Positions 1 through 64,000 of a stretch of DNA of 64,000 nt are shown piece by piece. The notes under the pieces were generated by a model. That model made no database searches, was not told where the DNA came from, and saw only the letters and a list, made by a program, of their open reading frames with translations. Position 1 is the first letter of the stretch. Each line of letters begins with the position of its first letter. The position numbers were made by a program, and so were the translations under genes. The DNA comes from Pleurocapsa sp. PCC 7319 (GTDB taxonomy: Bacteria; Cyanobacteriota; Cyanobacteriia; Cyanobacteriales; Xenococcaceae): NCBI RefSeq assembly GCF_000332195.1, contig NZ_KB235922.1:3755322-3819321 (forward strand). The letters are read 5' to 3'.

Positions 1-2
1 AA

Positions 3-143
3 ACACAACTACATATAGATCATATTATTTCACTGGCTAATGGTGGCAGTAATGATATTAGTAACTTGCAAGTCTTATGTAGCCGATGTAATCAAAAGAA
101 GAAACATCATTTTGATTCTCGTTTTCAACGTCATTTTGATTAA
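3..143 (+). CDS. HNH endonuclease, C-terminal part (cut by window edge)
   Basis: The window opens inside a reading frame that runs to a TAA at 141-143. Its 46 visible residues carry the end of an HNH (beta-beta-alpha metal) nuclease fold. A HIDHII segment holds the metal-site histidine, an NLQVLC segment the central asparagine, and CSRCN one half of a zinc knuckle. This order is typical of small HNH proteins related to McrA and to nucleases found near mobile elements. The start and any N-terminal domain lie outside the window, so the substrate is unknown. The tail after the zinc knuckle is rich in His, Lys and Phe. The 167 bases to the next gene hold no obvious terminator. Confidence 0.8.
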
Positions 144-310
144 TCAAGTTGATAGGCAAAATTAACAGTAATTTGATTTTAAGTATATTGGCGATCGCTC
201 TATAAGCGATTATAAATTTATAAAAGTGATTTTGTCTCTGACGAAATAGGAAATTTTTAACAAAGAACGTTACCATCATTATTAAGAAGAGTAAAGTTTT
301 GTAACTTAAA

Positions 311-922
311 GTGACTGCAACCCAACCATACAATATCCATAGCACTATTAAAAGCTGGCATCGTCTCAAGCCAATTTGGCAGGGAGACCAAGAAATTGTT
401 CAGCAAGGACTACCCCACGATCAGCTAGCCCCAACATGGCAAATGCTCTTATTAGGCGATGGCTCTCCCACTCATCATTTACAGTTACTTACTGGGGAAC
501 GAACTGAAGTAGATGTTATCGATATGTCTTTAATTGGTGAATGCGACGATGACGCACCAAATGAAATTAAAGTCATCTCCGAACCCAGATTAAGAAGACA
601 AGTATGGTTACGCACTGAATCGGGTAAAAGATTAGCTTATGCTGCTTCCTGGTGGAATGCCAGCAATATTGATGATTATTTGCAGAATCGTTCTCAACCT
701 ATATGGCGCAGCCTTTCGACACTACATACCGAGTTATATCGGGATGTTCGTGGAGTTTATTGTGGATATTCTTCGGACTTAGAAGCCGCATTTAAGGAAA
801 AAGAACCATTTTGGGGTCGTCACTACTTGTTTTGGCATGATCGTCAACCTCTAACTTTGATCTATGAGGTATTTTCTCCTTACCTACAAAAATACCTCGG
901 AAAAATGAGCAAAAATGCTTAA
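311..922 (+). CDS. Chorismate lyase family protein (ycf21/DUF98)
   Basis: This 203-residue protein matches the cyanobacterial and red-algal plastid ycf21 (DUF98) family, which resembles UbiC chorismate pyruvate-lyase. The marker is the segment LLLGDGSPTHHLQLLTGE near residues 46-63. An LRRQVWLR stretch in the middle and an EVFSP segment near the end also fit the family. By family knowledge it removes pyruvate from chorismate to give 4-hydroxybenzoate, the ring precursor of plastoquinone, in the cytoplasm. The start is a GTG at 311; no clear Shine-Dalgarno is visible, but the family N-terminus supports it. It stands alone, 125 bases before a BON-like gene on the same strand. Confidence 0.85.
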   Translation: MTATQPYNIHSTIKSWHRLKPIWQGDQEIVQQGLPHDQLAPTWQMLLLGDGSPTHHLQLLTGERTEVDVIDMSLIGECDDDAPNEIKVISEPRLRRQVWLRTESGKRLAYAASWWNASNIDDYLQNRSQPIWRSLSTLHTELYRDVRGVYCGYSSDLEAAFKEKEPFWGRHYLFWHDRQPLTLIYEVFSPYLQKYLGKMSKNA

Positions 923-1047
923 ACCTCCTAAATCTAAAGTCTTTATAACTTCTGGGGTTCATTCTGTATGCTTCCCATATACTTCCTTCAGGTGTAAATA
1001 ATCTTTTAATCTTTTACACCAAAAAAAAGTGCAAGAGGATAAAGAAT

Positions 1048-1383
1048 ATGGGTTTACTCGGAAAACTATTCGGTAAGAAAGAAGAAGATAAAGCAGCTAA
1101 AGCAGGTAAAGTCTCTGTTAAAGCAGCAGCCAAAGAAAATAAGATTCCACCCGAAAAAGTTGGTCTTGATGGTCAATTTGACGAGAGTGGGCTAGCTAAG
1201 CGTGTTGCTCAAGCACTAGATGAAGCTGGTGTATCAGACAGCGTTGGACTTTGGGTTGCCCAAACAGGCAGTACTGTTGTTTTAAAATACAATCCTGATG
1301 CTGAAAGCATCCTCTCGAAAGCTGAACAAGTTGCCAAGGGGGTTGACGGAGCAAATGCAGTGCAAACCATACCTAATAGTTAA
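1048..1383 (+). CDS. Small BON-like domain protein
   Basis: This 111-residue protein has a Lys/Ala-rich N-terminal third (MGLLGKLFGKKEEDK) followed by a domain of about 60 residues that resembles a BON domain. That domain has a LAKRVAQALDEAGV helix, a strand-rich VGLWVAQTGSTVVLKY segment, a second helix and a final VDGANAVQTI strand. BON domains are thought to contact membranes or small ligands. There is no signal peptide, so a cytoplasmic, perhaps membrane-surface, location is likely. A GAGG motif 12 bases before the ATG is a plausible ribosome binding site. The stop codon touches a miniature transposable element that starts one base later. The exact function is unknown. Confidence 0.65.
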   Translation: MGLLGKLFGKKEEDKAAKAGKVSVKAAAKENKIPPEKVGLDGQFDESGLAKRVAQALDEAGVSDSVGLWVAQTGSTVVLKYNPDAESILSKAEQVAKGVDGANAVQTIPNS

Positions 1384-1475
1384 TATAGCCGTACCAAGTA
1401 ACATTAAGACAAGTTTATTTGATTGCTCGTAAGTAATGAGTAATAAGTGTCCTAATGTAAATCTGTATTGCTATA
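1384..1475 (+). repeat. Miniature TA-flanked element, copy 1
   Basis: This is a 92-bp copy of a repeat family present four times in the window (also 1806-1911, 8974-9086 and 63465-63571). It starts TATAGCCGTAC and ends GTATTGCTATA. The two ends are imperfect inverted repeats of about 28 bases that continue into AT(T/C)AGGACA-like blocks. The centre holds short direct repeats of the type AGTAATGA/AGTAATAA whose number differs between copies. The copy lies immediately after the stop codon of the BON-like gene, so it may form that gene's 3' end. Confidence 0.8.
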
Positions 1476-1575
1476 TTTCGGTAAAAATTGATAATTAGTA
1501 ATTACTAATTAATTCTCAAATGTTAGTTAGGGCTGTAGTGTTTACGCTATCTAGTCCTTTTTTTTCAGAAAGTTT

Positions 1576-1991
1576 TTAACGGTACTTAAACAAAAATAAA
1601 GCCCAAACAAAGCCTAAACTAGCTTTATAAGCTATAAATACGTCACGATTCTGGTTGAGCCACTCTACTAAACGATAAGAGATAGCGGTACGAAATGTCT
1701 CTAAGGCTTCAGGAAAAGTATTCAAAGGTTTGTTCACTCAACGTCGTCTTAAACCTCCAGTGAACTTATGCCAAAGAATAAAAGTATAAGCACAAAATAC
1801 CAAGATATAGCCGTACAAAGTTGTATTAGGACAAGTTTATTTGATTGCTCGTAAGTAATAAGTAATAAGTAATAAGTAATGAGTGTTCTAATGTAAGTCC
1901 GTATTGCTATAAAATGCCTTTCTAAACTCTTTTTCCCCCCAACTTGATATTCTTTTAATCTTAACCAACCCTTGGCTTCTCTATAAAAAAC
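1576..1991 (-). pseudogene. IS701-like transposase remnant, split by a miniature element
   Basis: On the minus strand, 1912-1991 and 1576-1805 encode pieces of one transposase C-terminus. The first part reads EAKGWLRLKEYQVGG and continues to an ERHF segment. The second reads FCAYTFILWHKFTGGLRRR, then has an in-frame TGA, then continues through LETFRTAISYRLVEWLNQN to a final stop. The pieces resemble the end of IS701-type DDE transposases found in cyanobacteria; that family name is from memory of the motif pattern. The element at 1806-1911 sits between the two parts, and removing it with one TA joins them in frame. No N-terminal or catalytic part remains, so this is decayed insertion-sequence DNA. 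Confidence 0.65.
1806..1911 (+). repeat. Miniature TA-flanked element, copy 2, inside transposase remnant
   Basis: This 106-bp copy (including a TA at each end) lies inside a transposase remnant. The ends are TATAGCCGTACAAAG and GTCCGTATTGCTATA. Taking out the element but leaving one TA joins the flanking codons into ERHF-ILVFCAYT without a frameshift. This shows both the exact boundary and a TA target duplication, as made by IS630/Tc1-type transposases. The centre carries four tandem AGTAATRA units, more than copy 1. It has no coding capacity, so it would need a transposase supplied from elsewhere. Confidence 0.85.
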
Positions 1992-2010
1992 TTAGTCTTA
2001 AGTAAAAATA

Positions 2011-2043
2011 ACAAAAAAAAAGAGGATTTATTTACAAATCCTC
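2011..2043 (-). terminator. Rho-independent terminator, minus strand
   Basis: GAGGATTT (2022-2029) and AAATCCTC (2036-2043) form a perfect 8-bp stem with a 6-base loop. On the minus strand the stem is followed by nine T residues. It lies about 250 bases beyond the end of the minus-strand TldD gene and would stop transcripts from that direction, or a small RNA in between. Confidence 0.65.
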
Positions 2044-2197
2044 GTAAATATACTGTTGTGCTCTATCTCAAGAACATAGATGATGGTTTCTGTCGCTAAA
2101 CAAATTTGATTCATCTATAAGGATATTCTCAGAGTTTTTGATGATTGGACTAGTTCAAAAAGCGATACACAACTAGCTAATTATGTAATCTTGCTCC

Positions 2198-2228
2198 GTA
2201 ACCCAGTCATTGTGATTGGGTTTTTTCT
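2198..2228 (+). terminator. Rho-independent terminator, plus strand
   Basis: AACCCAGTCA and TGATTGGGTT form a 10-bp stem (one G-T pair) with a 3-base loop at 2200-2222. The T tract on the plus strand begins in the stem at 2221 and runs to 2226. No plus-strand protein gene lies between 1383 and this site, so it may end a small RNA from 2044-2200, or a readthrough transcript. The AAAAAA on the opposite strand makes it less suited to the minus direction. Confidence 0.6.
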
Positions 2229-2292
2229 TATTTAAACCTTTACTGTTATTTTAATCTCTGACAAAGAATAAGTGCCAGAAATAAAGACGTAA

Positions 2293-3729
2293 TTAATTAG
2301 AATCGCCGCCAATCGTGACATTTTGGATTCTTAAACTTGGACCACCACAACCAACGGCTAGTCCAGATTGTCCTCCTTTGCCACAACCGCCTGACTCATC
2401 CCAATAAAAATCATTGCCGATCGCTTCAATATTGGCTAAAGTTTTGAATACATTACCGGAGAGAGTAACATCTTTTACCGGTTCGGCAATTTCCCCATTC
2501 CGAATCATCCAGGCTTCCCCCGCACTAAAGGTAAACATTTCGCCATTAGTCATTCCTCCTAACCAATTACGAGCATATACTCCTTCTGAGATACCTTGAA
2601 AAAGCTCCGTTACTGGCGTATGACCTCTAGCAATCCAGGTATTAGTCATCCGGACTATGGGTGAATAATTGTAGTTAAGACAACGGGCATTACCTGTAGG
2701 CTGTTCTCCCAGTGTGCCAGCTGTTTCACGGGAGTGTAACCTGCCCACCAAAATTCCATCTTTAATTAATTGCGTAGTAGTTGAGGGCGTACCTTCATCA
2801 TCATAGAAATAGCTACCTCGGTGGATATAATTTTGCTCGGATGTTATTGGTGCAGCACCATCAAATATTTGCAATTCTTCCGAACCAAAACGTTTGCCTA
2901 TACTCATTATTTCTAACAAGTCAGGATTTTCATAAGCCATATCTGCTTCTGAGAGATGTCCAAAGGCTTCATGAACAAATAAGCCTGTCAATATGGGGTC
3001 GATGACTACAGTATAGATATTTCCTTTGATTTTGGGTAATGATAGGGCGTCTACTGCTCTTTGGGCTGCACCGATGACTTGATGATCTAAGTTACATAAG
3101 TCTTCATAAGCCTGACGTGAACCAACGGTTTCTCGCCCTGTTTGTACTGTATCTCCTTTCCTGGCGATCGCCGCAAAGCGCATTTCCATATCTGACCAAG
3201 ATTGCTCAATCAAGCTGCCTTCGGAAGTAGCGATAATTATTTTTTGAGAACTATCACTATAACTAACTGTGGTAGAAGTAAGACACTTGTTATAGCTACG
3301 TAGCAGCTCATTATAGCGATCGCATAGTGCTTTTTTATTTCTTAGAGATATTTCTCTGGGATTACTTCCTGAAAGGGGAATTTGACATATGTCATGTACA
3401 GCTTCGACGTTCGCGAGGATAGTTTCTGATTCCCCCACCATTTTGGCAGCAGCGATCGCCTCTTCTATTCTGGCTACCAATGTTGATAGATCATTAAAAG
3501 CCGCAAATCCCCAACCTCCACGATGACAAGCTCGAACTTGCCCACCTAAAGCGATGCTTTCACTAAGAGTTTCTATTTTACTGGTTCGCAATAAAATATT
3601 TGTTTCCTCTACTTGTTCTAGACGAATAGTCAAAAAGTCAACGCGATCGCCGTAAGTAGAAATTAATTCAGATAGTCGATTTTTGTGTTCGGCAAAAAGA
3701 TCAGACATTACAGTTGCAAATATGCTCAA
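2293..3729 (-). CDS. tldD: TldD/PmbA family zinc metalloprotease (TldD type)
   Basis: The 478-residue protein has the TldD-type metal motif HEAFGH at residues 253-258, which defines the catalytic subunit of the TldD/TldE pair. The C-terminal half is typical: a GRLHSRETA segment, a Gly/Asn-rich RCLNYNYSP stretch, and a CGKGGQSGLAVGCGGP tail close to the end. In characterised bacteria the TldD-TldE heterodimer cleaves small peptides and matures some modified peptides; the partner (PmbA/TldE) is not in this window. The protein is cytoplasmic, with no signal peptide. An ATG eight codons inside the annotated start (MSDLF) is an equally possible start. The length agrees with TldD family members. 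Confidence 0.88.
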   Translation of the reverse strand: MSIFATVMSDLFAEHKNRLSELISTYGDRVDFLTIRLEQVEETNILLRTSKIETLSESIALGGQVRACHRGGWGFAAFNDLSTLVARIEEAIAAAKMVGESETILANVEAVHDICQIPLSGSNPREISLRNKKALCDRYNELLRSYNKCLTSTTVSYSDSSQKIIIATSEGSLIEQSWSDMEMRFAAIARKGDTVQTGRETVGSRQAYEDLCNLDHQVIGAAQRAVDALSLPKIKGNIYTVVIDPILTGLFVHEAFGHLSEADMAYENPDLLEIMSIGKRFGSEELQIFDGAAPITSEQNYIHRGSYFYDDEGTPSTTTQLIKDGILVGRLHSRETAGTLGEQPTGNARCLNYNYSPIVRMTNTWIARGHTPVTELFQGISEGVYARNWLGGMTNGEMFTFSAGEAWMIRNGEIAEPVKDVTLSGNVFKTLANIEAIGNDFYWDESGGCGKGGQSGLAVGCGGPSLRIQNVTIGGDSN

Positions 3730-3769
3730 ATCCTAGCTTATATTATCGTCTGACTTTCATATTTTGATT

Positions 3770-4231
3770 TTAATTTTGTAGTAAAGGTAAGCACTGATGC
3801 AGCTTTTGATCTAAATATAGGGATTGAGGATAGTTACTGGCTAAATCAGTAGCTTCTAAAATAATTTCGGCATTACTTTCCTTAGTACAAAAAGAATTAA
3901 CTCCAAGAGAATATAGTAGTTCAATTACTTCTGGATGTTGATAATCACTCCAATGAATTAAACTTGTTTGAGGTGAGATTGCTTTGATCAAAGCTAAGTT
4001 ATCAGGATTGGACTCTTCTTCGATATCAAAGAACAAAATATCGATGGTCATTTGTCCATACATTAGAGAAAATACTTGCTCTGAGTCTTCTAATAAAAGA
4101 ACTTTAAGATGAGGTCTTTTAGTTTTAATGAGTTCGCTTAACAGTCTTCCCTGCTGTCTGTTAGGTTCGACGATTAATACATTTAAAGATTTACATAGAT
4201 AGGATTTAGAAGCAAAAATATTGTCTACCAT
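3770..4231 (-). CDS. Receiver-like single-domain protein
   Basis: This 153-residue protein has the layout of a CheY-like receiver domain. A first strand NVLIVEP carries Glu22 where the acidic pocket is usual. ILFFDIE presents Asp69 as the likely phospho-acceptor, IHWSD supplies the Ser/Thr position, and FCTKES supplies the conserved Lys117. There is no DNA-binding output domain. Only one acidic residue precedes the first helix instead of the usual pair, so metal binding may be altered. It lies 40 bases upstream of tldD on the same strand. No histidine kinase is nearby, so a partner cannot be named. Confidence 0.65.
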   Translation of the reverse strand: MVDNIFASKSYLCKSLNVLIVEPNRQQGRLLSELIKTKRPHLKVLLLEDSEQVFSLMYGQMTIDILFFDIEEESNPDNLALIKAISPQTSLIHWSDYQHPEVIELLYSLGVNSFCTKESNAEIILEATDLASNYPQSLYLDQKLHQCLPLLQN

Positions 4232-4523
4232 GTATTTTTAGATTGTACTCTTACGTGTATTTATTTAAATATTATTACTTACAATAGTGCATAGTATTTT
4301 TAACTCCCAGTATTTCTACAGTAAGTTATTCGAAAGTTCATAAAAACCAAGATGTTTTTAAAGTTTATCCAAAGTTAAACATCTAAGTATTTATACTTTA
4401 TTGTCTCCGAAGTAGCTTTAAAGATATAAGTTTGAACAACGTCTGGCAACGCAACCTAGTTTTTTGACTATATTCTGAGAATTATGACGTATACAATGAG
4501 TCTGATTATCTTCATCGAGAACA
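4232..4523. other. Intergenic region with an unassigned coding-like stretch
   Basis: No complete gene is seen here. On the minus strand a short open stretch at about 4436-4583 reads DWEQIAAMDCQVILADVL and ends in LGCVARRC before a stop. It overlaps the end of the spherulin-like pseudogene in another frame and looks like the joint of two unrelated decayed sequences. Its origin was not recognised. The rest is AT-rich and featureless. Confidence 0.35.
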
Positions 4524-4948
4524 TCAGCTAATATAACTTGACAATCCATTGCGGCAATCTGCTCCCAATCTACAACTACCATCTAGAAAAATCCCCTCAA
4601 CATCGTAATAGCTGTGATAGAGATTTATGTCGTGTTTTACTTCCTCAATTGGGCGATCGCCATATTTAGTATATACATAACCCAAAATAGTAATGTCTGA
4701 CTGCCTTAAATCTTGTAAACCTTTCTCATAGTCGGAATTAGGGGGCTGACCATCAGGACCATTGGAACTTGTTCGGCAGCACGAGCAACATCAGACCAGA
4801 CATAGGTTTCAGGCTCATACCAGTTGGGATAACTATAAAGAGGAAGCAGAATTTTAATTGGACTAGCTACCATTGATTGAGATTTAAAATAAAACACCAT
4901 CCCAACAACCACAATTGCAATTAAAAACTTCCTCAATAACAGTTTCAT
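4524..4948 (-). pseudogene. Spherulin-4-like protein, frameshifted and truncated
   Basis: The frame starting at 4948 encodes a signal-peptide-like N-terminus and then KILLPLYSYPNWYEPETYV, the hallmark opening of spherulation-specific family 4 proteins. It then breaks just after AAEQVP. Continuing in the shifted frame gives NGPDGQPPNSDYEKGLQDL, then ILGYVYTKYGDRPIEEV and VEGIFLD, which are the next conserved blocks of the same family. About seven codons (the usual INP-N segment) are missing at the break, so a small deletion caused the frameshift. The protein is also cut after GIFLD. By family knowledge these proteins are exported alpha/beta-barrel proteins; this copy is not functional. Confidence 0.7.
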
Positions 4949-5148
4949 AGATTTACCTATTACCCATAACCCATAATCTATAAATTATTAGACCTGTCTT
5001 GAAAACAGTCTGAGCTTTCAAAGATAACTCGGTAAAGATGCTTTGACTATTAAAAACTCATTTTTCTCCCTGTTTTTTCTCGATTTACCCTTTTAATAGA
5101 GAAAACTGATGCACTTGGCTGAGTTTAATCCTCCAACAAACGGAAATT

Positions 5149-6042
5149 ATGAGTCAACAAGAACTTGCTGTTATTATTCACAAGCTACGTAACTTTCATT
5201 GGGGTGAAAACATAAATGAAATGCGAGCTAACTTTGAAGCAGTATTTACCATGCCATCTCATCCTAATGCAACTATCAAATCGATTGATGTTGTTGGCAT
5301 ACCCGCAGATTTAATTTCCACACCAGAAGCATCTTCAGAGCAGATTATTCTTTATTTACATGGTGGTGGTTATCTGTTTGGCTCTCGCAATACTCATCGT
5401 CGTGTTGCCTGCGATTTCTCAACTGCTACCAAAGCACAAGTTTTGCTTATTGACTATCGATTAGCACCCGAATATCCTTTTCCCGCAGCTTTAGAAGATG
5501 GTTTGATATCCTATCGTTGGCTACTCGAAACAGGTTTTGATTCGGCACAGATAGCTTTAGCTGGTGATTCTGCTGGGGGGAATTTAGCTCTAGGAATGAT
5601 GTTGTCGTTAAGAAACAATCGCGAACCCCTTCCTGCTTGTGCTTTATTGATGTCGCCTTTAACAGATTTTGCCAGAACGGGTCGCTCTTTACAAACCTTA
5701 GCCGAAGTAGATCCGATAGTTTCGCCCGAACTTTTAGAAATCGTAGCCAATTCTTATCTACCAGAGAAAAATTTTCTCAATTCCATAGTTTCGCCAATTT
5801 ACGCTGATTTATCGGCATTACCTCCTTTGTTGATTCATGTAGGTAGTCAAGAGGTTTTACTGGATGATTCTCTTAGATTGGCTAGCAAGGCGACTGAAGA
5901 TAATGTGGCAGTAGAACTAAAAGTTTGGCAAGAACTGATTCACTGTTTCCACCAATTTGCCCCCAAACTTGCTGAAGGAAGAGAAGCTATTGACGAAGCA
6001 GGAGCTTTTATAGCCCAGCGGTTGAATGTAGATTTTACTTAA
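5149..6042 (+). CDS. Alpha/beta hydrolase, hormone-sensitive-lipase type
   Basis: The 297-residue protein carries the full signature of the HSL-like esterase group (alpha/beta-hydrolase fold 3). The oxyanion motif is HGGG at residues 71-74, the nucleophile elbow GDSAG has Ser141, a LLDDS segment supplies Asp239, and ELIHCFH supplies His265. Such enzymes hydrolyse short-chain or medium-chain esters in the cytoplasm; the natural substrate cannot be told. There is no signal peptide. The gene stands alone, between a pseudogene and a long repeat-rich intergenic region. Length and spacing match the family. Confidence 0.85.
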   Translation: MSQQELAVIIHKLRNFHWGENINEMRANFEAVFTMPSHPNATIKSIDVVGIPADLISTPEASSEQIILYLHGGGYLFGSRNTHRRVACDFSTATKAQVLLIDYRLAPEYPFPAALEDGLISYRWLLETGFDSAQIALAGDSAGGNLALGMMLSLRNNREPLPACALLMSPLTDFARTGRSLQTLAEVDPIVSPELLEIVANSYLPEKNFLNSIVSPIYADLSALPPLLIHVGSQEVLLDDSLRLASKATEDNVAVELKVWQELIHCFHQFAPKLAEGREAIDEAGAFIAQRLNVDFT

Positions 6043-6736
6043 CAGATTTTACTAATGCCAGTACTAATTTGACTTATTAAAAAAATATTTGCATCAAGAA
6101 GCAATGAAATATTAATAAAGATTTGAGCAAGAATTTCGAGCTATAGCTATTTGAAATGAGATGCTCCCAACCCCTATCGCAATACTTCAAGAGATAGCCG
6201 TATTTATTGATTGGTTGCGTCTGGGAAAAGGGAAAAGATAGAAATTCGATCTACATAGACCTTCTTGATGCAGTCGCTATATGCTCCGCGGTATCCCTTG
6301 TATCTTGAAATTAGGGTATCAAATCCTGATGCTTTAGGACTTCATCAAGAAGAAACTGCTGAACCCGAAGGGGGGTTCCCGAGGGGCTGCATCGCTTTTT
6401 TACTTTACCCTTGAACCCCTATTCCCTATTCCCTATTCCCTGACTCCACTAAGGTATATCTCATTAATACGAGAAACGCTATACTTGCAAATTAACCTAT
6501 AAATTTGCTATTTTTTACACGAAATCCTTAAATTTGCGGTAAATATATATCTTGGCAATATACCATGTAGAAACTAATTTGGAGATTTAGTTACTCATTA
6601 CATCATGTTTCTATATATTAATTAATAATTAATAAGTGAATAATAGTGATTATATTATTATTCATGATCTTTCAATTATTAATTTTCTCATGCTATCTTT
6701 TTTCCCACGAACTTATTTTTCGGACAAGTCTAATAA
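6043..6736. other. Intergenic region with short repeats
   Basis: No gene is seen. The region has a Gly/Pro-codon-like palindromic tract around 6360-6400 (GAACCCGAAGGG followed by TTCCCGAGGGG), three runs of ATTCCCT near 6420-6442, and very AT-rich DNA from 6480 to the next start codon. Such tracts recur in other intergenic regions of this window and look like small interspersed repeats. Confidence 0.5.
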
Positions 6737-7798
6737 ATGCTATTACAATCTCCGCCCAAAAAGAAATTTATTAACTCAATTAATTATTTTAGAGGAATAG
6801 CAATTATTTTAATTGTTTTAGGACATTGCTATGATTTATCACGTTGGGATATTTCTAATAATGTAGAACAAGTTTTTTATTCCCTAACATTGAACGGTAG
6901 TGTCTATTTTGTGTTTATCTCTGGTTTTCTTTATTACCATATCTTTTATCAGAGATTTAACTACAAAAAATTCATGCTCAAAAAAACGCAGTTTGTGTTT
7001 TTACCGTATCTACTTTTTTCGCTGATTCCTATTTTGTACACGGTTTTTGTCGGTGGTGGAGGCGAGTTTTTACCTGAAGGATTAAAGCAGCAACCTTTTC
7101 TAGCAACAATTTGGTATTTTGCTACAGGTAGAATATCTTATGCTTATTGGTATATCCCGATGGCAATGCTTTTATTTGCCTTATCTCCCGTAATTAATTG
7201 GATTATTAAATCAGGCAGAGTTCTAGAAGTAATTTTGTTTTTACTTCCTATTTCACTAATTGTTCATCGTCCCATCGATAATATTAATCCAATTCATTCT
7301 TTGGTTTATTTTTTTCCTATATACTTAATCGGAATTTGGAGTTCAATTAACAATAAAAAGATATATGCTTATTTGCGAGATCACAAGAAAAAATTAGTGC
7401 TTATTTTATTAGCGATCGCCATAGGTATAATTCAAGTTTTAGTTTTCCAAGAACCAGGCAATTTCCACAAAGAGTTTTGGTCAATTACGGTTCCAGATAT
7501 TAATTTAATTCAAAAAATTTTGTTGTGCTTTTTCTTTATGTCGATCTTAGACCTTTACGAAGATAAGGACATTACAAGTATGAAGAAAGCTGCTGAAACT
7601 AGTTTCGCTATCTACTTTATTCATCCATTCTTGATTAACGCTTTAATCAGTATCGCCACTAGATTAAATCTAACTTATCAGGGAAACTTTTTTATTTTGA
7701 TATTAGTTACATTTTGCGTCGTTGTTATTTCAATGGCGATCGCCTATGGCATCAAGGCTATTTTCAAGAAAAATAGTCGTTACGTCATTGGCTGGTAA
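6737..7798 (+). CDS. Membrane acyltransferase, acyltransferase-3 family
   Basis: The 353-residue protein begins with INYFRGIAIILIVLGH, the classic first helix of the acyltransferase-3 (OafA/NodX-type) family with its conserved Arg and His. About ten hydrophobic helices follow, and ETSFAIYFIHPFLIN near residue 290 is the typical late helix. These enzymes move acetyl or other acyl groups onto surface sugars at the inner membrane. No glycan genes lie next to it, so the acceptor is unknown. The gene is very AT-rich (poly-A and poly-T codons) compared with the photosynthesis genes, which may point to transfer. It converges with the small gene at 7833. Confidence 0.82.
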   Translation: MLLQSPPKKKFINSINYFRGIAIILIVLGHCYDLSRWDISNNVEQVFYSLTLNGSVYFVFISGFLYYHIFYQRFNYKKFMLKKTQFVFLPYLLFSLIPILYTVFVGGGGEFLPEGLKQQPFLATIWYFATGRISYAYWYIPMAMLLFALSPVINWIIKSGRVLEVILFLLPISLIVHRPIDNINPIHSLVYFFPIYLIGIWSSINNKKIYAYLRDHKKKLVLILLAIAIGIIQVLVFQEPGNFHKEFWSITVPDINLIQKILLCFFFMSILDLYEDKDITSMKKAAETSFAIYFIHPFLINALISIATRLNLTYQGNFFILILVTFCVVVISMAIAYGIKAIFKKNSRYVIGW

Positions 7799-7832
7799 TA
7801 TTTACTGATTAAACTTTATTCCCAGAGCCAAA

Positions 7833-8081
7833 TCATTGATCATCGATTGGTTGAACATACAGTGCGTCTGCTTCTGGTTTAGACAATTGCATGATTTTTT
7901 CCTCGAACATGATTTTAATGCAACCTTTAGGTAAGGTTTTATCTAGCAAGATTAAGCTTTTTCCTCTGCTTAAACCTTTTGTTAGCAGAGTACCAACATA
8001 ACCACCATAAACACGATTATAGGCAACAATAACTACTGCTGTTCCCACTGACAGCTCTCTAATACTTATCTTTTTGTCCAC
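7833..8081 (-). CDS. Small conserved-looking protein of unknown function
   Basis: I do not recognise this 82-residue protein. It is predicted to be mostly beta strand: VGTAVVIVAYNRVYGGYVGTL resembles a small SH3-like barrel, followed by SLILLDKTLPKG and a charged tail. It has no signal peptide or membrane helix. It lies 127 bases upstream of, and on the same strand as, the [2Fe-2S] protein at 8209, reading toward the acyltransferase. The ATG at 8081 is the only reasonable start. Codon use is like that of the neighbours. Confidence 0.5.
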   Translation of the reverse strand: MDKKISIRELSVGTAVVIVAYNRVYGGYVGTLLTKGLSRGKSLILLDKTLPKGCIKIMFEEKIMQLSKPEADALYVQPIDDQ

Positions 8082-8208
8082 TATTTCTATTTGCTTTGAA
8101 TTTTAAAAATTTTTATGGCGATCGGCATTTTAATTGAGACTAATTATCAGTTGTGATCATATAACAATTAGTGTGTAAAATAAATTATTGACTATAATTT
8201 TAGATAGT

Positions 8209-8748
8209 TTAAATTAAATGTTTATCGATCAATAAAGGTATTTGTTGCGGTTGTATACCTCCATAGTGGATTTTGTCTGGAAGCATAACGACGTTTGGTG
8301 CTTGTTTGCACTTTTTTAAACACCCTGTAGTTTTTATTTCTACCTGTTCAGTAATTTGGCGACGCTCTAATTCCTCTTTTAATAGCTCACACGCTACTTT
8401 CCCGCCTTTATTCCAACAGCTAGAACTCTGACAAAATAATACTTTAGCTCTAGTTTTGTCGCTAGTTTGCTCGAGAGGCGGAGTTGCCAGTAATTCTATG
8501 CCGTAGGCTTTATATTCAACTTTACCTTGATGGATTTTGTGTTTTTGCATTCCTGCAATCTTCAACACACATCCTAGCTTTAGATGCTGACTGAGGAATT
8601 CAGGCTGTTCTTTCGGTACTTTTATCCAGTAATCTTTCTCTTTGTCAGACAACAATAAATATTTAACCCGTCCATTTGACTTAACTCTCAAATCTTCTAG
8701 TTTACCGGTGATGGTGAACTGAGACACTAAAGGGTATAACGCTACCAT
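8209..8748 (-). CDS. Thioredoxin-like [2Fe-2S] ferredoxin domain protein
   Basis: The 179-residue protein has two parts. Residues 1-95 are strand-rich and look like an OB-type domain (FTITGKLEDLRV, then KYLLLSD). Residues 100-179 are a thioredoxin-like [2Fe-2S] domain with cysteines in CQSSSCW and TGCLKKC, the four-cysteine pattern of this ferredoxin class, and a final YGGIQPQQIPLLIDKHL helix. It is probably a cytoplasmic electron carrier or cluster-binding regulator. It lies upstream of the iron-stress island, separated from it by a miniature repeat. The partner protein is unknown. Confidence 0.78.
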   Translation of the reverse strand: MVALYPLVSQFTITGKLEDLRVKSNGRVKYLLLSDKEKDYWIKVPKEQPEFLSQHLKLGCVLKIAGMQKHKIHQGKVEYKAYGIELLATPPLEQTSDKTRAKVLFCQSSSCWNKGGKVACELLKEELERRQITEQVEIKTTGCLKKCKQAPNVVMLPDKIHYGGIQPQQIPLLIDKHLI

Positions 8749-8973
8749 AATCTTGCTCCTAATTTTAGTTTATATTGAAAATTATTGATTTTATTTATCA
8801 ATAAATTATACTGTCTAATACTTTAGCAGTATCTCTTATATAAAAACTTTCTCAATTTTGAAGTTAAGTTGGAGATTTTTTTAAATTAACTCTCCAGCTT
8901 TTAGCTACCAGCTATTTACTACGTAAGTGAGAGGTTATGCTAAATAAAATTCAGGAGAGGCTGTAGTCGGATT

Positions 8974-9086
8974 TATAGCAATACGGACTCACATCGGGAC
9001 ACTCATTGCTCATTACTCATTACTCATTACTCATTATTTACGAGCAATCAAACAAACTTGTCCTAATACAACTTTGTACGGCTATA
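8974..9086 (-). repeat. Miniature TA-flanked element, copy 3
   Basis: This copy is in reverse orientation, starting TATAGCAATACGG and ending GTACGGCTATA. Its centre has five tandem units of the ATTACTCATT type. It lies 31 bases past the stop codon of the minus-strand antenna gene at 9118, so it could form the 3' end of that transcript. The flanks CGGATT and AATCCG extend the inverted repeat outward. The rest of 8749-9117 is AT-rich and shows no gene. Confidence 0.8.
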
Positions 9087-9117
9087 AAATCCGATCTCGA
9101 TCAGCTAAAGCTATGTT

Positions 9118-10167
9118 CTATGGTTTAAATGAAAGCAAAACTAAGCTAATCACGACAATAGCCAAGACAATAAAACCTGCGATGATTGCTTGGAATTTAT
9201 CTTCTTCTGAGAGTTCTGTCCCTTCAGATTTAGATTTGAGGGCGTGCCAAATATGACCACCAACGAAAGTACCGCATAGAGCAAACTGCACTCCAGCGAA
9301 TTGGCTTAAATCACCACCATAAAGTTCGGTAGGATAAGCCAAGTCATTAAAAGCTACAAAATAACCAGAAGTAAAAGCCATCAAAGCTACTCCTGCCAAA
9401 CTGTAAGATAAAATAGCGTGTCCATTGTAAGTAAAAGTTTTCTTTGCCCAAGCGATAGGTTCGGTCGTAATGTGCCAAATTCCGCCTGCAATACAGGCAA
9501 CACCAACCCAAATATGACCACCTACTAAATCGGGGAGGTTATCTACCGCAGCCATACCCAAGGGATTCCAGACTCCATCTTTGATCCCCACTACATAGCC
9601 CAAGATAGTTACTGGGTTTAGAGTAGCATCCGTTACTAAAGTAATGTCTTCGACGGCAGGATTATAGATGCCACCCCAGAACATTGCTTTCCCAACAAAT
9701 AATAAAGCTGCTGCACCAAGAAAAATTAAATGATGACCCAAGATAAAGCCTAGCTTCTTAGGATCATTCCACTCATAATGAAATTTAGGAGCGCGTCCAG
9801 AACCATCTTGAAGATTGGCTGCACCACGAAAAACATGAAACAATCCCCCTGCTCCCAAAACTGCCGAAGCAGCTAAATGAAGTACGCCAATTACAAAGAA
9901 GGGATAGGTATCAACAATCTCTCCCCCAGCACCAATTCCCCAACCTAAACGAGCTAGATTTGGTAAGAGTAGTAATCCCTGTTCATTTAAGGGAATATTA
10001 GGTATGAAACGGTCTAATTCCAATAGCGTGACAGATCCTGCCCAAAACATAATTAGTCCAGCGTGAGCGATATGCGCTCCCAAAAGTTGACCCGATAAAT
10101 TGATTAAACGAGCATTACCCGATAGCCAACTGTAATCACTATTAGAGATATTAGTAGTTGCGGTCAT
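9118..10167 (-). CDS. Chlorophyll-binding antenna protein (Pcb/IsiA family), seven-helix variant
   Basis: This 349-residue protein belongs to the CP43-like Pcb/IsiA family. Its start [20 protein letters not shown] matches the paralogues. It keeps the helix with [14 protein letters not shown], the [14 protein letters not shown] lumenal segment, the GHHLIFLG helix, and the [10 protein letters not shown] and GGIWHIT histidines that ligate chlorophyll. It departs from the family at the end: the lumenal stretch after [11 protein letters not shown] is cut short, the usual [17 protein letters not shown] helix is replaced by [19 protein letters not shown], and a further hydrophobic helix follows at about 322-346. 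A seventh helix is my inference from hydrophobicity. It lies 105 bases downstream of IsiA and is probably cotranscribed. Confidence 0.88.
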
Positions 10168-10272
10168 GATTTATCTATTTTCCATTACTAAAAACTAAGA
10201 AAGCTCAATGCAAAGGAGAATTTGCACTAAGCTGTAAATGAGAACACGATCAAAAAGCAGTTGGAGAATGTT

Positions 10273-11373
10273 CTATTCGGCAGCCCCTTCAGTGGCTGCT
10301 TGAGGTGTTGCCTTTGGTTTGCCGACCACTGGCGCACCTGCTTGAGGATTTCCTGCATTATCCAGAGCTTGGGTGACTCGCTTGAAATCAAAGCCGATCG
10401 CTCTTAAAGCATGCCAGAGATGACCCTGAAGGAAGAAAAATGCTAAGAAGAAGTGGGCATTTGCCAACCAAGCACGAGCAGTATGGGTACCAGGAGGTAA
10501 AACAGCTGTATCAGTGAAGTAAGGAACAACTCCTAACTTGACATCCAGGGTCGCGCCATAAAATTCAGGAGGATAGGCAAGAGTATTGACCGCACAGAAG
10601 TAAGCAGCCACAAAACCAGCTAAAGCGATCCCGCCAAGGGAATAAGAAAGAATTGCTTCACCCGAAAAAATAAGTTGTTTCTTTGCCCAAGCCAATGGAG
10701 GGGTAATAATGTGCCAGATCCCACCAGCAACCAAAAGAATGCCAACGAAAACATGACCACCAACTAAATCTTCTAGATTATCCACTGAAGCAAAATGAGT
10801 TTGATAACCGAAGATGGTGAGGGGGTTTAACGTTGGCTCCGTGACTATTCGCACATCCTGGATATTGACATCATATAGCCCACCCCAGAACATGGCTTTG
10901 CCAACTAGTAGTAAAGCTCCCAGACCGAGAAATAGTAAATGATGACCGAGAATAATGCCCAATTGCTTGGGATCATCCCATTCAAAGTGGAACCTACGCG
11001 CCCCACCATTCGTCTCTTGTAAATCGCTGGGTGCTTTGAAAGTATGGTAGAGCGCACCTGCACCCAACACAGCAGATGAAATTAAGTGAACTGCACCGAC
11101 AACAAACATCGGATAAGTATCAACAACTTCTCCCCCAGCACCAACACCTAAACCTAAAGTAGCTAGGTGAGGTAAGAGAATCAATCCTTGCTCACCCATC
11201 GGTAAACTAGGATCGAATTTAGACAGTTCAAAAAAAGTAAAAGCTCCCGCCCAAAAAACAATTAAAGCTGCTTGAGCTGCGTGAGCTGCAATAAACAAGC
11301 CAGATAGCTTGGCAAAACGAGCATTTCCCGCCCACCAATCGTATTTAACTTGCGGTTTATCGTATGTTTGCAA
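10273..11373 (-). CDS. isiA: Iron-stress chlorophyll-binding protein IsiA (CP43')
   Basis: The 366-residue protein starts [19 protein letters not shown], the typical IsiA opening, and has the six helices of the CP43-like family. Conserved sites include [46 protein letters not shown]-like [11 protein letters not shown] and the final [19 protein letters not shown] helix. IsiA forms chlorophyll rings around photosystem I when iron is scarce and dissipates excess light. The start is a TTG at 11371-11373, eight bases after a GAGG motif; family alignment supports it. A 27-residue Ala/Pro/Thr/Lys tail after the last helix is longer than in the best-known IsiA proteins. It is read away from the plus-strand antenna genes. 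Confidence 0.92.
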
Positions 11374-11995
11374 AACGAAACCTCGCTGTTAACAGAGTGT
11401 GTATTGTAAAGCTTGTTACTAAATATTCTCAACAAGCTACCAACAAGTTCATTTTGCATTTATTGATAGTCTTTTGCAACATGATTGCTAACAAAACTTA
11501 ATAATAAACAGTTTTTGCAAATTCTTGCTTCGAGCGATCGCTTGATCAAAAAAGCCATTAGCTGTTAGCTTTTAGCCTTTAGCTCTAAAGACTAGTTAAG
11601 TTAATAGCAAGGGAGCTATAAGCTATTGGGTTTAATTCCCTGTCGTCTATAGGTTGTCTACAATTAGTTAGGGTCTAAAACCCCATTTGATTGAACGTGG
11701 TTGTATAAGCTAATAGCTAAGGGCTAATAGCTTATGGCTAGGGCGAAGCTCTCTATCAGTAATCAGTTCTTACGAAGTTTGCTTATGCTTGCAGTATCCC
11801 TTTGGGACAACGGAGGGAACCTCCCTAAAGGGTTCAGCACTTTGCTCAAGTCGGGGAACCCGCCCAACGCAAGTGCTTCACCGCAACGCAACTTCGCGCT
11901 AATCAGTAATCAGTAATCAGTCAGTTATGATCGGGAGATATTGAAAATGCGATTATGCTAATGCTTAGCCTTAGGATCGCACTTTGATCGTAAAT
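11374..11995. other. Intergenic region upstream of isiA with repeats
   Basis: The first ~150 bases should hold the isiA promoter; an AT-rich stretch is present but no clear Fur box was found. From 11560 to 11760 there are many AGCTATTAGC/AGCTTATAGC-type units. A 32-base block at 11841-11872 (TTTGCTCAAGTCGGGG then AACCCGCCCAACGCAA) recurs inverted and identical at 53277-53308. A run of CAGTAAT units lies near 11900-11923. No gene is supported here. Confidence 0.6.
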
Positions 11996-12823
11996 ATGAA
12001 CACGAAACAGTTTCCTGCCAGGCTTCATTTATTAATCGCTAAAAATAATGACAACGGAATTGTTATTCGACGAGGTCCTTCTAAGCAAGTATGTATTCTG
12101 GCTTGGGATCGGAGCAGAAATACTTTTACTGTCAGTCAGTGGTTAAAGGGAAGAATTTATGAAAGAAGATCTGACATTTCTCCTTCTGGAAAGTACTGGA
12201 TTTACTTTGCTATGAATGGTAAATGGCAATCAGAAGCTAAAGGTTCTTGGACTGCGATCGCCAGAGCACCTTGGCTAAAAGCTATTGAGTTGTTACCAAA
12301 GGGGGATTGTTGGCAAGGGGGAGGTTTGTTTCTTGACGATCAAACCTATTGGTTAAATGGTTGTCATGAGTCACTTTTGACTACCAAGGAAATAGCTAGA
12401 AATAAATCCTATCAACCCAAAAATCAATATGGTGGGGAATGCCTTAATGTTTACTTCAATCGACTTCAGCGAGATGGATGGAATCTAACTACTGATTGGA
12501 AACAAGGACAATGGCATTTGCCAACTATCTTTGACAAGAAATTATTGCATGGCTGGAAAATTAAAAAAATTTGCCATGCACAAGTTGATTCTCCTCCAGG
12601 AAAAGGATGCTATTGGGATGAACATGAACTACATAACCAGAATGGCGAAATATTGACTAAACCAAAATGGGAGTGGGCTGATTGGGTAGATAATGCCCTA
12701 GTTTTTGCTGAGGATGGATGTCTGTATAAACTCACTATTGAAAGTTTTAATGACCTCAGTGAAGCCCAACTACTTCATGATTTTAATAGTTACAAATTTG
12801 AAAATAGACAGGCACCGTATTAA
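11996..12823 (+). CDS. Uncharacterised protein, Trp- and Gly-rich
   Basis: I do not recognise a named family. The 275-residue protein (from the ATG at 11996; a TTG four codons earlier is possible) is soluble, with many tryptophans. Recurrent motifs are ILAWDRSRNTF, SPSGKYWIYF, a SWTAIARAPWLKAI segment and the turn GDCWQGGGLFLDD at about residues 100-115. Similar 'WTA-R-P' and 'GD-W-GGGLF' motifs occur in unannotated proteins of other bacteria, so it is likely a conserved beta-propeller-like or lectin-like fold; this is inference. It lies inside the iron-stress island, between the divergent antenna genes, and reads in the same direction as the plus-strand ones. Confidence 0.7.
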   Translation: MNTKQFPARLHLLIAKNNDNGIVIRRGPSKQVCILAWDRSRNTFTVSQWLKGRIYERRSDISPSGKYWIYFAMNGKWQSEAKGSWTAIARAPWLKAIELLPKGDCWQGGGLFLDDQTYWLNGCHESLLTTKEIARNKSYQPKNQYGGECLNVYFNRLQRDGWNLTTDWKQGQWHLPTIFDKKLLHGWKIKKICHAQVDSPPGKGCYWDEHELHNQNGEILTKPKWEWADWVDNALVFAEDGCLYKLTIESFNDLSEAQLLHDFNSYKFENRQAPY

Positions 12824-12998
12824 GTAGATCCACTTTATTAAACATGGAATGGTTAAGATCGGGGTTAGGTGATAGTGGTTAGGGATTAGGGAGAATCATC
12901 TTCAATTTTTTTACTGTTCTATTAGACGTTTTATTAGGTGGAGCTACTTAATGGCGATTCACACTAAAATAAGTAAGATAAAAAGTCTGATATAAATC

Positions 12999-13244
12999 AT
13001 GCCTAAGATATCAATATATCTGGATGAAGAACGATTAAAAGACTTAGAAAGACTAGTAAAAAGCAATCCTCACCTGACTAAGCGTAACCGCAGTGAATTA
13101 GTCAGTTATTTGGTTGAGCAAGCAGCGATCAAGCAAAAAAGAAGTGAAATGCTAGAAGCTGCCGAGGCAATTGATGAATTAAATTTGGGTTGGAGTGAAG
13201 AGGAACAAAATTGCGCGATTTTCGATGCAGAAGTATCTGGTTAG
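12999..13244 (+). CDS. Ribbon-helix-helix antitoxin-like protein
   Basis: This 81-residue protein opens with a ribbon strand MPKISIYLDEERLKDLE, then a helix-turn-helix region KRNRSELVSYLVEQA, as in RHH/CopG-type antitoxins. The tail WSEEEQNCAIFDAE resembles the toxin-binding C-terminus of MazE-like antitoxins. RHH proteins dimerise and bind operator DNA. No toxin (MazF, RelE or PIN type) follows: the 220 bases before the antenna gene at 13465 have no such frame. It may be an orphan antitoxin or a small transcription regulator. Its position directly upstream of the antenna genes makes a regulatory role possible but unproven. Confidence 0.7.
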   Translation: MPKISIYLDEERLKDLERLVKSNPHLTKRNRSELVSYLVEQAAIKQKRSEMLEAAEAIDELNLGWSEEEQNCAIFDAEVSG

Positions 13245-13415
13245 TCTGTTTCGAGGAGTTTTTACATTTACACACTCCATCTAACTGGCGATCGCCCAAA
13301 ACCAAATAAAATAATTGAATTTCCTCTGTCAATTAGGTGTCTTTATATTTCTTATAAAGAATAACTTTCAATAAAGAGATTTTTACGTTAAGCTTAATCT
13401 TGAAAAATTATTGAA

Positions 13416-13442
13416 GATTATTCTCATTAAAATAATTATTCT
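13416..13442 (+). promoter_or_regulatory. Candidate Fur box upstream of the plus-strand antenna genes
   Basis: The sequence GATTATTCTCATTAAAAT and the following AATTATTCT give on the reverse strand AATGAGAATAATC and GAATAATTATT, close to Fur half-sites. It lies 23 bases before the GTG start at 13465, where a repressor could block transcription under iron sufficiency. AT-rich DNA makes chance matches likely. Confidence 0.3.
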
Positions 13443-13464
13443 TTAAATTAGGAGGCTAGTAACT

Positions 13465-14523
13465 GTGACTGCTGTAACGGAAACACCAGGAAAAATCGCA
13501 GACTCCACAGATATTCCTTGGTGGGCGGGCAATGCTCGTCTCAAAGATATTTCGGGTAAATTGCTGGGAGCCCATGTAGCTCATGGTGGACTAATCGTTT
13601 TTTGGGCAGGAGCGACAACTCTCTGGGAGATTTCTCGTTTTGATCTAGCTCAACCAATGTACGAACAGGGTTTAATTCTACTACCTCACCTTGCTGCTTT
13701 AGGTTGGGGAGTTGGTGCAGAAGGCGAAATTGTTGATACTTACCCCTATTTTGTGATTGGTGCTTTGCACTTAATTTCTTCAGCTTTTTTAGGTTTTGGT
13801 GGTATCTATCACGCCGTATTTGGACCTCAATATTTACAAAACACTTCTGAATTTTTTGGTTATGAATGGCGAGATACCTCCAAGATGACTGACATTTTGG
13901 GAATTCACTTGTTATTGTTGGGCATAGGTGCATTTCTTCTGGTTGCCAAGGCAATGTTCTTTGGTGGTTTATACGATCCAGCGATCGCTGAGGTGAGAAC
14001 TGTAACGACTCCCACTCTCAATCCAGCAATTATTTTTGGTTATTTATTTGGTGCGATTGGTCACGATTGGATTGCGAGCGTAGATAATCTAGAAGATTTG
14101 GTTGGGGGTCACGTTTGGATTGGAAGTATTTTGCTCCTTGGTGGCTTATGGCATATCAATACCAAGCCCTTAAACTGGACACGTAATTTATTTGTTTGGT
14201 CAGGAGAAGCTTATCTTTCCTATAGTTTGGGGGCGTTAGCACTAATGGGTTTTGTTGCTGCTTACTTCTGTGGAGTAAATACCCTTGCTTACCCCGAAGT
14301 CTTTTATGGCTCAGCTCTATCGTTTAAATTAGATATCTTTCCTTACTTTGCCAGTGATAATAGTGTTATTTCTTCGCGAGCATGGTTAGCTAATGCCCAC
14401 TTCTTCCTGGCTTTCTTTTTACTTCAGGGACATATTTTTCACGCCCTAAAAGCTGCTGGCTTTGATTTTAAACAAGGAAGGATTGTTCCTTCTTTGATAG
14501 GTCCTGAACCAGATTTTGACTAA
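13465..14523 (+). CDS. Chlorophyll-binding antenna protein (Pcb/IsiA family)
   Basis: The 352-residue protein has all six CP43-like helices: [16 protein letters not shown], the [14 protein letters not shown] segment, [36 protein letters not shown] and [19 protein letters not shown]. It differs from IsiA in a longer loop after helix III ([14 protein letters not shown]) which it shares with the PsaL fusion downstream. The start is a GTG at 13465 with a strong AGGAGG at 13450-13455. By family knowledge it binds chlorophyll a and serves photosystem I or II. It is followed after 159 bases by the PsaL fusion on the same strand, so the two probably form one transcript. Confidence 0.9.
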
Positions 14524-14526
14524 ATG

Positions 14527-14570
14527 AACTGAGTTCGGAGTTCGGAATTCGGAGTTCGGAGTTTGGAGTG
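14527..14570. repeat. GGAGTTCGG short tandem repeats
   Basis: Between the two antenna genes the units GAGTTCGGA, GTTCGGAATTCGGA and GGAGTTCGGAGTTTGGA occur in series. The same type of tract recurs near 18016-18090, 25003-25090, 53154-53182 and 53990-54030, always in intergenic DNA near gene ends. It looks like a small interspersed repeat family of this genome. Confidence 0.7.
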
Positions 14571-14682
14571 AGCTAAAAGCGGAGGGATCTGAAAGTGGAA
14601 AGCCTACTTGACTAATTAATATTCTTAACCGAGCTGAGATTAATTTGACTTCACACAAGTATAGATAAAATGAGGTGACAAG

Positions 14683-16194
14683 ATGACAGCCGTAGTTGCG
14701 GAAAGTCCTAATAGAAATAAAATTCCCGATGTAGGTTGGTGGGCAGGAAATGCTCGCCTAACTAATTTATCAGGTAAGTTGCTCGGCGCACATATTGCTC
14801 AGGCAAGTTTAATTGTCTTTTGGGCAGGGGCAATGACTCTGTTTGAGATTTCTCAATATAGTCCAAATTTACCAATGTACGAACAGGGGTTAATTTTATT
14901 ACCCCATCTGGCAACTCTGGGCATTGGGGTAGGTGATGGTAGTCAGGTAGTTGATACCTATCCCTATTTTGTAATTGGAGTAGTCCATTTAATTTCTTCT
15001 GCTGTATTAGGTGCTGGTGGAATCTATCATTCCCTTTTGGGCGCAGAAGTTTTAGCGGAAAATGATACTTTTGCCGGTTTTTTTGGCTATGATTGGCAAG
15101 ACGATGATAAAATGACCACGATTATTGGTATTCATCTCACTTTGCTGGGTATAGGTGCATTCCTACTGGCTTTTAAAGCGATGTTTTGGGGCGGTCTTTT
15201 CGATCCGACTGCGGGAGATTTGGGACAGGTAAGGATTGTCACCGACCCGACAGTTAACCCGATAACTATTTTTGGCTATTTGTTTGGAGCTGCTGGCGAT
15301 CGCGGTATGGCAGCAGTAAATAACCTTGAAGATCTAGTAGGTGGTCACTTGTGGGTTGGTTCTCTGTGTATCCTGGGTGGATTTTGGCACATAGGAACTA
15401 GACCCTTTGGTTGGGCGCGACAGGTATTAGTCTATTCGGGAGAAGCTTATCTCTCTTATAGCTTAGGTGCGATCGCCTATATGGGTTTTTTAGCAGCTTA
15501 TTTCTGTACTTACAACAGCACAGCCTACCCAGAAGTTTTTTATGGTCCAGTGGATCTAATTCAAACTGATGCCGGAGTAATTACTGCTCGAGGTTGGTTA
15601 GCTACGGCACACTTTGTCTTAGCATTAATATTTCTTTTTGGTCATATTTGGCACGCTATTCGCGCCAGAGGCAAAGAAGCAGGATTTGATTTTAACGCCC
15701 GCAACGTTTCCTTGGTTGTATCAGATGATCCCTTTACAGGTAATCTCAAAACTCCTCTTAACTCTTCCGATTTTAGTCTTTGGTTGCTCGGTAATTTGCC
15801 TTTCTATCGCCCAGGTATTTCTCCTCTATTTAGAGGCTTAGAAATTGGTATGGCTCATGGCTACCTGCTATTTGGTCCCTTTGCTCTACTAGGACCCCAA
15901 AGGAACGCAGCTCAAGCTAACTTTATTGGTTTAATCGGTGCCTGCGGCTTAGTAGTGATTTTGACAATTTGTCTATCAATCTATGGAGGCGTTTCTTTTA
16001 AGAAAGAATGGCGATCGGAGTTTATGACCTATAGCACCGCTAATCGCAATATCCCTGATGCCCTCAAGACAATTGACGGCTGGAGTCAATTTGCTGCCGC
16101 CTTCTTGGTTGGTGGTATGGGAGGTGCTTTCTTTGCTTATCTTATTTACGACAATCTAGATGTACTCAAAGCTATATTAGCTGGCAATATCTAG
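14683..16194 (+). CDS. Chlorophyll-binding antenna fused to a PsaL-like domain
   Basis: This 503-residue protein joins two photosystem modules. Residues 1-340 are a Pcb/IsiA-type antenna ([52 protein letters not shown]). From about residue 347 to the end the sequence is PsaL-like: [18 protein letters not shown], then [35 protein letters not shown], and a C-terminal [15 protein letters not shown] helix. PsaL anchors photosystem I trimers, so the fusion should place the antenna at the PsaL site. Such fusions are known from some cyanobacteria. The start has a GTGACAAG-ATG context; no strong Shine-Dalgarno is seen. It lies upstream of isiB, in what appears to be an iron-stress operon. Confidence 0.92.
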
Positions 16195-16603
16195 AATCAG
16201 CAAAATTTTTTCAATTTTATTGAAATTAATTTGCAATACATGTATGATAGTTGAGGGTGAAAAACTCATACCTTAAGTTTTAAGGGGTTGGTACTATTTT
16301 CAACCCAATCCCCATTCCTACAAGACTTAGAGTCTTATGTAAAAGAATTTTTGAATTTAATTTGGTCAAGTACTTGTGATTCTAAATAAATTGCCAAAGT
16401 TGAATATCATCTTGGGTAATTAAAAATAATTACTAATAAAGTGCTTAGCCTGTGATTGAGCGAAGCTTACCGCCATAGGCGATTGGCTTTGCCACTGCCC
16501 GAAGGGCAATCGCCAAACTAACTACAAACTAACTATTTTGTTCTGATGGCTCAGAAGATAAATAGCTAAACAAACATCGAAAAAATCAGAGGAATTACGA
16601 ATA
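16195..16603. other. Leader region of flavodoxin, with inverted repeat
   Basis: No gene is seen. A weak stem (GGGTTG/CAACCC) lies at about 16285-16305 without a T tract. At 16478-16514 GGCGATTG and CAATCGCC flank an inner GCCC-GAA-GGGC hairpin; a near-identical block occurs at 31897-31937 in the opposite orientation. A promoter for isiB may lie here, since the gap to the upstream gene is over 400 bases. Confidence 0.55.
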
Positions 16604-17116
16604 ATGGCAAAAGTTGGTCTTTTTTACGGTTCTACTACAGGCAAAACAGAAGCAGCAGCCGAAGAAATTCAGTCTGCTTTAGGTGGCGAAGATGTGGTGA
16701 CATTGCATGAAATTGCTGATGTATCTGAGGAATTCGCCGATTATGATTGTTTGATTATTGGTTGTCCTACATGGGATGTGGGCGAACTTCAGAGTGATTG
16801 GGAAGGTTTCTATGATGACGAATTAGATAGTGTTAATTTTAGTGGTAAAAAAGTAGCCTATTTTGGCACAGGCGATCAGGTAGGTTACGCTGATAACTTT
16901 CAGGATGCGATGGGAATTTTAGAAGAGAAAATTTCTAGCCTAGGAGGAACTACTGTTGGTCATTGGTCTACTGATGGCTACGAGCATGAAGCATCTAGAG
17001 CAGAAAAGAATGGTAAATTTGTCGGTTTAGCTCTCGATGAAGATAATCAATCAGAATTAACTGAAGGCAGAATTCAGGAATGGACGACACAACTCAAATC
17101 TGAATTCGGTCTCTAA
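16604..17116 (+). CDS. isiB: Flavodoxin IsiB
   Basis: The 170-residue protein is a long-chain flavodoxin. The FMN phosphate loop is GSTTGKTE at residues 10-17; the tryptophan loop PTWDVGELQSDW and the tyrosine loop GTGDQVGYADNFQDAMG bracket the flavin ring. Flavodoxin replaces ferredoxin as electron carrier from photosystem I under iron shortage. An AGAGGAA motif eight bases before the ATG is a plausible ribosome binding site. It follows the antenna genes and precedes the IsiC-like hydrolase, the classic isiA-isiB-isiC order extended here with extra antenna genes. Confidence 0.96.
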   Translation: MAKVGLFYGSTTGKTEAAAEEIQSALGGEDVVTLHEIADVSEEFADYDCLIIGCPTWDVGELQSDWEGFYDDELDSVNFSGKKVAYFGTGDQVGYADNFQDAMGILEEKISSLGGTTVGHWSTDGYEHEASRAEKNGKFVGLALDEDNQSELTEGRIQEWTTQLKSEFGL

Positions 17117-17259
17117 AGTTTGGGAGTTCTCCTCTCCTAAAGGGCGGGGGAAAGTAATTGCATTTAATGAGCCATAAAAGTCTTTTACTTTTCCCTTTTA
17201 TTATTTTTCGCTATTTTTTCGAGCAATTTGTCTTTCAGATATCCATACACACAGATAAA

Positions 17260-18000
17260 ATGTCTAAATCAACTACCAGAGTTTGGATCAACGCCAATCC
17301 CAGTTTTAAATATTTTGATGGCAGGGTAGTACGTAATCTTTCTCGGCAAGGGACTCTAGCCTACTGGGAATATTGCCAAAATCAAGATGAGGCAAGCTCT
17401 ATAGATATTGCTTTAAATTTACTACAGGATTATTTGGCAACTATATCAGAACCAGTCGATTTGATTGGTCATGGAACAGGTGGAGTGCTGGGCTTGCTTT
17501 ATACCCGTCTATATCCCCGTAAAGTCAAATCATTAACGTTGATATCTGTGGGTTTTAATCCCGCCACCGATTGGCAAGCTCATTATTACCAAATGCGAAA
17601 ATTATTGCCTTGCAGTCAAGAGAGACTACTGTCACGCATGGTACAAATGATGTTTGGCGTTCAAGATCGAGCAAATACTCTAAATTTAATCAAAGTATTG
17701 CAACAAGATCTTGTTACTGCCCCTAGCCTTCACTCTCTCTATCAGCAATATTCTATTCCTATTGGAGGAGTTTCAGTACCTTTAATGGTGTGTGGGAGTA
17801 AAAACGATGGAATTGTCGATCTTCCTGCACTTAGCAGATGGTCAGAATGTCTTCGTAAAGAAGATCGAATGTTAATCGTACCATTTGGGAATCACTTCCC
17901 CCACTATTTTTTCCCCGAATATACGGCTGAACAGATTTTGCAATTTTGGCAGCATGTTGAACTTTATTCCGGTAATATTTCTCTGGAAGCTATTAAGTAA
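17260..18000 (+). CDS. isiC: IsiC-like alpha/beta hydrolase without nucleophile serine
   Basis: Counted from the ATG at 17260, this 246-residue protein resembles the alpha/beta hydrolase IsiC that follows isiB in other cyanobacteria. A strand-helix pair DLIGHGTGGVLGLLYTRL sits where the nucleophile elbow is expected, but the motif is G-H-G-T-G and the usual serine is replaced by glycine. The rest of the fold is present: VPLMVCGSKNDGIVD carries the acid and VPFGNHFPHYF the histidine region. A longer start at 17158 adds 34 hydrophobic residues and is possible. The role of IsiC is not established in general; loss of the serine suggests non-catalytic binding or a different chemistry. Confidence 0.75.
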   Translation: MSKSTTRVWINANPSFKYFDGRVVRNLSRQGTLAYWEYCQNQDEASSIDIALNLLQDYLATISEPVDLIGHGTGGVLGLLYTRLYPRKVKSLTLISVGFNPATDWQAHYYQMRKLLPCSQERLLSRMVQMMFGVQDRANTLNLIKVLQQDLVTAPSLHSLYQQYSIPIGGVSVPLMVCGSKNDGIVDLPALSRWSECLRKEDRMLIVPFGNHFPHYFFPEYTAEQILQFWQHVELYSGNISLEAIK

Positions 18001-18528
18001 ATGGGCTGAATAACTTGAGTTCGGAGTACTCGCTACGCGTAAACGCTCAAAGAGCGGCTTCTCGTAAGAGCGAAGCTAAGCAACGGAATTCGGAGCTATA
18101 GGTTATAGGTTATGGGTTATGGGTTAGTTCAGAGTTCGGTATTTTGCTTAAGTATGCCAAGTTTTTGATTCTCTTAGATCTCGGAGAAAGTTTTAAGCCA
18201 AGTAACAATTTTCTAAAATAGTTTTCAAGCAACTAGCTTGAGTTTTTCGGTTTAAATGGAAGTTAATCGCTTTGAGCATTTACATTTATCTTCATCTAAC
18301 CACTTTTATAAACCATTAACTTAGCTACGTTAAACCCCGTCCACATTGAAAACTGGAGTTTTGCTGGTTAAATAAAGTTTGAGTTAAAAGAATCAAGAAC
18401 AACTTGTTACTTGCTACTTGTTACTTGTTACTTTCTCGAACAGTTACATTTAAAACTACAGGTTTCAACAGCGTGGTTGGATATGCTGAACTAAATTCAG
18501 CATCCCCCATGCTCAAATTAGATTCGGT
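18001..18528. other. Convergent intergenic region with repeats
   Basis: Between the convergent isiC and dps genes lie GAGTTCGGAG units, a run of GGTTATAGGTTATGGGTTATGG at 18090-18124 and a triple CTTGTTACTTG run near 18408-18432. No gene and no terminator with a T tract were recognised. Confidence 0.55.
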
Positions 18529-19083
18529 TTAGTTAGCTTTATTTCCTACGAAAGCCAAGGTTAAACTGTCGTGAACTAGGAAATGATGTAAGTGATAGGC
18601 TCTTTCTTCGGTTTTGAGCAAGATCTGCTCATAAAGATAACGAGTAGCGCGATCGCCCAAACTTTCGGCTTGAGCAGCTAAACGACGTAACAGCTTAATA
18701 ATTTCTTGTTCTGCTGCCAGATCGTGTTCTACCATCTGACGTTCATTGTAGACTCCATCAGCTTCTGGTTCAAAACAACACAATTCAGCCAATTTGGTAA
18801 AGCTAGCAGCAGGAATTCCTCCCAGACCATTCAGCCTTTCGGCAATATCATGAACATGCCCCTGTACATCTCCGTAACTTTCTTCAAAAAACTCGTGTAA
18901 TGAGTAAAATTCTGAACCTTCTACAACGAAGTGATGCTTTTGATACTGTAAGTACAAACCTTGAAAACTCGCAAGAGCACTATTAAACCCTTCGCATACT
19001 GGTTCTGTGACGCTTTTATCTAGTAATACGGGATTATCTTCTACGTGTCCAAAGGGACGCAACAAATCTTCTGCTACAGACAT
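18529..19083 (-). CDS. dps: Dps family ferritin-like protein (DpsA)
   Basis: The 184-residue protein has the four-helix Dps core. The inter-subunit ferroxidase residues follow the standard spacing: His51 (KHHFVVEG), His63 and Glu67 (SLHEFFEE), then His78 and Glu82 (VHDIAERL). In E. coli Dps the fourth position is Asp78; here it is His, as I recall for a zinc-binding cyanobacterial Dps. By family knowledge it oxidises and stores iron using peroxide and protects DNA. It converges on the iron-stress cluster with 528 bases between, so its control is separate. The C-terminal extension FVGNKAN is short. Confidence 0.92.
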
Positions 19084-19536
19084 AATGTTTTCATTAAGTT
19101 AAGTTTATTGACAATTTAAACTTAACACGAAAAAGAGTAGAGCGAATACTTTATTTTCATCAGTCTATCACAAAATGAAGTAATTTTTCATTAATTGCAA
19201 AATAAATAATCAATTTATTAAAAAAGATAATCAATAGTTTTAATGATAAATATTCTTATTAAGGGATGAGCTGATATACTACTATTGTTAGCTTAAGTTT
19301 TGAATTCCACAGTAATTTGTAGTTGAGGTGGCAACTCTTACAATAATCTCAAGTCTTTTATAGCAATACTTTAAAGCGAAAATTACTGGTTTGATTTTAT
19401 TTTGAGTCATCAATTTATATTTGTGCCCAATATTCATCTACAAAACCTATGTTACTCGCCAAAAATAGAGTAAATCGAGCTTAATACTTATTGAGAATCA
19501 AGTTAAAAAGTAAAATGTAATAGAAAACTAAGACTC
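19084..19536. other. Upstream region of dps
   Basis: AT-rich DNA with the segment GATAATCAATAGTTTTAATG near 19226-19245, weakly like an iron- or peroxide-regulator box. No gene was recognised. Confidence 0.4.
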
Positions 19537-19695
19537 ATGACAAAAGAAACCGTCCCCAGCAAAAATGCTAAAGTACCTCAATGGCAGTCAGAAAAAATGA
19601 GAATGCTAATCAGCGATCGCTGGCAAGAAATTCAAGAAATAGTCCAAGCCCGAGAAAGCGAACGCCAACAATATAATCGACATTATCGACGTTAG
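19537..19695 (+). CDS. Small charged protein, unknown
   Basis: A 52-residue frame with an ATG start and TAG stop encodes a helix-rich, highly charged peptide: MTKETVPSKNAKVPQWQSEK, then MRMLISDRWQEIQEIVQ and a tail QYNRHYRR. It contains a GCGATCGC site, as coding regions here often do. No homologue was recognised and no Shine-Dalgarno is clear. It lies between dps and the GGDEF-EAL gene; a TTAGCAATTAGCAATTAGC repeat follows. It may be a real small gene, but support is limited to coding appearance. Confidence 0.4.
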   Translation: MTKETVPSKNAKVPQWQSEKMRMLISDRWQEIQEIVQARESERQQYNRHYRR

Positions 19696-19803
19696 AATTA
19701 GTAACGCTTGCAAAGCAATTAGCAATTAGCAATTAGCAATTAGCAATTAGCCATTAGCCATTAGCCATTAGCACTAATCAAATTTGCTATCATTTCCATA
19801 TAA

Positions 19804-21675
19804 TTAGACCCGCAAGGTTTTAGTCTCAATTAAAGACTTAGCCTTGAGTTTAGATATTGGTTTAGAGAATAAAAATCCTTGTCCATATTCACATTGCAAT
19901 TCTAGTAGCTGGTCGCACTGTTGTTCTGTTTCAATACCTTCAGCAATTAAGTCTAGTTCAAAAACTTCCGCCAGTTTAATAACTGTTTTGACTAATTCTA
20001 ATTTACTGCGATCGCTTTCAATGTTTTGCACAAAGGAGCGATCGATTTTTAGGGTATCTACTGGTAAACAATGTAGATGACTCAGAGAAGAATAACCAGT
20101 GCCAAAATCATCCATCGAAAGCTGAATTCCCAAGCTTTTCAGTTGCTCAACCGTATTGAGGACAACATCAACATTCTCCATAACTTCGCTTTCGGTAATT
20201 TCCAATTTGAGACAACGAGGGTTTAAACCGGTTTCTGCCAGAATTTGAGCAATAATATGACCACCATAGGGTTGAGAAAACTGTTGACTAGAAATATTAA
20301 CGCTAATAAATAGAGATTCCGAGCTAGGATATTGTTTTTGCCAAGCTGCCATTTGTTGGCAAGCAGAACGCAAAACCCACCAGCCAATGGGTATTATTAG
20401 TCCTGTATTTTCTGCTAAGGGAATGAAATTGGTAGGAGTAATTAAGCCTTTAATTGGGTGTTGCCAACGGATTAAAGCCTCAAAACCTACTAACTGACGA
20501 TCGACTAACTTAATAATTGGTTGATAGTATAATTCAAACTGTTCTTGTTCGATCGCCTCGCGCAGTTCGTTTTCTGACTGAGACTGTTCAATACTTTGCA
20601 AATATAATGAACGTTCAAAAACTACATGACAAGCTTTACCTTGGGCTTTAGCTTGATTCATAGCAATTTCGGCATTCTGCAATGATTCAACTAGATTGTA
20701 TGATTCATCACCTATTTGCTGAAGGCTACTATGATGATTAGAAGAAATGCCAATACTGGCAGTAATTAAGATTGAATGATCTTCAACTCGAATCGGTAGC
20801 GATAGTTCTTGTTGAATACGACAGGCTACTTCTGAGGGCAGACTGACGTGAGTAAAACCAAATAATAGAATCGCAAACTCGTCACTGCCTAATCTAGCGA
20901 TTAGATCTTGACTTCTCAGACAGGATTGAAGCTTGTGAACAATTTTAACTAATAAACGATCGCCAATTGACTGACCAAAATTGTTATTGACGTTTTTAAA
21001 ATGATCTAGATCCAAAAACAAGACCGCAAACATATAATCTGGATGCGGTTCTAAATGAGATAATTCTGTCAGATGTTGGATAAATAGCTGACGATTGGGC
21101 AATCTTGTGAGTTTATCGTGTTCGGATTCGTAATTAAGCTGATTTTCTATCTGCCTGCGCTCAGTAATATCTGTTTGCGATCCAATTAGACGATTAATTG
21201 AGCCTGAAGCATCACTGACACCAATACATTTACAGTGCATTAAACGATATTCTCCATCTTGATGCAGTAGAGAATATTCCATTTCAAATTGAGGAATTTT
21301 ACCTTGCCGACAGGCGAGTAAATTGCGCTTGAGCTTTTCTATATCCGTGGCATGAACTCTAACAAACCACTCAATGGGATTATTTCTAATTTCTTGTTCC
21401 CGACAACCAACCATTGATTTCCAACGGGAAGAAAAGTAAATCTGATTAGAGCTTAAATTCCAATCCCAAAGACCATCATTAGTTATTTGGGTAGCCAAAG
21501 TATATCTTGTTTCACTATCTTCTAGAGCTTTTAAAAGTTGTTGATCTTTGACAAATTCCACCTCAGTAGCATTGAGAAGATTTTTCTCTTGGTTTAACTC
21601 ATTATCAATTGAAGGAAGAAAAATACCTTCAAATAGATAGTGACCTAAAGATTGTTCTACTAAACCAGATTTCAT
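19804..21675 (-). CDS. PAS-GGDEF-EAL cyclic-di-GMP signalling protein
   Basis: This 623-residue protein has a PAS domain at about residues 55-175 (GLWDWNL, then SQTDITERRQIENQL linker), a GGDEF domain at 180-350 and an EAL domain at 375-615. The diguanylate cyclase motif is RLGSDEF (261-267), so the second Gly is Ser, which may weaken synthesis. The EAL motif at 399-401 and the DDFGTGYSSLSHL and KIDRSFV segments are intact, so phosphodiesterase activity is likely. It is cytoplasmic, with no membrane helix. Its effect would be to lower or tune cyclic-di-GMP. It stands alone, with long gaps on both sides. Confidence 0.93.
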   Translation of the reverse strand: MKSGLVEQSLGHYLFEGIFLPSIDNELNQEKNLLNATEVEFVKDQQLLKALEDSETRYTLATQITNDGLWDWNLSSNQIYFSSRWKSMVGCREQEIRNNPIEWFVRVHATDIEKLKRNLLACRQGKIPQFEMEYSLLHQDGEYRLMHCKCIGVSDASGSINRLIGSQTDITERRQIENQLNYESEHDKLTRLPNRQLFIQHLTELSHLEPHPDYMFAVLFLDLDHFKNVNNNFGQSIGDRLLVKIVHKLQSCLRSQDLIARLGSDEFAILLFGFTHVSLPSEVACRIQQELSLPIRVEDHSILITASIGISSNHHSSLQQIGDESYNLVESLQNAEIAMNQAKAQGKACHVVFERSLYLQSIEQSQSENELREAIEQEQFELYYQPIIKLVDRQLVGFEALIRWQHPIKGLITPTNFIPLAENTGLIIPIGWWVLRSACQQMAAWQKQYPSSESLFISVNISSQQFSQPYGGHIIAQILAETGLNPRCLKLEITESEVMENVDVVLNTVEQLKSLGIQLSMDDFGTGYSSLSHLHCLPVDTLKIDRSFVQNIESDRSKLELVKTVIKLAEVFELDLIAEGIETEQQCDQLLELQCEYGQGFLFSKPISKLKAKSLIETKTLRV

Positions 21676-22368
21676 TAGGATTTCCCATTTTACCTGTCGG
21701 CTGATCGACCCATGATTATAAGAGCAGAATAAACCATTATTTTGCTCTGTACATAAATTCTAGAAGCTTTCCTGTCTAAATTTCAACTTTTTAATATTGT
21801 TTTTAGATTTGTCTCTAGCATCATGTGTATCTTTAAACAAGAGCCTAGTTTGAATCAAAATCTTATGAGAACAAGTATTAAAAACAAAGTTTTTATTTTA
21901 TAAGGTTGTAGCGATTTTTTTTTGCCAATAAATAGTTGCTCAATCTATCAACAGAATTGAACTAACCAAAAAATTACTAACTAATCATACTTCTAATTGG
22001 CACTTTAATACTGACTTATTGTCAAAATAATTATTAGCGATAAAAATGCTAATTAAATTAGGCAAAAGTCTCCTCGATATTAGTTGTTTTGACCTAGTAG
22101 AAACTACGAATTAAATGCTGAGTTACTAATAGCCTAGTGTAGGATACCCCGACCATTATATTCTGGTTTTCCTACCTAACTAGTTATCTAGTTCTCGCTA
22201 CAATTACATTAAATCGACTAATAAAACAGCTAAATACTTGATTTAACTTTAAAAGTGGGCTGTGAGCAAATACAAACCTATAATTTGCTCAAATACATTA
22301 TATTACTGAATATATCATTAAATTACTAATCCTCAAAAAACTTTTTATTTCTTTACTGAGAAGAAAAT
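21676..22368. other. Divergent intergenic region before clpB
   Basis: This region should hold promoters for both the GGDEF-EAL gene and clpB. It is AT-rich. No CIRCE-type inverted repeat, riboswitch or gene was recognised. Confidence 0.5.
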
Positions 22369-24987
22369 ATGCAACCAACCAATCCTCAAAAATTTACCGA
22401 AAAAGCTTGGCAAGCGATCGCCAATGCGCCCAATATTGCCAAACAAAATCAACAACAACAAGTAGAAAGTGAACATCTATTTAAATCGCTGATTGAAGAA
22501 GAAGGATTAGCTAGCAGTATCTTTAATAAAGCTGATGTTAGTGTTCAGCTACTACGCAATAAAGTTGACCAGTTTATTAGCAGTCAACCCAAAGTAAGTA
22601 ACTTAGAGGGTAATGTTTTCCTGGGACGAAGTTTAGATAGTCTATTGGATCGTGCCGAAAAGTACCGTCAGGAATTTGCTGATGATTATATTTCCATCGA
22701 GCATCTAGTCTTAGGTTTTACTCAGGATGAGCGCTGGGGACGTAAACTACTAAAAGATGTCGGTTTAACTGAAAAAAGGCTTAAGGAAATAATCAAACAA
22801 GTGCGCGGTCAACAAAAAGTCACCGATCAAAACCCAGAAGGGAAGTATCAGGCATTAGAAAAGTATGGGCGGGATCTAACTCAACTCGCCAGAGAAGGCA
22901 AACTAGACCCAGTAATCGGACGAGATGAAGAAATTCGTCGTACGATTCAGATTTTATCCCGACGGACAAAAAATAACCCCGTTTTAATTGGTGAACCCGG
23001 AGTAGGCAAGACAGCTATTGTCGAAGGATTAGCCCAAAGGATTATCAATCGAGATGTTCCTGAATCTTTACGCGATCGCAAGTTAGTCGCTTTAGATATG
23101 GGTGCATTAATCGCCGGGGCTAAATTACGCGGTGAATTTGAAGAACGTTTAAAAGCAGTTCTCAAGGAAGTCACAGAATCCGACGGCAATATCATTATGT
23201 TCATTGATGAAATTCATACCGTTGTTGGTGCAGGAGCGGCACAAGGCTCTATGGATGCGGGGAACCTGCTCAAACCGATGTTAGCCAGGGGGCAACTACG
23301 CTGTATTGGAGCGACTACCCTAGATGAGTATCGCAAGTATATTGAGAAAGATGCTGCTCTAGAAAGACGTTTCCAGTCAGTTCTAGTAGATGAACCGAAC
23401 GTAATTGATACCATCTCAATTTTACGAGGACTCAAAGAACGTTACGAAGGACATCATGGTGTCAATATTGCTGATACTGCTTTAGTTGCGGCGGCTACTT
23501 TGTCAAATCGCTATATTAGCGATCGCTTTTTACCCGATAAAGCGATCGACTTAGTGGATGAGGCGGCGGCGAGACTGAAGATGGAGATCACTTCTAAACC
23601 AGAGGAATTAGATGAAGTAGATCGCAAAATTCTGCAACTAGAGATGGAAAGACTATCTTTGGAAAAAGAAGATAATCCTATCTCCAAAGAGAGACTAGAA
23701 AAGCTAGAAAAAGAACTAGCCGATCTCAAAGAAGAACAATCAGAAATTAATGCTCAATGGCAGTCAGAAAAAGAAGTCATTGACCAAATTCGTATCCTTA
23801 AGGACGATATCAACAGTGTAAACCTGGAAATTGAACAGGCAGAAAGAGACTACGATCTCAACCGAGCTGCAGAACTGCGTTACGGTAAACTAGCTCAATT
23901 GCAGGAACAAGTAGTAGAGATTGAGCAAAAACTGGCTGAAAGGCAAACTACAGGTAAATCTCTCCTGCGGGAAGAAGTATTAGAGTCGGATATTGCCGAA
24001 ATTATTTCTAAGTGGACGGGAATACCCCTCAACAAATTAATTGAGTCGGAAAAAGCCAAGTTATTGAACCTGGAATCAGAGTTACATCAACGAGTTATCG
24101 GACAAGAGGAAGCTGTAACCGCTGTTGCTGATGCTATTCAGCGTTCTCGGGCTGGACTAGCCGATCCCCAGCGTCCTACTGCCAGCTTTATTTTCTTAGG
24201 ACCAACTGGGGTAGGTAAAACAGAACTAGCCAAGGCTTTAGCTAAAAGTCTATTTGATACTGAGGAGGCATTAGTCCGCATTGATATGTCGGAATACATG
24301 GAAAAACATTCAGTTTCACGTCTGGTTGGGGCACCTCCAGGGTACGTAGGCTATGACGAAGGTGGACAATTAACCGAATCTATTCGCCGCCGTCCCTACT
24401 CTGTAATTCTGTTTGATGAGGTTGAAAAAGCCCATCCGGATGTCTTTAACATCATGTTGCAAGTCTTAGATGATGGACGATTAACTGATTCTCAAGGACG
24501 TACAGTGGACTTTACTAATACGATCATTATTATGACCAGTAATATTGGTTCTCAGTACATCTTGGATGTAGCCGGAGATGATAGTCAGTACGAAGAGATG
24601 CGATCGCGGGTGATGAATGCCATGCGAGATAATTTCCGTCCTGAATTTCTCAACCGAATTGACGAGATCATTATCTTCCATGCTCTGCTTAAAGAACAGT
24701 TACGCAATATTGTTCAGTTACAGGTTAAAGGTCTCGAACAACGTCTTGAAGATCAAAAACTTGCTTTAAAAATCTCCGAGGCTGGCTTAGATTACCTGGC
24801 TGAATTGGGTTACGATCCTGTGTATGGCGCACGACCTCTCAAACGTGCTATCTCTCGCTATCTGGAAACAGCGATCGCGAAAGGAATATTGCGCGGGGAC
24901 TATAAAGGGGGTGACACTATTTTTGTCGACGAGGAAGATGAAAGATTAACTTTTAAAACCCTTTCGGTTGGGATGTTGACCAAATAA
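22369..24987 (+). CDS. clpB: ClpB ATP-dependent disaggregase
   Basis: The 872-residue protein has all ClpB parts: an N-terminal Clp repeat domain (1-145), a first AAA+ module with Walker A GEPGVGKT at 208-215, a charged coiled-coil middle domain at about 400-530, a second AAA+ module with GPTGVGKT near 611, and a final small domain. It solubilises protein aggregates with the DnaK system in the cytoplasm. The ATG at 22369 has an AGAAGAAAAT context and the N-terminus fits the family. Cyanobacteria carry two clpB genes, and I cannot tell which this is. The next gene is convergent. Confidence 0.97.
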
Positions 24988-25100
24988 GTTAAAGAAACTT
25001 GAGTTCGGAATTGGGAACTCCGTTGCGTTGGGTTCAGCTTTGCCCTTAGACTACCTTCTTGGGTACTCCGAACTCCGAACTCCGAACTAACCTGCACTTC

Positions 25101-26888
25101 CTAGCTATTAAACTCCTGATTAGTAATCCAAGCACATTGATAAGGTTGGAGTATAAATCTATCTCCGATGTCTTCAATAATTTGACCACTAAGAAGATCG
25201 TGCCAGGGGTCAATACAAATGAGGTTAATATCTGAGAGATGAAGTTCTTGAGTGCGATCGCTCAAATTACTAATACAGAAAATACTCTGATCGCGATGTA
25301 TACTTTGCCGCCAAAAAGCAAACAGAGAGCTATTCATGGGATGTAAGGTGTACTGAGTAGCATTAGGATGAAAAGCAGGCTGACGACGGCGAATTTGAAT
25401 GCGCCGTGACATTTCACTCATCACAATTGTTTGGGTTGAGTTGGGGTCATTGAGTTTTGGCTCTAACTCTTCATAACTCCATTTATGACGATTGATCGAT
25501 CGATTACGCCCTGTTTTTGCCACACCAGCATAATCATTAGGAGTTGCTAAGAAACTATGAATATAAAATGCTGGAATTCCCTCTAAAGCCATCATGATAG
25601 TCTGAGAACAAAGAAACCGCTCAATCTGCCACTCGTCTTCACCTTGAGCAGTTCCCTTCAGAGCATCAAACAGAGAAATATTAATTTCATAGGGGCTTTC
25701 TGTGCCATCAGACTTTTGCCTCATGCTAATTTTGCCCCCAAACTGCTCCATCATCCTCAGCATAGTTTCGTATTCATCCTCAGATAACAGCCCTTCTGTG
25801 GGACGTAAACCGATACCATCGTGAGAAGCAGTAAAATTAAAATAGGCGCAACCCATAGGAGCAGGGGGCATACTCATCATCCAAGTTTTTAAATGATCTG
25901 ATTTGCCCTGTAATAAAGCATTGAGAATTAAAGGTGGCAGACTGAAATTATAAATTAGATGCGCCTCATCACGATTGCCAAAATAGCTTAAGTTTTCTCG
26001 ATTAGGCACATTAGTCTCTGTAATAAGAGCAACATCGGGATTTAACATTTGAGTGATTTCCCGAAATAATTTAATTAAAGCATGGGTTTGCGGCAAATGA
26101 ATGCAGGGAGTACCAAGACATTTCCATAAATAGCCAACGGCATCCAGCCTAATATATTTAGTACCTTTTTGAACGTAAAAGAGAATTATTTTGATAACTT
26201 CGAGCAAAACATCTGGATTCGCATAGTTAAGATCTATTTGATCGGGACCAAAAGTAGCCCAAACATTCTTTTTTCCATGAGCAGTATTTACTTTAACCAA
26301 TAATGGTGTACTGCGAGGACGTACTACTGCCGAAAGAGCTACCTGAGGTTCTGCTTCTATGAAATAGTCACATCCTGGTTTAATTCCCTGTTGAAATTGC
26401 TTAAACCAGATACATTCGCTAGAAACATGATTAAGAACCAAATCCGCCATTAAATCAAACTTCTGGGCAATAGCTTCTACATCCTCCCAATCCCCTAGTT
26501 GGGAATCAACCTGCAAATAGTCAATTACGGCAAATCCATCATCAGAACTGTAGGGACAAAAAGGTAAGATATGAATTCCTGTAATAGTTTCTTGTAAATA
26601 CCGAGAAAAACGTTTTAGAGTAACTAATGGTTTTTCATCCTGAGCGCAGATACTATCGCCGTAGGTAATCATGACAACATCGTCCTGACTCCATTTGTCT
26701 AAATTTTCGGTCGCGAAATCATGAAAATGTTCTTGAATTATGGAAAATATTTGCCCTACTAATCTATCAACTGTCTGTCGATCTTCATAAATTTTTCCTA
26801 ACAAAGGCTTGACTCTGAGCGAAAAGCTTTGAAAATTTGTGGTGTTGTGTGTTCGCTGCTCCAGAGTAGAATAATTAAACTTCTGCAT
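25101..26888 (-). CDS. GH13 sucrose-phosphorylase-like enzyme
   Basis: The 595-residue protein belongs to glycoside hydrolase family 13, in the subgroup of sucrose and glucosylglycerate phosphorylases. The barrel motifs are DLVLNHVS (His154), YIRLDAVGY with nucleophile Asp249, ALITETN with acid/base Glu291, and TASHDGIGL with Asp358. The GIHILPFCPYSSDDGFAVID segment near 103-122 is typical of this subgroup. By family it splits a glucoside with phosphate, releasing glucose-1-phosphate; glucosylglycerate or sucrose is possible and the sequence alone does not decide. Glucose-6-phosphate isomerase lies next on the same strand, 434 bases upstream. It converges with clpB. Confidence 0.88.
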   Translation of the reverse strand: MQKFNYSTLEQRTHNTTNFQSFSLRVKPLLGKIYEDRQTVDRLVGQIFSIIQEHFHDFATENLDKWSQDDVVMITYGDSICAQDEKPLVTLKRFSRYLQETITGIHILPFCPYSSDDGFAVIDYLQVDSQLGDWEDVEAIAQKFDLMADLVLNHVSSECIWFKQFQQGIKPGCDYFIEAEPQVALSAVVRPRSTPLLVKVNTAHGKKNVWATFGPDQIDLNYANPDVLLEVIKIILFYVQKGTKYIRLDAVGYLWKCLGTPCIHLPQTHALIKLFREITQMLNPDVALITETNVPNRENLSYFGNRDEAHLIYNFSLPPLILNALLQGKSDHLKTWMMSMPPAPMGCAYFNFTASHDGIGLRPTEGLLSEDEYETMLRMMEQFGGKISMRQKSDGTESPYEINISLFDALKGTAQGEDEWQIERFLCSQTIMMALEGIPAFYIHSFLATPNDYAGVAKTGRNRSINRHKWSYEELEPKLNDPNSTQTIVMSEMSRRIQIRRRQPAFHPNATQYTLHPMNSSLFAFWRQSIHRDQSIFCISNLSDRTQELHLSDINLICIDPWHDLLSGQIIEDIGDRFILQPYQCAWITNQEFNS

Positions 26889-27322
26889 CGGTTTTTCCCC
26901 TATAAATTTAAACTTTATAGAAGTAGGTAATCAGAATTTACCCCGGAATAATGTTCTACAAGAGCTTTTTAGCGAATTTTAGCGATTTTTTTTAAAGCTT
27001 TTTTAAAGCTATTAGCTTTCAGCTTCTTGATGCAGCTTAAAGACAATAGGGAACAGGGAACAGGGAACAGTTTGGAAGAGGATTTAAACTTCTCCCAAAC
27101 GCCTTCCGGCTTAAAAAACGACAAAGGCGACGGTTCGCCGCATGTGTTCAGACCAAAGCAACGGGGAACGGGCAATGGAGGTGTTATCTTCTCCGTTGCC
27201 GATTGCCTCTTCCCTGTTCCCTCCAAGGCAACAGCCTCGGTTAAATCAGTTGGGGTCGAAAACCCATGATTATTGAAGCTTATAGCTTATAGCCTATAGC
27301 TTATAGCTGGAGCTTTGCTCCT
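26889..27322. repeat. Intergenic repeat tract
   Basis: This stretch is made of small repeats: three GGGAACA units at 27049-27070, an inverted GGCGA/TCGCC hairpin near 27127, a GTTCCCT/AGGGAAC-type mirror near 27208-27220, and ATTAGCTTTCAGC/AGCTTATAGC units at both ends. Frames that cross it have repeat-like composition and are not genes. Confidence 0.6.
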
Positions 27323-28912
27323 TTATGACTGCCAAGAAATTTTCATCGTGTCAGGTTTACCAATATCACCTTGGATTATTACTCCGCGCTTATTAGCATT
27401 AAGATGACGCACGATTTTATAAACGGTTTCAACCTCCTCTCGTACTTGAGCTTTATCTGCTAACTCTTCCAAAGACAGCGGGGAAGAAGTTTGTTTGAGG
27501 GCTTCAACTACTTGCTTTTGGAGGTTTAAGACCGACGCAGCCGCTTTTTTACCTGCTTCTACCCCTGGTTGGTGATAAGCGTTGATATTTACCAAAGAAG
27601 CATAAATACTAACAGCCCTTTCATAAAGAGCAATTAAAGCCCCCACAATCTGCTCATTAACTTTGGGGATGGTGATAGTAATGGAGTCGCGTTGTTTGTC
27701 GTTTAATGCAGTACGAGTGCCTAACAAAAATCCTTTGAGATAGTCTCCAGAAGTAATTCCTGGTTCAATCTCGACAAAATCTCTAGTTCGATCTTCTAGC
27801 ACTTCAATAAACGTGAGAAAGAAATTATTGACTCCTTCCCTAAGTTGTTGAACATATGCGTGTTGATCTGTTGAACCTTTATTGCCATAGACAGCAATAC
27901 CTTGGTTTACCACATTGCCATCCAAATCTTTTTCCTTACCCAAGGATTCCATAATTAACTGCTGAAGATAGCGACTAAAGAGCAGAAGACTATCTTTATA
28001 AGGCAAGAGCACCATATCTTTTTCTCCCCTACCATGTCCCGCAGCATACCAAGCCATCGCTAATAAAGCAGCGGGATTATCTCTAAGACTATGTTTGCGG
28101 GTGAGAGCATCCATCATTTTTGCTCCCTGGAGCATTGCTTGAATATCAATTCCTTGTAGGGCAGCAGCAACTAAGCCGACCGGAGATAGTTCTGAGGTAC
28201 GTCCCCCAACCCAGTCCCGCATGGGAAAGATAGCTAACCAACCCTCCCGTTCGGCGATCGCTTCTAGCTTGCTACTTTTTCCCGTAATGGCGAAGGCATG
28301 AGCCGCAAAATCAAGATTGTTGTTTTCATAGACTTTTTTAACTTCTATCATCCCGTTACGAGTTTCGGGAGTTCCTCCAGATTTAGAAATTACAGAAACT
28401 AAAGTTGTTTCCAGGCGATCGCCTATCTGAGCTAAGACTTTGTCAATCCCCTCAGGATCGGTATTATCAATAAAGTGAATTTTGAGGGGTGGATCGTTAG
28501 GTGCTAAGGCTTGAGCTACAAATTGGGGTCCTAGAGCCGAACCACCAATACCGACAGAGAGGATATCGGTAAACTTGCCACCACTAGGAGGATGAATCTT
28601 GCCGCTGTGAATTTTTTGTTGAAAGTCAATGACACTATTGTTAGTATCAACAATATCCTGTCTTAGTTCTGGTGTTGGTGCCAGATCGGGATCGCGCAAC
28701 CAATAGTGACCTACCATCCGATTTTCATCAGGATTGGCGATCGCTCCTCCCTCTAAAGCTTCTATATCTTTAAATGCTTTGGTAAATTTTGGTTCTAATT
28801 CTTTAACGAGGGCATCATCAAAGCTAATACGACTAATATCAAGATAAAATTCTAAATCTTCGTTGTAATATAGCCAGTCCTGATAGCGTTGCCAAAGTGT
28901 AAGGTTGTCCAT
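27323..28912 (-). CDS. pgi: Glucose-6-phosphate isomerase
   Basis: The 529-residue protein is phosphoglucose isomerase of the cyanobacterial type. Seen motifs are [18 protein letters not shown] for phosphate binding, [14 protein letters not shown], a [11 protein letters not shown] segment, the [12 protein letters not shown] helix and the [13 protein letters not shown] lysine region. It interconverts glucose-6-phosphate and fructose-6-phosphate in glycolysis, gluconeogenesis and the oxidative pentose path. It is a cytoplasmic enzyme, and the length matches other cyanobacterial Pgi proteins. The ATG at 28912 follows no clear Shine-Dalgarno. It shares strand and theme with the GH13 phosphorylase downstream. 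Confidence 0.96.
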
Positions 28913-29183
28913 AAGTTTTTTATATCAGTGTCAGCGCGAACTCTATCTGTTAGTTTAGTAGAACCTACCTGGCTTTATAACTCGTTTTAGCTTTTCTCTA
29001 ATTTTTATCCATCAAAATTCTTAAAGGCGATCGCTTTAGGGACACGCTGCATCGCTTTCTAGCTGCTTAGAAAGCGATTACGCTCCGCGTAGCCTTCGAA
29101 TCTCCAATGTCTCAAACACCAAACTTTAAGGCTTTTAGTTTAGAATATAGCGAGGACTTTTCTTCCCTGCTTGAAAATTAAAT

Positions 29184-30980
29184 TTAGACAGTATCTGGAA
29201 TACTGGGAGCAAAGGATTCATCAGTAAAGTCCTGAGTTGGATCGACTCCATTGATATAGTTTCTCGCTGCATCTATAACCTCAATACCTACTCGTCGTCC
29301 CAAAGCTCTGCCCTCTAAATCTCCTTGCTCGAAATGGATGCCACCATAAATACGAGAAATACCTGAGCCATCAGCCCAATCATCAAAAGTATCAAATTCT
29401 AAGGAGACTCCATCTTCACCTGGGGTGACTTCAGGCTCAAAGCGAGATGAATTAGGCGCAAAATCAATAGCAACTCCAAAATCATCACTACCAGTAAATT
29501 CTCTCAATACCTCCCCTGCTGCTGCACTGAAAGTACTATGACCAGATACATATTCAGCAAATGGGGGAGACAAATCAGCACCAGGAAGCTGATAGCTAAT
29601 AAAATCAGTGGCTAGTATTCTTTGAGTTCCATTGCCAGGACCTGCGTAAGCTTCAATCGCATAACCTCCCAAATCTTCGTCAAATTCGCCGATTAATCCC
29701 AGCTCTCCCAAGCCTCTAATGGCAGTAACAGGACGGGCATAATCGTAGAAGGTTTTGGCATCCCAGGAAGCAATACCTGCATCTAGCTGTGAGTTCCCTA
29801 AAGCAAAAAATAACTGGACATCTTCATCTAAAGTATTATCATCTCGGGCCGAAACAATTTCCCCTTCGATTAGAGAATTTCCAGGAGGAAACGAGCTACC
29901 CCCCCCATCTTCAAAAAATTCAGCAACTATTTTTTGTTCATCGGTTAAGTTGGCACTAACTTCGACAATATCTTCCGCTTGCTCAATAAAATCTTCATTG
30001 ATAATAGAACCGATAAGATCACGAGAAATCTCGACTTCAGTACCATCTGCTAAAGTGATCGTTTTTTGGTCAAAATTTACCGTAGCATCTACACCCTCAT
30101 TGATAAATGGTATAGGAGGTCCTGGTCTGAATTGATCTCCAGATTCTAAAGCAAAACCATCGACTCCACCCCATTGAGGAGTCAAAAAATCTTGAGTTCT
30201 AAATTCACCATCACCTGTGGGGACATTTTGTAGTTGAAACCGATCGACAAATTCGAGATCGTCTGGACTGTTGACAGACGTATAGCCAGTAGTGTCAGAA
30301 AACGGTGTCCCATCACCGTTAGGATCATCTCCCTGCGAATTAGAACCATCTTGACTACGAGCCTGTAACAAAGCTTGAGCAGAAATATTGCCAATCCCAG
30401 CAGCAGTAGTTGGATCGAATGACACTATATTGGGATCAAAACCCAAATCCTCCATCAACTGAGCGAAAATCTCTTGTTGTTCAGGAAATAATTCTATGGC
30501 AGCTTGATAGGCTGCATAGCTTATCGCCTCTGTCTTGTTTGCTTCCGTATTTTCTGACTCAGGACGTTGTAATACATCTCCCAATTGAGTACCAATTGGT
30601 CTGCCCTCATAAGCCGCATAAGCATCATAAATAGCAGTGTTTAAGATTCCATAAGCCCGTGAAGCGATTGTTGGACCAGGATTCTCATTAATCACAGCTT
30701 CACGAATAGCCTGATTCCACAAGACTGGGACAGTAGGATTATCATTTTCAACAGTAATTTCGTTAGTTATAGGATCGATACTTAGCTCAGGAAGATTGTC
30801 AAGATCTGGATTTGGAGTAGCTCCTCCATCAAAAGGATTTTCAAAATCATCAAAAGATTTGGCACTACTAGAATCATTTTCTGTATCTGAAGTTGATTCA
30901 GATTCACTACTTGTATCCAGAGTTAGATCTGATTCACTACCTAATTGATATTCATCTAGAGTTGATTGATAATTATTCAT
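29184..30980 (-). CDS. Vanadium-dependent haloperoxidase-like protein, copy 1
   Basis: The 598-residue protein has the PAP2/vanadium haloperoxidase core. A WDAKTFYDYARPVTAIR segment offers the vanadate-binding Lys and Arg, EYVSGHSTFSAAAGEVL holds the Ser-Gly-His site, and SRIYGGIHFEQGDLEGRALG holds the second Arg and the proximal His. Residues 1-90 are acidic, Ser/Asp-rich and likely disordered, with no signal peptide. By family it would oxidise halides with peroxide or act as a phosphatase-like relative. It shares a YQLG motif near residue 12 and the same plan with the paralogue at 31981, which lies upstream on the same strand, so the two arose by tandem duplication. Confidence 0.85.
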   Translation of the reverse strand: MNNYQSTLDEYQLGSESDLTLDTSSESESTSDTENDSSSAKSFDDFENPFDGGATPNPDLDNLPELSIDPITNEITVENDNPTVPVLWNQAIREAVINENPGPTIASRAYGILNTAIYDAYAAYEGRPIGTQLGDVLQRPESENTEANKTEAISYAAYQAAIELFPEQQEIFAQLMEDLGFDPNIVSFDPTTAAGIGNISAQALLQARSQDGSNSQGDDPNGDGTPFSDTTGYTSVNSPDDLEFVDRFQLQNVPTGDGEFRTQDFLTPQWGGVDGFALESGDQFRPGPPIPFINEGVDATVNFDQKTITLADGTEVEISRDLIGSIINEDFIEQAEDIVEVSANLTDEQKIVAEFFEDGGGSSFPPGNSLIEGEIVSARDDNTLDEDVQLFFALGNSQLDAGIASWDAKTFYDYARPVTAIRGLGELGLIGEFDEDLGGYAIEAYAGPGNGTQRILATDFISYQLPGADLSPPFAEYVSGHSTFSAAAGEVLREFTGSDDFGVAIDFAPNSSRFEPEVTPGEDGVSLEFDTFDDWADGSGISRIYGGIHFEQGDLEGRALGRRVGIEVIDAARNYINGVDPTQDFTDESFAPSIPDTV

Positions 30981-31980
30981 GAATTTTCAGCGAATTTTTT
31001 ACAGTGTGGTGTTGACAACATCAAAATTTGTTTTTGCCAATAGCTATTAGCAAATGGACTTATTAGCTATCTGAAGTTCATATATTGCAGATGTAATTAA
31101 GTCTTTAAGTAGACATCACAAACTAACCCACTTTTTCATATATAAAGAAGGGATGAAGAACTTCAGTTACAACAGATAGTAATTTACAAATCAGCTTTCA
31201 ATTCAATATGAAACAAAGCCACAAAACAAAGCAGAAATAGTACAAGATCAATCTAATATAGTAATAATTGCGAAAACTTTTCAGTTGACTCACCAGTAAG
31301 TGTTGACTAACAATTACCTAAGTTTGGGCTTGAAAGCTTTAGCACTTAAACTGGGCATAGTCATGAGCGTCTTTCGCCTATTATTCAACTATGCTTGTTA
31401 CTATTATTATTTTTTTTTGGACATATTCAAATATTTTGGACATATCCGAGCAACATCAACCTATCAAATTATCGCCAAGAAATCTAGTGAAAATACTTAG
31501 ATTTACTGGTTAAAAATAATTAAAATACCTAAAACTCTTTATTTATAAACATTTGAGCTTTTGTAACAGTTTTAAACCTTAATAACTTTTAAGAACAATT
31601 TTTCAGTTTAATTTTAATTTTTTTTGTTAATAGCTTTCGTGTATTATATTGAGTTTCTACAATCTATAATTTTCTCCCATAGATGAAGTTTATTTGATTA
31701 ATAAGAAAACACAATCGTAATCTACCAATTTTTAAGATGGTCACTATTTTTAAATAAACTAAATCTGTGAATTTTGATGAGACTTTATGTACTAAAAAAA
31801 CTACTTCTTTTCTGCGGTTTAATACGAAAAAGAAGTAGTTGGTAGATAACTAAAAGGAAGTTATTCTAAAATTTTGCTCAGAATTGACAGTTCAATGATT
31901 GGCAATTGCCCGAAGGGCAGTGGCAAAGCCAATCGCCTTGTTACCAATATCCTTTATACTTCATAGTTTTATTAACTCCT
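30981..31980. other. 1-kb intergenic region between the haloperoxidase paralogues
   Basis: The region holds no supported gene. It contains the upstream region of copy 1 and the terminator of copy 2 (31799-31840). It also holds a GATTGGCAATTGCC/GGCAAAGCCAATCGCC inverted block at 31897-31937 that matches 16478-16514. A short open frame near 31300-31500 is low-complexity and AT-rich and was not accepted. Confidence 0.5.
31788..31842 (-). terminator. Strong terminator-like hairpin
   Basis: AACTACTTCTTTT (31799-31811) and AAAAGAAGTAGTT (31828-31840) form a perfect 13-bp stem with a 16-base loop. On the minus strand seven T residues in a row follow from inside the stem. It lies 140 bases past the end of the haloperoxidase copy 2 gene and should end its transcript. 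Confidence 0.75.
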
Positions 31981-34014
31981 CTATACAAGAGCCACTTCTT
32001 GTTGAGTGTCTTCTAGGACATAGTCTCCTTGTTCGCCATAGAATGGATCGAGATCATCTTCGCCGTTAGAATAAGCAGAAGATGAACTACCGTCAACAAC
32101 ATATTGTTCTGGCTCATTAGATGAGAAATTATCTTCTACATCAGCATATGCAGTATAGGTTTCTTCTCCGCCATTGATATAATACTGAGCTTTTTCATAT
32201 GCAGTGTTGCCTACTTCTCGACCCAAAGCTCTACCATTTTGATCGCCATCGGTAAAGTGGATGCCACCGTATAGACGAGAAATACCAGACTCATCAGCAA
32301 AATCTGAAAAATTCTCCCAATCCAAAGTAACGCTGCCAGTGGGGGTAATTTCTGGCTCAAAGCGAGATGAGCCAGGGTCGAGGGTAACAGACCCGCCAAA
32401 ATAATCACTACCAGTATATTGTTCTAATACTTCAGCTCCCGCAGCACTGAAAGTACTATGACCAGAAATATATTCAGGAAAGGGAGGCGCAACGTCAGAT
32501 GCACCAAATTGATAAGTGGTAAATTCGGAAGCCAGTATAGTTTGTGTTCCTTGACCAGGACCAGCATAAGCTTCAATAGCGTAGCCACCTAAATCCTCAT
32601 TGTATTCTCCGATTAATCCCTGTTCTCCTAATTCTCTAATTACCCGATGAGGGCGAGCATAATTGTAAAAGTATTTAGATTCCCAGGCAGCGATCGCAGA
32701 ATCAAGTTGAGAATTTCCTAAAGCGAGGAATAATTCAACATCTTCATCTAGAGTATGATTATCTCTAGCGGAAACATATTGTCCAAAAGTGTTGCTGTTT
32801 CCAGGTGGAAAAGAAGTTCCTGGACCATCTTCCCAAAATTCAGCAATTAGTTTTTGTTCATCTGTTAGGTTAGCACTGATTTCTACAATTTCTTCTGCTT
32901 GAGCAATAAACTCTGGATTGATAACATCGCCAATCAAGTCTTTGCTAATCTGCAAAACTTCACCATCTGCCAAAGTAATGGTTCCCGCTTCTAGATCGAC
33001 TGTCCCATCTACTAACAAGAAAGGTTCAGGAGCTTCAGGTCTGTACTGATCTCCAGACTCTAACCCAAAGGGAGTTACATTCCCAAATTGAGGTGTTAAT
33101 GGCACCTGGGCAGTTTCAGGATCCAGAGGAGAATTATTTACAGGAATATTCTCAGGTGTAAATTGTTCAATGTACTTCACGCTGTCCGGCGTATTGGCAG
33201 GCTGATAGCCAGTAGTATCAGAATAGGGAGTGCCGTCACCTGGAGTACCGTCGCCGTAAGGATTATCATATCCTCCTTGGTTAGCTCCATCTTGATAACG
33301 ATATTCTAATAATGCTTTAGCCGAAAGATATCCGACACCAGCTGCAGTAGTCGGATCATATGATTCCACCTCAGGATCAAAACCCAATTCTTGCATCAAA
33401 TTAGCAAAAATCTCTTGTTGTTCGGGAAATAAATCCGAGAGAGCCTGGTATGCTGCATAGCTCATTGCCTCAGTTTTATTCGCTTCGGTATTTTCGGCAT
33501 CAGGACGTTGTAGCCAGTCTGTTTCAGTAGTAGAAGAAATTGGCGTACCTTCATAAGCCGACCAGGCATCATATATAGCTGTATGAACAATTGCCAAAGC
33601 ACGAGCAGCAATTGTTGGTCCTGGACTCGTTTCAATGATTGCTTCTTGAGTTGCCCGATCCCATAGGACTGAAATAGTAGGATCATCATGTTCAACGGAT
33701 ACACCTTGAGTTGCCGGATCGACTATTATTTGTGGTTCAGATTCATAACTACTATCATTTCGAGTTCCGTTATTTTGGTTGAATTCAGGTTCAGATCTTT
33801 CATTTCTATCAGATCCTTCTTGAGACTTTTGACAATCTAGAGATTTAGAATTTTCTTCTGTATTGAATTTACGTTTAGAATTTCGATTACGTTTTAGAGC
33901 ACGCCTCTTTCTCTTGTCTGATTCTCTTTCGTCATCCTGGTTTGAATCGGACCCAAAGTCATATACAGTACCAAGTTGATACTCGTTATCAAGAGCTGGT
34001 TGGCAATATTTCAT
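31981..34014 (-). CDS. Vanadium-dependent haloperoxidase-like protein, copy 2
   Basis: The 677-residue paralogue of the 29184 protein keeps the same core: WESKYFYNYARPHRVIR, PEYISGHSTFSAAGAEVLEQ (first 20 residues quoted) and SRLYGGIHFTDGDQNGRALG. Its N-terminus begins MKYCQPALDNEYQLGTVYDF, sharing LD-x-EYQLG with copy 1, and continues with a basic stretch (KRKRRALKRNRNSKRK) and an acidic stretch. The C-terminus adds about 50 residues rich in Tyr, Asp and Ser. The extra ends suggest a different location or partner from copy 1. Residues for vanadate binding are intact. The function as a peroxidase is family inference. Confidence 0.85.
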   Translation of the reverse strand: MKYCQPALDNEYQLGTVYDFGSDSNQDDERESDKRKRRALKRNRNSKRKFNTEENSKSLDCQKSQEGSDRNERSEPEFNQNNGTRNDSSYESEPQIIVDPATQGVSVEHDDPTISVLWDRATQEAIIETSPGPTIAARALAIVHTAIYDAWSAYEGTPISSTTETDWLQRPDAENTEANKTEAMSYAAYQALSDLFPEQQEIFANLMQELGFDPEVESYDPTTAAGVGYLSAKALLEYRYQDGANQGGYDNPYGDGTPGDGTPYSDTTGYQPANTPDSVKYIEQFTPENIPVNNSPLDPETAQVPLTPQFGNVTPFGLESGDQYRPEAPEPFLLVDGTVDLEAGTITLADGEVLQISKDLIGDVINPEFIAQAEEIVEISANLTDEQKLIAEFWEDGPGTSFPPGNSNTFGQYVSARDNHTLDEDVELFLALGNSQLDSAIAAWESKYFYNYARPHRVIRELGEQGLIGEYNEDLGGYAIEAYAGPGQGTQTILASEFTTYQFGASDVAPPFPEYISGHSTFSAAGAEVLEQYTGSDYFGGSVTLDPGSSRFEPEITPTGSVTLDWENFSDFADESGISRLYGGIHFTDGDQNGRALGREVGNTAYEKAQYYINGGEETYTAYADVEDNFSSNEPEQYVVDGSSSSAYSNGEDDLDPFYGEQGDYVLEDTQQEVALV

Positions 34015-34381
34015 ACTTAGACTTAATTAGTATTTTTTTACTGGAGTTCGTAAATTTTGTAATTAAAAAGTAGGTAAATTCTGATTACCTTGAACATAAT
34101 CTTCAAGTTGATTCTTTATCTCATAGCAACCCTTATAGAACATTATTCCTGAGAATAGCAGTGTGAACAGACAACATAGAATGAGCAAAACTATTTTTAA
34201 AGAATCTTTTTAAACTCTTGTAAAGTTAGCTAGCTAGCACAATTGTTGGAATTTACTTACAAAATCAGCAACTCCGAAATCTAGCAGAAAAATGTCAGAT
34301 TTTTGGGAATACTAATATGACTGTTAATCAGGTCAGAATTAATGCGAATTCATGCCGCTTTCATTTAACTTTGTCCTGATA
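34015..34381. other. Intergenic region upstream of haloperoxidase copy 2
   Basis: AT-rich spacer that should hold the promoter of the haloperoxidase gene. No gene, hairpin with T tract or repeat was recognised. Confidence 0.4.
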
Positions 34382-35830
34382 TCATTCATGATTTGTTTGG
34401 AAGGAATCATACTGATTCTGGCTGATTCGACCGGATTCATAGAGAGTTTCGGTAATTTCTGAAATGCTGAGAACTGAATGGCCACGATAGCCATTATTTG
34501 CTAGTCTGTCTTTAACACCACCCTCATGGTCGATAAAGACGACGATATCTTCAATATTCAAACCAGCAGATTTGAGCTTATCCGCTCCTTCCATGACGCT
34601 TTTACCACTAATCAAAATATCATCAATTACTACTACTTTCTCTCCAGAGTTGAAATTGCCTTCAATTAAACGTCGAGTTCCGTGAGCCTTAACTTCTTTA
34701 CGAGGAAAGATCATCGGACGTTGGAGATTCATCGCTAACCCAGTTGCAGTAGGTAATGCTCCATAAGGGATACCTGCAATGCGATCAAACTCTAACTTTT
34801 GGACAATGTCCCCATAGGCATTAATGACTTGATTAAAAATCTGAGGATTAGAAATAATTTTTCGCAGGTCGATATAGTAGGAAAAAGTTGCTCCCGATGC
34901 TTGGACATATTCTCCAAATAATAAACAACCAATATCAAATAATTGCAGAATTAAATCTTGATAAGGATGCTGATTAAGTAAACAAACATTAGATGTCCAG
35001 ATCTCACAACTAGAACCTTGGTTAATCTTCGATTCACGGTAGGCATTGATCTTTTGATTGAGATCGGCAATTTCCTGAGCGAGATTATTACTAGAGAGAA
35101 AATCTTGAGGAACGGGGATTAATAGACCTGCTCCATTTTGATCCAATCCCATGTTGACTAGGGATTCCAAATTACTCTTCTTACTCCAAAGACTACGCAG
35201 AAAAATTGTTCTTTCAGGGGCGATCGCTCTGATTTTGCCTAACACTTCAGGACTAGTAGTGCCAACTTCCAGATATAGCTGTTGGGGAGTTGCCCAGGAT
35301 TGAGCTTCTTTTACTACCTGCAAGTATAATGGCTGCTCTTGATTGGGATATTCTTGTAAAGTTTTTGCCTGGGGATTAGAAGTATGACTGAGGATAAATA
35401 CCGCTTTGTCAGAATAAACTAAAAAAGGTGCAGCATGATCTTGTCCTGCGTAGGGAGTAAGAGTAACAGCATCAACTTGCCACTGCTCAAAAATAGTTTT
35501 CGCCAAAACAGTACTGGTGTTTAAATCGCCGTGTTTGGCATCCAGAATAATCGGAATTGACTTGGGGATAGCGGGTAAAATACGCTCTAATAACTGCAAA
35601 CCTTTGCCACCCAACGCTTGATAAAATCCCAAAGTTGGCTTGTAGGCACAGACGCGATCGCTAGTTGCTGCAATTATTCGCAATAACAAAGCTTCAATCT
35701 GCTCAATTAAACTCTCTTCGTCTCCCTGAAAATATTTAGAAGAGATCATTTCTGGGTTTGCATCGAGCCCAACAACTAATAAACTATTATTAGTTGCGAT
35801 CGCCTGATTTAATTTGTCAGTAAAATTCAT
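34382..35830 (-). CDS. Bifunctional OMP decarboxylase-orotate phosphoribosyltransferase (PyrF-PyrE)
   Basis: The 482-residue protein fuses the last two steps of UMP synthesis in the order PyrF then PyrE. Residues 1-270 form the OMP decarboxylase barrel with LLVVGLDANP and the catalytic DAKHGD at 97-102. Residues 290-482 form the phosphoribosyltransferase with the PRPP loop VVVIDDILISGKS near 399-411. This order is the reverse of animal UMP synthase and is known from cyanobacteria and a few protists. Both active sites look complete. It is cytoplasmic and alone in its transcription unit. Confidence 0.93.
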   Translation of the reverse strand: MNFTDKLNQAIATNNSLLVVGLDANPEMISSKYFQGDEESLIEQIEALLLRIIAATSDRVCAYKPTLGFYQALGGKGLQLLERILPAIPKSIPIILDAKHGDLNTSTVLAKTIFEQWQVDAVTLTPYAGQDHAAPFLVYSDKAVFILSHTSNPQAKTLQEYPNQEQPLYLQVVKEAQSWATPQQLYLEVGTTSPEVLGKIRAIAPERTIFLRSLWSKKSNLESLVNMGLDQNGAGLLIPVPQDFLSSNNLAQEIADLNQKINAYRESKINQGSSCEIWTSNVCLLNQHPYQDLILQLFDIGCLLFGEYVQASGATFSYYIDLRKIISNPQIFNQVINAYGDIVQKLEFDRIAGIPYGALPTATGLAMNLQRPMIFPRKEVKAHGTRRLIEGNFNSGEKVVVIDDILISGKSVMEGADKLKSAGLNIEDIVVFIDHEGGVKDRLANNGYRGHSVLSISEITETLYESGRISQNQYDSFQTNHE

Positions 35831-36023
35831 TAGAGTTGTTTGGAGATAAAGACCTGTATGCTCTGAAATATTTTTATAACAATGATTTTAGCTTTTTTAT
35901 TGTTACAAAATCTAGAAGACTTATAAATTAAGTAGATGGACAAAATTAAATTCATAGTCAGAGATAGGGAACAGGCAATAGGGAACAGAAAAATAATTTG
36001 TGTAATTAATTCTGTCTATATAC

Positions 36024-36347
36024 TTAGAAAAAGAGCGTGAGCCAAATACAGGGGGGCTCAGTACTGGTATACTCAACTCGATGTTTTTGGCGGGCAGGAA
36101 TAAATAGATAATCACCTTGATTTAGCTTAATACGAGAACCGTCTTCATAACCAAGTTCTCCCTCGCCCTGAAGTACAATTAACCACTCATCTCGCTCTTG
36201 GTCGTACCATTCCCCAGTTGGAGTTACTTGACCTGAGGAGACTACCTTTTCAATCAAAATCTTTTCATGTTCTAACAAAGCTTCAAATAGCTCCTCTGAT
36301 GGTAGTTGTTCAGGAAGCTCAAATATATTTCCTGCTTTACTGCTCAT
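36024..36347 (-). CDS. Small cupin-domain protein
   Basis: The 107-residue protein is a single cupin barrel: EWYDQERDEWLIVLQGEGEL gives the first cupin motif (Glu in place of some of the usual His ligands), and YLFIPARQKHRVEYT gives the second with a His. Cupins bind metals or small molecules; here the metal set is reduced, so enzymatic activity is uncertain. It starts 10 bases after the stop of the HpnA-like gene and is likely in the same transcript. No substrate can be named. Confidence 0.8.
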   Translation of the reverse strand: MSSKAGNIFELPEQLPSEELFEALLEHEKILIEKVVSSGQVTPTGEWYDQERDEWLIVLQGEGELGYEDGSRIKLNQGDYLFIPARQKHRVEYTSTEPPCIWLTLFF

Positions 36348-36357
36348 CCCTCATTCC

Positions 36358-37344
36358 TCATCCTTCATCTTTTATTCTTTTTGTAAACCATTCCACTGCC
36401 TTGGTCAAAGCAATATCAATGTCAGATTGAGGTAAACCCAATTCTGTAACAGCTTTGCTCGCATCGTAAAACATCTTCTGCTTTGACATTCGGACTCCAT
36501 CTAAAGCAATTGTTGGTTTTTTACCCAGTTTTGCCAAGATTTTTTCCTCGATCCAAGCCGCAGTATAGGGTATCCAGTAGGGGATAGAATATTTAGGGGC
36601 TGGTAATCCTGTAATTGCCGCGAGTTTTTGTAGTAATTGTTTGAAAGTGAGATTTTGATGACCCAGAATATAGCGATCGCCTGTTCGCCCTTTTTCTAAA
36701 GCCAGAATATGTCCCCAAGCTACATCTTGGACATCAATCAAATTTAATCCTGTCTCTACATAAAAAGGCATTTTTCGCCTCAGGAAACGCAGAATAATTT
36801 CACCTGTAGGGGTGGGCTTGAGATCGAATGCACCTATAGGAGTGCTGGGATTAACAATTACTATATCTTGTCCCTGATTAATTGCCTTTCTTGCTTCTTG
36901 TTCGGCGTAATATTTAGATTTTTTGTAATCTCCCACCAGCTTTTCTACCGGGCTTTGATAGGTTTCATCTACCGCTAAACCATTTTTTCCCACCCCAATG
37001 GCAGCGACAGAACTAGTATAAATAGTACGTTCAATCCCTGCTCGACGAGCGCAGTTTAAAATATTACGTGTGCCTAAGACATTACTACGATAAAGTAATT
37101 CACTATCAGCTTGCCAGAGCGAATATTGAGCTGCAACATGAAACAATACTTGGCATCCCGACATCTGCTGTAATAAATTAGGATCGTTTAAATCCCCTTT
37201 AACAATTTCCACCTCCAAAGATTGAAGATTATCTAAGCAACTATTATCCCGTACTAAAACTCTCACATCATATCCCTGTTGCAACAATAATCTGACTAGA
37301 TTAGCCCCAACAAAACCTGTACCACCAGTCACAAAAGCCCGCAT
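36358..37344 (-). CDS. hpnA: NAD-dependent epimerase, hopanoid-associated (HpnA-like)
   Basis: The 328-residue protein is an extended short-chain dehydrogenase. The cofactor motif is TGGTGFVGANLV at the N-terminus, and the catalytic pair is Tyr140 and Lys144 in GDYKKSKYYAEQ. The segments IVNPSTPIGAFDLKPTPTG and ETGLNLIDVQDVAWGHI match the hopanoid-associated sugar epimerase HpnA. Its exact reaction is not settled; it is usually placed near hopanoid or sugar genes. No squalene-hopene cyclase is in this window. A small cupin gene follows 10 bases later, suggesting coexpression. Confidence 0.85.
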   Translation of the reverse strand: MRAFVTGGTGFVGANLVRLLLQQGYDVRVLVRDNSCLDNLQSLEVEIVKGDLNDPNLLQQMSGCQVLFHVAAQYSLWQADSELLYRSNVLGTRNILNCARRAGIERTIYTSSVAAIGVGKNGLAVDETYQSPVEKLVGDYKKSKYYAEQEARKAINQGQDIVIVNPSTPIGAFDLKPTPTGEIILRFLRRKMPFYVETGLNLIDVQDVAWGHILALEKGRTGDRYILGHQNLTFKQLLQKLAAITGLPAPKYSIPYWIPYTAAWIEEKILAKLGKKPTIALDGVRMSKQKMFYDASKAVTELGLPQSDIDIALTKAVEWFTKRIKDEG

Positions 37345-37412
37345 CTATGTATTAGTTAAAGTTCTTAGTAAATAATTATCCCAAATATCAGATTCCATCA
37401 TTAGATTTATTT

Positions 37413-37598
37413 GCTGATTTTACGCAAGCGATCGCCGATTCTCCTCAATCTACTGAAGCATAATATCGTAGAGGATTAGCTTATTTCCATTCTGGAGTCT
37501 GGGAACAAGCGATCGTTTTAGAAGAGGGTTTAATGGATGAAAGTCAATTGGCATCAGTCTCAGATCTAGAAAAAATGAAAAATGAGCAACTTAACTGA
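37413..37598 (+). pseudogene. TPR gene fragment, duplicate of the 44564 gene
   Basis: The stretch encodes ADFTQAIADSPQSTEA, then an in-frame TAA, then YRRGLAYFHSGVWEQAI. This matches ITDFTQAIADYPQSAEAYYRRGLAYF of the TPR protein at 44564, and the DNA is nearly identical over about 85 bases. The copy has no start codon and ends in unrelated sequence. Just before it, GATTCCATCATTAGATTT is identical to 43987-44004 upstream of the TPR locus, so the fragment may come from a segmental duplication with an internal deletion. It is a non-functional remnant. Confidence 0.75.
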
Positions 37599-37704
37599 AT
37601 TAAACCAGTAAAAATACTGCAATTACTTAGCTCATAAAAGCTTTAGAGGGAGCAGAACGGTAAGAGTGAGATTGTTCACTTGGAGTCAGCACTCCAACCT
37701 CAAA

Positions 37705-40164
37705 CTAAAAATCCAAACGTAAAACCCCCAAATCACTTAAACCAGTTTGTTCTTCAGGAATAGTAAATTCTAAACTATTCTTTTCCTTACCTAATAAACT
37801 TCCTTGATAACGACCTGGTTTGAACCCTTCAGCAGCAAACTTGCCAACACGATTAGTAAACAGAGTTACAGGCTGCCAATCGGGATCGTCTAGAGATGTT
37901 ATTTCTATGACCTTTAAACTAACAGGTTCTCCTTTAGCATCAACTAAAGAACCTCTGATAAAAACTGTAGCATCAGTCCCAATCTTGATCAAAGTACCGC
38001 TTTTATAGGTCGGTAAGATTGCATAGTTAGGAGCTCCTAAATCATATCCCAAGGGCAAATCCAGGGCTTCAACCCAGACATCAGATACTCGATATGATTG
38101 TAGATTAGGAACCACCCCCCCACTAAAACTAGTAACTCGTCCTTCAAAACCTCCCAAAAAGGGATTTAATTCAATTCTTTGACCTTTTAAATTAGGATGA
38201 GGAACAACTAAGGCAAAACTATCTCTAACAGGTCGAGTAATTCCAAAGTGTCCATCGGCAAAAACCAGTGCTGTCTCTAATTGTAAACGACTTGAATTTT
38301 CTATCGTACTATCATCGTCATTCAATCCTAGATCTTGAGAGAGTTCTACTTTACCTAGGTAGTGGCCATATTCAAGACTGCCATTAAAAGTTTTTCCTGT
38401 AGGTGAATTGAACAAAGCTGCTGTTGTGGTAATTCCATTACTTAAATATGAGCTACGAGAAGACCAAAAAATTTGATTCGTGTCAGTGATGGTATCCGTT
38501 GAAGAAGTTATAGAATGACTAGAGAGAGGGGGGCTCCAAGACAAATTGAGCCGAACGCCAAAATCATCTTGTTCATCATCGCCAATCAACTTTTTCTGTA
38601 AGGCTAAGCTACCCCTCATACTATTGTTCAATGGTTTAGACAAGCCTAAAGAAATATTTCCAGCATTTGATTCTTCTGTATTGAGGCGATAGTTAAATCC
38701 CAAATTTACATCTAAATCTGCCAAGAGTTTTTGGCGATAATTAGCAGAGATGTCATAACCTGCGCGATCGCTTAAATCTCCTTCTCCTGGAGCAATAAAA
38801 TTTTTGCCTCGATACTCTAAACTCAGGTCTAATTCTCTCTCTGAAGTATCTTGTTGATTAGCACTACGGTAAAAGTAATCAAGTTTAACTGCATAATCAA
38901 TTCCCAAATCAGTAGCATGACTCACGGCAGTATCAAATTGCCAATTACCTATAGAGGTTGCCCATATTCCTTCTATACCTAGAAGTTGATTGCTAAGATC
39001 AGCTTGTCCATAGCCGCCGAAAGTAAAATTGTTAGTTATACCAGAACGATGAAAAACAGCTAAAGTAGGATTATCTAACTCATAGCTACGACCTCCATTG
39101 ATCTGATCAACAGGAAAGCCAAAACTATAAGCAAATTCATTAACTCCAGGAGCAAGAGTAGCAAAATCAAAGGGAACTAAAAATTCAATAGTTTCTGTAT
39201 TGCCCAAATCATCGTCAATAATCAATTGAATGTCGTTAATTCCAGTGCTGAGGTTGAAATCCCTTAGATCATGTCTTCCTGCTGGTAAATTTAGTTGCCG
39301 AGTCAGAATTCCATTAACAATCACATCCACTTGGGATTGGTTTTTGAGCAAAAATTCATATTTTCCGATCGGAATATTATTTCGATAGGGTTGAAGAGAA
39401 AAGTTCTTTGCTACAGCAATGCCTGCCAATTCACCACCTTGTTGCCATCCCCTAGTGGTTAGATAAAAATCCCCCAAAACATAACGCAGAGATGTTTGAG
39501 GATTATCTTTAACTAGACTAGTATAGTAGCGTTCCCAATTACTGCCTGTTAAAGCAAAATTATTCTCTAAAACCCATCCGCGATAATTCATAGCACTATC
39601 AAAATCAATTTGAATGGGTTGTAGTCCCAAACTAGAACTACTATTTCCTGACCAGTAAATATCCTCTATAACTCTAAAATTGACCCAACCACTAAAATCA
39701 CTAGGAAGCAACGCCTTTTCAGCTTCTGGTGGTAGACGTTCTCCCGATAAAGCAATAACAGAAGTTTGAAGTTTTTCTGGGGGAATTTGAATTTGTAACT
39801 CTAATTTGCGTTGGTCAAACTTTGCTTCAATCCCAATTTGTTGAAACGCTTCTAGAGTAAGATTACCTTCTTGATCAACCGTTGCTACTAATTTTTCTTG
39901 CCATTCTTTAAGCAAAAGTACTTTTGTCTGTTGAATGACAGAGGTTGCTGGAAAGCTGATTTGGTTATTAGGATACAAAAAAAGGATAATTTGACCTTTT
40001 TCCTGATTATTTAGAATAAAAGGCACAAATATTTGCTGCACATCAGGATCATCTGATTTTTTGGTACTATTATGCTGATTTTGGGCAAAAACTGACTTAG
40101 GATTGATTAATACATATAGGGAAGCTATTAACCCTGTCAACAATACCCTGTAAAACTTATACAT
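37705..40164 (-). CDS. Chaperone-usher pilus outer-membrane usher
   Basis: The 819-residue protein has a signal peptide (cleavage near VFAQ, residue 27) and an outer-membrane usher layout. Its markers are the SLGLQPIQIDFDSAMNYRG region and the plug-like segment IPIGKYEFLLKNQSQVDVIV and LPAGRHDLRDFNLSTGINDI (usher middle domain). Long beta-barrel repeats follow, then a C-terminal carboxypeptidase-like domain ending DLGVLRLDF. By family it secretes and assembles pilin subunits. Chaperone and pilin genes lie upstream on the same strand, giving the order pilin, chaperone, usher. Confidence 0.85.
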   Translation of the reverse strand: MYKFYRVLLTGLIASLYVLINPKSVFAQNQHNSTKKSDDPDVQQIFVPFILNNQEKGQIILFLYPNNQISFPATSVIQQTKVLLLKEWQEKLVATVDQEGNLTLEAFQQIGIEAKFDQRKLELQIQIPPEKLQTSVIALSGERLPPEAEKALLPSDFSGWVNFRVIEDIYWSGNSSSSLGLQPIQIDFDSAMNYRGWVLENNFALTGSNWERYYTSLVKDNPQTSLRYVLGDFYLTTRGWQQGGELAGIAVAKNFSLQPYRNNIPIGKYEFLLKNQSQVDVIVNGILTRQLNLPAGRHDLRDFNLSTGINDIQLIIDDDLGNTETIEFLVPFDFATLAPGVNEFAYSFGFPVDQINGGRSYELDNPTLAVFHRSGITNNFTFGGYGQADLSNQLLGIEGIWATSIGNWQFDTAVSHATDLGIDYAVKLDYFYRSANQQDTSERELDLSLEYRGKNFIAPGEGDLSDRAGYDISANYRQKLLADLDVNLGFNYRLNTEESNAGNISLGLSKPLNNSMRGSLALQKKLIGDDEQDDFGVRLNLSWSPPLSSHSITSSTDTITDTNQIFWSSRSSYLSNGITTTAALFNSPTGKTFNGSLEYGHYLGKVELSQDLGLNDDDSTIENSSRLQLETALVFADGHFGITRPVRDSFALVVPHPNLKGQRIELNPFLGGFEGRVTSFSGGVVPNLQSYRVSDVWVEALDLPLGYDLGAPNYAILPTYKSGTLIKIGTDATVFIRGSLVDAKGEPVSLKVIEITSLDDPDWQPVTLFTNRVGKFAAEGFKPGRYQGSLLGKEKNSLEFTIPEEQTGLSDLGVLRLDF

Positions 40165-40475
40165 AAAAAATAAGTCATCAGATCCATCGCTGTGTAATCC
40201 TCAAGTCTGCTGATGACCTTGTTAATATCTCAAAACACGTTACGTTAGCGTAATATTGAGTCCCAATATTGTGCGGATAGCTCAGAAATACTCGTAGCAA
40301 AAGGGTTTTGGATCTTAGGGAAAAATTTATTGTCCTTATTCCCTGTCTCCTACCGCTAACTTTTATTAAACGAAAAGTATTGGATTATGTACAATGTATC
40401 AACATCATTACTCTGCTGAGAGTTTGCCAGGATAGATCAAAATATTTATCTTATAGACTGGAATTCAGACATTCA
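40165..40475 (-). promoter_or_regulatory. Spacer between chaperone and usher with overlapping hairpins
   Basis: Two short hairpins share bases: TTACG/CGTAA at 40240-40253 and AATATTG/CAATATT at 40252-40270. They are mutually exclusive, which is the layout of a possible attenuation or processing site. It separates the chaperone from the usher in a transcript where the first two genes overlap. Short stems in AT-rich DNA can be chance. Confidence 0.3.
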
Positions 40476-41267
40476 TTACTCATAGTCAAAACTTACGTCT
40501 ACTTCACCCACAGGTAATTCAGAAGGCCAGGGAATGAGAAAACGACGTTGATGAGCGGCCAATATATTCTCGCCACTAACGCCTTTGAGGTCTTCTGGCA
40601 TAAGTTGAACGCTTTTGCTTGGCTGTTCTTTAGAGCTAATAGTTAATGTAAGATCCTGTAATAGTGTATGGGCAGTACCTTGATTATTAAAAGTCAGAAC
40701 TAATTGATCGCCTCCTCCCTCGCGTTTTTGATGTACTGCACTTTCTAAAATAACCTTGGGAAGTGCATCTTCAGGGGTAATGTAAATTGAACCTGCATAA
40801 CGTACCAAAGTAGTAATATTAATCTGCTGATTATCAGATTTAGTTGATTGGGAATCAGTATCTAGAGGAACTTGTTCCGCAATCAGCCGATAGGCGAGTT
40901 CATGACTAGGTTCAGGATCTCCTAACCAACTAACTCGAACAGTTTGAGCTTCACCTGGTTTGAGGAAAGTTTGGGGTGGATAAAGCAAAAAGTCTTCCTC
41001 TGCTATTTCTCTAACATAGGTTTCTTCGCCATTAATCCCTACTTCTCGTTTCGCCAGATAAAGTTCAACAGCTACAGACTCATCCTGACTAGCATTAACT
41101 ACTTGGAATGCTCCAGAAGCATCTTTACCAACAGGTGATAAATTACTAATCATTGGAGTCAGATAAAACAAGAAAGAAGCCAAGGCAGGTTGACCAGCAA
41201 GTAAAGATGTTCCTAGGAATATTGGCCAAGTAAACCACTTACTTAGATTTAGTTTGCTTAACTTCAT
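40476..41267 (-). CDS. Periplasmic pilus chaperone (PapD-like)
   Basis: The 263-residue protein has a signal peptide (ending near ALASF) and the two-domain immunoglobulin-like form of PapD-type chaperones. The N-terminal edge segment is YLTPMISNLSPVGKDASGAF, FLKPGEAQTVRVSW is the typical turn region, and SHELAYRLIAEQVPL resembles the conserved 'YRL-EQVP' block. It would hold pilin subunits in the periplasm by donor-strand complementation. Its ATG overlaps the TGA of the pilin gene by four bases (41264-41267), so the two are translationally coupled. The usher follows after 311 bases. Confidence 0.85.
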   Translation of the reverse strand: MKLSKLNLSKWFTWPIFLGTSLLAGQPALASFLFYLTPMISNLSPVGKDASGAFQVVNASQDESVAVELYLAKREVGINGEETYVREIAEEDFLLYPPQTFLKPGEAQTVRVSWLGDPEPSHELAYRLIAEQVPLDTDSQSTKSDNQQINITTLVRYAGSIYITPEDALPKVILESAVHQKREGGGDQLVLTFNNQGTAHTLLQDLTLTISSKEQPSKSVQLMPEDLKGVSGENILAAHQRRFLIPWPSELPVGEVDVSFDYE

Positions 41268-41833
41268 TTAGCTGAAACTTCGTAAGTAATAGTATCTGTA
41301 TAATCACCTGCGGGTAATTCTAAAGCGCTGATATCATAATCTAGGGATACTGTGAGATCGCAACCAGCTAACAAAGAACACTTTTCGTTTTTAAAATTTT
41401 TGGAACTATACAAAGTTTTAGCAGAAGCTGAATCTGAGCTTGGTTTTACATTTGTTTTGTTATTTCCTGCTCCCCCGCTAGCACTCAGAGTGTAAGCAAA
41501 CTTAGCGTTAGCATCACTATTGGTTAATTTGCCACCATTTGCAGAATACACTTTTATCTCGTAACCATCTTTTTGATTTGAGCGAACATTTACGGTAAAA
41601 GATTGTGAAGCAGTTGGACTAGAGTCAGCCTCAAATGCAGCATCATTTGGCTCGGTTATCTGCAGTACTCCTTTAACTGTAGCTTTAACCTGTTGTGAAC
41701 CAGAAACTTGTGCATAAGCAGTTGATGAAATACCAATAGGTAAAATCGACAAACTGGAGGCTAAAATAAGGCGACTAAATGAAGATATATTTAACATTTT
41801 CATGGGAACAATCGTTTGCAATTTTGTATTCAA
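41264..41833 (-). CDS. Chaperone-usher pilin subunit
   Basis: The 189-residue protein has a signal peptide ending STAYAQ and a mature part of beta strands: VKATVKGVLQITEPNDAAF, SFTVNVRSNQKDGYEIKVYS, two cysteines (CSLLAGC) and a C-terminal strand LPAGDYTDTITYEVSA. This is the plan of a fimbrial major subunit. It overlaps the chaperone start, the usual arrangement for chaperone-usher systems. No adhesin gene is seen in the operon. Upstream, a 230-base gap separates it from the barrel remnant. Confidence 0.8.
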   Translation of the reverse strand: MNTKLQTIVPMKMLNISSFSRLILASSLSILPIGISSTAYAQVSGSQQVKATVKGVLQITEPNDAAFEADSSPTASQSFTVNVRSNQKDGYEIKVYSANGGKLTNSDANAKFAYTLSASGGAGNNKTNVKPSSDSASAKTLYSSKNFKNEKCSLLAGCDLTVSLDYDISALELPAGDYTDTITYEVSAK

Positions 41834-42065
41834 TATTGATTTGTTTTTAATTGATTTATATTGCTATGATTGCCTACCTTTATCATCATTGTCTTCAGTA
41901 AGACTAAGGATTTTTTTGTTTAAATTAAATTGTTGAAATGACTGATATTTTGTTGTTATTTTATGAATTTACGATGAATCTTATTGAATATATTTGAAGA
42001 TAATATATAGCAGAGCTATTTAATTGTTATTTTCTTGGTGGAACAAAGAACAGTTTGTGGAATAA

Positions 42066-42674
42066 AGAACAGAAGGGGTAATTGGCTATTTAAATCCCGA
42101 TCGAGAGTATTACAGTCAGCTATGGGGCAATGTAAACAAAAAAGTTACTATTAATCCTCAAACACAACTAAACTTTTTCACTGGTGTAAATTACGCTATC
42201 GATCGCCCTAATCGCTTTAGAGAAGTGATTCTTTCCTCCCGAGCTAGTTCTGTAACGCTAGGCACTAGAGCAAAATGGCAAAGAATTTCCTTAGGAGCAA
42301 ATTATAATTTTGATGATCTATTACCCAATTCCTTAGAAGAACGGTTGCTTCTAGATCTCGGAATTGCTTTGAGCGATCGCATTTATTTATCAGGATATTA
42401 TACGCCGATTAATAATAATACGAGCCGTTCTCGTTATGGAGCAAATGCTTCATTACGCTTGGGTAAGAGCTATAATCACCCCACTTTAACTTTAGGCTGG
42501 ACAAATAATGAATATCAATTTGAAGATGGTTTCACCCAATCTGATAATATATTCACCGTTTTGTTCCGTATCGGAGAACCACCTAATCCCTTCGATGCCA
42601 CTACGGCAGAAAAACTTAGAAGACAAGAAAAAAATAATTTTGAGCAACAGCAACAAGAAGGAACTGGAGAATAG
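42066..42674 (+). pseudogene. Beta-barrel protein remnant, N-terminally truncated
   Basis: An open stretch after a stop at 42063-42065 runs to 42674 with no good start codon. It reads YLNPDREYYSQLWGNVNKK, NFFTGVNYAIDRPNRFREV, SVTLGTRAKWQRISLGANYN, and later YGANASLRLGKSYNHPTLTL, an alternating pattern of outer-membrane barrel strands. A GTG at 42225 could start a shorter protein, but upstream codons are still in the same style. A Gln-rich tail ends it. It diverges from the pilus operon and may be the stump of another outer-membrane protein. Confidence 0.6.
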
Positions 42675-42796
42675 TTCTGTTCAACAACATCACTCTCTCT
42701 AGGCTAGAAATAGAGGCTTCCAGATTTACGGTTTTCAGAATTTTAAAAAATATATCAGTTTGAGTAATAGCTAGGGTTTTGAAGCTCACAAATTTG

Positions 42797-43996
42797 CTAT
42801 TGATCATTTATGATTCTTGATTGGAATGCTGGATAAAAGGGTAGCTCGGGAACATCCGACCAACGTTGATACAGTAAATCTAAAAGCTGACTAAATGTGC
42901 CACGCAAACCATTTAGTTGGTTGCACTCCTGAGAGATGGTAATAAAAGCTTCTAATCGAGCTAAAATACGCTGGCGAAAAGTGGAAATACCAAAATCTAC
43001 GTCCGCAACTAAAGCATCTTCCAAAAAATCTGAGATTGTACACAAAAGCCACCAACCACAGTTATGGACTAATGCCGTTTCAAAAATATTGTCATCTTCT
43101 GCGGTTGGACATTGTTGAATCAATATTTCCCTATAAGTGTTCTCCATTTGTCGTACAACCTCATTAGGCAAGCGTTTGGAACACCAACAACTGGGAAACA
43201 TCATTCTACCAAAAACAGCATCAAGAAAAGAGTGACCAAAAAAACTCGTTTCAAAGTCAATTAATCGCATCTCTTTACCCGTATTTAAAACGTTATCAGG
43301 GCAAGCATCGGTGTGAATATATGCTAGAAATTTATCAGGATTACTTACGGTTTGGTGTATGGCTTCCAAGTCGCTCAAACAATTGGGTTCAAGATCTATT
43401 CCTAATTTCTCTAGTCTTAATTGATGCTTGGGAATATTGACTCCAACCTTAGCAGGTTTCATATTAGGAGAAACTGTCTTGTATAGTTGGTGAAATTCTG
43501 CTGCTCTACCAAGAGTATCTTGGTGTAGTTGACCAAGACAAATTGCATACTGAAGTAATGCCGATTCTGCGCGCTCACGATCATTTCCTAATAATGGCTC
43601 TACTAAACTATGATGATGCTGCACGTCTTCTATTACAATTAAGCCCAAATGGCGATTGCCACCATAAAAATACGGGCTATGCTGGTGATTATTAGATACT
43701 CTGTTTAGGAATTGAGAACCTACCCAATCATTAAATATACGCCTTGTGTTCCGAGATTCGGCATCATCTGGATTAAACTTTTCTGCTTCGACTTTTTTCA
43801 GAATAAAGCTTGAGGGCATACCTTTAACTGGATCGATGAAACATCGCAATAGCAAATTTCTTCTTCCTGCTTCGGTTAAGCGTTCAACTTGGTTAATACG
43901 AATCTGAGTATCCAGTGCTATAGATAGGATACGTTCTGCTGCAACGCGAAGCGGAGCAAAGGCTCTTTTTCTCGAGGTTTCATTAGATTCCATCAT
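42797..43996 (-). CDS. Phosphotransferase-fold (APH/choline-kinase-like) protein
   Basis: The 399-residue protein has the APH kinase core. The catalytic loop is HTDACPDN at residues 228-235 and the metal motif LIDFET has Asp247; a nucleotide-binding region SFILKKVEAEKF sits near residues 63-74. Such kinases phosphorylate small molecules such as choline, sugars or antibiotics. The ligand is unknown and resistance is not implied. A methionine immediately after the first Met is also a possible start. A 293-base gap lies upstream. No pathway genes are near it. Confidence 0.8.
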   Translation of the reverse strand: MMESNETSRKRAFAPLRVAAERILSIALDTQIRINQVERLTEAGRRNLLLRCFIDPVKGMPSSFILKKVEAEKFNPDDAESRNTRRIFNDWVGSQFLNRVSNNHQHSPYFYGGNRHLGLIVIEDVQHHHSLVEPLLGNDRERAESALLQYAICLGQLHQDTLGRAAEFHQLYKTVSPNMKPAKVGVNIPKHQLRLEKLGIDLEPNCLSDLEAIHQTVSNPDKFLAYIHTDACPDNVLNTGKEMRLIDFETSFFGHSFLDAVFGRMMFPSCWCSKRLPNEVVRQMENTYREILIQQCPTAEDDNIFETALVHNCGWWLLCTISDFLEDALVADVDFGISTFRQRILARLEAFITISQECNQLNGLRGTFSQLLDLLYQRWSDVPELPFYPAFQSRIINDQ

Positions 43997-44289
43997 TAGA
44001 TTTGTTTTCCAAGTTACAGTTATATTACTAAAATCAAGTAACTTAACTGTTTACTATACTTATGTTCTTAATATTGAAGACTTACATGCGGCGAACTATA
44101 CGCCTTTGTGCATAAGCGATGATCTCTAGACTAAGAATAAAGGCCTCCAAATTTTCACTTATCAGAATTTTAAAAATACATCAGTTCGATTAATAGCCAG
44201 GGTTTTGAAGCTAACAATTTTTTTTTGGTAATGCACGTTAAGCTAATAGCAATGACGTACCATCAATTAATGTTTAGTTAAATTACAAA

Positions 44290-44502
44290 ATGGATAGTAA
44301 AGAGTTAGCTCAATATATCGAAGCCACCGATGGAATATCTAAACCCTGGCTGTTGGTACAATTAAGACTAAAAAAATTACAAGAACGTAAAGAGCAAATC
44401 CCATCACAAGAATATATGCAACAACTTGAAGATATTCAAGCAGATTTACTCAAACTAGGTGAATGGTGGAAAGGAAGAGAAGATGAAGTTTTTGGCTCGT
44501 GA
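44290..44502 (+). CDS. Small conserved-looking protein
   Basis: The 70-residue protein is charged and helical: MDSKELAQYIEATDGISKPW, then QLRLKKLQERKEQIPS and a tail LGEWWKGREDEVFGS. I do not recognise its family. It has an ATG start and lies 61 bases upstream of the TPR gene on the same strand, so the two may be cotranscribed. The upstream 290 bases carry no obvious promoter element. Confidence 0.6.
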   Translation: MDSKELAQYIEATDGISKPWLLVQLRLKKLQERKEQIPSQEYMQQLEDIQADLLKLGEWWKGREDEVFGS

Positions 44503-44563
44503 ATGATTTCCGACCAGCGTAGCAATATCTAAGCTACACGAATGATTGAGTTAATTGTGTGCC

Positions 44564-45343
44564 ATGGAACAAAAACTTATACAGCAGGGTATAACTAAGG
44601 CTAAAAATGGCGATTACGAAGCAGCAATTACTGATTTTACGCAAGCGATCGCTGATTATCCTCAATCAGCTGAAGCTTACTATCGTCGAGGTTTAGCCTA
44701 TTTCGATTCTGGTCTAACAGAAAAAGCGATCGCCGATTATAATCAAAGTCTTAATCTGGATTCTCAGCAGATAAAAGTTTATCTCAGTCGGGCTATGGCT
44801 TTTTTGACTATCAATAATATTCAAAGCAGTATCATTGACTTGCAAGTAGTTTTTAGTCTCGATCCTAATTGCGATCGCGCTTATAAATTGAGGGCTAATA
44901 TCTGCATTCGCCTTAAAGAATATGATCGAGCAATTGACTATCTTAAACAAGCAGGAAAAATCTATCTTGAACGCCAGGATAAAGAAAGTTGTCGTTTTTG
45001 TATTGCCCGTATTCGACAAATTGAACAGCAAAAAATAGCAGCTTCGGGAGGAGTTACTAATCAAGTTTTTTTGCAACAAGTGCAACAAAAAATTAGTCAA
45101 GGTAAACTTGATGAAGCATTGAGAGATTGTAATTGGCTATTGCAACTCGACCCTTACGATGCTCAAGCCTATCAATATCGGGGTAATATTAATTTAGAAT
45201 TGGAAGAATACCCCCAGGCAAAACAAGACTTTCGCCAAGCAGCCCAATGTTATCGTACTCAAGGGAATCTTGCCGAGTCCGAAAAATTAGAGCAACGCTG
45301 TTTAGAATTGCAGTTAAGAAGCGTCTATCAATCCAATTTGTAG
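44564..45343 (+). CDS. Tetratricopeptide-repeat protein
   Basis: The 259-residue protein (from the ATG at 44564; a TTG three codons earlier is possible) is made of TPR units: YEAAITDFTQAIADYPQSAE, AYYRRGLAYFDSGLTEKAI, then KQIKVYLSRAMAFL-like and later LEEYPQAKQDFRQAAQCY segments, about six repeats in all. TPR proteins act as protein-binding scaffolds. No catalytic domain is present. A 185-bp fragment of this gene lies broken at 37413. The neighbour TetR gene at 45422 is convergent. Confidence 0.88.
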   Translation: MEQKLIQQGITKAKNGDYEAAITDFTQAIADYPQSAEAYYRRGLAYFDSGLTEKAIADYNQSLNLDSQQIKVYLSRAMAFLTINNIQSSIIDLQVVFSLDPNCDRAYKLRANICIRLKEYDRAIDYLKQAGKIYLERQDKESCRFCIARIRQIEQQKIAASGGVTNQVFLQQVQQKISQGKLDEALRDCNWLLQLDPYDAQAYQYRGNINLELEEYPQAKQDFRQAAQCYRTQGNLAESEKLEQRCLELQLRSVYQSNL

Positions 45344-45421
45344 AAACTACAATTAGTCGGGGTCTAATACCTTGTCTGATTGCAGCTTAAGGCTTATAGC
45401 TAAGAGCTTATAGCTGAGAGC

Positions 45422-46048
45422 TTATGGCTGGGGCTTCGCTTCTCTATTAGTTTTATATTTTTCTATTGGTTCCCAAAAACTAAGGGCTACCTTGGCTACA
45501 TCTCGAATTACAGAAGGATCGGCAAAAGTTTTATTTAAAACAGCCATACCTTGAGAAACACCGACCAAGAACCTAGCTAATGCCCGAATATCTTTTTCTG
45601 AAGAGAGCTTTTCTTCTGCTTGTGCTTTTCTCAGTACCAGATAAATAGAGGATTCCAAGCCCCCTAAACGCTCGGCTATTTTTCGTTCGATCATCTCAGA
45701 CTTACCTCCAAAACTAACAGAAGTATTCGTATTCAGACAACCCCGTGGATAATTGGGATTACTCATCCGCTCGATCATGACCTCAAACATACCTTCTATA
45801 GCTTGATAAGGGTTTGGATTATTTAACTGCTCTACAATCTGAGCCTGAAATTTATCGCCATAACGATCTAAAACTGTTATAAACAACTGTTCTTTATCAC
45901 CAAAAGCACCATAAAGGCTACCTCTACCCAGTCCTGTGGCTTTGGTTAAATCTTGAATCGAAGTCCCTTCATATCCTTTTTGCCAAAAAACTTCCATTGC
46001 TTTGTCTAAAACTTCCTCTTGATTAAATTGTTTGACTCCAGCCATCAT
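45422..46048 (-). CDS. TetR/AcrR family regulator
   Basis: The 208-residue protein starts with the TetR DNA-binding region QEEVLDKAMEVFWQKGYEGTSIQDL-type helix-turn-helix (first block EEVLDKAMEVFWQKGYEGT, then ATGLGRGSLYGAFGDKEQLF). The C-terminal half is a ligand-binding helical domain with CLNTNTSVSFGG. It is divergent from the short-chain dehydrogenase at 46253, with 204 bases between containing a 30-bp palindrome. This is the usual set-up where the regulator represses itself and the neighbour. The inducer is unknown. Two ATG codons in series are possible starts. Confidence 0.92.
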   Translation of the reverse strand: MMAGVKQFNQEEVLDKAMEVFWQKGYEGTSIQDLTKATGLGRGSLYGAFGDKEQLFITVLDRYGDKFQAQIVEQLNNPNPYQAIEGMFEVMIERMSNPNYPRGCLNTNTSVSFGGKSEMIERKIAERLGGLESSIYLVLRKAQAEEKLSSEKDIRALARFLVGVSQGMAVLNKTFADPSVIRDVAKVALSFWEPIEKYKTNREAKPQP

Positions 46049-46063
46049 TTCCTCTTTTTATCT

Positions 46064-46093
46064 TTTACTAAATATTCCAGAATACTTAGTAAA
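46064..46093. promoter_or_regulatory. Palindromic operator candidate for the TetR regulator
   Basis: TTTACTAAATATTC and GAATACTTAGTAAA form a 30-bp inverted repeat with one internal mismatch around a central CA. It lies 16 bases before the regulator start codon. The core TTCCAGAATA recurs at 46127-46136, and a weaker TTCCAAAATACATTAG near 46186, so several binding sites may flank both promoters. Confidence 0.65.
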
Positions 46094-46252
46094 TTATTAC
46101 ACTTGATAAGATAATATACAAATATTTCCAGAATAAGGTCTGTTTCCAGGATTTTTCTCTGATTATTATTCTTGACTGATCGTTCCAAAATACATTAGAT
46201 TAAGTACAACAACAGCAAATAAATAATTAACTTACTAATAAACTCAGGAATC

Positions 46253-47002
46253 ATGGCTAGACTTCAAGGAAAAACCGCATTAATAACTGGTGGAACTACT
46301 GGTATTGGTTTTGAAACTGCGAAACAATATTTAGCTGAAGGCGCAAAGGTTATTATTACGGGTATTAATGAAGAGAGATTAGCAACTGCGATCGCTCAAT
46401 TAGGAGAGAATGCGGCTTCTATTCGTGCCGATGTTCGTTCTTTAAAAGATCTCGATAATTTGGCGAAAGAAGTAAAACAAGAGTTTGGCAGTCTTGATAT
46501 TCTGTTTGCTAATGCAGGAATTGGATACTTTGCAGCAATAGAAGATGTAGACGAAGCTTTCTATGATAATCAGTTTGATATCAATGTCAAAGGAGTTTTC
46601 TTTACCGTACAAAAACTGGTGGGATTATTAAATGAAAACTCAAGTATTATTTTGAATGCCTCTGCGGTCAATGAAAAAGGTGCGCCAATGGGAAGTCTTT
46701 ACTTTGCTAGTAAAGCAGCAGTTCGTTCCTTAGCTCGTTCCTTAGCCGCAGAATTAGCTCCTCGTAAAATTCGAGTTAATGCCTTAAGTCCTGGAATTGT
46801 CAGAACCAATTTCCAAAGCAAGTTAGATCTGCCCGCAGAAGCTTTTGAAGGATTTATTGATTATGTGAAAAATATTACTCCTTTAGGAAGAGAAGGCAGA
46901 CCAGAAGAAATTGCCAAAGCGGCGGTATTTCTTGCTAGTGATGATTCTTCTTATATGACGGCTGCCGACATTGTTGTCGATGGCGGTTACATGAATGTTT
47001 AG
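46253..47002 (+). CDS. Short-chain dehydrogenase/reductase
   Basis: The 249-residue protein is a classical SDR. The cofactor motif is TGGTTGIG (12-19), followed by the NAG motif (LFANAGIGY), catalytic Ser137 in LNASAVN, and Tyr150 and Lys154 in YFASKAA. The C-terminal substrate region has LSPGIVRTNFQSKLDLP. These enzymes reduce or oxidise carbonyls with NAD(P)H; the substrate is unknown. It is divergent from the TetR regulator and followed 35 bases later by a membrane protein on the same strand, probably under the same control. Confidence 0.93.
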   Translation: MARLQGKTALITGGTTGIGFETAKQYLAEGAKVIITGINEERLATAIAQLGENAASIRADVRSLKDLDNLAKEVKQEFGSLDILFANAGIGYFAAIEDVDEAFYDNQFDINVKGVFFTVQKLVGLLNENSSIILNASAVNEKGAPMGSLYFASKAAVRSLARSLAAELAPRKIRVNALSPGIVRTNFQSKLDLPAEAFEGFIDYVKNITPLGREGRPEEIAKAAVFLASDDSSYMTAADIVVDGGYMNV

Positions 47003-47037
47003 TCTTGGAAATCTAACATTATCAACAAATCTGAGGA

Positions 47038-47634
47038 ATGATTATGCATACTTCCAATTCGGTCAAATTTGAAAGCATAGAAAGAAAACTGGTATTAACT
47101 TTAACCATCTGGGCAGTAACAGTTTCTCTTCTCGGTTACTGGGGTTGGTTTTCTCAATTACCCCTTCCTAGTATTGCCTTCTTTGTCATATCGGCAATTG
47201 GTATTCTGTTAACAATTTACTATCGGCACGAAACTTTTAGAGCTTACATATCATCGATTCACCCGAAACATCTGACAATTTTTCATTTATGGCGTATTTT
47301 AGCAGGATTTGCTTTCTTGTATTATGGTAGTCAACAACTTTTACCTAAACAGTTTGTGCTAAATGCTGGCTATGGTGACTTAGCTGTTGGTATTCTCGTG
47401 CCGATTGTTTTAATGCTCCCTGAAAGCACGAACAAATACATTGCATTTCACATTTTTAGTCTTTTAGATTTTGTTTTGGCAGTTGGTACTGGTTTAACAT
47501 TCACTCTGCTATCCGTTCCTTTAATTGAAAATATCGCTACCTTTCCCATCATTCTAATCCCCTTTTTTGGAGTTCCCATAACTGGTGCAGGTAGTGTAAT
47601 GGCAATTGATTCTCTGCTCAGGAGAAGTCAATAA
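47038..47634 (+). CDS. Integral membrane protein, unknown
   Basis: The 198-residue protein has about six hydrophobic helices (LVLTLTIWAVTVSLLGYWGW, IAFFVISAIGILLTIYY, FHLWRILAGFAFLYYG and others). No named family was recognised. It lies 35 bases after the SDR gene and likely shares its TetR control. The tail LLRRSQ is basic, which suggests a cytoplasmic C-terminus. The gene ends at 47634 and a possible terminator hairpin lies about 95 bases later. Confidence 0.75.
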   Translation: MIMHTSNSVKFESIERKLVLTLTIWAVTVSLLGYWGWFSQLPLPSIAFFVISAIGILLTIYYRHETFRAYISSIHPKHLTIFHLWRILAGFAFLYYGSQQLLPKQFVLNAGYGDLAVGILVPIVLMLPESTNKYIAFHIFSLLDFVLAVGTGLTFTLLSVPLIENIATFPIILIPFFGVPITGAGSVMAIDSLLRRSQ

Positions 47635-48373
47635 GAGATAAAGGAGACGAGGGGTTACGCCTGCCCGTGTGTCACCTATAACTTATCCACGACCAAATAT
47701 TTTACTCACCACTAAAGTGGTTTTCTATTGTTCCTCTGGGATTCTTTAGAGCGCGGAGGAACAATTATATTTTTCATGACAAAACAACTATAGGCAGATA
47801 GTCATATCCACTGGATTTATCTGAGTATAATCTCAATTATTGGTTAAAATTATTCAAAATGAATACTAATTACTCTAATATTAGTTTCAATTTCTTATTG
47901 CTATTATCTAGATAAATTTCATTTGTCACAGTGTTCATATTTATCGAATCTAATGTAAAAATCCTCTGACATTTCATCGCTCAAAAATATAACTATCATA
48001 GCCTTGATAATAATCAATCAGAACGAAAGAGAATTATCTGGCGATTATTTTAGTTGGAAATTCTTTATGAGATTTTAAAATTAGTTGAGAAGAAATACTA
48101 ATAAAATGTGATAATATTTGAAATCATATTCAAGAATTATTCTCAATTAACTTGGCGGAATTTATGTCTATAAATTGTCTCTGTACAGCCAGGAAAATAT
48201 TCCTTATTCCTTGGTTGAGGTTTTCTCTGTTAGCAACGGCTCTAATTGTGGAGCAAGTAATTTTACTTTTTCCAGTAGCTGACAGCTACAGGCAAGAAGC
48301 TGCCAGCTTTTAAGCTCAAAAGTGTACAGCAATTATTAGTTATTCGTAGATAGACATAATCAACAAAATCATA
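47635..48373. other. Intergenic region with hairpin and a weak small frame
   Basis: The first part holds the terminator-like hairpin at 47727-47771. A 49-residue frame at 48164-48313 encodes one hydrophobic helix (WLRFSLLATALIVEQVILLF) but has no recognised family or Shine-Dalgarno and was not accepted as a gene. The rest is AT-rich. Confidence 0.45.
47727..47771 (+). terminator. Possible terminator after the SDR-membrane gene pair
   Basis: ATTGTTCCTC (47727-47736) and GAGGAACAAT (47756-47765) form a 10-bp stem with a 19-base loop, followed by TATATTTTTC. It lies 93 bases past the membrane protein gene. The long loop lowers confidence. Confidence 0.5.
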
Positions 48374-49228
48374 ATGAGTTATATTGCAAAATTGCCCAGT
48401 TTTTTAAGCACAAATGAATCAAAAATTTGGTGGCTTCTCAGATTAGGAGTATGTTTAGAATTTATTGGTCACGGTGCATTTGGCGTAATTACTAAAGCCG
48501 GATGGTTGCCCTACTTTGCGGTGTGGGGGATTCCAGAAAATCTAGCTTGGCGAATCATGCCTATAGTCGGAGTAATGGATATTGTTCTCGGAATCTTAGC
48601 TCTTTTTGCCCCTCGAAAAGCTTTGTTACTGTTTATGGCAGCTTGGGGACTAATGACCGCTTGTCTGAGACCCCTTGCTGGTGAGCCTGTAAGCGAGTTG
48701 CTTGAGCGTTCTTACAACTACTGTGTTCCTTTGGTGGCTTTCCTGATGATTACTTGGGATGTTAAGCAACACGGCTGGTTTCATCGAGTAAAAAACCTAC
48801 CTACTCTCACCAGAGAACATTGGCGCTGGTTAAAAATTTTGTTGCAAGTTGCGATCGCAGTATATTTAATCGGCCACGGTGCATTTGGTGCTTTTGATGC
48901 CAAAGCGGGTCTGGCCAAACAATACGATGTGACAGGAATTTCTGCACTTTTCGGTTCTACAGAAGCTGCCTTAACCGTAATTGGTTGGTTTGAGATAGTA
49001 CTTGGTATTGCAGTTTTGTTTGCTCCGGTCGCCTATTTATTGTTCTTTGTCTGCGGATGGAAAATTGCCACAGAATCCCTATTTATCTTTTCTGGAGCTT
49101 TTTTCGGTTGGTTTGAGTTTATTGAGAGAGGTGCAGGAATGGTTGCTCCTCTGGCGTTGTATTTTATCATTAGGGTTCTCAAATATAGTGTCAATTCACG
49201 CGGTGTACAACAATTTGTCCGAGAATAA
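48374..49228 (+). CDS. Membrane protein with internal duplication
   Basis: The 284-residue protein has about seven hydrophobic segments and an obvious internal repeat. LEFIGHGAFGVITKAGWL followed by IVGVMDIVLGILALFAP in the first half matches LIGHGAFGAFDAKAGLA followed by VIGWFEIVLGIAVLFAP in the second. The halves resemble DoxX-type four-helix units, though no family is certain. A fused tandem duplication is the simple reading. It lies downstream of the SDR/membrane pair after a 739-base gap. A role in redox or transport cannot be decided. Confidence 0.75.
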   Translation: MSYIAKLPSFLSTNESKIWWLLRLGVCLEFIGHGAFGVITKAGWLPYFAVWGIPENLAWRIMPIVGVMDIVLGILALFAPRKALLLFMAAWGLMTACLRPLAGEPVSELLERSYNYCVPLVAFLMITWDVKQHGWFHRVKNLPTLTREHWRWLKILLQVAIAVYLIGHGAFGAFDAKAGLAKQYDVTGISALFGSTEAALTVIGWFEIVLGIAVLFAPVAYLLFFVCGWKIATESLFIFSGAFFGWFEFIERGAGMVAPLALYFIIRVLKYSVNSRGVQQFVRE

Positions 49229-49356
49229 TTACTTTAAAAAGCTTTTAGCTTTGATTTACTATCTGCGTAGTAACTAATAGCTTTTAACTGTAGTTTAGAC
49301 TAACAAAAATGTAGAGAAGAAAAACATAGAGAGAAACAAGTGCCAGTAGGGAGAAA

Positions 49357-49767
49357 ATGAAAATAGCAACAAAATTCAAACCCTCCCTATTATGGAATAT
49401 GATCGATATCTTCAATATGATTATCGAGATTGTCCTACTGCTACACTCACTTTTAGCACCGATAGCCGTCATTCTGACTCTCATTCCTACGGGACAGCGA
49501 TACATTTCTATCTGGCTTACCTGGTTTGCGGCGATCGCTGCAATTCAAGTTTGCTACACCATCATTATCGGTCTGGCTGCTACTGCCATTGTTTTGAGTA
49601 ACGCCCAGCCATTTAGCGATGTCACCTTTCTAGTTTAGGCAGCATTCTTCGGACCAGGTTTGGCTTATGCCATGAGTAAAGGTGGTGGTACGGCTCTCTA
49701 CCAGTCGATTAATAGTAACGTCGATAAAACCATCAGTTTCGGTACGGAAGTAGTTATACCGTTTTAA
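49357..49767 (+). pseudogene. Small membrane protein gene interrupted by one in-frame stop
   Basis: From an ATG at 49357 the frame reads two hydrophobic helices (MIDIFNMIIEIVLLLHSLLA and WLTWFAAIAAIQVCYTIII) to a TAG at 49636-49638. It then continues in the same frame as AAFFGPGLAYAMSKGGGTAL to a TAA at 49765-49767. The codons after the TAG look coding and hydrophobic-amphipathic like those before. A single nonsense change would turn a 136-residue protein into a 93-residue one. It may be a recent pseudogene or a readthrough case. The family is unknown. Confidence 0.6.
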
Positions 49768-49792
49768 ATTTAAAAGACAACAGATTGTTTGT

Positions 49793-49820
49793 GTAGGGGC
49801 GCATGGCAATGCGCCCTTAC
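49793..49820. repeat. Short palindromic repeat (GTAGGGGCGCAT type)
   Basis: GTAGGGGCGCAT and ATGCGCCCTTAC pair over 12 bases (one G-T) around a GGCA loop. It is GC-rich in AT-rich surroundings and matches a palindrome type common between genes in cyanobacteria. Confidence 0.65.
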
Positions 49821-50048
49821 GATCAATGTGTAGTCAAAGCTATTCAATTTGGTATTAGTAAAGCCGTACTTCTAGTTCTGTAACTCTATTAATTGAAGTA
49901 CAGCAGATATATCAAGATGCAGATTCTATATATCTTTGCAATTTGCAAGAGTTCTACTTGATTCTGAAAGTCACAGATTAGTCTGAAAAGCAAAGTTTGA
50001 TATGATAATGAAGATATTTTTTTAAACAACTATACTACATTTGTATTT

Positions 50049-51671
50049 ATGAATACGAGAAAACGAGTTGCTATTATCGGAGCTGGTCTTTCTGGACTCA
50101 CAACAATCAAAGAACTTGTGGAAGAAGGACACGAAGTAATTTGCTTTGAAAAAAATGATGATACTGGTGGAGTATTTTCTGATACAGGTTGCTATGACTC
50201 TGTAGAACTGACGGCATCTAACTACTTCATGGCGTTTTCAGACTTTATGCCATATGACGAAAGGGTAAGGTTTTGGACGAGAAAGGAGTATAAAGATTAT
50301 TTAGATAAATATGCTGTCCATTTTGACATTAAGAAATATATTCAATTTAATTGTTTAGTGAAAGATATAAAAAAATTAGATAAAGGATTTGATCTTACCA
50401 TTGAAAAAGAGGATAAATCATTCCATATCAAACATTTTGATAACTTAGCTATTTGTTCGGGACAATTTCAAAAGGCAAACATACCAAATATTAAAGGTAT
50501 TGATACATTTCCAGGAAAAGTACTTCACTCTAGTAAATATAAGAATCCTCAACTTGGCGCGGAAATGTTCCGTGATAAAAAAGTTTTATGCTTGGGAATG
50601 GGAGAATCAGCCGCAGATGTTGTTACTGAAATATCAGAAATAGCAAAATCTACTGTTTTATCACTGAGAAGATCTACTGTTTTATCACTGAGAAGATATC
50701 ATGTGTTTATCAAAAAATATGTCGGAAAAAATATAAAATTTGCCTCAGATGTTGTTCAAACTAGATGGTGGCACAGTCTATCGGCACAAATGAAAGCATT
50801 TTCTGTAAGAAGGACATGGTCTAATACTTTAAAAAATCCTAATATTCCAAAAGACGCGCCAATCAAACTGTTATCAGAACACATTGTCAAAGCTAAAGAT
50901 GAACCTGGATCTATAGTCACAAAAAATGAACGCATTTTTGAAGCAGTAGCAAAGGGAATGGAAATAGATATTGGTGGTATTGAAGAAATTTCTGAGTCTA
51001 CTGTTTTATTCAAATCTGGACGGAAAGAACAAATTGATTCTATATTACTCTGTACGGGATTTAAATTCGATCTCCCTTTTTTAGATTCAAAATATCAGAT
51101 TGAAAATATTAGAGATTGTTACCTACAAATGTTTCATCCTCATTTAAAGGATGAGTTAGCCTTAATAGGCTTTATTCGACCTCATCAGGGAGGAATTCCC
51201 TTGATGGCTGAACTTCAAGCTCGATATTATGCCTTAGTTTTATCTGGTAAAAGAATCCTACCAGATGATCTGGAAGAATTGGCTCAAAAGGATAAGAAAA
51301 AATGGGAAAATGAGTATTATGAAACGCCTCATGTTTTTGGATTAGTGAATGGAGCTCGCTATAATGAGAAGATAGCAGATCTAATAGGATGTAGACTTCC
51401 TATGCCATCTCCTGTTTTTTCTTTCAATGAATTTTATGTATATTGGTTTCATCATATTTGGCCTTGTCAGTTCCGGATTGTAGGACCAGGAAAAAGAGAA
51501 TCTGCTAAGTCCAAGTGGATTCTAGCACCCAGTATTCATCAACATAAAACAATAGTGAAAAAAGTTTCATTCACTACATACAAATTTCTAATTTTCTGCT
51601 TAATTTGGATTACAAGTAAGTTTATTAAAGATGAAAAAAGGAAATTGAGACCTATTTTTAGTAAAAGTTGA
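50049..51671 (+). CDS. Flavin-containing monooxygenase
   Basis: The 540-residue protein is a class B flavoprotein monooxygenase. The FAD motif is GAGLSG (11-16), the FMO-identifying motif is FPGKVLHSSKY near residue 157, and the NADPH site is GMGESAADVV. LLCTGFKFDLPFL is the later conserved ATG-like motif. It oxidises a soft nucleophile or ketone with oxygen and NADPH; the substrate is unknown. Two exact 24-bp tandem units (50649-50696) add a second STVLSLRR stretch at about residues 209-216, unlike the usual family spacing. The gene has no GCGATCGC site and is Lys/Ile-codon rich, suggesting acquisition. Confidence 0.9.
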   Translation: MNTRKRVAIIGAGLSGLTTIKELVEEGHEVICFEKNDDTGGVFSDTGCYDSVELTASNYFMAFSDFMPYDERVRFWTRKEYKDYLDKYAVHFDIKKYIQFNCLVKDIKKLDKGFDLTIEKEDKSFHIKHFDNLAICSGQFQKANIPNIKGIDTFPGKVLHSSKYKNPQLGAEMFRDKKVLCLGMGESAADVVTEISEIAKSTVLSLRRSTVLSLRRYHVFIKKYVGKNIKFASDVVQTRWWHSLSAQMKAFSVRRTWSNTLKNPNIPKDAPIKLLSEHIVKAKDEPGSIVTKNERIFEAVAKGMEIDIGGIEEISESTVLFKSGRKEQIDSILLCTGFKFDLPFLDSKYQIENIRDCYLQMFHPHLKDELALIGFIRPHQGGIPLMAELQARYYALVLSGKRILPDDLEELAQKDKKKWENEYYETPHVFGLVNGARYNEKIADLIGCRLPMPSPVFSFNEFYVYWFHHIWPCQFRIVGPGKRESAKSKWILAPSIHQHKTIVKKVSFTTYKFLIFCLIWITSKFIKDEKRKLRPIFSKS

Positions 51672-51791
51672 AAATAAAAAATTATTCCTAACTAAGTTGA
51701 GATTGAAGAATACAGACACAGTAAACAAGAATGGCTGGAGAAATTTTTAGCATTACCTAACGGGATTCCATCACGTGACCATAGTTGCAAA

Positions 51792-52676
51792 TTAGCTCAC
51801 AAAATTAATAATCTCATTAGCGGTAGCCTGAGATTTTTCTAAATGAGGTACATGACCGCAGTTTTCAATCCATACTAATTTATTATCGGGAATCCCCTGA
51901 GCAAATTTAGCTGCGTCTTTAGTCCCCAGGATTTTATCTTGTTTACCCCACAATATTAAAGTTGGCTGTTGCAAAGTTGAAATTTGCTTAGCAAAAGAAC
52001 CATATCCACCACTTTTGGTAAAAGCAATTAAAGATTTATCCCAATTGGGGCACTTCAAGTGCATAGCAGCACAATCTTGAGCATCTATACTGGCAAAACT
52101 TTTATCGAAATAGGCTGAACGGCTAATATTTTGACGAACTTTAGGATTACGTAAAAATTCTGTAGCGAAATAATCTAACGGTGGAAACATAAACTTGCCA
52201 ATAGCCGGTGGTTTAGCTAAACCAGCGCTATCAATTAAGACGAGTTTCTCTACAGCCTCAGGATAAGTTAATGCAAAATCAATTGCTGTAGCACCTCCCA
52301 TAGATGCACCAGTTAAGATTACAGGCTGCTTAATTAAGGTTTTCCAAAAATAATAAAGGTGAGTTTTGATATTTTCGGGATTGAGAGGAATGTCTAAATT
52401 TCTTTGAGTAAAACCAAATCCTAGTAAATCTACTGCCCAAGTGGATTGTTTTTCTGCGAGTAAAGGCAATAAACGACGAAACTCTAGTAAAGAACTGTCA
52501 AAACCGTGAATTAAAAATATTGGTGTGCCACCGTTTCCTTGATTTACATAGGTAGTTGCAATACCATCCTCAGTTAATGTTGTTGAGATAAATTCGAGTT
52601 TAATCTTTTGTGCGAGAGCGATCGAGGTTGATTCGGTTAAATTGCTAGCTTCAGGAGGGATACAACTGGGAAACAT
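51792..52676 (-). CDS. Alpha/beta hydrolase
   Basis: From the ATG at 52676 the protein is about 294 residues (a TTG at 52715 would add 13). It has an oxyanion-loop HGFDSS, a nucleophile elbow GASMGG, the acid in LWGKQDKILG and the histidine in CGHVPHLE, so the triad is complete. It is of the soluble haloalkane-dehalogenase/esterase-like type. An N-terminal segment with a cysteine (PSCIPPEAS) could be a lipoprotein-like tail or just a flexible start. Its gene is divergent from the DHNA-CoA thioesterase with 61 bases between; a quinone-pathway link is possible but unproven. Confidence 0.85.
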   Translation of the reverse strand: MFPSCIPPEASNLTESTSIALAQKIKLEFISTTLTEDGIATTYVNQGNGGTPIFLIHGFDSSLLEFRRLLPLLAEKQSTWAVDLLGFGFTQRNLDIPLNPENIKTHLYYFWKTLIKQPVILTGASMGGATAIDFALTYPEAVEKLVLIDSAGLAKPPAIGKFMFPPLDYFATEFLRNPKVRQNISRSAYFDKSFASIDAQDCAAMHLKCPNWDKSLIAFTKSGGYGSFAKQISTLQQPTLILWGKQDKILGTKDAAKFAQGIPDNKLVWIENCGHVPHLEKSQATANEIINFVS

Positions 52677-52680
52677 GAAC

Positions 52681-52722
52681 AGGAGGTGATAAATAATGAA
52701 TAATATCTTAGGCAATTATTAA
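52681..52722 (+). promoter_or_regulatory. Perfect Shine-Dalgarno with eight-codon leader frame
   Basis: AGGAGGTGAT at 52681-52690 matches the full anti-16S sequence and stands five bases before an ATG at 52696. That frame has eight codons (MNNILGNY) and a TAA at 52720-52722. The DHNA-CoA thioesterase ATG follows at 52738 with no Shine-Dalgarno of its own. The leader may load ribosomes for coupled initiation. Confidence 0.45.
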
Positions 52723-52737
52723 ACAAGTTAGCGCAAA

Positions 52738-53148
52738 ATGGCATTTAATTATTCACGCAGAGTTTATTTAGGGGATACAGATGCAGCAGGAGTAGTTTAT
52801 TTTGCTAGAGGAATGGAGATTTGTCACGAAGCTTACGAAGAGTCCTTGGCAGTGGCAGGAATTGGTTTACAACAGATGTTAATCGAGGGGACAATAGCCC
52901 TTCCGATTGTCCATGCCGAAATAGATTTTCGCCGTCCCATGTTTTGTGGCGATCTGCTACGAGTCAGCCTAGTAGTCAATCGAGTTAAGGATAGTGAATT
53001 TGCGATCGCCTATCAAATATTTAACGCTACTAATTTAGACAAAGTGCTAGTTAAAGCCCAAACCAATCATGTCTGTATTAATCCTCAGGATAGGGCAAGA
53101 GTAAATCTACCATTGGCAATAGTTAATTGGTTGGCACAAACAAAGTAA
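52738..53148 (+). CDS. 1,4-dihydroxy-2-naphthoyl-CoA thioesterase
   Basis: The 136-residue protein is a hotdog-fold thioesterase of the 4HBT group. The segment YLGDTDAAGVVYFARGMEI with its catalytic Asp, and the following CHEAYEESL, match the cyanobacterial DHNA-CoA hydrolase of phylloquinone synthesis. It cleaves the CoA thioester to free 1,4-dihydroxy-2-naphthoate, the precursor of the photosystem I quinone. The start at 52738 is fixed by the family N-terminus (MAFNYSRRVYLGDTDA). It may be translationally fed by the eight-codon leader just upstream. No other men genes are here. Confidence 0.9.
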   Translation: MAFNYSRRVYLGDTDAAGVVYFARGMEICHEAYEESLAVAGIGLQQMLIEGTIALPIVHAEIDFRRPMFCGDLLRVSLVVNRVKDSEFAIAYQIFNATNLDKVLVKAQTNHVCINPQDRARVNLPLAIVNWLAQTK

Positions 53149-53349
53149 TTCGGGTTCGGAATTCGGAATTCGGAATTCGGAATTTAGAATTGATTGGTTA
53201 TAAAAATTAATCAACAAAAAAGCTTTTAGCTCTAAAGTTTACTTAAGTAAATAGCTAAGAGCTGATAGTGAGACAGTTGCGTTGGGCGGGTTCCCCGACT
53301 TGAGCAAACTGTCGAACCCGAAGGGCTGATAGCTGCGGCTTTGCCGCCT
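53149..53349. repeat. Short intergenic repeats
   Basis: The stretch starts with a GGAATTCGGAATTCGG tract and holds TTAGCTCTAAAG and GATAGCTG units. At 53277-53308 it has the 32-base block shared (inverted) with 11841-11872. No gene is present. Confidence 0.65.
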
Positions 53350-53982
53350 TTATGACTTTTGTAACAAAACTCGATAAACAGGTAAATTATCTCCCAGGAC
53401 ATATAGCTCTCTTTCGGTAGGTACTGGAAGTGGATTATCAGCTAACCAGGTATCTGAATGTAGTTGAGTTAGTAAAGGATTAGCAGAAAAGCGATCTCGC
53501 ATTTCCCGTGCCACTTGCTCGATATCCGATTGTAAAAATACTTTGCCTCCTTCGACTAGATAATTAACCAAGATGTCAACTAACTCTGGTTGGACTACCC
53601 GCCGTTTATGATGTCTTTTTTTGAACCAAGGATCGGGAAACTGAATGGAGATTGTTTCTAAGGTATTAGCTGGTAAAGACTGGAATAGCACCGATGCTGA
53701 ACTATTGATGTTACCAAACAGGTAATGCAGATTAGTCAGACCTAATTCATCTTTGAGCCGATTGGCTTCCATCACCAGTGGACGACGAATCTCGATACCT
53801 AGAAAATTAGTTTCTGGAATAAGTTGTGCCATTTCTAGCAAAAACCTACCTCGTGCACAACCAATATCGAGATGCATAGAGCGATCGCTTTTAGCATAAA
53901 TTTCCTGCCAGATAGGTACTTCTATTGGTTGCTGAAACTTACGACTCAGGGGATTGACATGTTGGCGAATACGAATGGGCAT
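53350..53982 (-). CDS. trmB: tRNA (guanine-N7)-methyltransferase
   Basis: The 210-residue protein is TrmB. The SAM-binding segment is MHLDIGCARGRFLLEMA and LGIEIRRPLVMEANR continues it, with the catalytic region QFPDPWFKKRHHKRRVVQ. It adds a methyl group at N7 of G46 in tRNA. No partner gene is needed in bacteria of this type. The ATG at 53982 is the start; it overlaps a repeat of the GGAGTTCGG kind beginning just upstream at 53990. Length fits the family. Confidence 0.96.
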   Translation of the reverse strand: MPIRIRQHVNPLSRKFQQPIEVPIWQEIYAKSDRSMHLDIGCARGRFLLEMAQLIPETNFLGIEIRRPLVMEANRLKDELGLTNLHYLFGNINSSASVLFQSLPANTLETISIQFPDPWFKKRHHKRRVVQPELVDILVNYLVEGGKVFLQSDIEQVAREMRDRFSANPLLTQLHSDTWLADNPLPVPTERELYVLGDNLPVYRVLLQKS

Positions 53983-54145
53983 AAAGGGGAGTTTGGAGTT
54001 CGGAGTTTGGAGTTCGGAGTTGGAAGTTCAGAATTTTTTTTATTGAATAGTATGTAATTTGAACTAAAATCTATGATTGACAAAGTTTTCGGCTTGTTAA
54101 ACTTACAATAATCTGAATCTGAACTTTTTCTCGTTGAGAAAATGA

Positions 54146-54685
54146 TCAAGATTTTTTGGTGTCTATGGCAATTACAGTACCGCTAAAGTCATAAACATTA
54201 CCTTGCAGTTGGATTGATGAGCCAATTTTTACCTTTTTGCTACCTCCTAAAACAAAACCACTATTAGTAACTTCGGCTCTACTACCTACAGTCATCACAA
54301 TATCTTTAATCATGGCCACTTCAGGACGAGGATCTGGCAAAGCCTTAACTGTTCCATCTGGTTGAGGTACTGGAGTTGTTCGAGGTAAAAGCTCAGTAGA
54401 GACTATTTCTACTTTTCCTGCAGGTTGATTGCGGATGACAATATCAGCTTTTTTTTCTTGCTCAAATTCTTGAACCAAATTATCAAAATTAGCCACGCTT
54501 AATCCTCTAACTAATACCTTCACTTCAATGGGCTTAAGTTTAGTCTGAGCAACAATGTTGTTAGTTAAGGGCGTACCAGGGAAAAAGAAAATACCGACAA
54601 CGACGAACAGGATTACGCAAGCAGCAGCTAAGTCGAGAATGCTAACCTTGCCAAATAACCTTCCCTTGGAATCAATAATTTTCAT
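54146..54685 (-). CDS. DUF4330 membrane-anchored protein
   Basis: From the ATG at 54685 the protein has 179 residues (a TTG at 54790 would add 35). It starts MKIIDSKGRLFGKVSILDLA, then one membrane helix (AAACVILFVVVGIFFFPG) and an extracytoplasmic part with VEVKVLVRGLS-like strands and VGSRAEVTNSGFVLGG. This matches the cyanobacterial DUF4330 family, whose role is unknown. The N-terminal charged stretch and single helix suggest an inner-membrane anchor with the domain outside. The gene is alone. Confidence 0.82.
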   Translation of the reverse strand: MKIIDSKGRLFGKVSILDLAAACVILFVVVGIFFFPGTPLTNNIVAQTKLKPIEVKVLVRGLSVANFDNLVQEFEQEKKADIVIRNQPAGKVEIVSTELLPRTTPVPQPDGTVKALPDPRPEVAMIKDIVMTVGSRAEVTNSGFVLGGSKKVKIGSSIQLQGNVYDFSGTVIAIDTKKS

Positions 54686-55070
54686 AATCAAGCGTCGGAA
54701 ATCTCTATTCCTATTTAATTTCGTATATATTATCGGAGAAAATGTCTGCAAATGACCACCAAGTTGGAAATTGTTTTGATTGAAGTTCAAAATCTTTGGG
54801 CATTCATCAATCAGAACGAAACGAAATTAATTCTGAGCAAGGCTATTTCCTCCTGCATTCATACTCAAAGCTGCAAATTTAAGATTTTGAAGAAAGCAAT
54901 ATTTTCTTGAATTTGTTTTGCTTTTGTCAAAGAAAACCCGATTATTCGCTCTTGGGTATTACTGCTCTTTTATAAGATCAAGTAATCTACTTCACCAGAC
55001 TGTCTAGCTACAGTAAATGTCTAAAGATATCATGATTAATTAATAATTCATATTTGAGTAAACAAATACT

Positions 55071-55496
55071 ATGTCTCAATCAACTAATAATAACAATCAA
55101 GATTTATTCAAAATTCTGGTGGCAGTTGCTTGGATTGATGGAGAAGTCCAACCAGAAGAAAGAAAATTTTTAGAAAAAATAGCAGCGCAGAAAAATTTAG
55201 AGTCTACAGTAGAAATACAAGATTTATTGAATAGTCATCAAGCTACCTCGACCGCCGAGGTTTATGAGTTACTCAAAGAATATCTGGGCTCTAATCCTAG
55301 TTCAGATGATTACCATGATTTGCTATCAGCTGTTAGCTCCTTAATTTATAGTGATAATGATATTGCTACAGAAGAAGCTTCACTCCTGACAGAAATGCAG
55401 AATCTCGATCCTACAAACTCAGAGAATGCTTCTGTTTTTGATAAATTAATTTCTAAAATTCAACAACTATATCAAGCGGGATTATCATCAGTTTGA
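55071..55496 (+). CDS. TerB-like protein
   Basis: The 141-residue protein resembles the TerB fold. FKILVAVAWIDGEVQPEERK holds the typical helix with the acidic pair, and LLSAVSSLIYSDNDIATEEA gives the second with similar acidic residues. TerB-like proteins bind metal ions through such acidic pairs and are linked to stress and membrane processes. It is soluble. Its stop codon at 55494-55496 is followed at once by an IS200/IS605-type remnant. Nothing in the neighbourhood points to tellurite resistance. Confidence 0.8.
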   Translation: MSQSTNNNNQDLFKILVAVAWIDGEVQPEERKFLEKIAAQKNLESTVEIQDLLNSHQATSTAEVYELLKEYLGSNPSSDDYHDLLSAVSSLIYSDNDIATEEASLLTEMQNLDPTNSENASVFDKLISKIQQLYQAGLSSV

Positions 55497-55938
55497 CGAC
55501 TCCACCAGTTAGCTCCCTATCGGTCGCTTCGGGCGGTCAACAGCGTGGGGAGACCCCAGGCTTACGCCCTCAGAACAGGTGGATTCTCACTTCCTTAGAA
55601 CTTGCTCAGTCGTGGATTTTTCACGTCCACTCCTTAGTCTGACAGTTCCTCCATGAGCAGTAGCCTTGCGCCCCAAGGCTAATAAACGTAGTGCTTCATC
55701 TCTAATGTTTTTGGCTGCGTTGATGTCCCTGTCTATGTGCTTTTCACCACAGTTTGGACAATCCCAGAATCTAACATCGAGAGGAAGTTTATCTATCTGG
55801 TATATAGTCTTACTTTTACTGCTTGAAGCATTATCAGAAGAAAACGAATCTGATAAGATTGTAACAGACAACCCTCTACGTTGTATAGTTCGCTCTCATC
55901 TCCAACCTACTTCGTTGAGGATGGAGATTTTCCGCTCA
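55497..55938 (-). mobile_element. IS200/IS605 remnant with TnpB C-terminus
   Basis: On the minus strand 55587-55820 encodes the end of Tnp[20 protein letters not shown], then [15 protein letters not shown] (with the catalytic Asp) and [12 protein letters not shown]. The upstream part of the gene is missing. A hairpin-like end, with CATCCTC and GAGGATG-like arms near 55890-55926, lies on one side. A GC-rich foldable stretch at 55497-55586 lies on the other, where TnpB elements carry the guide-RNA scaffold. The size (~440 bp) fits an internally deleted, non-autonomous derivative. The paired left CxxC of the zinc finger is lost, so TnpB is inactive. Confidence 0.7.
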
Positions 55939-56326
55939 CACGGTTAAGGGAAAAGGCGGTATTCCACCTGAACCCAAATTACCCTTGAATCCAGAAGGGA
56001 TAGTTTTGGGTGGAGAATTGTTTAATCCTGATTTATCAAGTAAAGCTGATAATACTTCGAGATCATCATCAGAATCAGAATTGACATTAAAACCAGAGGA
56101 TGTAGTTTTAGGCGCAGAATTGTTTAATCCTGAGCTACAACAAGAACCCAATCATACTTCTACTTCATCGCCAATAAAACCAATTCCCACTGTCCAGGGA
56201 AATATAGTTCCTGCGCGGGGAGTAATATTGAGCAAAAATGGAGATGTAATTCTAACTGCCTATCAAACTCAAAGTAGATCGCGATCGCCTAGTAATTCAA
56301 ACAATTGCGTCAATCAGGTAAATTAA
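55939..56326 (+). pseudogene. C-terminal tail of a two-partner-secretion exoprotein
   Basis: The sequence encodes GKGGIPPEPKLPLNPEGIVL, GGELFNPDLSSKAD, a second copy of the motif (DVVLGAELFNPELQ), then IPTVQGNIVPARGVILSKNG and a Cys-containing end. These match the last 120 residues of the intact protein at 56425. The N-terminal ~1000 residues are missing: the IS200/IS605 remnant directly precedes it. So it is a truncated paralogue. It may once have formed a tandem pair with the gene at 56425. Confidence 0.82.
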
Positions 56327-56424
56327 ATATTCAAACTGCTATACAATCTTAAAACTATAAAAATAGTAATAATACCTAGACATATCTTCCTGTAAGATAG
56401 CTTTGATTTACTTGGAGATATGAC

Positions 56425-59400
56425 GTGAAACAGGCTCTTTTATTATTGATTTCCCTAAATTGTTATCTTTTGGGAATCATAATCGCCTTAAATCCTGCTA
56501 CAGCACAAGTTGTTCCAGATGGTACAACTAACACTACAGTTGATGCTGAAGGGAATAATATTACGATTAATGATGGCGATCGCGCGGGGAATAATTTGTT
56601 TCACAGTTTCCAAGATTTTTCAGTTCCCGATGGTGGTTCAGCCTTATTCAATAATGAGCAGGCGATCGAGAATATTTTTTCGCGAGTAACAGGAGGAAAT
56701 ATTTCTAACATCGATGGTATTTTAGGTGCTAATGGAAGTGCAAATTTGTTTCTCGTCAACCCCGCAGGAATTATTTTTGGCGAAAACGCCAGTTTAAGTG
56801 TTGGCGGTTCCTTTTATGGCACTAGTGCTGACAGTATTTTGTTTGAGGATGGAGAGTTTAGCGCAACAGATTTAAATAATTCACCTTTGCTAACTATAAA
56901 TGCGCCTATAGGTTTAAGTTTTCGGGATAATCCAGGAGACATTATCAATCGTTCTACCTCCAATAATGATCGAGCTTTAACAGTTAACGCAGGCGAAAGC
57001 ATTTCTCTAATTGGTGGCAATGTTACCTTGAATGGTGGACAAATTTTGGCACCAGGGGCAAGAGTTAATTTGGGCGGACTCACTGCCACAGGAACTATAG
57101 AACTAGACAATAATGGTGGCTTCAGTTTCCCTGAAAATGTTGCCAGAGGAAATGTGTCCATAACTAATTCTTCCAGAATTTTTGTTGCTTCAGATGGAGG
57201 TGGTTCAGTAAAGATTGATGCCAGAAACTTTGAACTTGCTTCTGATAGCTTTATTGCAGGTGGTATTGCTAATGATGTGGGAACTCCAAATGCTCAAGCT
57301 GGAGATATTATTATAAATGCAACTGAAGATGTTGTCATAGATGCAACTGAGAGTAACGGTTCAACTACTATCAACAATAGTAATTTCGGTGTTGGCAATG
57401 CAGGCAATGTAGATATAAATGCCCGTAATATATCATTTGTTGATGGTGGCGCAATTACTAGTTTTAGCAATGGATTAGGTAATTCAGGAAATATAACTTT
57501 GACAGCCACTGAAGATATTAATTTTGATGGTATTTTTCAAAATCAGACAAGTGGTATTGTAAATAGTCTACTAATCCTTCAAGACAATGATAGCGGGGTT
57601 GCAGAGCAAACAGGAATTCCTGGTACAACTAATATAATTGCCAGAAATTTGACTTTGACCAATGGCGCACAAATTTCCAGTATCAATAGTGGGGTTGGTG
57701 ATAGTGGAAATATCAATATTGATGTTATTGATAGTATCAATATCAATGGGGAAGGTGAATTATTAAGAGATGATGGAACATCAAGATTAATTAATAGTGA
57801 AATTACTACTAGCGTATTTGGTTCAGGCACCGGGAATACTGGTGATGTTAATATTTCTACCAATAATCTTTCTCTGACTAATGGCGGTGCGGTCAGCTCT
57901 GATAGCTTTGGCAGAGGCAATGCTGGGGATATTAATATTGCTGCTCAGACAATTAACATTGATGGTCTAGGAAGATTTCAAGAAATCGTTGATGATAGTG
58001 GACAAGTTTCTCGATTAGCTAGTCAAAGTAGTATTTCCAGTGAGACTCTTAGCACTCTTGGCTCAACCATAATTGATGATGGAATAGTTGCTGAGGGTAA
58101 TGGTGGAACTATTACGATTAATACTGATTCATTATCAATTACTAATGGCGGTGATATCAGTACCAATATTGGGGGAATAGGAAACGCGGGAGATATTGAG
58201 ATTACTGCTAAGACAATTGATCTTGATGGTCAAGGATTTTTCGAGATTGTTGATAATAGTGGACAAATTTCTCCATTAGGGGTTGTTAGTAGTATTTCTA
58301 GCGAAGTTGTCAGCGATCCTAATAGTTCAATAATTTCCCAAGGTAATGGAGGAAATATTACGATTAATACTAATTCTTTATCGCTGACTAATGGAGCTTC
58401 AGTTGATGCTGGAATTAGTGGTATGGGCAACGGTGGCAATATTGTCATCAACGCCCAAGAAAATACTTTAATTCAAGGCACAGGTACAAGTACCCTTAAT
58501 GGAGAAACTATCAATCTATCCAGTGGGATTTCTGCTCTTCTCGGTGTTGGTGCTGTTGGCAATGGTGGCAATGTGGAAATTAACACAGTCAGATTATCTG
58601 TTATCGATGATGCTAGTATTTCTGTTACTACTCTTGGTGAAGGTAATGCAGGTAATTTAATAATTGAAGCCCCAGATTCCATTGAATTATTAAATGACAG
58701 CTCTATACTTGCTAATGTTGCTGAGAATGCTACTGGCAATAGTGGCGAAGTGGATATCAATACAGGAAACTTGAGTATTAGCGATAATTCACAAATCCAA
58801 ACGGCAAGTATCGGCACAGGAGAAGCGGGAAACTTAAGAATTGATGCGAATTCAATCAATCTAGACAACATGGCAGGGATTGATGCATCTACTCCTATTG
58901 GTAATGGTGGGAATATTACTTTAAATGTTACTGAAGATATTACTTTAAGTAATAATAGTCTAATTTCCGCAGAGGCTTCCAATGAAGCTAATGGTGGTAA
59001 TGTCAATATTGATACTAATTTTATAGTTGCGTTTCCTAATCAAGATAGTGATATCATTGCCACTGCCGAACAAGGTGATGGAGGTAATATTAGTATTAGT
59101 GCTCAGGCATTATTTGGTATTGAAGAAAGAGAAGCATTAGCAGATAACGTTACTAATGATATTGATGCTAGTTCTGAGTTTGGTTTAACGGGTACAGTAT
59201 CGATTAATACTCCCGATCTGAATCCGATTCAGGGGGCAACGGAATTATCAAGTAACTTCATTCAGTCAGAGCAAACTGTTGCCCAAGCTTGTGCTGCTGA
59301 CCAAAGTAAAGCAGAAGGCAGCGAATTATTAGTCACAGGGAAAGGTGGTGTTCCATCTGCGCCTGATTTGCCATTTGATTCTGAAGGGATAGTTTTGGGT

Positions 59401-59712
59401 GGAGAATTATTTAATCCTTATTTACAGCATAAAACTACTGATCATGAAGTTAGATCATCATCAGGATCGGCATTAAATCGTGAGGAGATAGTATTGGGCG
59501 AGGAATTGTTTAATCCTCAGTTACAGAATGCAACTGATAACCAAGCTAGAACATCAGTAATAAAATCAATTCCCACTGCTAAGGGAAATATAATTCCGGC
59601 ACGGGGCATTAAATTGACCAAAAATGGAGATGTTATTTTAACCGCTTATCAAACTCAGAATAAACCTCGCACTCCGATTGATGCTGGTAATTGCGTCAGT
59701 CAAGCTAATTAA
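56425..59712 (+). CDS. Two-partner-secretion exoprotein, filamentous hemagglutinin-like
   Basis: The 1095-residue protein has a signal peptide (ending PATAQ) and the TPS secretion domain at about 30-150, with NNLFHSFQDFSVPDGGSALF, GGNISNIDGILGANGSANLF and VNPAGIIFGENASLSVGGSF as its marks. A long beta-helix of Asn/Gly-rich repeats follows (GNGGNI, NAGDI). The C-terminal 130 residues repeat IVLGGELFNP and IVLGEELFNP before IPTAKGNIIPARGIKLTKNG. Such proteins are exported by a TpsB barrel, not found in this window. The start is a GTG at 56425 with GGAG eight bases before it. A truncated copy of the tail lies just upstream. Confidence 0.9.
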   Translation: MKQALLLLISLNCYLLGIIIALNPATAQVVPDGTTNTTVDAEGNNITINDGDRAGNNLFHSFQDFSVPDGGSALFNNEQAIENIFSRVTGGNISNIDGILGANGSANLFLVNPAGIIFGENASLSVGGSFYGTSADSILFEDGEFSATDLNNSPLLTINAPIGLSFRDNPGDIINRSTSNNDRALTVNAGESISLIGGNVTLNGGQILAPGARVNLGGLTATGTIELDNNGGFSFPENVARGNVSITNSSRIFVASDGGGSVKIDARNFELASDSFIAGGIANDVGTPNAQAGDIIINATEDVVIDATESNGSTTINNSNFGVGNAGNVDINARNISFVDGGAITSFSNGLGNSGNITLTATEDINFDGIFQNQTSGIVNSLLILQDNDSGVAEQTGIPGTTNIIARNLTLTNGAQISSINSGVGDSGNINIDVIDSININGEGELLRDDGTSRLINSEITTSVFGSGTGNTGDVNISTNNLSLTNGGAVSSDSFGRGNAGDINIAAQTINIDGLGRFQEIVDDSGQVSRLASQSSISSETLSTLGSTIIDDGIVAEGNGGTITINTDSLSITNGGDISTNIGGIGNAGDIEITAKTIDLDGQGFFEIVDNSGQISPLGVVSSISSEVVSDPNSSIISQGNGGNITINTNSLSLTNGASVDAGISGMGNGGNIVINAQENTLIQGTGTSTLNGETINLSSGISALLGVGAVGNGGNVEINTVRLSVIDDASISVTTLGEGNAGNLIIEAPDSIELLNDSSILANVAENATGNSGEVDINTGNLSISDNSQIQTASIGTGEAGNLRIDANSINLDNMAGIDASTPIGNGGNITLNVTEDITLSNNSLISAEASNEANGGNVNIDTNFIVAFPNQDSDIIATAEQGDGGNISISAQALFGIEEREALADNVTNDIDASSEFGLTGTVSINTPDLNPIQGATELSSNFIQSEQTVAQACAADQSKAEGSELLVTGKGGVPSAPDLPFDSEGIVLGGELFNPYLQHKTTDHEVRSSSGSALNREEIVLGEELFNPQLQNATDNQARTSVIKSIPTAKGNIIPARGIKLTKNGDVILTAYQTQNKPRTPIDAGNCVSQAN

Positions 59713-59797
59713 GAAGTATCTGAACTCTATTAAATATTATTTTAGTAGAATAAGCTAGCGATCGCTGATTAGCTAAATTTACCTCAAGTCAAACTAA

Positions 59798-60409
59798 TTA
59801 ATCTTCTAATCCTCCGATGACAGCATCAATTAACTCGTCTACGAATTCGTTGGTTAATGGTTGATGCTTGAGCAATAAACGATAAAATAGCGGACTATAC
59901 AAAGCATCGATCGCCACGTCGGCATTGATATCTTTTCTCAGCTCTCCTCTCTCTACCCCGCCTTGAAATATTCGTTTGGCATCTTCTCTTCTGGGAATTA
60001 ACCAATTATCTCGAAACGCAGCTATCAGTTCGTTATTAGATTGTCCGCAACCAATGACACTAGCTAATACTTCACCTTTAGGACTATTCATCAGCTTAAC
60101 AATTTTCTGCATTTGCTTTCTAAAATCTTCTTTAGCTTTACCACTGTCAGGAAATGCAATCTCCGGGGTTACGAATTCTAAAAAAGCATCCATTGCTAAT
60201 GCTGCTTTTGTTTTCCAACGCCGATAAATAGTTGGTTTGCCTACCCCTGCTTTCGCGGCGACTCCTTCAATAGTCAAGTCCATAAATCCTACTTCATTAA
60301 GTATTTCATAAGTTGCTTTAAGAATTTTCTCGCGGGTTTCAGGCGATCGCGGCCTACCTCTTCCAGATTTGACGTAGGTTTTCGCTTCTTTTCTTTTAGT
60401 AGTTGACAT
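59798..60409 (-). CDS. TetR family regulator
   Basis: From the ATG at 60409 the protein has 203 residues (an upstream start at 60448 would add 13). The DNA-binding part reads SPETREKILKATYEILNEVG, FMDLTIEGVAAKAGVGKPTI and YRRWKTKAAL. The C-terminal domain is the typical TetR ligand-binding bundle with DALYSPLFYRLLLKHQPL. Its target is not obvious, as the neighbouring methyltransferase is 162 bases upstream on the same strand. The end of the TPS gene is convergent with it. No clear palindrome was found upstream. Confidence 0.9.
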   Translation of the reverse strand: MSTTKRKEAKTYVKSGRGRPRSPETREKILKATYEILNEVGFMDLTIEGVAAKAGVGKPTIYRRWKTKAALAMDAFLEFVTPEIAFPDSGKAKEDFRKQMQKIVKLMNSPKGEVLASVIGCGQSNNELIAAFRDNWLIPRREDAKRIFQGGVERGELRKDINADVAIDALYSPLFYRLLLKHQPLTNEFVDELIDAVIGGLED

Positions 60410-60570
60410 ATCTATGTTATTTATCAAAATATTAATTACGTAGCGCAACGTTAATAAAAAACGTCTTAGTCTAAATTATGTCATATGATTACTTGTGGTC
60501 GAACCACACGGTTAAAAAGATTATCTTCTCGAACTGAAAAAAGGCGATCGCCAGTTATTGAACCGCTAAA

Positions 60571-61251
60571 TTATTCAATCAAGATATGAACAAATATATC
60601 TGTTGCATCGGGAAAAATTTGTGACTCCAGAATGCGATAGCTCGTATTTTCAATTTTATCTAGAATTGATTTGAGGGCAATCTTGGAGAAAGAAGTTGAG
60701 TGGCCTACCTGCTCATGGTGTAAATAGTTCTGTGATGAAAAATCGATTTCACTAATCACATTAAATAGTACGTGAGCCGAACAGCATCGAACCATCTTTC
60801 TAATAAAATATTCCACATATTCTAGATGATGACTTACTCGCGATACCAAAACTCCTTGAGCGACAACTAGCGTGAACTTTTGTTTGACCTGAAAATGCTC
60901 GGAAATAAAATTTATCTGTTGAAATTCATGTTCTGGATAATTAACCCTTGTCAAATGCAGAAACTCGTCAACCAAATCGATTCCTAGATAGCGATCTATT
61001 TTGATTTTAGAATAGTTGTTTTTTAGAAAAGGTATTAGCTCTGCTTTGCCACAGCCAATGTCTAGAATTGAAACGTCTCCGTTTAGAGAGACATCTTCAA
61101 ACATTCGAGAATGAAATCTCCAGTCCTTTTCACCAGTTCGTTCACCGAGACTTTTAGCAGAATTTATTCCCCCCTGTGAGATTTTTTCCTGATATCTCGA
61201 AGCGATTACTAATCCATCTTGTAACCACGCCTCAATCAAATTAGATTTCAT
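60571..61251 (-). CDS. Class I SAM-dependent methyltransferase
   Basis: From the ATG at 61251 the protein has 226 residues (a TTG six codons earlier is possible). The SAM motif is ILDIGCGKAELIPFL, then LGIDLVDEFL follows as motif II, and a TLVVAQGVL strand as motif IV. Acceptor-side sequences are not like any family I can name. The protein is soluble. It shares strand with the TetR gene downstream. It is unclear if it acts on a small molecule or a protein. Confidence 0.82.
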   Translation of the reverse strand: MKSNLIEAWLQDGLVIASRYQEKISQGGINSAKSLGERTGEKDWRFHSRMFEDVSLNGDVSILDIGCGKAELIPFLKNNYSKIKIDRYLGIDLVDEFLHLTRVNYPEHEFQQINFISEHFQVKQKFTLVVAQGVLVSRVSHHLEYVEYFIRKMVRCCSAHVLFNVISEIDFSSQNYLHHEQVGHSTSFSKIALKSILDKIENTSYRILESQIFPDATDIFVHILIE

Positions 61252-61504
61252 ATCAATACAGTCAAGCAATACATAAGTAGGTAGGCAGAATAATTTATAA
61301 AACCATACTATTAAGCTGTTTCTCTATTCCCTGTTCCCTATTCTCTTGCCGTAGGCATTTTATATTTAATTACACCCACCTACTTAACTATTTTAGAAAC
61401 TTGTTAGAGTACTACTAGTCTGCCAATTTTGAAATGATGGATACTAAAAAAGTTTTGAGTTATAGGTTATAGGTTATAGGTTATAGGTTAAGGTAATCCA
61501 TATT

Positions 61505-61572
61505 ATGTGTTCCTTGCAGATAAAAACCGTAAAATATCAAGCAAACATATCTACAATTAAAAACATTAGAAC
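61505..61572 (+). pseudogene. GNAT acetyltransferase, N-terminal part (interrupted by IS66)
   Basis: Codons from the ATG at 61505 read MCSLQIKTVKYQANISTIKN and then IR up to the IS element. Joined to 63103-63469 after removing the element and one copy of its 8-base target duplication, the frame continues as T-T-V-F-Q-E-E-Q-G without a break. This gives a 144-residue protein. Its start is not proved by a ribosome site. Confidence 0.75.
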
Positions 61573-63094
61573 GTAAGGATTCAGGTATTAAAAAGAGAGA
61601 TAAGGTTGCACTCGTTAAGAAAACTGGGTAATGTAACGGTAAGATGAACCAGGAACCTGAGTTAAACGAACTAGAAAAACTCAACCAGTTGTCAAAAAAG
61701 GAACTGGTGAAGCTCATACTGAGTCAACAAGAAATCATCGAGCAGCTAAAAATAGAAATAGAGAAGCTAAAAATAAGCAGAAGCCTAGACAGTAAAATAT
61801 CGTCAAAGCCTCCATCATCAGATTTACTCAAAAAACCAGAAAGAAAAGAAAAGTCATCGTCTCAAAAACCGAAAAAAAGTCCCGGGGGGCAATTAGGACA
61901 TCAAGGGAAAACAAGAAAAGGATTTGGGCGAGTAGATCGCTGCGAAGTACTCAAAGCAGAAAAGTGCTTGAGTTGTGGAGAACTGTTAGCCTCAGCAGAA
62001 TCAATCAAGATTGAAACCAACTCAGCAGCAGTATTAGTAGAAAGACCAATAGAAATAGTTGAGTATCAACGTCATCACTCTCTATGTCAGTGTTGTGGAG
62101 AAATAACATCGCCACAATGGTCTCATCAGATTGTACCAGGACAAGACTTGGGAATTAAGTTACAGGGATTACTAGGATGGCTAGGAAACTATGGGCATCT
62201 ACCCTATCAAAAGCAGCAGGAACTATTGCGGGAGTTAGGTCAAATTGAAGTTGGATTAGGAACTTTAGTTGCCAGTAACCAAAGAATTTCAGCAGCTATT
62301 AAGCCCAGCATTAGTGAACTAGAAGAATGGATTAATCAGAATCATCCAACCTTAAATATTGATGAAACACCTTGGTCAGTAAGAGGATTAAAAGAATGGT
62401 TGTGGGTGTTTGCTAATCCGAATTTTTGCTTATTTCGAGCGGGGGATACTCGTTCGAGAAAAGAAATAGAAGACCAACTAGGCGCGCAGTATTCGGGAAT
62501 CATTATCTCCGATGATTTCAGCGTGTACAATGGCTATCCGGTCGCAGCACAACAAAAATGTCAGGCTCACTTACGTCGTCACTGTCAAAGACTCATGAAA
62601 ACACCAGGAATTGACAATGGATCAATGGGACTAGCTTTGACCGAAATTGTGGATTCTGCTTTTCGACAACATCGATTATGGCGTGAAAATAATCATCGGC
62701 AGCAATATCTCGATTCTACTACGCAATTAAAAACTCAAATCAATTTAGCTTTGAGTAAGTGGAGTGAGAAGGCAGGTTATGAAGCTGGTAAATTATTACG
62801 GAATTTGAAATTAAAAGCAGACCAATGGTGGTATTTCTTAGACCATCCAGAAATTTCGCCTGATAACAATCTCGCCGAACGTGCTTTAAGATTGGCAGTC
62901 ACTAAACGAAAAATAAGTGGTGGTTCTCGCAGCATGACACGATTTCAAGATACAGCTAATTTATTGAGTGTGATTCAAACCTGCCGTTTTCAGGGTCGCT
63001 CTGTGATGGATTTTTTCACTCAAGCTTTATTGGCAACTATCGGTGTTATCGATCGCCCTTCTTTAATCCCTCAATTTAGTACCTGAATTCTTAC
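61573..63094 (+). mobile_element. IS66-type insertion sequence, complete
   Basis: The 1522-bp element has terminal inverted repeats GTAAGGATTCAGGTATTAAA (61573-61592) and TTTAGTACCTGAATTCTTAC (63075-63094, inverted, two mismatches). It is flanked by an identical 8-base target duplication ATTAGAAC at 61565-61572 and 63095-63102. IS66 elements make 8-base duplications. It carries only the large transposase gene. The insertion is intact and looks recent. Confidence 0.93.
61644..63086 (+). CDS. IS66 family transposase
   Basis: The 480-residue protein has the IS66 plan: an N-terminal coiled coil (ELEKLNQLSKKELVKLILSQ), a basic, Ser/Pro/Lys-rich linker ending SPGGQLGHQGKTRKG, a zinc-finger-like region with CLSCGE and CQCCGE, and a DDE catalytic core. 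Catalytic residues lie in NIDETPW (near residue 240), SDDFSVYNG (near 289) and NNLAERALR (near 412). No tnpA or tnpB accessory genes are present, so it belongs to the single-gene IS66 subgroup. It is complete. Confidence 0.93.
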   Translation: MNQEPELNELEKLNQLSKKELVKLILSQQEIIEQLKIEIEKLKISRSLDSKISSKPPSSDLLKKPERKEKSSSQKPKKSPGGQLGHQGKTRKGFGRVDRCEVLKAEKCLSCGELLASAESIKIETNSAAVLVERPIEIVEYQRHHSLCQCCGEITSPQWSHQIVPGQDLGIKLQGLLGWLGNYGHLPYQKQQELLRELGQIEVGLGTLVASNQRISAAIKPSISELEEWINQNHPTLNIDETPWSVRGLKEWLWVFANPNFCLFRAGDTRSRKEIEDQLGAQYSGIIISDDFSVYNGYPVAAQQKCQAHLRRHCQRLMKTPGIDNGSMGLALTEIVDSAFRQHRLWRENNHRQQYLDSTTQLKTQINLALSKWSEKAGYEAGKLLRNLKLKADQWWYFLDHPEISPDNNLAERALRLAVTKRKISGGSRSMTRFQDTANLLSVIQTCRFQGRSVMDFFTQALLATIGVIDRPSLIPQFST

Positions 63095-63102
63095 ATTAGA
63101 AC

Positions 63103-63469
63103 TACAGTATTCCAGGAAGAGCAGGGAGTAGCACCAGAATTAGAATTTGATGGTTTAGACCAAAATGCTACTCACTTATTAGCTTTTATAAATGATAGAG
63201 CCGTGGGAACTGCCAGAATCAGGGAAATTGATCGGCAAACAGCCAAAATTGAGAGGCTGGCTGTTCTTCCAGAAGCGAGAAAGCAGGGTATTGGTAGAAA
63301 ATTAATGGAAACAGCTTTAGAAGCTATCTCGCAAATGAATAAATTACGAGCGATAGTTCATGCACAAGAATATATTGCCCCACTTTATCAGCAATTAAGA
63401 TTTGAAGAAGTGGGAGAAAAATTTAGCGAAGCTGGTATTACTCATGTCAAGATGGTCAAGCAGTTATAG
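63103..63469 (+). pseudogene. GNAT acetyltransferase, C-terminal part
   Basis: The sequence reads VFQEEQGVAPELEFDGLDQ, then HLLAFINDRAVGTARIREID, LAVLPEARKQGIGRKLMETA (acetyl-CoA binding loop with the R-x-x-G-I-G motif) and a final strand. This is the main body of a GNAT N-acetyltransferase, which moves acetyl from acetyl-CoA to an amine. It lost its first 23 codons to an IS66 insertion. An ATG is lacking; a GTG near 63203 could start a shortened product. The TAG stop at 63467-63469 belongs to miniature element copy 4. Confidence 0.82.
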
Positions 63470-63571
63470 TCGTACAAAGTTGTATTAGGACAAGCTTATG
63501 TGATTGCTCTTAAGTAATGAGTAATAAGTAATGAGTAATAAGTGTCCTAATGTAAGTCAGTATTGCTATAT
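63465..63571 (+). repeat. Miniature TA-flanked element, copy 4
   Basis: This 107-bp copy starts TATAGTCGTACAAAG and ends GTCAGTATTGCTATA, with the internal TGTATTAGGACAAG and TGTCCTAATGTAAG blocks of the family. Its first bases supply the stop codon of the GNAT remnant. The central AGTAATRA units number five. It lies 28 bases before the folate gene at the window edge. Confidence 0.82.
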
Positions 63572-63598
63572 CTCAACAATAATTTGGTCTATCAAGTC

Positions 63599-64000
63599 AT
63601 GTTGCAATTAGATAAACTCGCATTGAGACGAGCAATACTAAAGCAGAGACAGTCTCTTTCTACCGAGGAATGGCATACAAAAAGCAATCTGATCGGCGAT
63701 CGCCTAAAAGACTTATCTGTATTTAAGGAAGCTAAAACAGTTTTAGCTTATTTTAGTTTCAAACAAGAAGCTGATTTAACTCCTCTATTTGCTTTCGATA
63801 AAAACTGGGGTTTTCCTCGTTGTGTAGATAAGTCCTTAATCTGGCATTTGTGGCAACCCGGTCAAAATTTAAACGTAGGTAAGTATGGAATTAGAGAACC
63901 TCAAGAAAATGCACCCATGATTAGACCTCAATCTGCTGATTTGATTCTGGTGCCAACTGTTGCCTGCGATCGCCAAGGATATCGCTTAGGTTATGGAGGA
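63599..64000 (+). CDS. 5-formyltetrahydrofolate cyclo-ligase, N-terminal part (cut by window edge)
   Basis: The 134 visible residues start MLQLDKLALRRAILKQRQSL and continue through VLAYFSFKQEADLTPLF, WGFPRCVDKSLIWHLWQPGQ and a SADLILVPTVACDRQGYRLG segment that ends at the GYGG of the active-site motif. This matches 5-formyltetrahydrofolate cyclo-ligase (methenyl-THF synthetase), which uses ATP to close 5-formyl-THF into methenyl-THF. The first basic helix with RR is typical. The ATG at 63599 is chosen by homology. About 55 residues are outside the window. Confidence 0.92.
   Translation, partial: MLQLDKLALRRAILKQRQSLSTEEWHTKSNLIGDRLKDLSVFKEAKTVLAYFSFKQEADLTPLFAFDKNWGFPRCVDKSLIWHLWQPGQNLNVGKYGIREPQENAPMIRPQSADLILVPTVACDRQGYRLGYGG

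Follow-up and report, generated by a model that had tools for sequence, protein, structure and literature searches.

Do the chlorophyll-binding antenna genes that cluster in a 64,000-nt stretch of the Pleurocapsa sp. PCC 7319 genome (the window) encode a single multi-component antenna of photosystem I (PSI), and do the two genes lying between their divergent halves belong to it? From sequence comparison and by analogy with Anabaena, we consider this very probably a locus for an iron-stress antenna in a Pleurocapsales-related cyanobacterium, comprising four IsiA proteins and flavodoxin, in which an IsiA-PsaL fusion would take the PsaL site of PSI and the two intervening genes would represent an insertion. 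A first-pass annotation had noted four Pcb/IsiA-family genes within 7 kb, the last of them fused to PsaL and followed by flavodoxin, and the open reading frames match that description, with four CP43-like antenna genes at 9118-16194 (Table 1).

Table 1. Features of the antenna locus, in window coordinates.
Feature	Coordinates	Strand	Basis
IsiA5-type antenna gene, 349 aa, extra C-terminal hydrophobic helix ~327-345	9118..10167	-	best PDB match 9zjt_3
IsiA1, canonical iron-stress-induced protein A, 366 aa, TTG start	10273..11373	-	6kif_1, TIGR03041
isiA1 upstream region, conserved in relatives	11374..11516	-	78% identical to L177 over window 11330-11516
Lineage-specific insertion (or replacement) between two proximal promoters	11517..13313		gap lengths in relatives
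Inserted gene, predicted beta-rich, 279 aa, outside system	11984..12823	+	25/388 class genomes (own included), 0/80 isi loci
Inserted orphan antitoxin-type (RHH-like) gene, outside system	12999..13244	+	mazF-like sequence beside homologues
Remnant of mazF-like toxin gene start, overlaps antitoxin end	13208..13255	+	tblastn
isiA3 upstream region, conserved in relatives	13314..13464	+	65% identical to L177 over window 13314-13522
IsiA3-type antenna gene, 352 aa, GTG start	13465..14523	+	best PDB match 9zjt_2
IsiA2/CBPV-type antenna-PsaL fusion, 503 aa	14683..16194	+	Pfam; 7y3f_1 match
isiB, flavodoxin (long-chain)	16604..17116	+	NF006736 243 bits, TIGR01752 217.7 bits, both above cut-off
isiC-like alpha/beta hydrolase	17158..18000	+	PF00561 29.8 bits, cut-off 25.8
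dpsA, iron-storage/DNA-protection gene	18529..19083	-	NF052461 334.5 bits, cut-off 300

All four antenna frames match the Pfam family PF00421 (197.5-268.7 bits, cut-off 25), and the homology spans the six-helix core in each protein. The large lumenal loop of CP43 is absent, with profile positions ~273-445 missing from the matches: in three genes the matched stretches skip from profile position 271-273 to 445-446, and in the IsiA5-type gene the match stops at position 272. Such an absence is expected of IsiA/Pcb proteins and not of psbC. The unfused frames encode 349-366 aa, versus 482 aa for the open frame of psbC. This genome carries psbC (870 bits against NCBIfam TIGR01153, cut-off 603), a psbB-length gene and a free psaL at other places, the last with a product 50% identical to the fused PsaL domain.

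In the Anabaena PSI-IsiA structures 7Y3F and 9ZJT, each antenna gene has a different IsiA chain as its best match. Only the 10273 gene is closest to structurally solved IsiA (6kif_1, 7y3f_4, 9zjt_4, 6k33_a1 and 6nwa_W, E below 1e-177); its best PDB match is 6kif_1, followed by 7y3f_4 and 9zjt_4 (all E about 1e-181), and it scores 490.6 bits against NCBIfam TIGR03041. In a tree of 123 rows the four genes correspond to four clades with four label changes, the minimum possible, and with support of 100 for isiA1, 99 for the PsaL-bearing type (isiA2L), 99 (SH-aLRT) for isiA5 and 90 for isiA3. On sequence grounds the locus is the isiA1/isiA2/isiA3/isiA5 set, a system already known, and the four antenna types, like the PsaL fusion, each form a lineage of their own that many cyanobacteria share.

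The fusion gene joins a CP43-like N-terminal domain and a C-terminal PsaL domain (PF02605, residues 347-493, E 1.7e-58) in a single frame, which defines the CBPV/IsiA2-PsaL type, and its match to 7y3f_1 covers residues 16-492 (E 6.2e-199). An alignment of 17 fusions conserves the PsaL motif RGLExGMAHGY and most of the antenna histidines; position 40, at which a histidine is a possible chlorophyll ligand, is Gln in the window protein and His in the other 16. Free and fused PsaL fall on two sides of a tree (SH-aLRT 96) with one exception, L232, in whose genome the fusion is interrupted by TGA. Unfused IsiA2-type frames exist at L245 (3601-4671, in the 123-row tree) and in genomes G381 and G252 (369 and 374 aa, 69-70% identity), and the IsiA2 type is therefore not always PsaL-bearing. 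The sole PsaL detected in one genus is the fused one, a situation for which we found nothing matching in print. An AlphaFold2 model of the fusion was poor (pLDDT 63.8) and contributes nothing to this reading.

About 34 aa of the IsiA5-type protein lie beyond helix 6 and hold one extra helix (hydropathy 3.24), past the point at which the Anabaena chain 9zjt_3 (320 aa) ends. This seventh helix occurs in 23 of 41 IsiA5 rows, the window's included, and is missing from all 14 Nostocales rows. It had no PDB match at E<=10, its Pfam matches were weak, to unrelated families and below cut-off, and we did not find a conserved helix of this kind in the IsiA5-type protein described in print. A seventh transmembrane helix of this kind could fit into one of the small-subunit positions of PSI, or it could hold a partner protein. 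That this lineage has two PSI-anchoring proteins among its four antennas instead of one, with Pleurocapsales and Chroococcales building a PSI-IsiA supercomplex unlike the solved Anabaena one, is a rather doubtful extension of these observations. The extra helix is a specific testable difference from the Anabaena system, and the genus with PsaL detected solely as an antenna fusion is a second. IsiX is described as extended at its C-terminus by nearly 100 aa that include an extra helix, and as linked to apcD4/apcB3; we rejected this identity for the 9118 gene on account of its much shorter extension and its linkage to isiA1 and flavodoxin.

If the window system operates as its homologues do, low iron (the presumed trigger) would lead to joint production of IsiA1, IsiA3, IsiA5 and the IsiA2-PsaL fusion together with flavodoxin, which substitutes for ferredoxin. 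The fusion would occupy, through its PsaL domain, the place of PsaL on a PSI monomer, as shown in Anabaena, preventing PSI oligomerisation and placing the antenna domain beside PsaA. IsiA1, IsiA3 and IsiA5 would act as further antenna units that pass excitation energy to PSI, and free PsaL from the separate gene may compete to give ordinary PSI oligomers, as proposed for Anabaena.

In the Anabaena PCC 7120 study (PMC9938196), all four IsiA types are reported in the purified PSI-IsiA supercomplex, the IsiA2-PsaL (CBPV) fusion replaces PsaL on monomeric PSI, and three of the IsiA genes are strongly and isiA2 more weakly induced by iron limitation. The window's four protein types correspond one-to-one to those of Anabaena (7Y3F, 9ZJT), including an IsiA2 with a C-terminal PsaL domain and a separate psaL; our literature search found no paper on 9ZJT. 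The earlier proposal of a multi-component PSI antenna is thus well supported by homology to the four Anabaena types, but its arrangement of IsiA in rings is not, the Anabaena form being six IsiAs on a PSI monomer. The window genes lie in divergent halves, split by the insertion, with isiB and the hydrolase gene downstream of the fusion. These results extend to coccoid cyanobacteria an antenna system whose structure is solved but whose sampling has been narrow. The divergent layout recurs in these organisms, Hyella and Xenococcus PCC 7305 among them.

The canonical isiAB(C) operon has a single isiA and is not known to include a fusion. The window shares with its Synechocystis and Synechococcus versions isiA, flavodoxin and isiC (PMC8635728), and the position of isiB provides the flavodoxin linkage that is a trait of this iron-stress operon; the isiC name of the hydrolase gene is based on position. 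A closer parallel is the isiA/psbC-like cluster of Nodularia spumigena, which has four antenna genes, one of them a PsbC-PsaL hybrid (CBPV), plus isiB and an alpha/beta hydrolase; these genes, however, follow one another in locus number, flavodoxin and the hydrolase standing between the two antenna pairs, unlike the divergent window genes (PMC3610870). Leptolyngbya JSC-1 (isiA2-isiA3-isiA4-cpcG2-isiA5) and Trichodesmium (isiA2-isiA3-isiA4-cpcG2) likewise have multi-copy, iron-regulated isiA with a PsaL-bearing member, in clusters that include cpcG2; isiA1 of Trichodesmium has a distant locus number, unlike that of the window (PMC12090762). In a scan of named genomes, from which the best 80 loci were kept so that counts describe close relatives, isiA3 lies directly upstream of the fusion in 70 of the 80 loci, all with a fusion, an arrangement that is therefore not due to chance. 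Downstream of the fusion isiB is found in 57 of these best 80 loci, and a hydrolase homologue is present in 49.

The first-pass annotation had further suggested that the uncharacterised gene and the RHH regulator between the divergent halves could belong to the system, a suggestion not borne out by relatives. The gap between the halves is 237-501 nt in all 22 divergent loci and 457 nt in L177, the nearest relative found, but ~2.1 kb in the window. Both genes are absent from these 22 loci and from L177, and neither is found in any of the best 80 named isi loci at E<=0.01. We interpret the two genes as an insertion of ~1.8 kb outside the antenna system that would have left both proximal promoters in place. 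It is accordingly most improbable that they regulate the divergent promoters, despite their position, their open frames and the DNA-binding activity that an orphan antitoxin could retain. The RHH family pairs with MazF-type toxins: mazF-like sequence directly follows the RHH-gene homologue in 13 of 14 loci (the L165 match is only 25 aa long), and of the toxins encoded there, two reach 78.4 and 70.7 bits against Pfam PemK_toxin (cut-off 23.1). The window gene is followed by no intact MazF-type toxin, only by a short overlapping remnant (50% over 16 aa by tblastn, E 0.005 when 2.2 kb were searched), with the overlap in the register seen in L171, where the pair is intact. Pfam RHH_1 matches were below the curated cut-off both for the window gene (E 0.37) and for two homologues (0.009 and 0.028). 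The RHH gene appears to be an orphan of antitoxin type, next to what is left of a mazF start. It resembles MazEF/PemIK modules in its overlapping toxin-start remnant and differs from them in that the toxin gene has decayed and the antitoxin alone survives as a frame. Other genomes conserve the 279-aa protein well; among the five genomes with both its gene and an IsiA2-type fusion the two are 28 kb apart in one (G419) and on different contigs in four (G075, G084, G405, G414), although draft contigs cannot exclude nearness. It matches no Pfam or NCBIfam family and has one PHROGs match (E 0.12); its AlphaFold2 model (pLDDT 81) gave poor, propeller-like Foldseek matches (query-normalised TM-score <=0.37 in the rows listed).

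In four window regions the best match to a 19-base Fur-box consensus did not exceed dinucleotide shuffles, which were as good in 31/300 cases on the isiA3 side, 50/300 on the isiA1 side, 35/300 before the fusion and 294/300 before isiB. Just two of 18 regions from nine relatives did better (right-hand regions of L177, 1/100 shuffles as good, and L050, 3/100), too little to claim a Fur site. Lack of a Fur box above chance, the several stresses that elicit an isiA response and the reported link of IsiX-type proteins to low or far-red light might suggest that the variants, as has been proposed for IsiX, are not chiefly for iron stress but for some other condition: low light, far-red light or oxidative stress in general. 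We find this improbable given the flavodoxin linkage in relatives, the iron induction of the Anabaena homologues noted above and the report that the homologous Trichodesmium cluster changes expression most between low and high iron. An IsrR-type antisense RNA covering each antenna gene is also quite unlikely. Rfam RF01419 does match all four (107-132 bits, gathering 52), and the Nodularia report places an antisense start within nsp37510, an isiA3-type gene by position; however, psbC of this genome scores 180.5 bits, above every isi gene in the window. We therefore rejected IsrR on all four genes, since what the model detects is homology of the coding sequence, which cannot reveal an antisense RNA, and in genes of this family Rfam IsrR matches should not be taken for antisense RNAs. 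A sigma-70 scan gave 15 sites, fewer than the shuffle mean of 22.4; one site (11432-11403, minus strand) lies within the conserved isiA1 upstream block, which proves nothing.

Beyond the antenna genes, dpsA occurs in six of the best 80 named loci and is probably a neighbour only. Both dpsA and the alpha/beta hydrolase gene were absent from the gene list of the first-pass annotation.

The arrangement described in the first-pass annotation, four chlorophyll-binding antenna genes of which the last carries a PsaL domain, with a flavodoxin gene beside them, is borne out by open frames at the tabulated positions and by their PF00421 and PsaL matches. In the whole 7.39-Mb assembly (99.99% complete), PF00421 was matched only by these four genes, a single psbC (870 bits against the psbC equivalog) and a single gene of psbB length, and PsaL twice, in the fusion and in a free gene within a 162-codon open frame. 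Over the antenna domain the four window proteins are 52-64% identical in pairwise comparisons.

Genes identified in the window, and fusions that are the only PsaL match of their genome
Feature	Sequence	Position	Strand	Evidence
CP43-like antenna frame (IsiA5-type)	window	9118-10167	-	PF00421 far over cut-off
CP43-like antenna frame (IsiA1)	window	10273-11373	-	PF00421 far over cut-off
279-aa gene	window	11984-12823	+	
RHH-like gene	window	12999-13244	+	
CP43-like antenna frame (IsiA3-type)	window	13465-14523	+	PF00421 far over cut-off
CP43-like antenna + PsaL (residues 347-493) fusion	window	14683-16194	+	PF00421 far over cut-off; PsaL match
Flavodoxin	window	16604-17116		
Alpha/beta hydrolase	window	17158-18000		
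DpsA	window	18529-19083		
Fusion as only PsaL match	L245 (genome G075)	5977-7536		
Fusion as only PsaL match	L246 (genome G086)	764-2323		

The antenna genes were identified by phmmer searches against the PDB, which includes the Anabaena PSI-IsiA structures 7Y3F and 9ZJT. The IsiA1 gene matched solved IsiA proteins with E of about 1e-181, in the order 6kif_1, 7y3f_4 and 9zjt_4; residues 16-492 of the fusion matched 7y3f_1 (E = 6.2e-199), a sequence also present in 9zjt; and the IsiA3-type and IsiA5-type genes had 9zjt_2 and 9zjt_3, respectively, as top matches. From these matches and the gene order we infer that 9zjt_2 is probably IsiA3 and 9zjt_3 IsiA5, the names IsiA1, 2, 3 and 5 following the usage in passages of PMC9938196. 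Among the matches listed, 9zjt contains the IsiA1 sequence (9zjt_4) in four chains and 9zjt_2, 9zjt_3 and the fusion in one chain each; we found no publication describing 9ZJT.

We surveyed the neighborhood in the best 80 loci from one scan of named-genome contigs, many of them short, so that the counts are lower bounds. isiA3 lies immediately upstream of the fusion in at least 70 of the 80, flavodoxin lies downstream on the same strand in at least 57, a hydrolase occurs anywhere in the locus in at least 49, and the full set of four antenna types is present in at least 31. The divergent layout was found in 22 of the 80 (isiA1 facing isiA3 in 18 and facing the fusion directly in four), mostly in Pleurocapsales and Chroococcales and also in Symploca, Prochloron relatives and one member of the Nostocales (L090); the remaining Nostocales loci with isiA1 among these 80 are collinear. 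In four close relatives of the locus (L047, L048, L049 and L073) isiA1 and the fusion have no isiA3 between them; it was apparently lost. Within the window's genus the fusion was found in 6 of 13 sampled genomes, its own included and one copy being cut by a contig edge, and the locus is therefore patchy. The Prochloron/Paraprochloron lineage has chlorophyll b and Pcb antennae; in Prochloron didemni (L060) and Candidatus Paraprochloron terpiosi (L080) the PsaL fusion adjoins isiA1 and isiA3.

An antenna tree of 123 domains (33 chosen loci, the genome's psbC and two further loci; short search) resolved four groups, each one side of a branch: isiA2L, the fusion type (37 rows, SH-aLRT 99), isiA3 (30 rows, 90), isiA1 (28 rows, 100) and isiA5 (27 rows, 99, within which two long branches, L110 and L118, join), the row labels being best BLAST matches to the window and not fully independent of the tree. 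The PsaL tree has 88 rows, 35 labelled fused and 53 free, and a branch with support 96 sets 52 of the free rows apart from the rest; the sole free-labelled row among the fused ones, L232, comes from a genome (G152) whose fusion is broken by a TGA. Given this separation, fusion to PsaL seems to have happened once, early on, and to be common to many cyanobacteria rather than local. The isiA2L rows include a single unfused gene, L245 3601-4671; IsiA2-type antenna genes without the PsaL part also occur in genomes G381 and G252, and together with that of L245 these frames span 357-374 aa.

Among 49 genomes picked for carrying the fusion, 46 have two or more PsaL matches and three have only one, which lies in the frame of the fusion: G075 (99% complete), G086 (93%) and G392 (82%). 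G075 and G086 belong to one genus, a second search gave the same single matches, and in the 88-row tree a long branch leads to the PsaL domain of their fusions. In these two genomes free PsaL could have been permanently replaced by the fusion; a single match might also arise if a contig is missing or if free PsaL is very divergent. We found nothing on fused-only PsaL in the titles and abstract openings of the papers listed.

The gap between the divergent halves measures 237-501 nt (stop-to-stop frames, no upper limit set) in the 22 divergent loci, and about 2.1 kb in the window. Since the isiA1-proximal block (11330-11516) and the isiA3-proximal block (13314-13522) are both kept, at 78% and 65% identity to L177, about 1.8 kb (11517-13313) was either inserted or took the place of the middle. 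The nearest relative found, G392, has a fusion 83% identical and a gap of 457 nt; the contig ends within its isiA1. In the inserted region, 11558-11921 contains short tandem repeats whose units are 7 and 14 bases long.

The first-pass annotation had suggested that the two genes in this gap, an uncharacterised gene and an RHH regulator, could belong to the antenna system. Neither has a match in the best 80 loci at E ≤ 0.01, which speaks against membership; in the class, the 279-aa gene was found in 25 of 388 genomes and the RHH-like gene in 24 of 388, and among 60 relatives the 279-aa gene was found in 6, own genome included in each count. The RHH_1 match of the latter is weak (Pfam, E = 0.37). 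In 13 of 14 loci with a homolog, a mazF-like match follows directly on the same strand (at least 66 aa in 12 loci, 25 aa in L165, none in L172), and two of these toxins score 78.4 and 70.7 bits against PemK_toxin (cut-off 23.1). When two such toxins were compared by tblastn with 11374-13600, this small search recovered 16 residues (13208-13255, E = 0.005); they overlap in the register seen in L171 and are followed by stops. We read the RHH-like gene as probably an antitoxin that survives from a decayed module, and not as a regulator of the isi genes. At L165 1617-1691, another antitoxin-type gene has, like that of the window, a mere short mazF-like remnant behind it.

In passages of PMC9938196, competition between free PsaL and IsiA2 is proposed for Anabaena; an excerpt of PMC3610870 describes four such antenna genes with flavodoxin and hydrolase in Nodularia and carries the earlier proposal that PSI monomers gain antenna through the hybrid. 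According to part of PMC12090762, expression differed most between low and high iron in the homologous cluster of Trichodesmium. For the window, a mechanism beyond the sequence would be drawn by analogy with these systems. Rfam IsrR matches on all four genes were dropped as evidence, because the genome's psbC (180.5 bits) outscores every isi gene of the window, L051, L090 and L107. Fur-like sites exceeded shuffles in none of the window regions scanned and in 2 of 18 regions from relatives. A terminator-like stem of 13 pairs (10233-10202, minus strand) lies between isiA1 and isiA5 and could lower isiA5 expression relative to isiA1.

Beyond helix 6, at its C-terminus, the IsiA5-type protein carries a conserved additional hydrophobic helix (hydropathy 3.24; 9121-9222, minus strand), which is present in 23 of 41 IsiA5 rows, the window included and the too short, broken copy of L116 left out. 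The other 18 comprise the contig-cut L047, three hydrophilic tails (L068, L069 and L125) and 14 rows that stop at helix 6, all of them Nostocales, in which the helix is absent from 14 of 14. By inspection of the tree, an 18-row isiA5 subclade (95) has the helix, L047 excepted, and a 9-row subclade (88) lacks it, so that a single change would suffice to explain the distribution. Another relative, IsiX, has an extra C-terminal helix according to a portion of PMC4477158, the only paper listed that names IsiA along with an additional transmembrane helix, and the IsiA5 helix is therefore a new detail of an already known sort. At residue 40 of the window's fusion, in the AH..AH motif of the first helix, there is Gln versus His in 16 of 17 aligned fusions; the window's IsiA1 likewise has Gln at the matching position.
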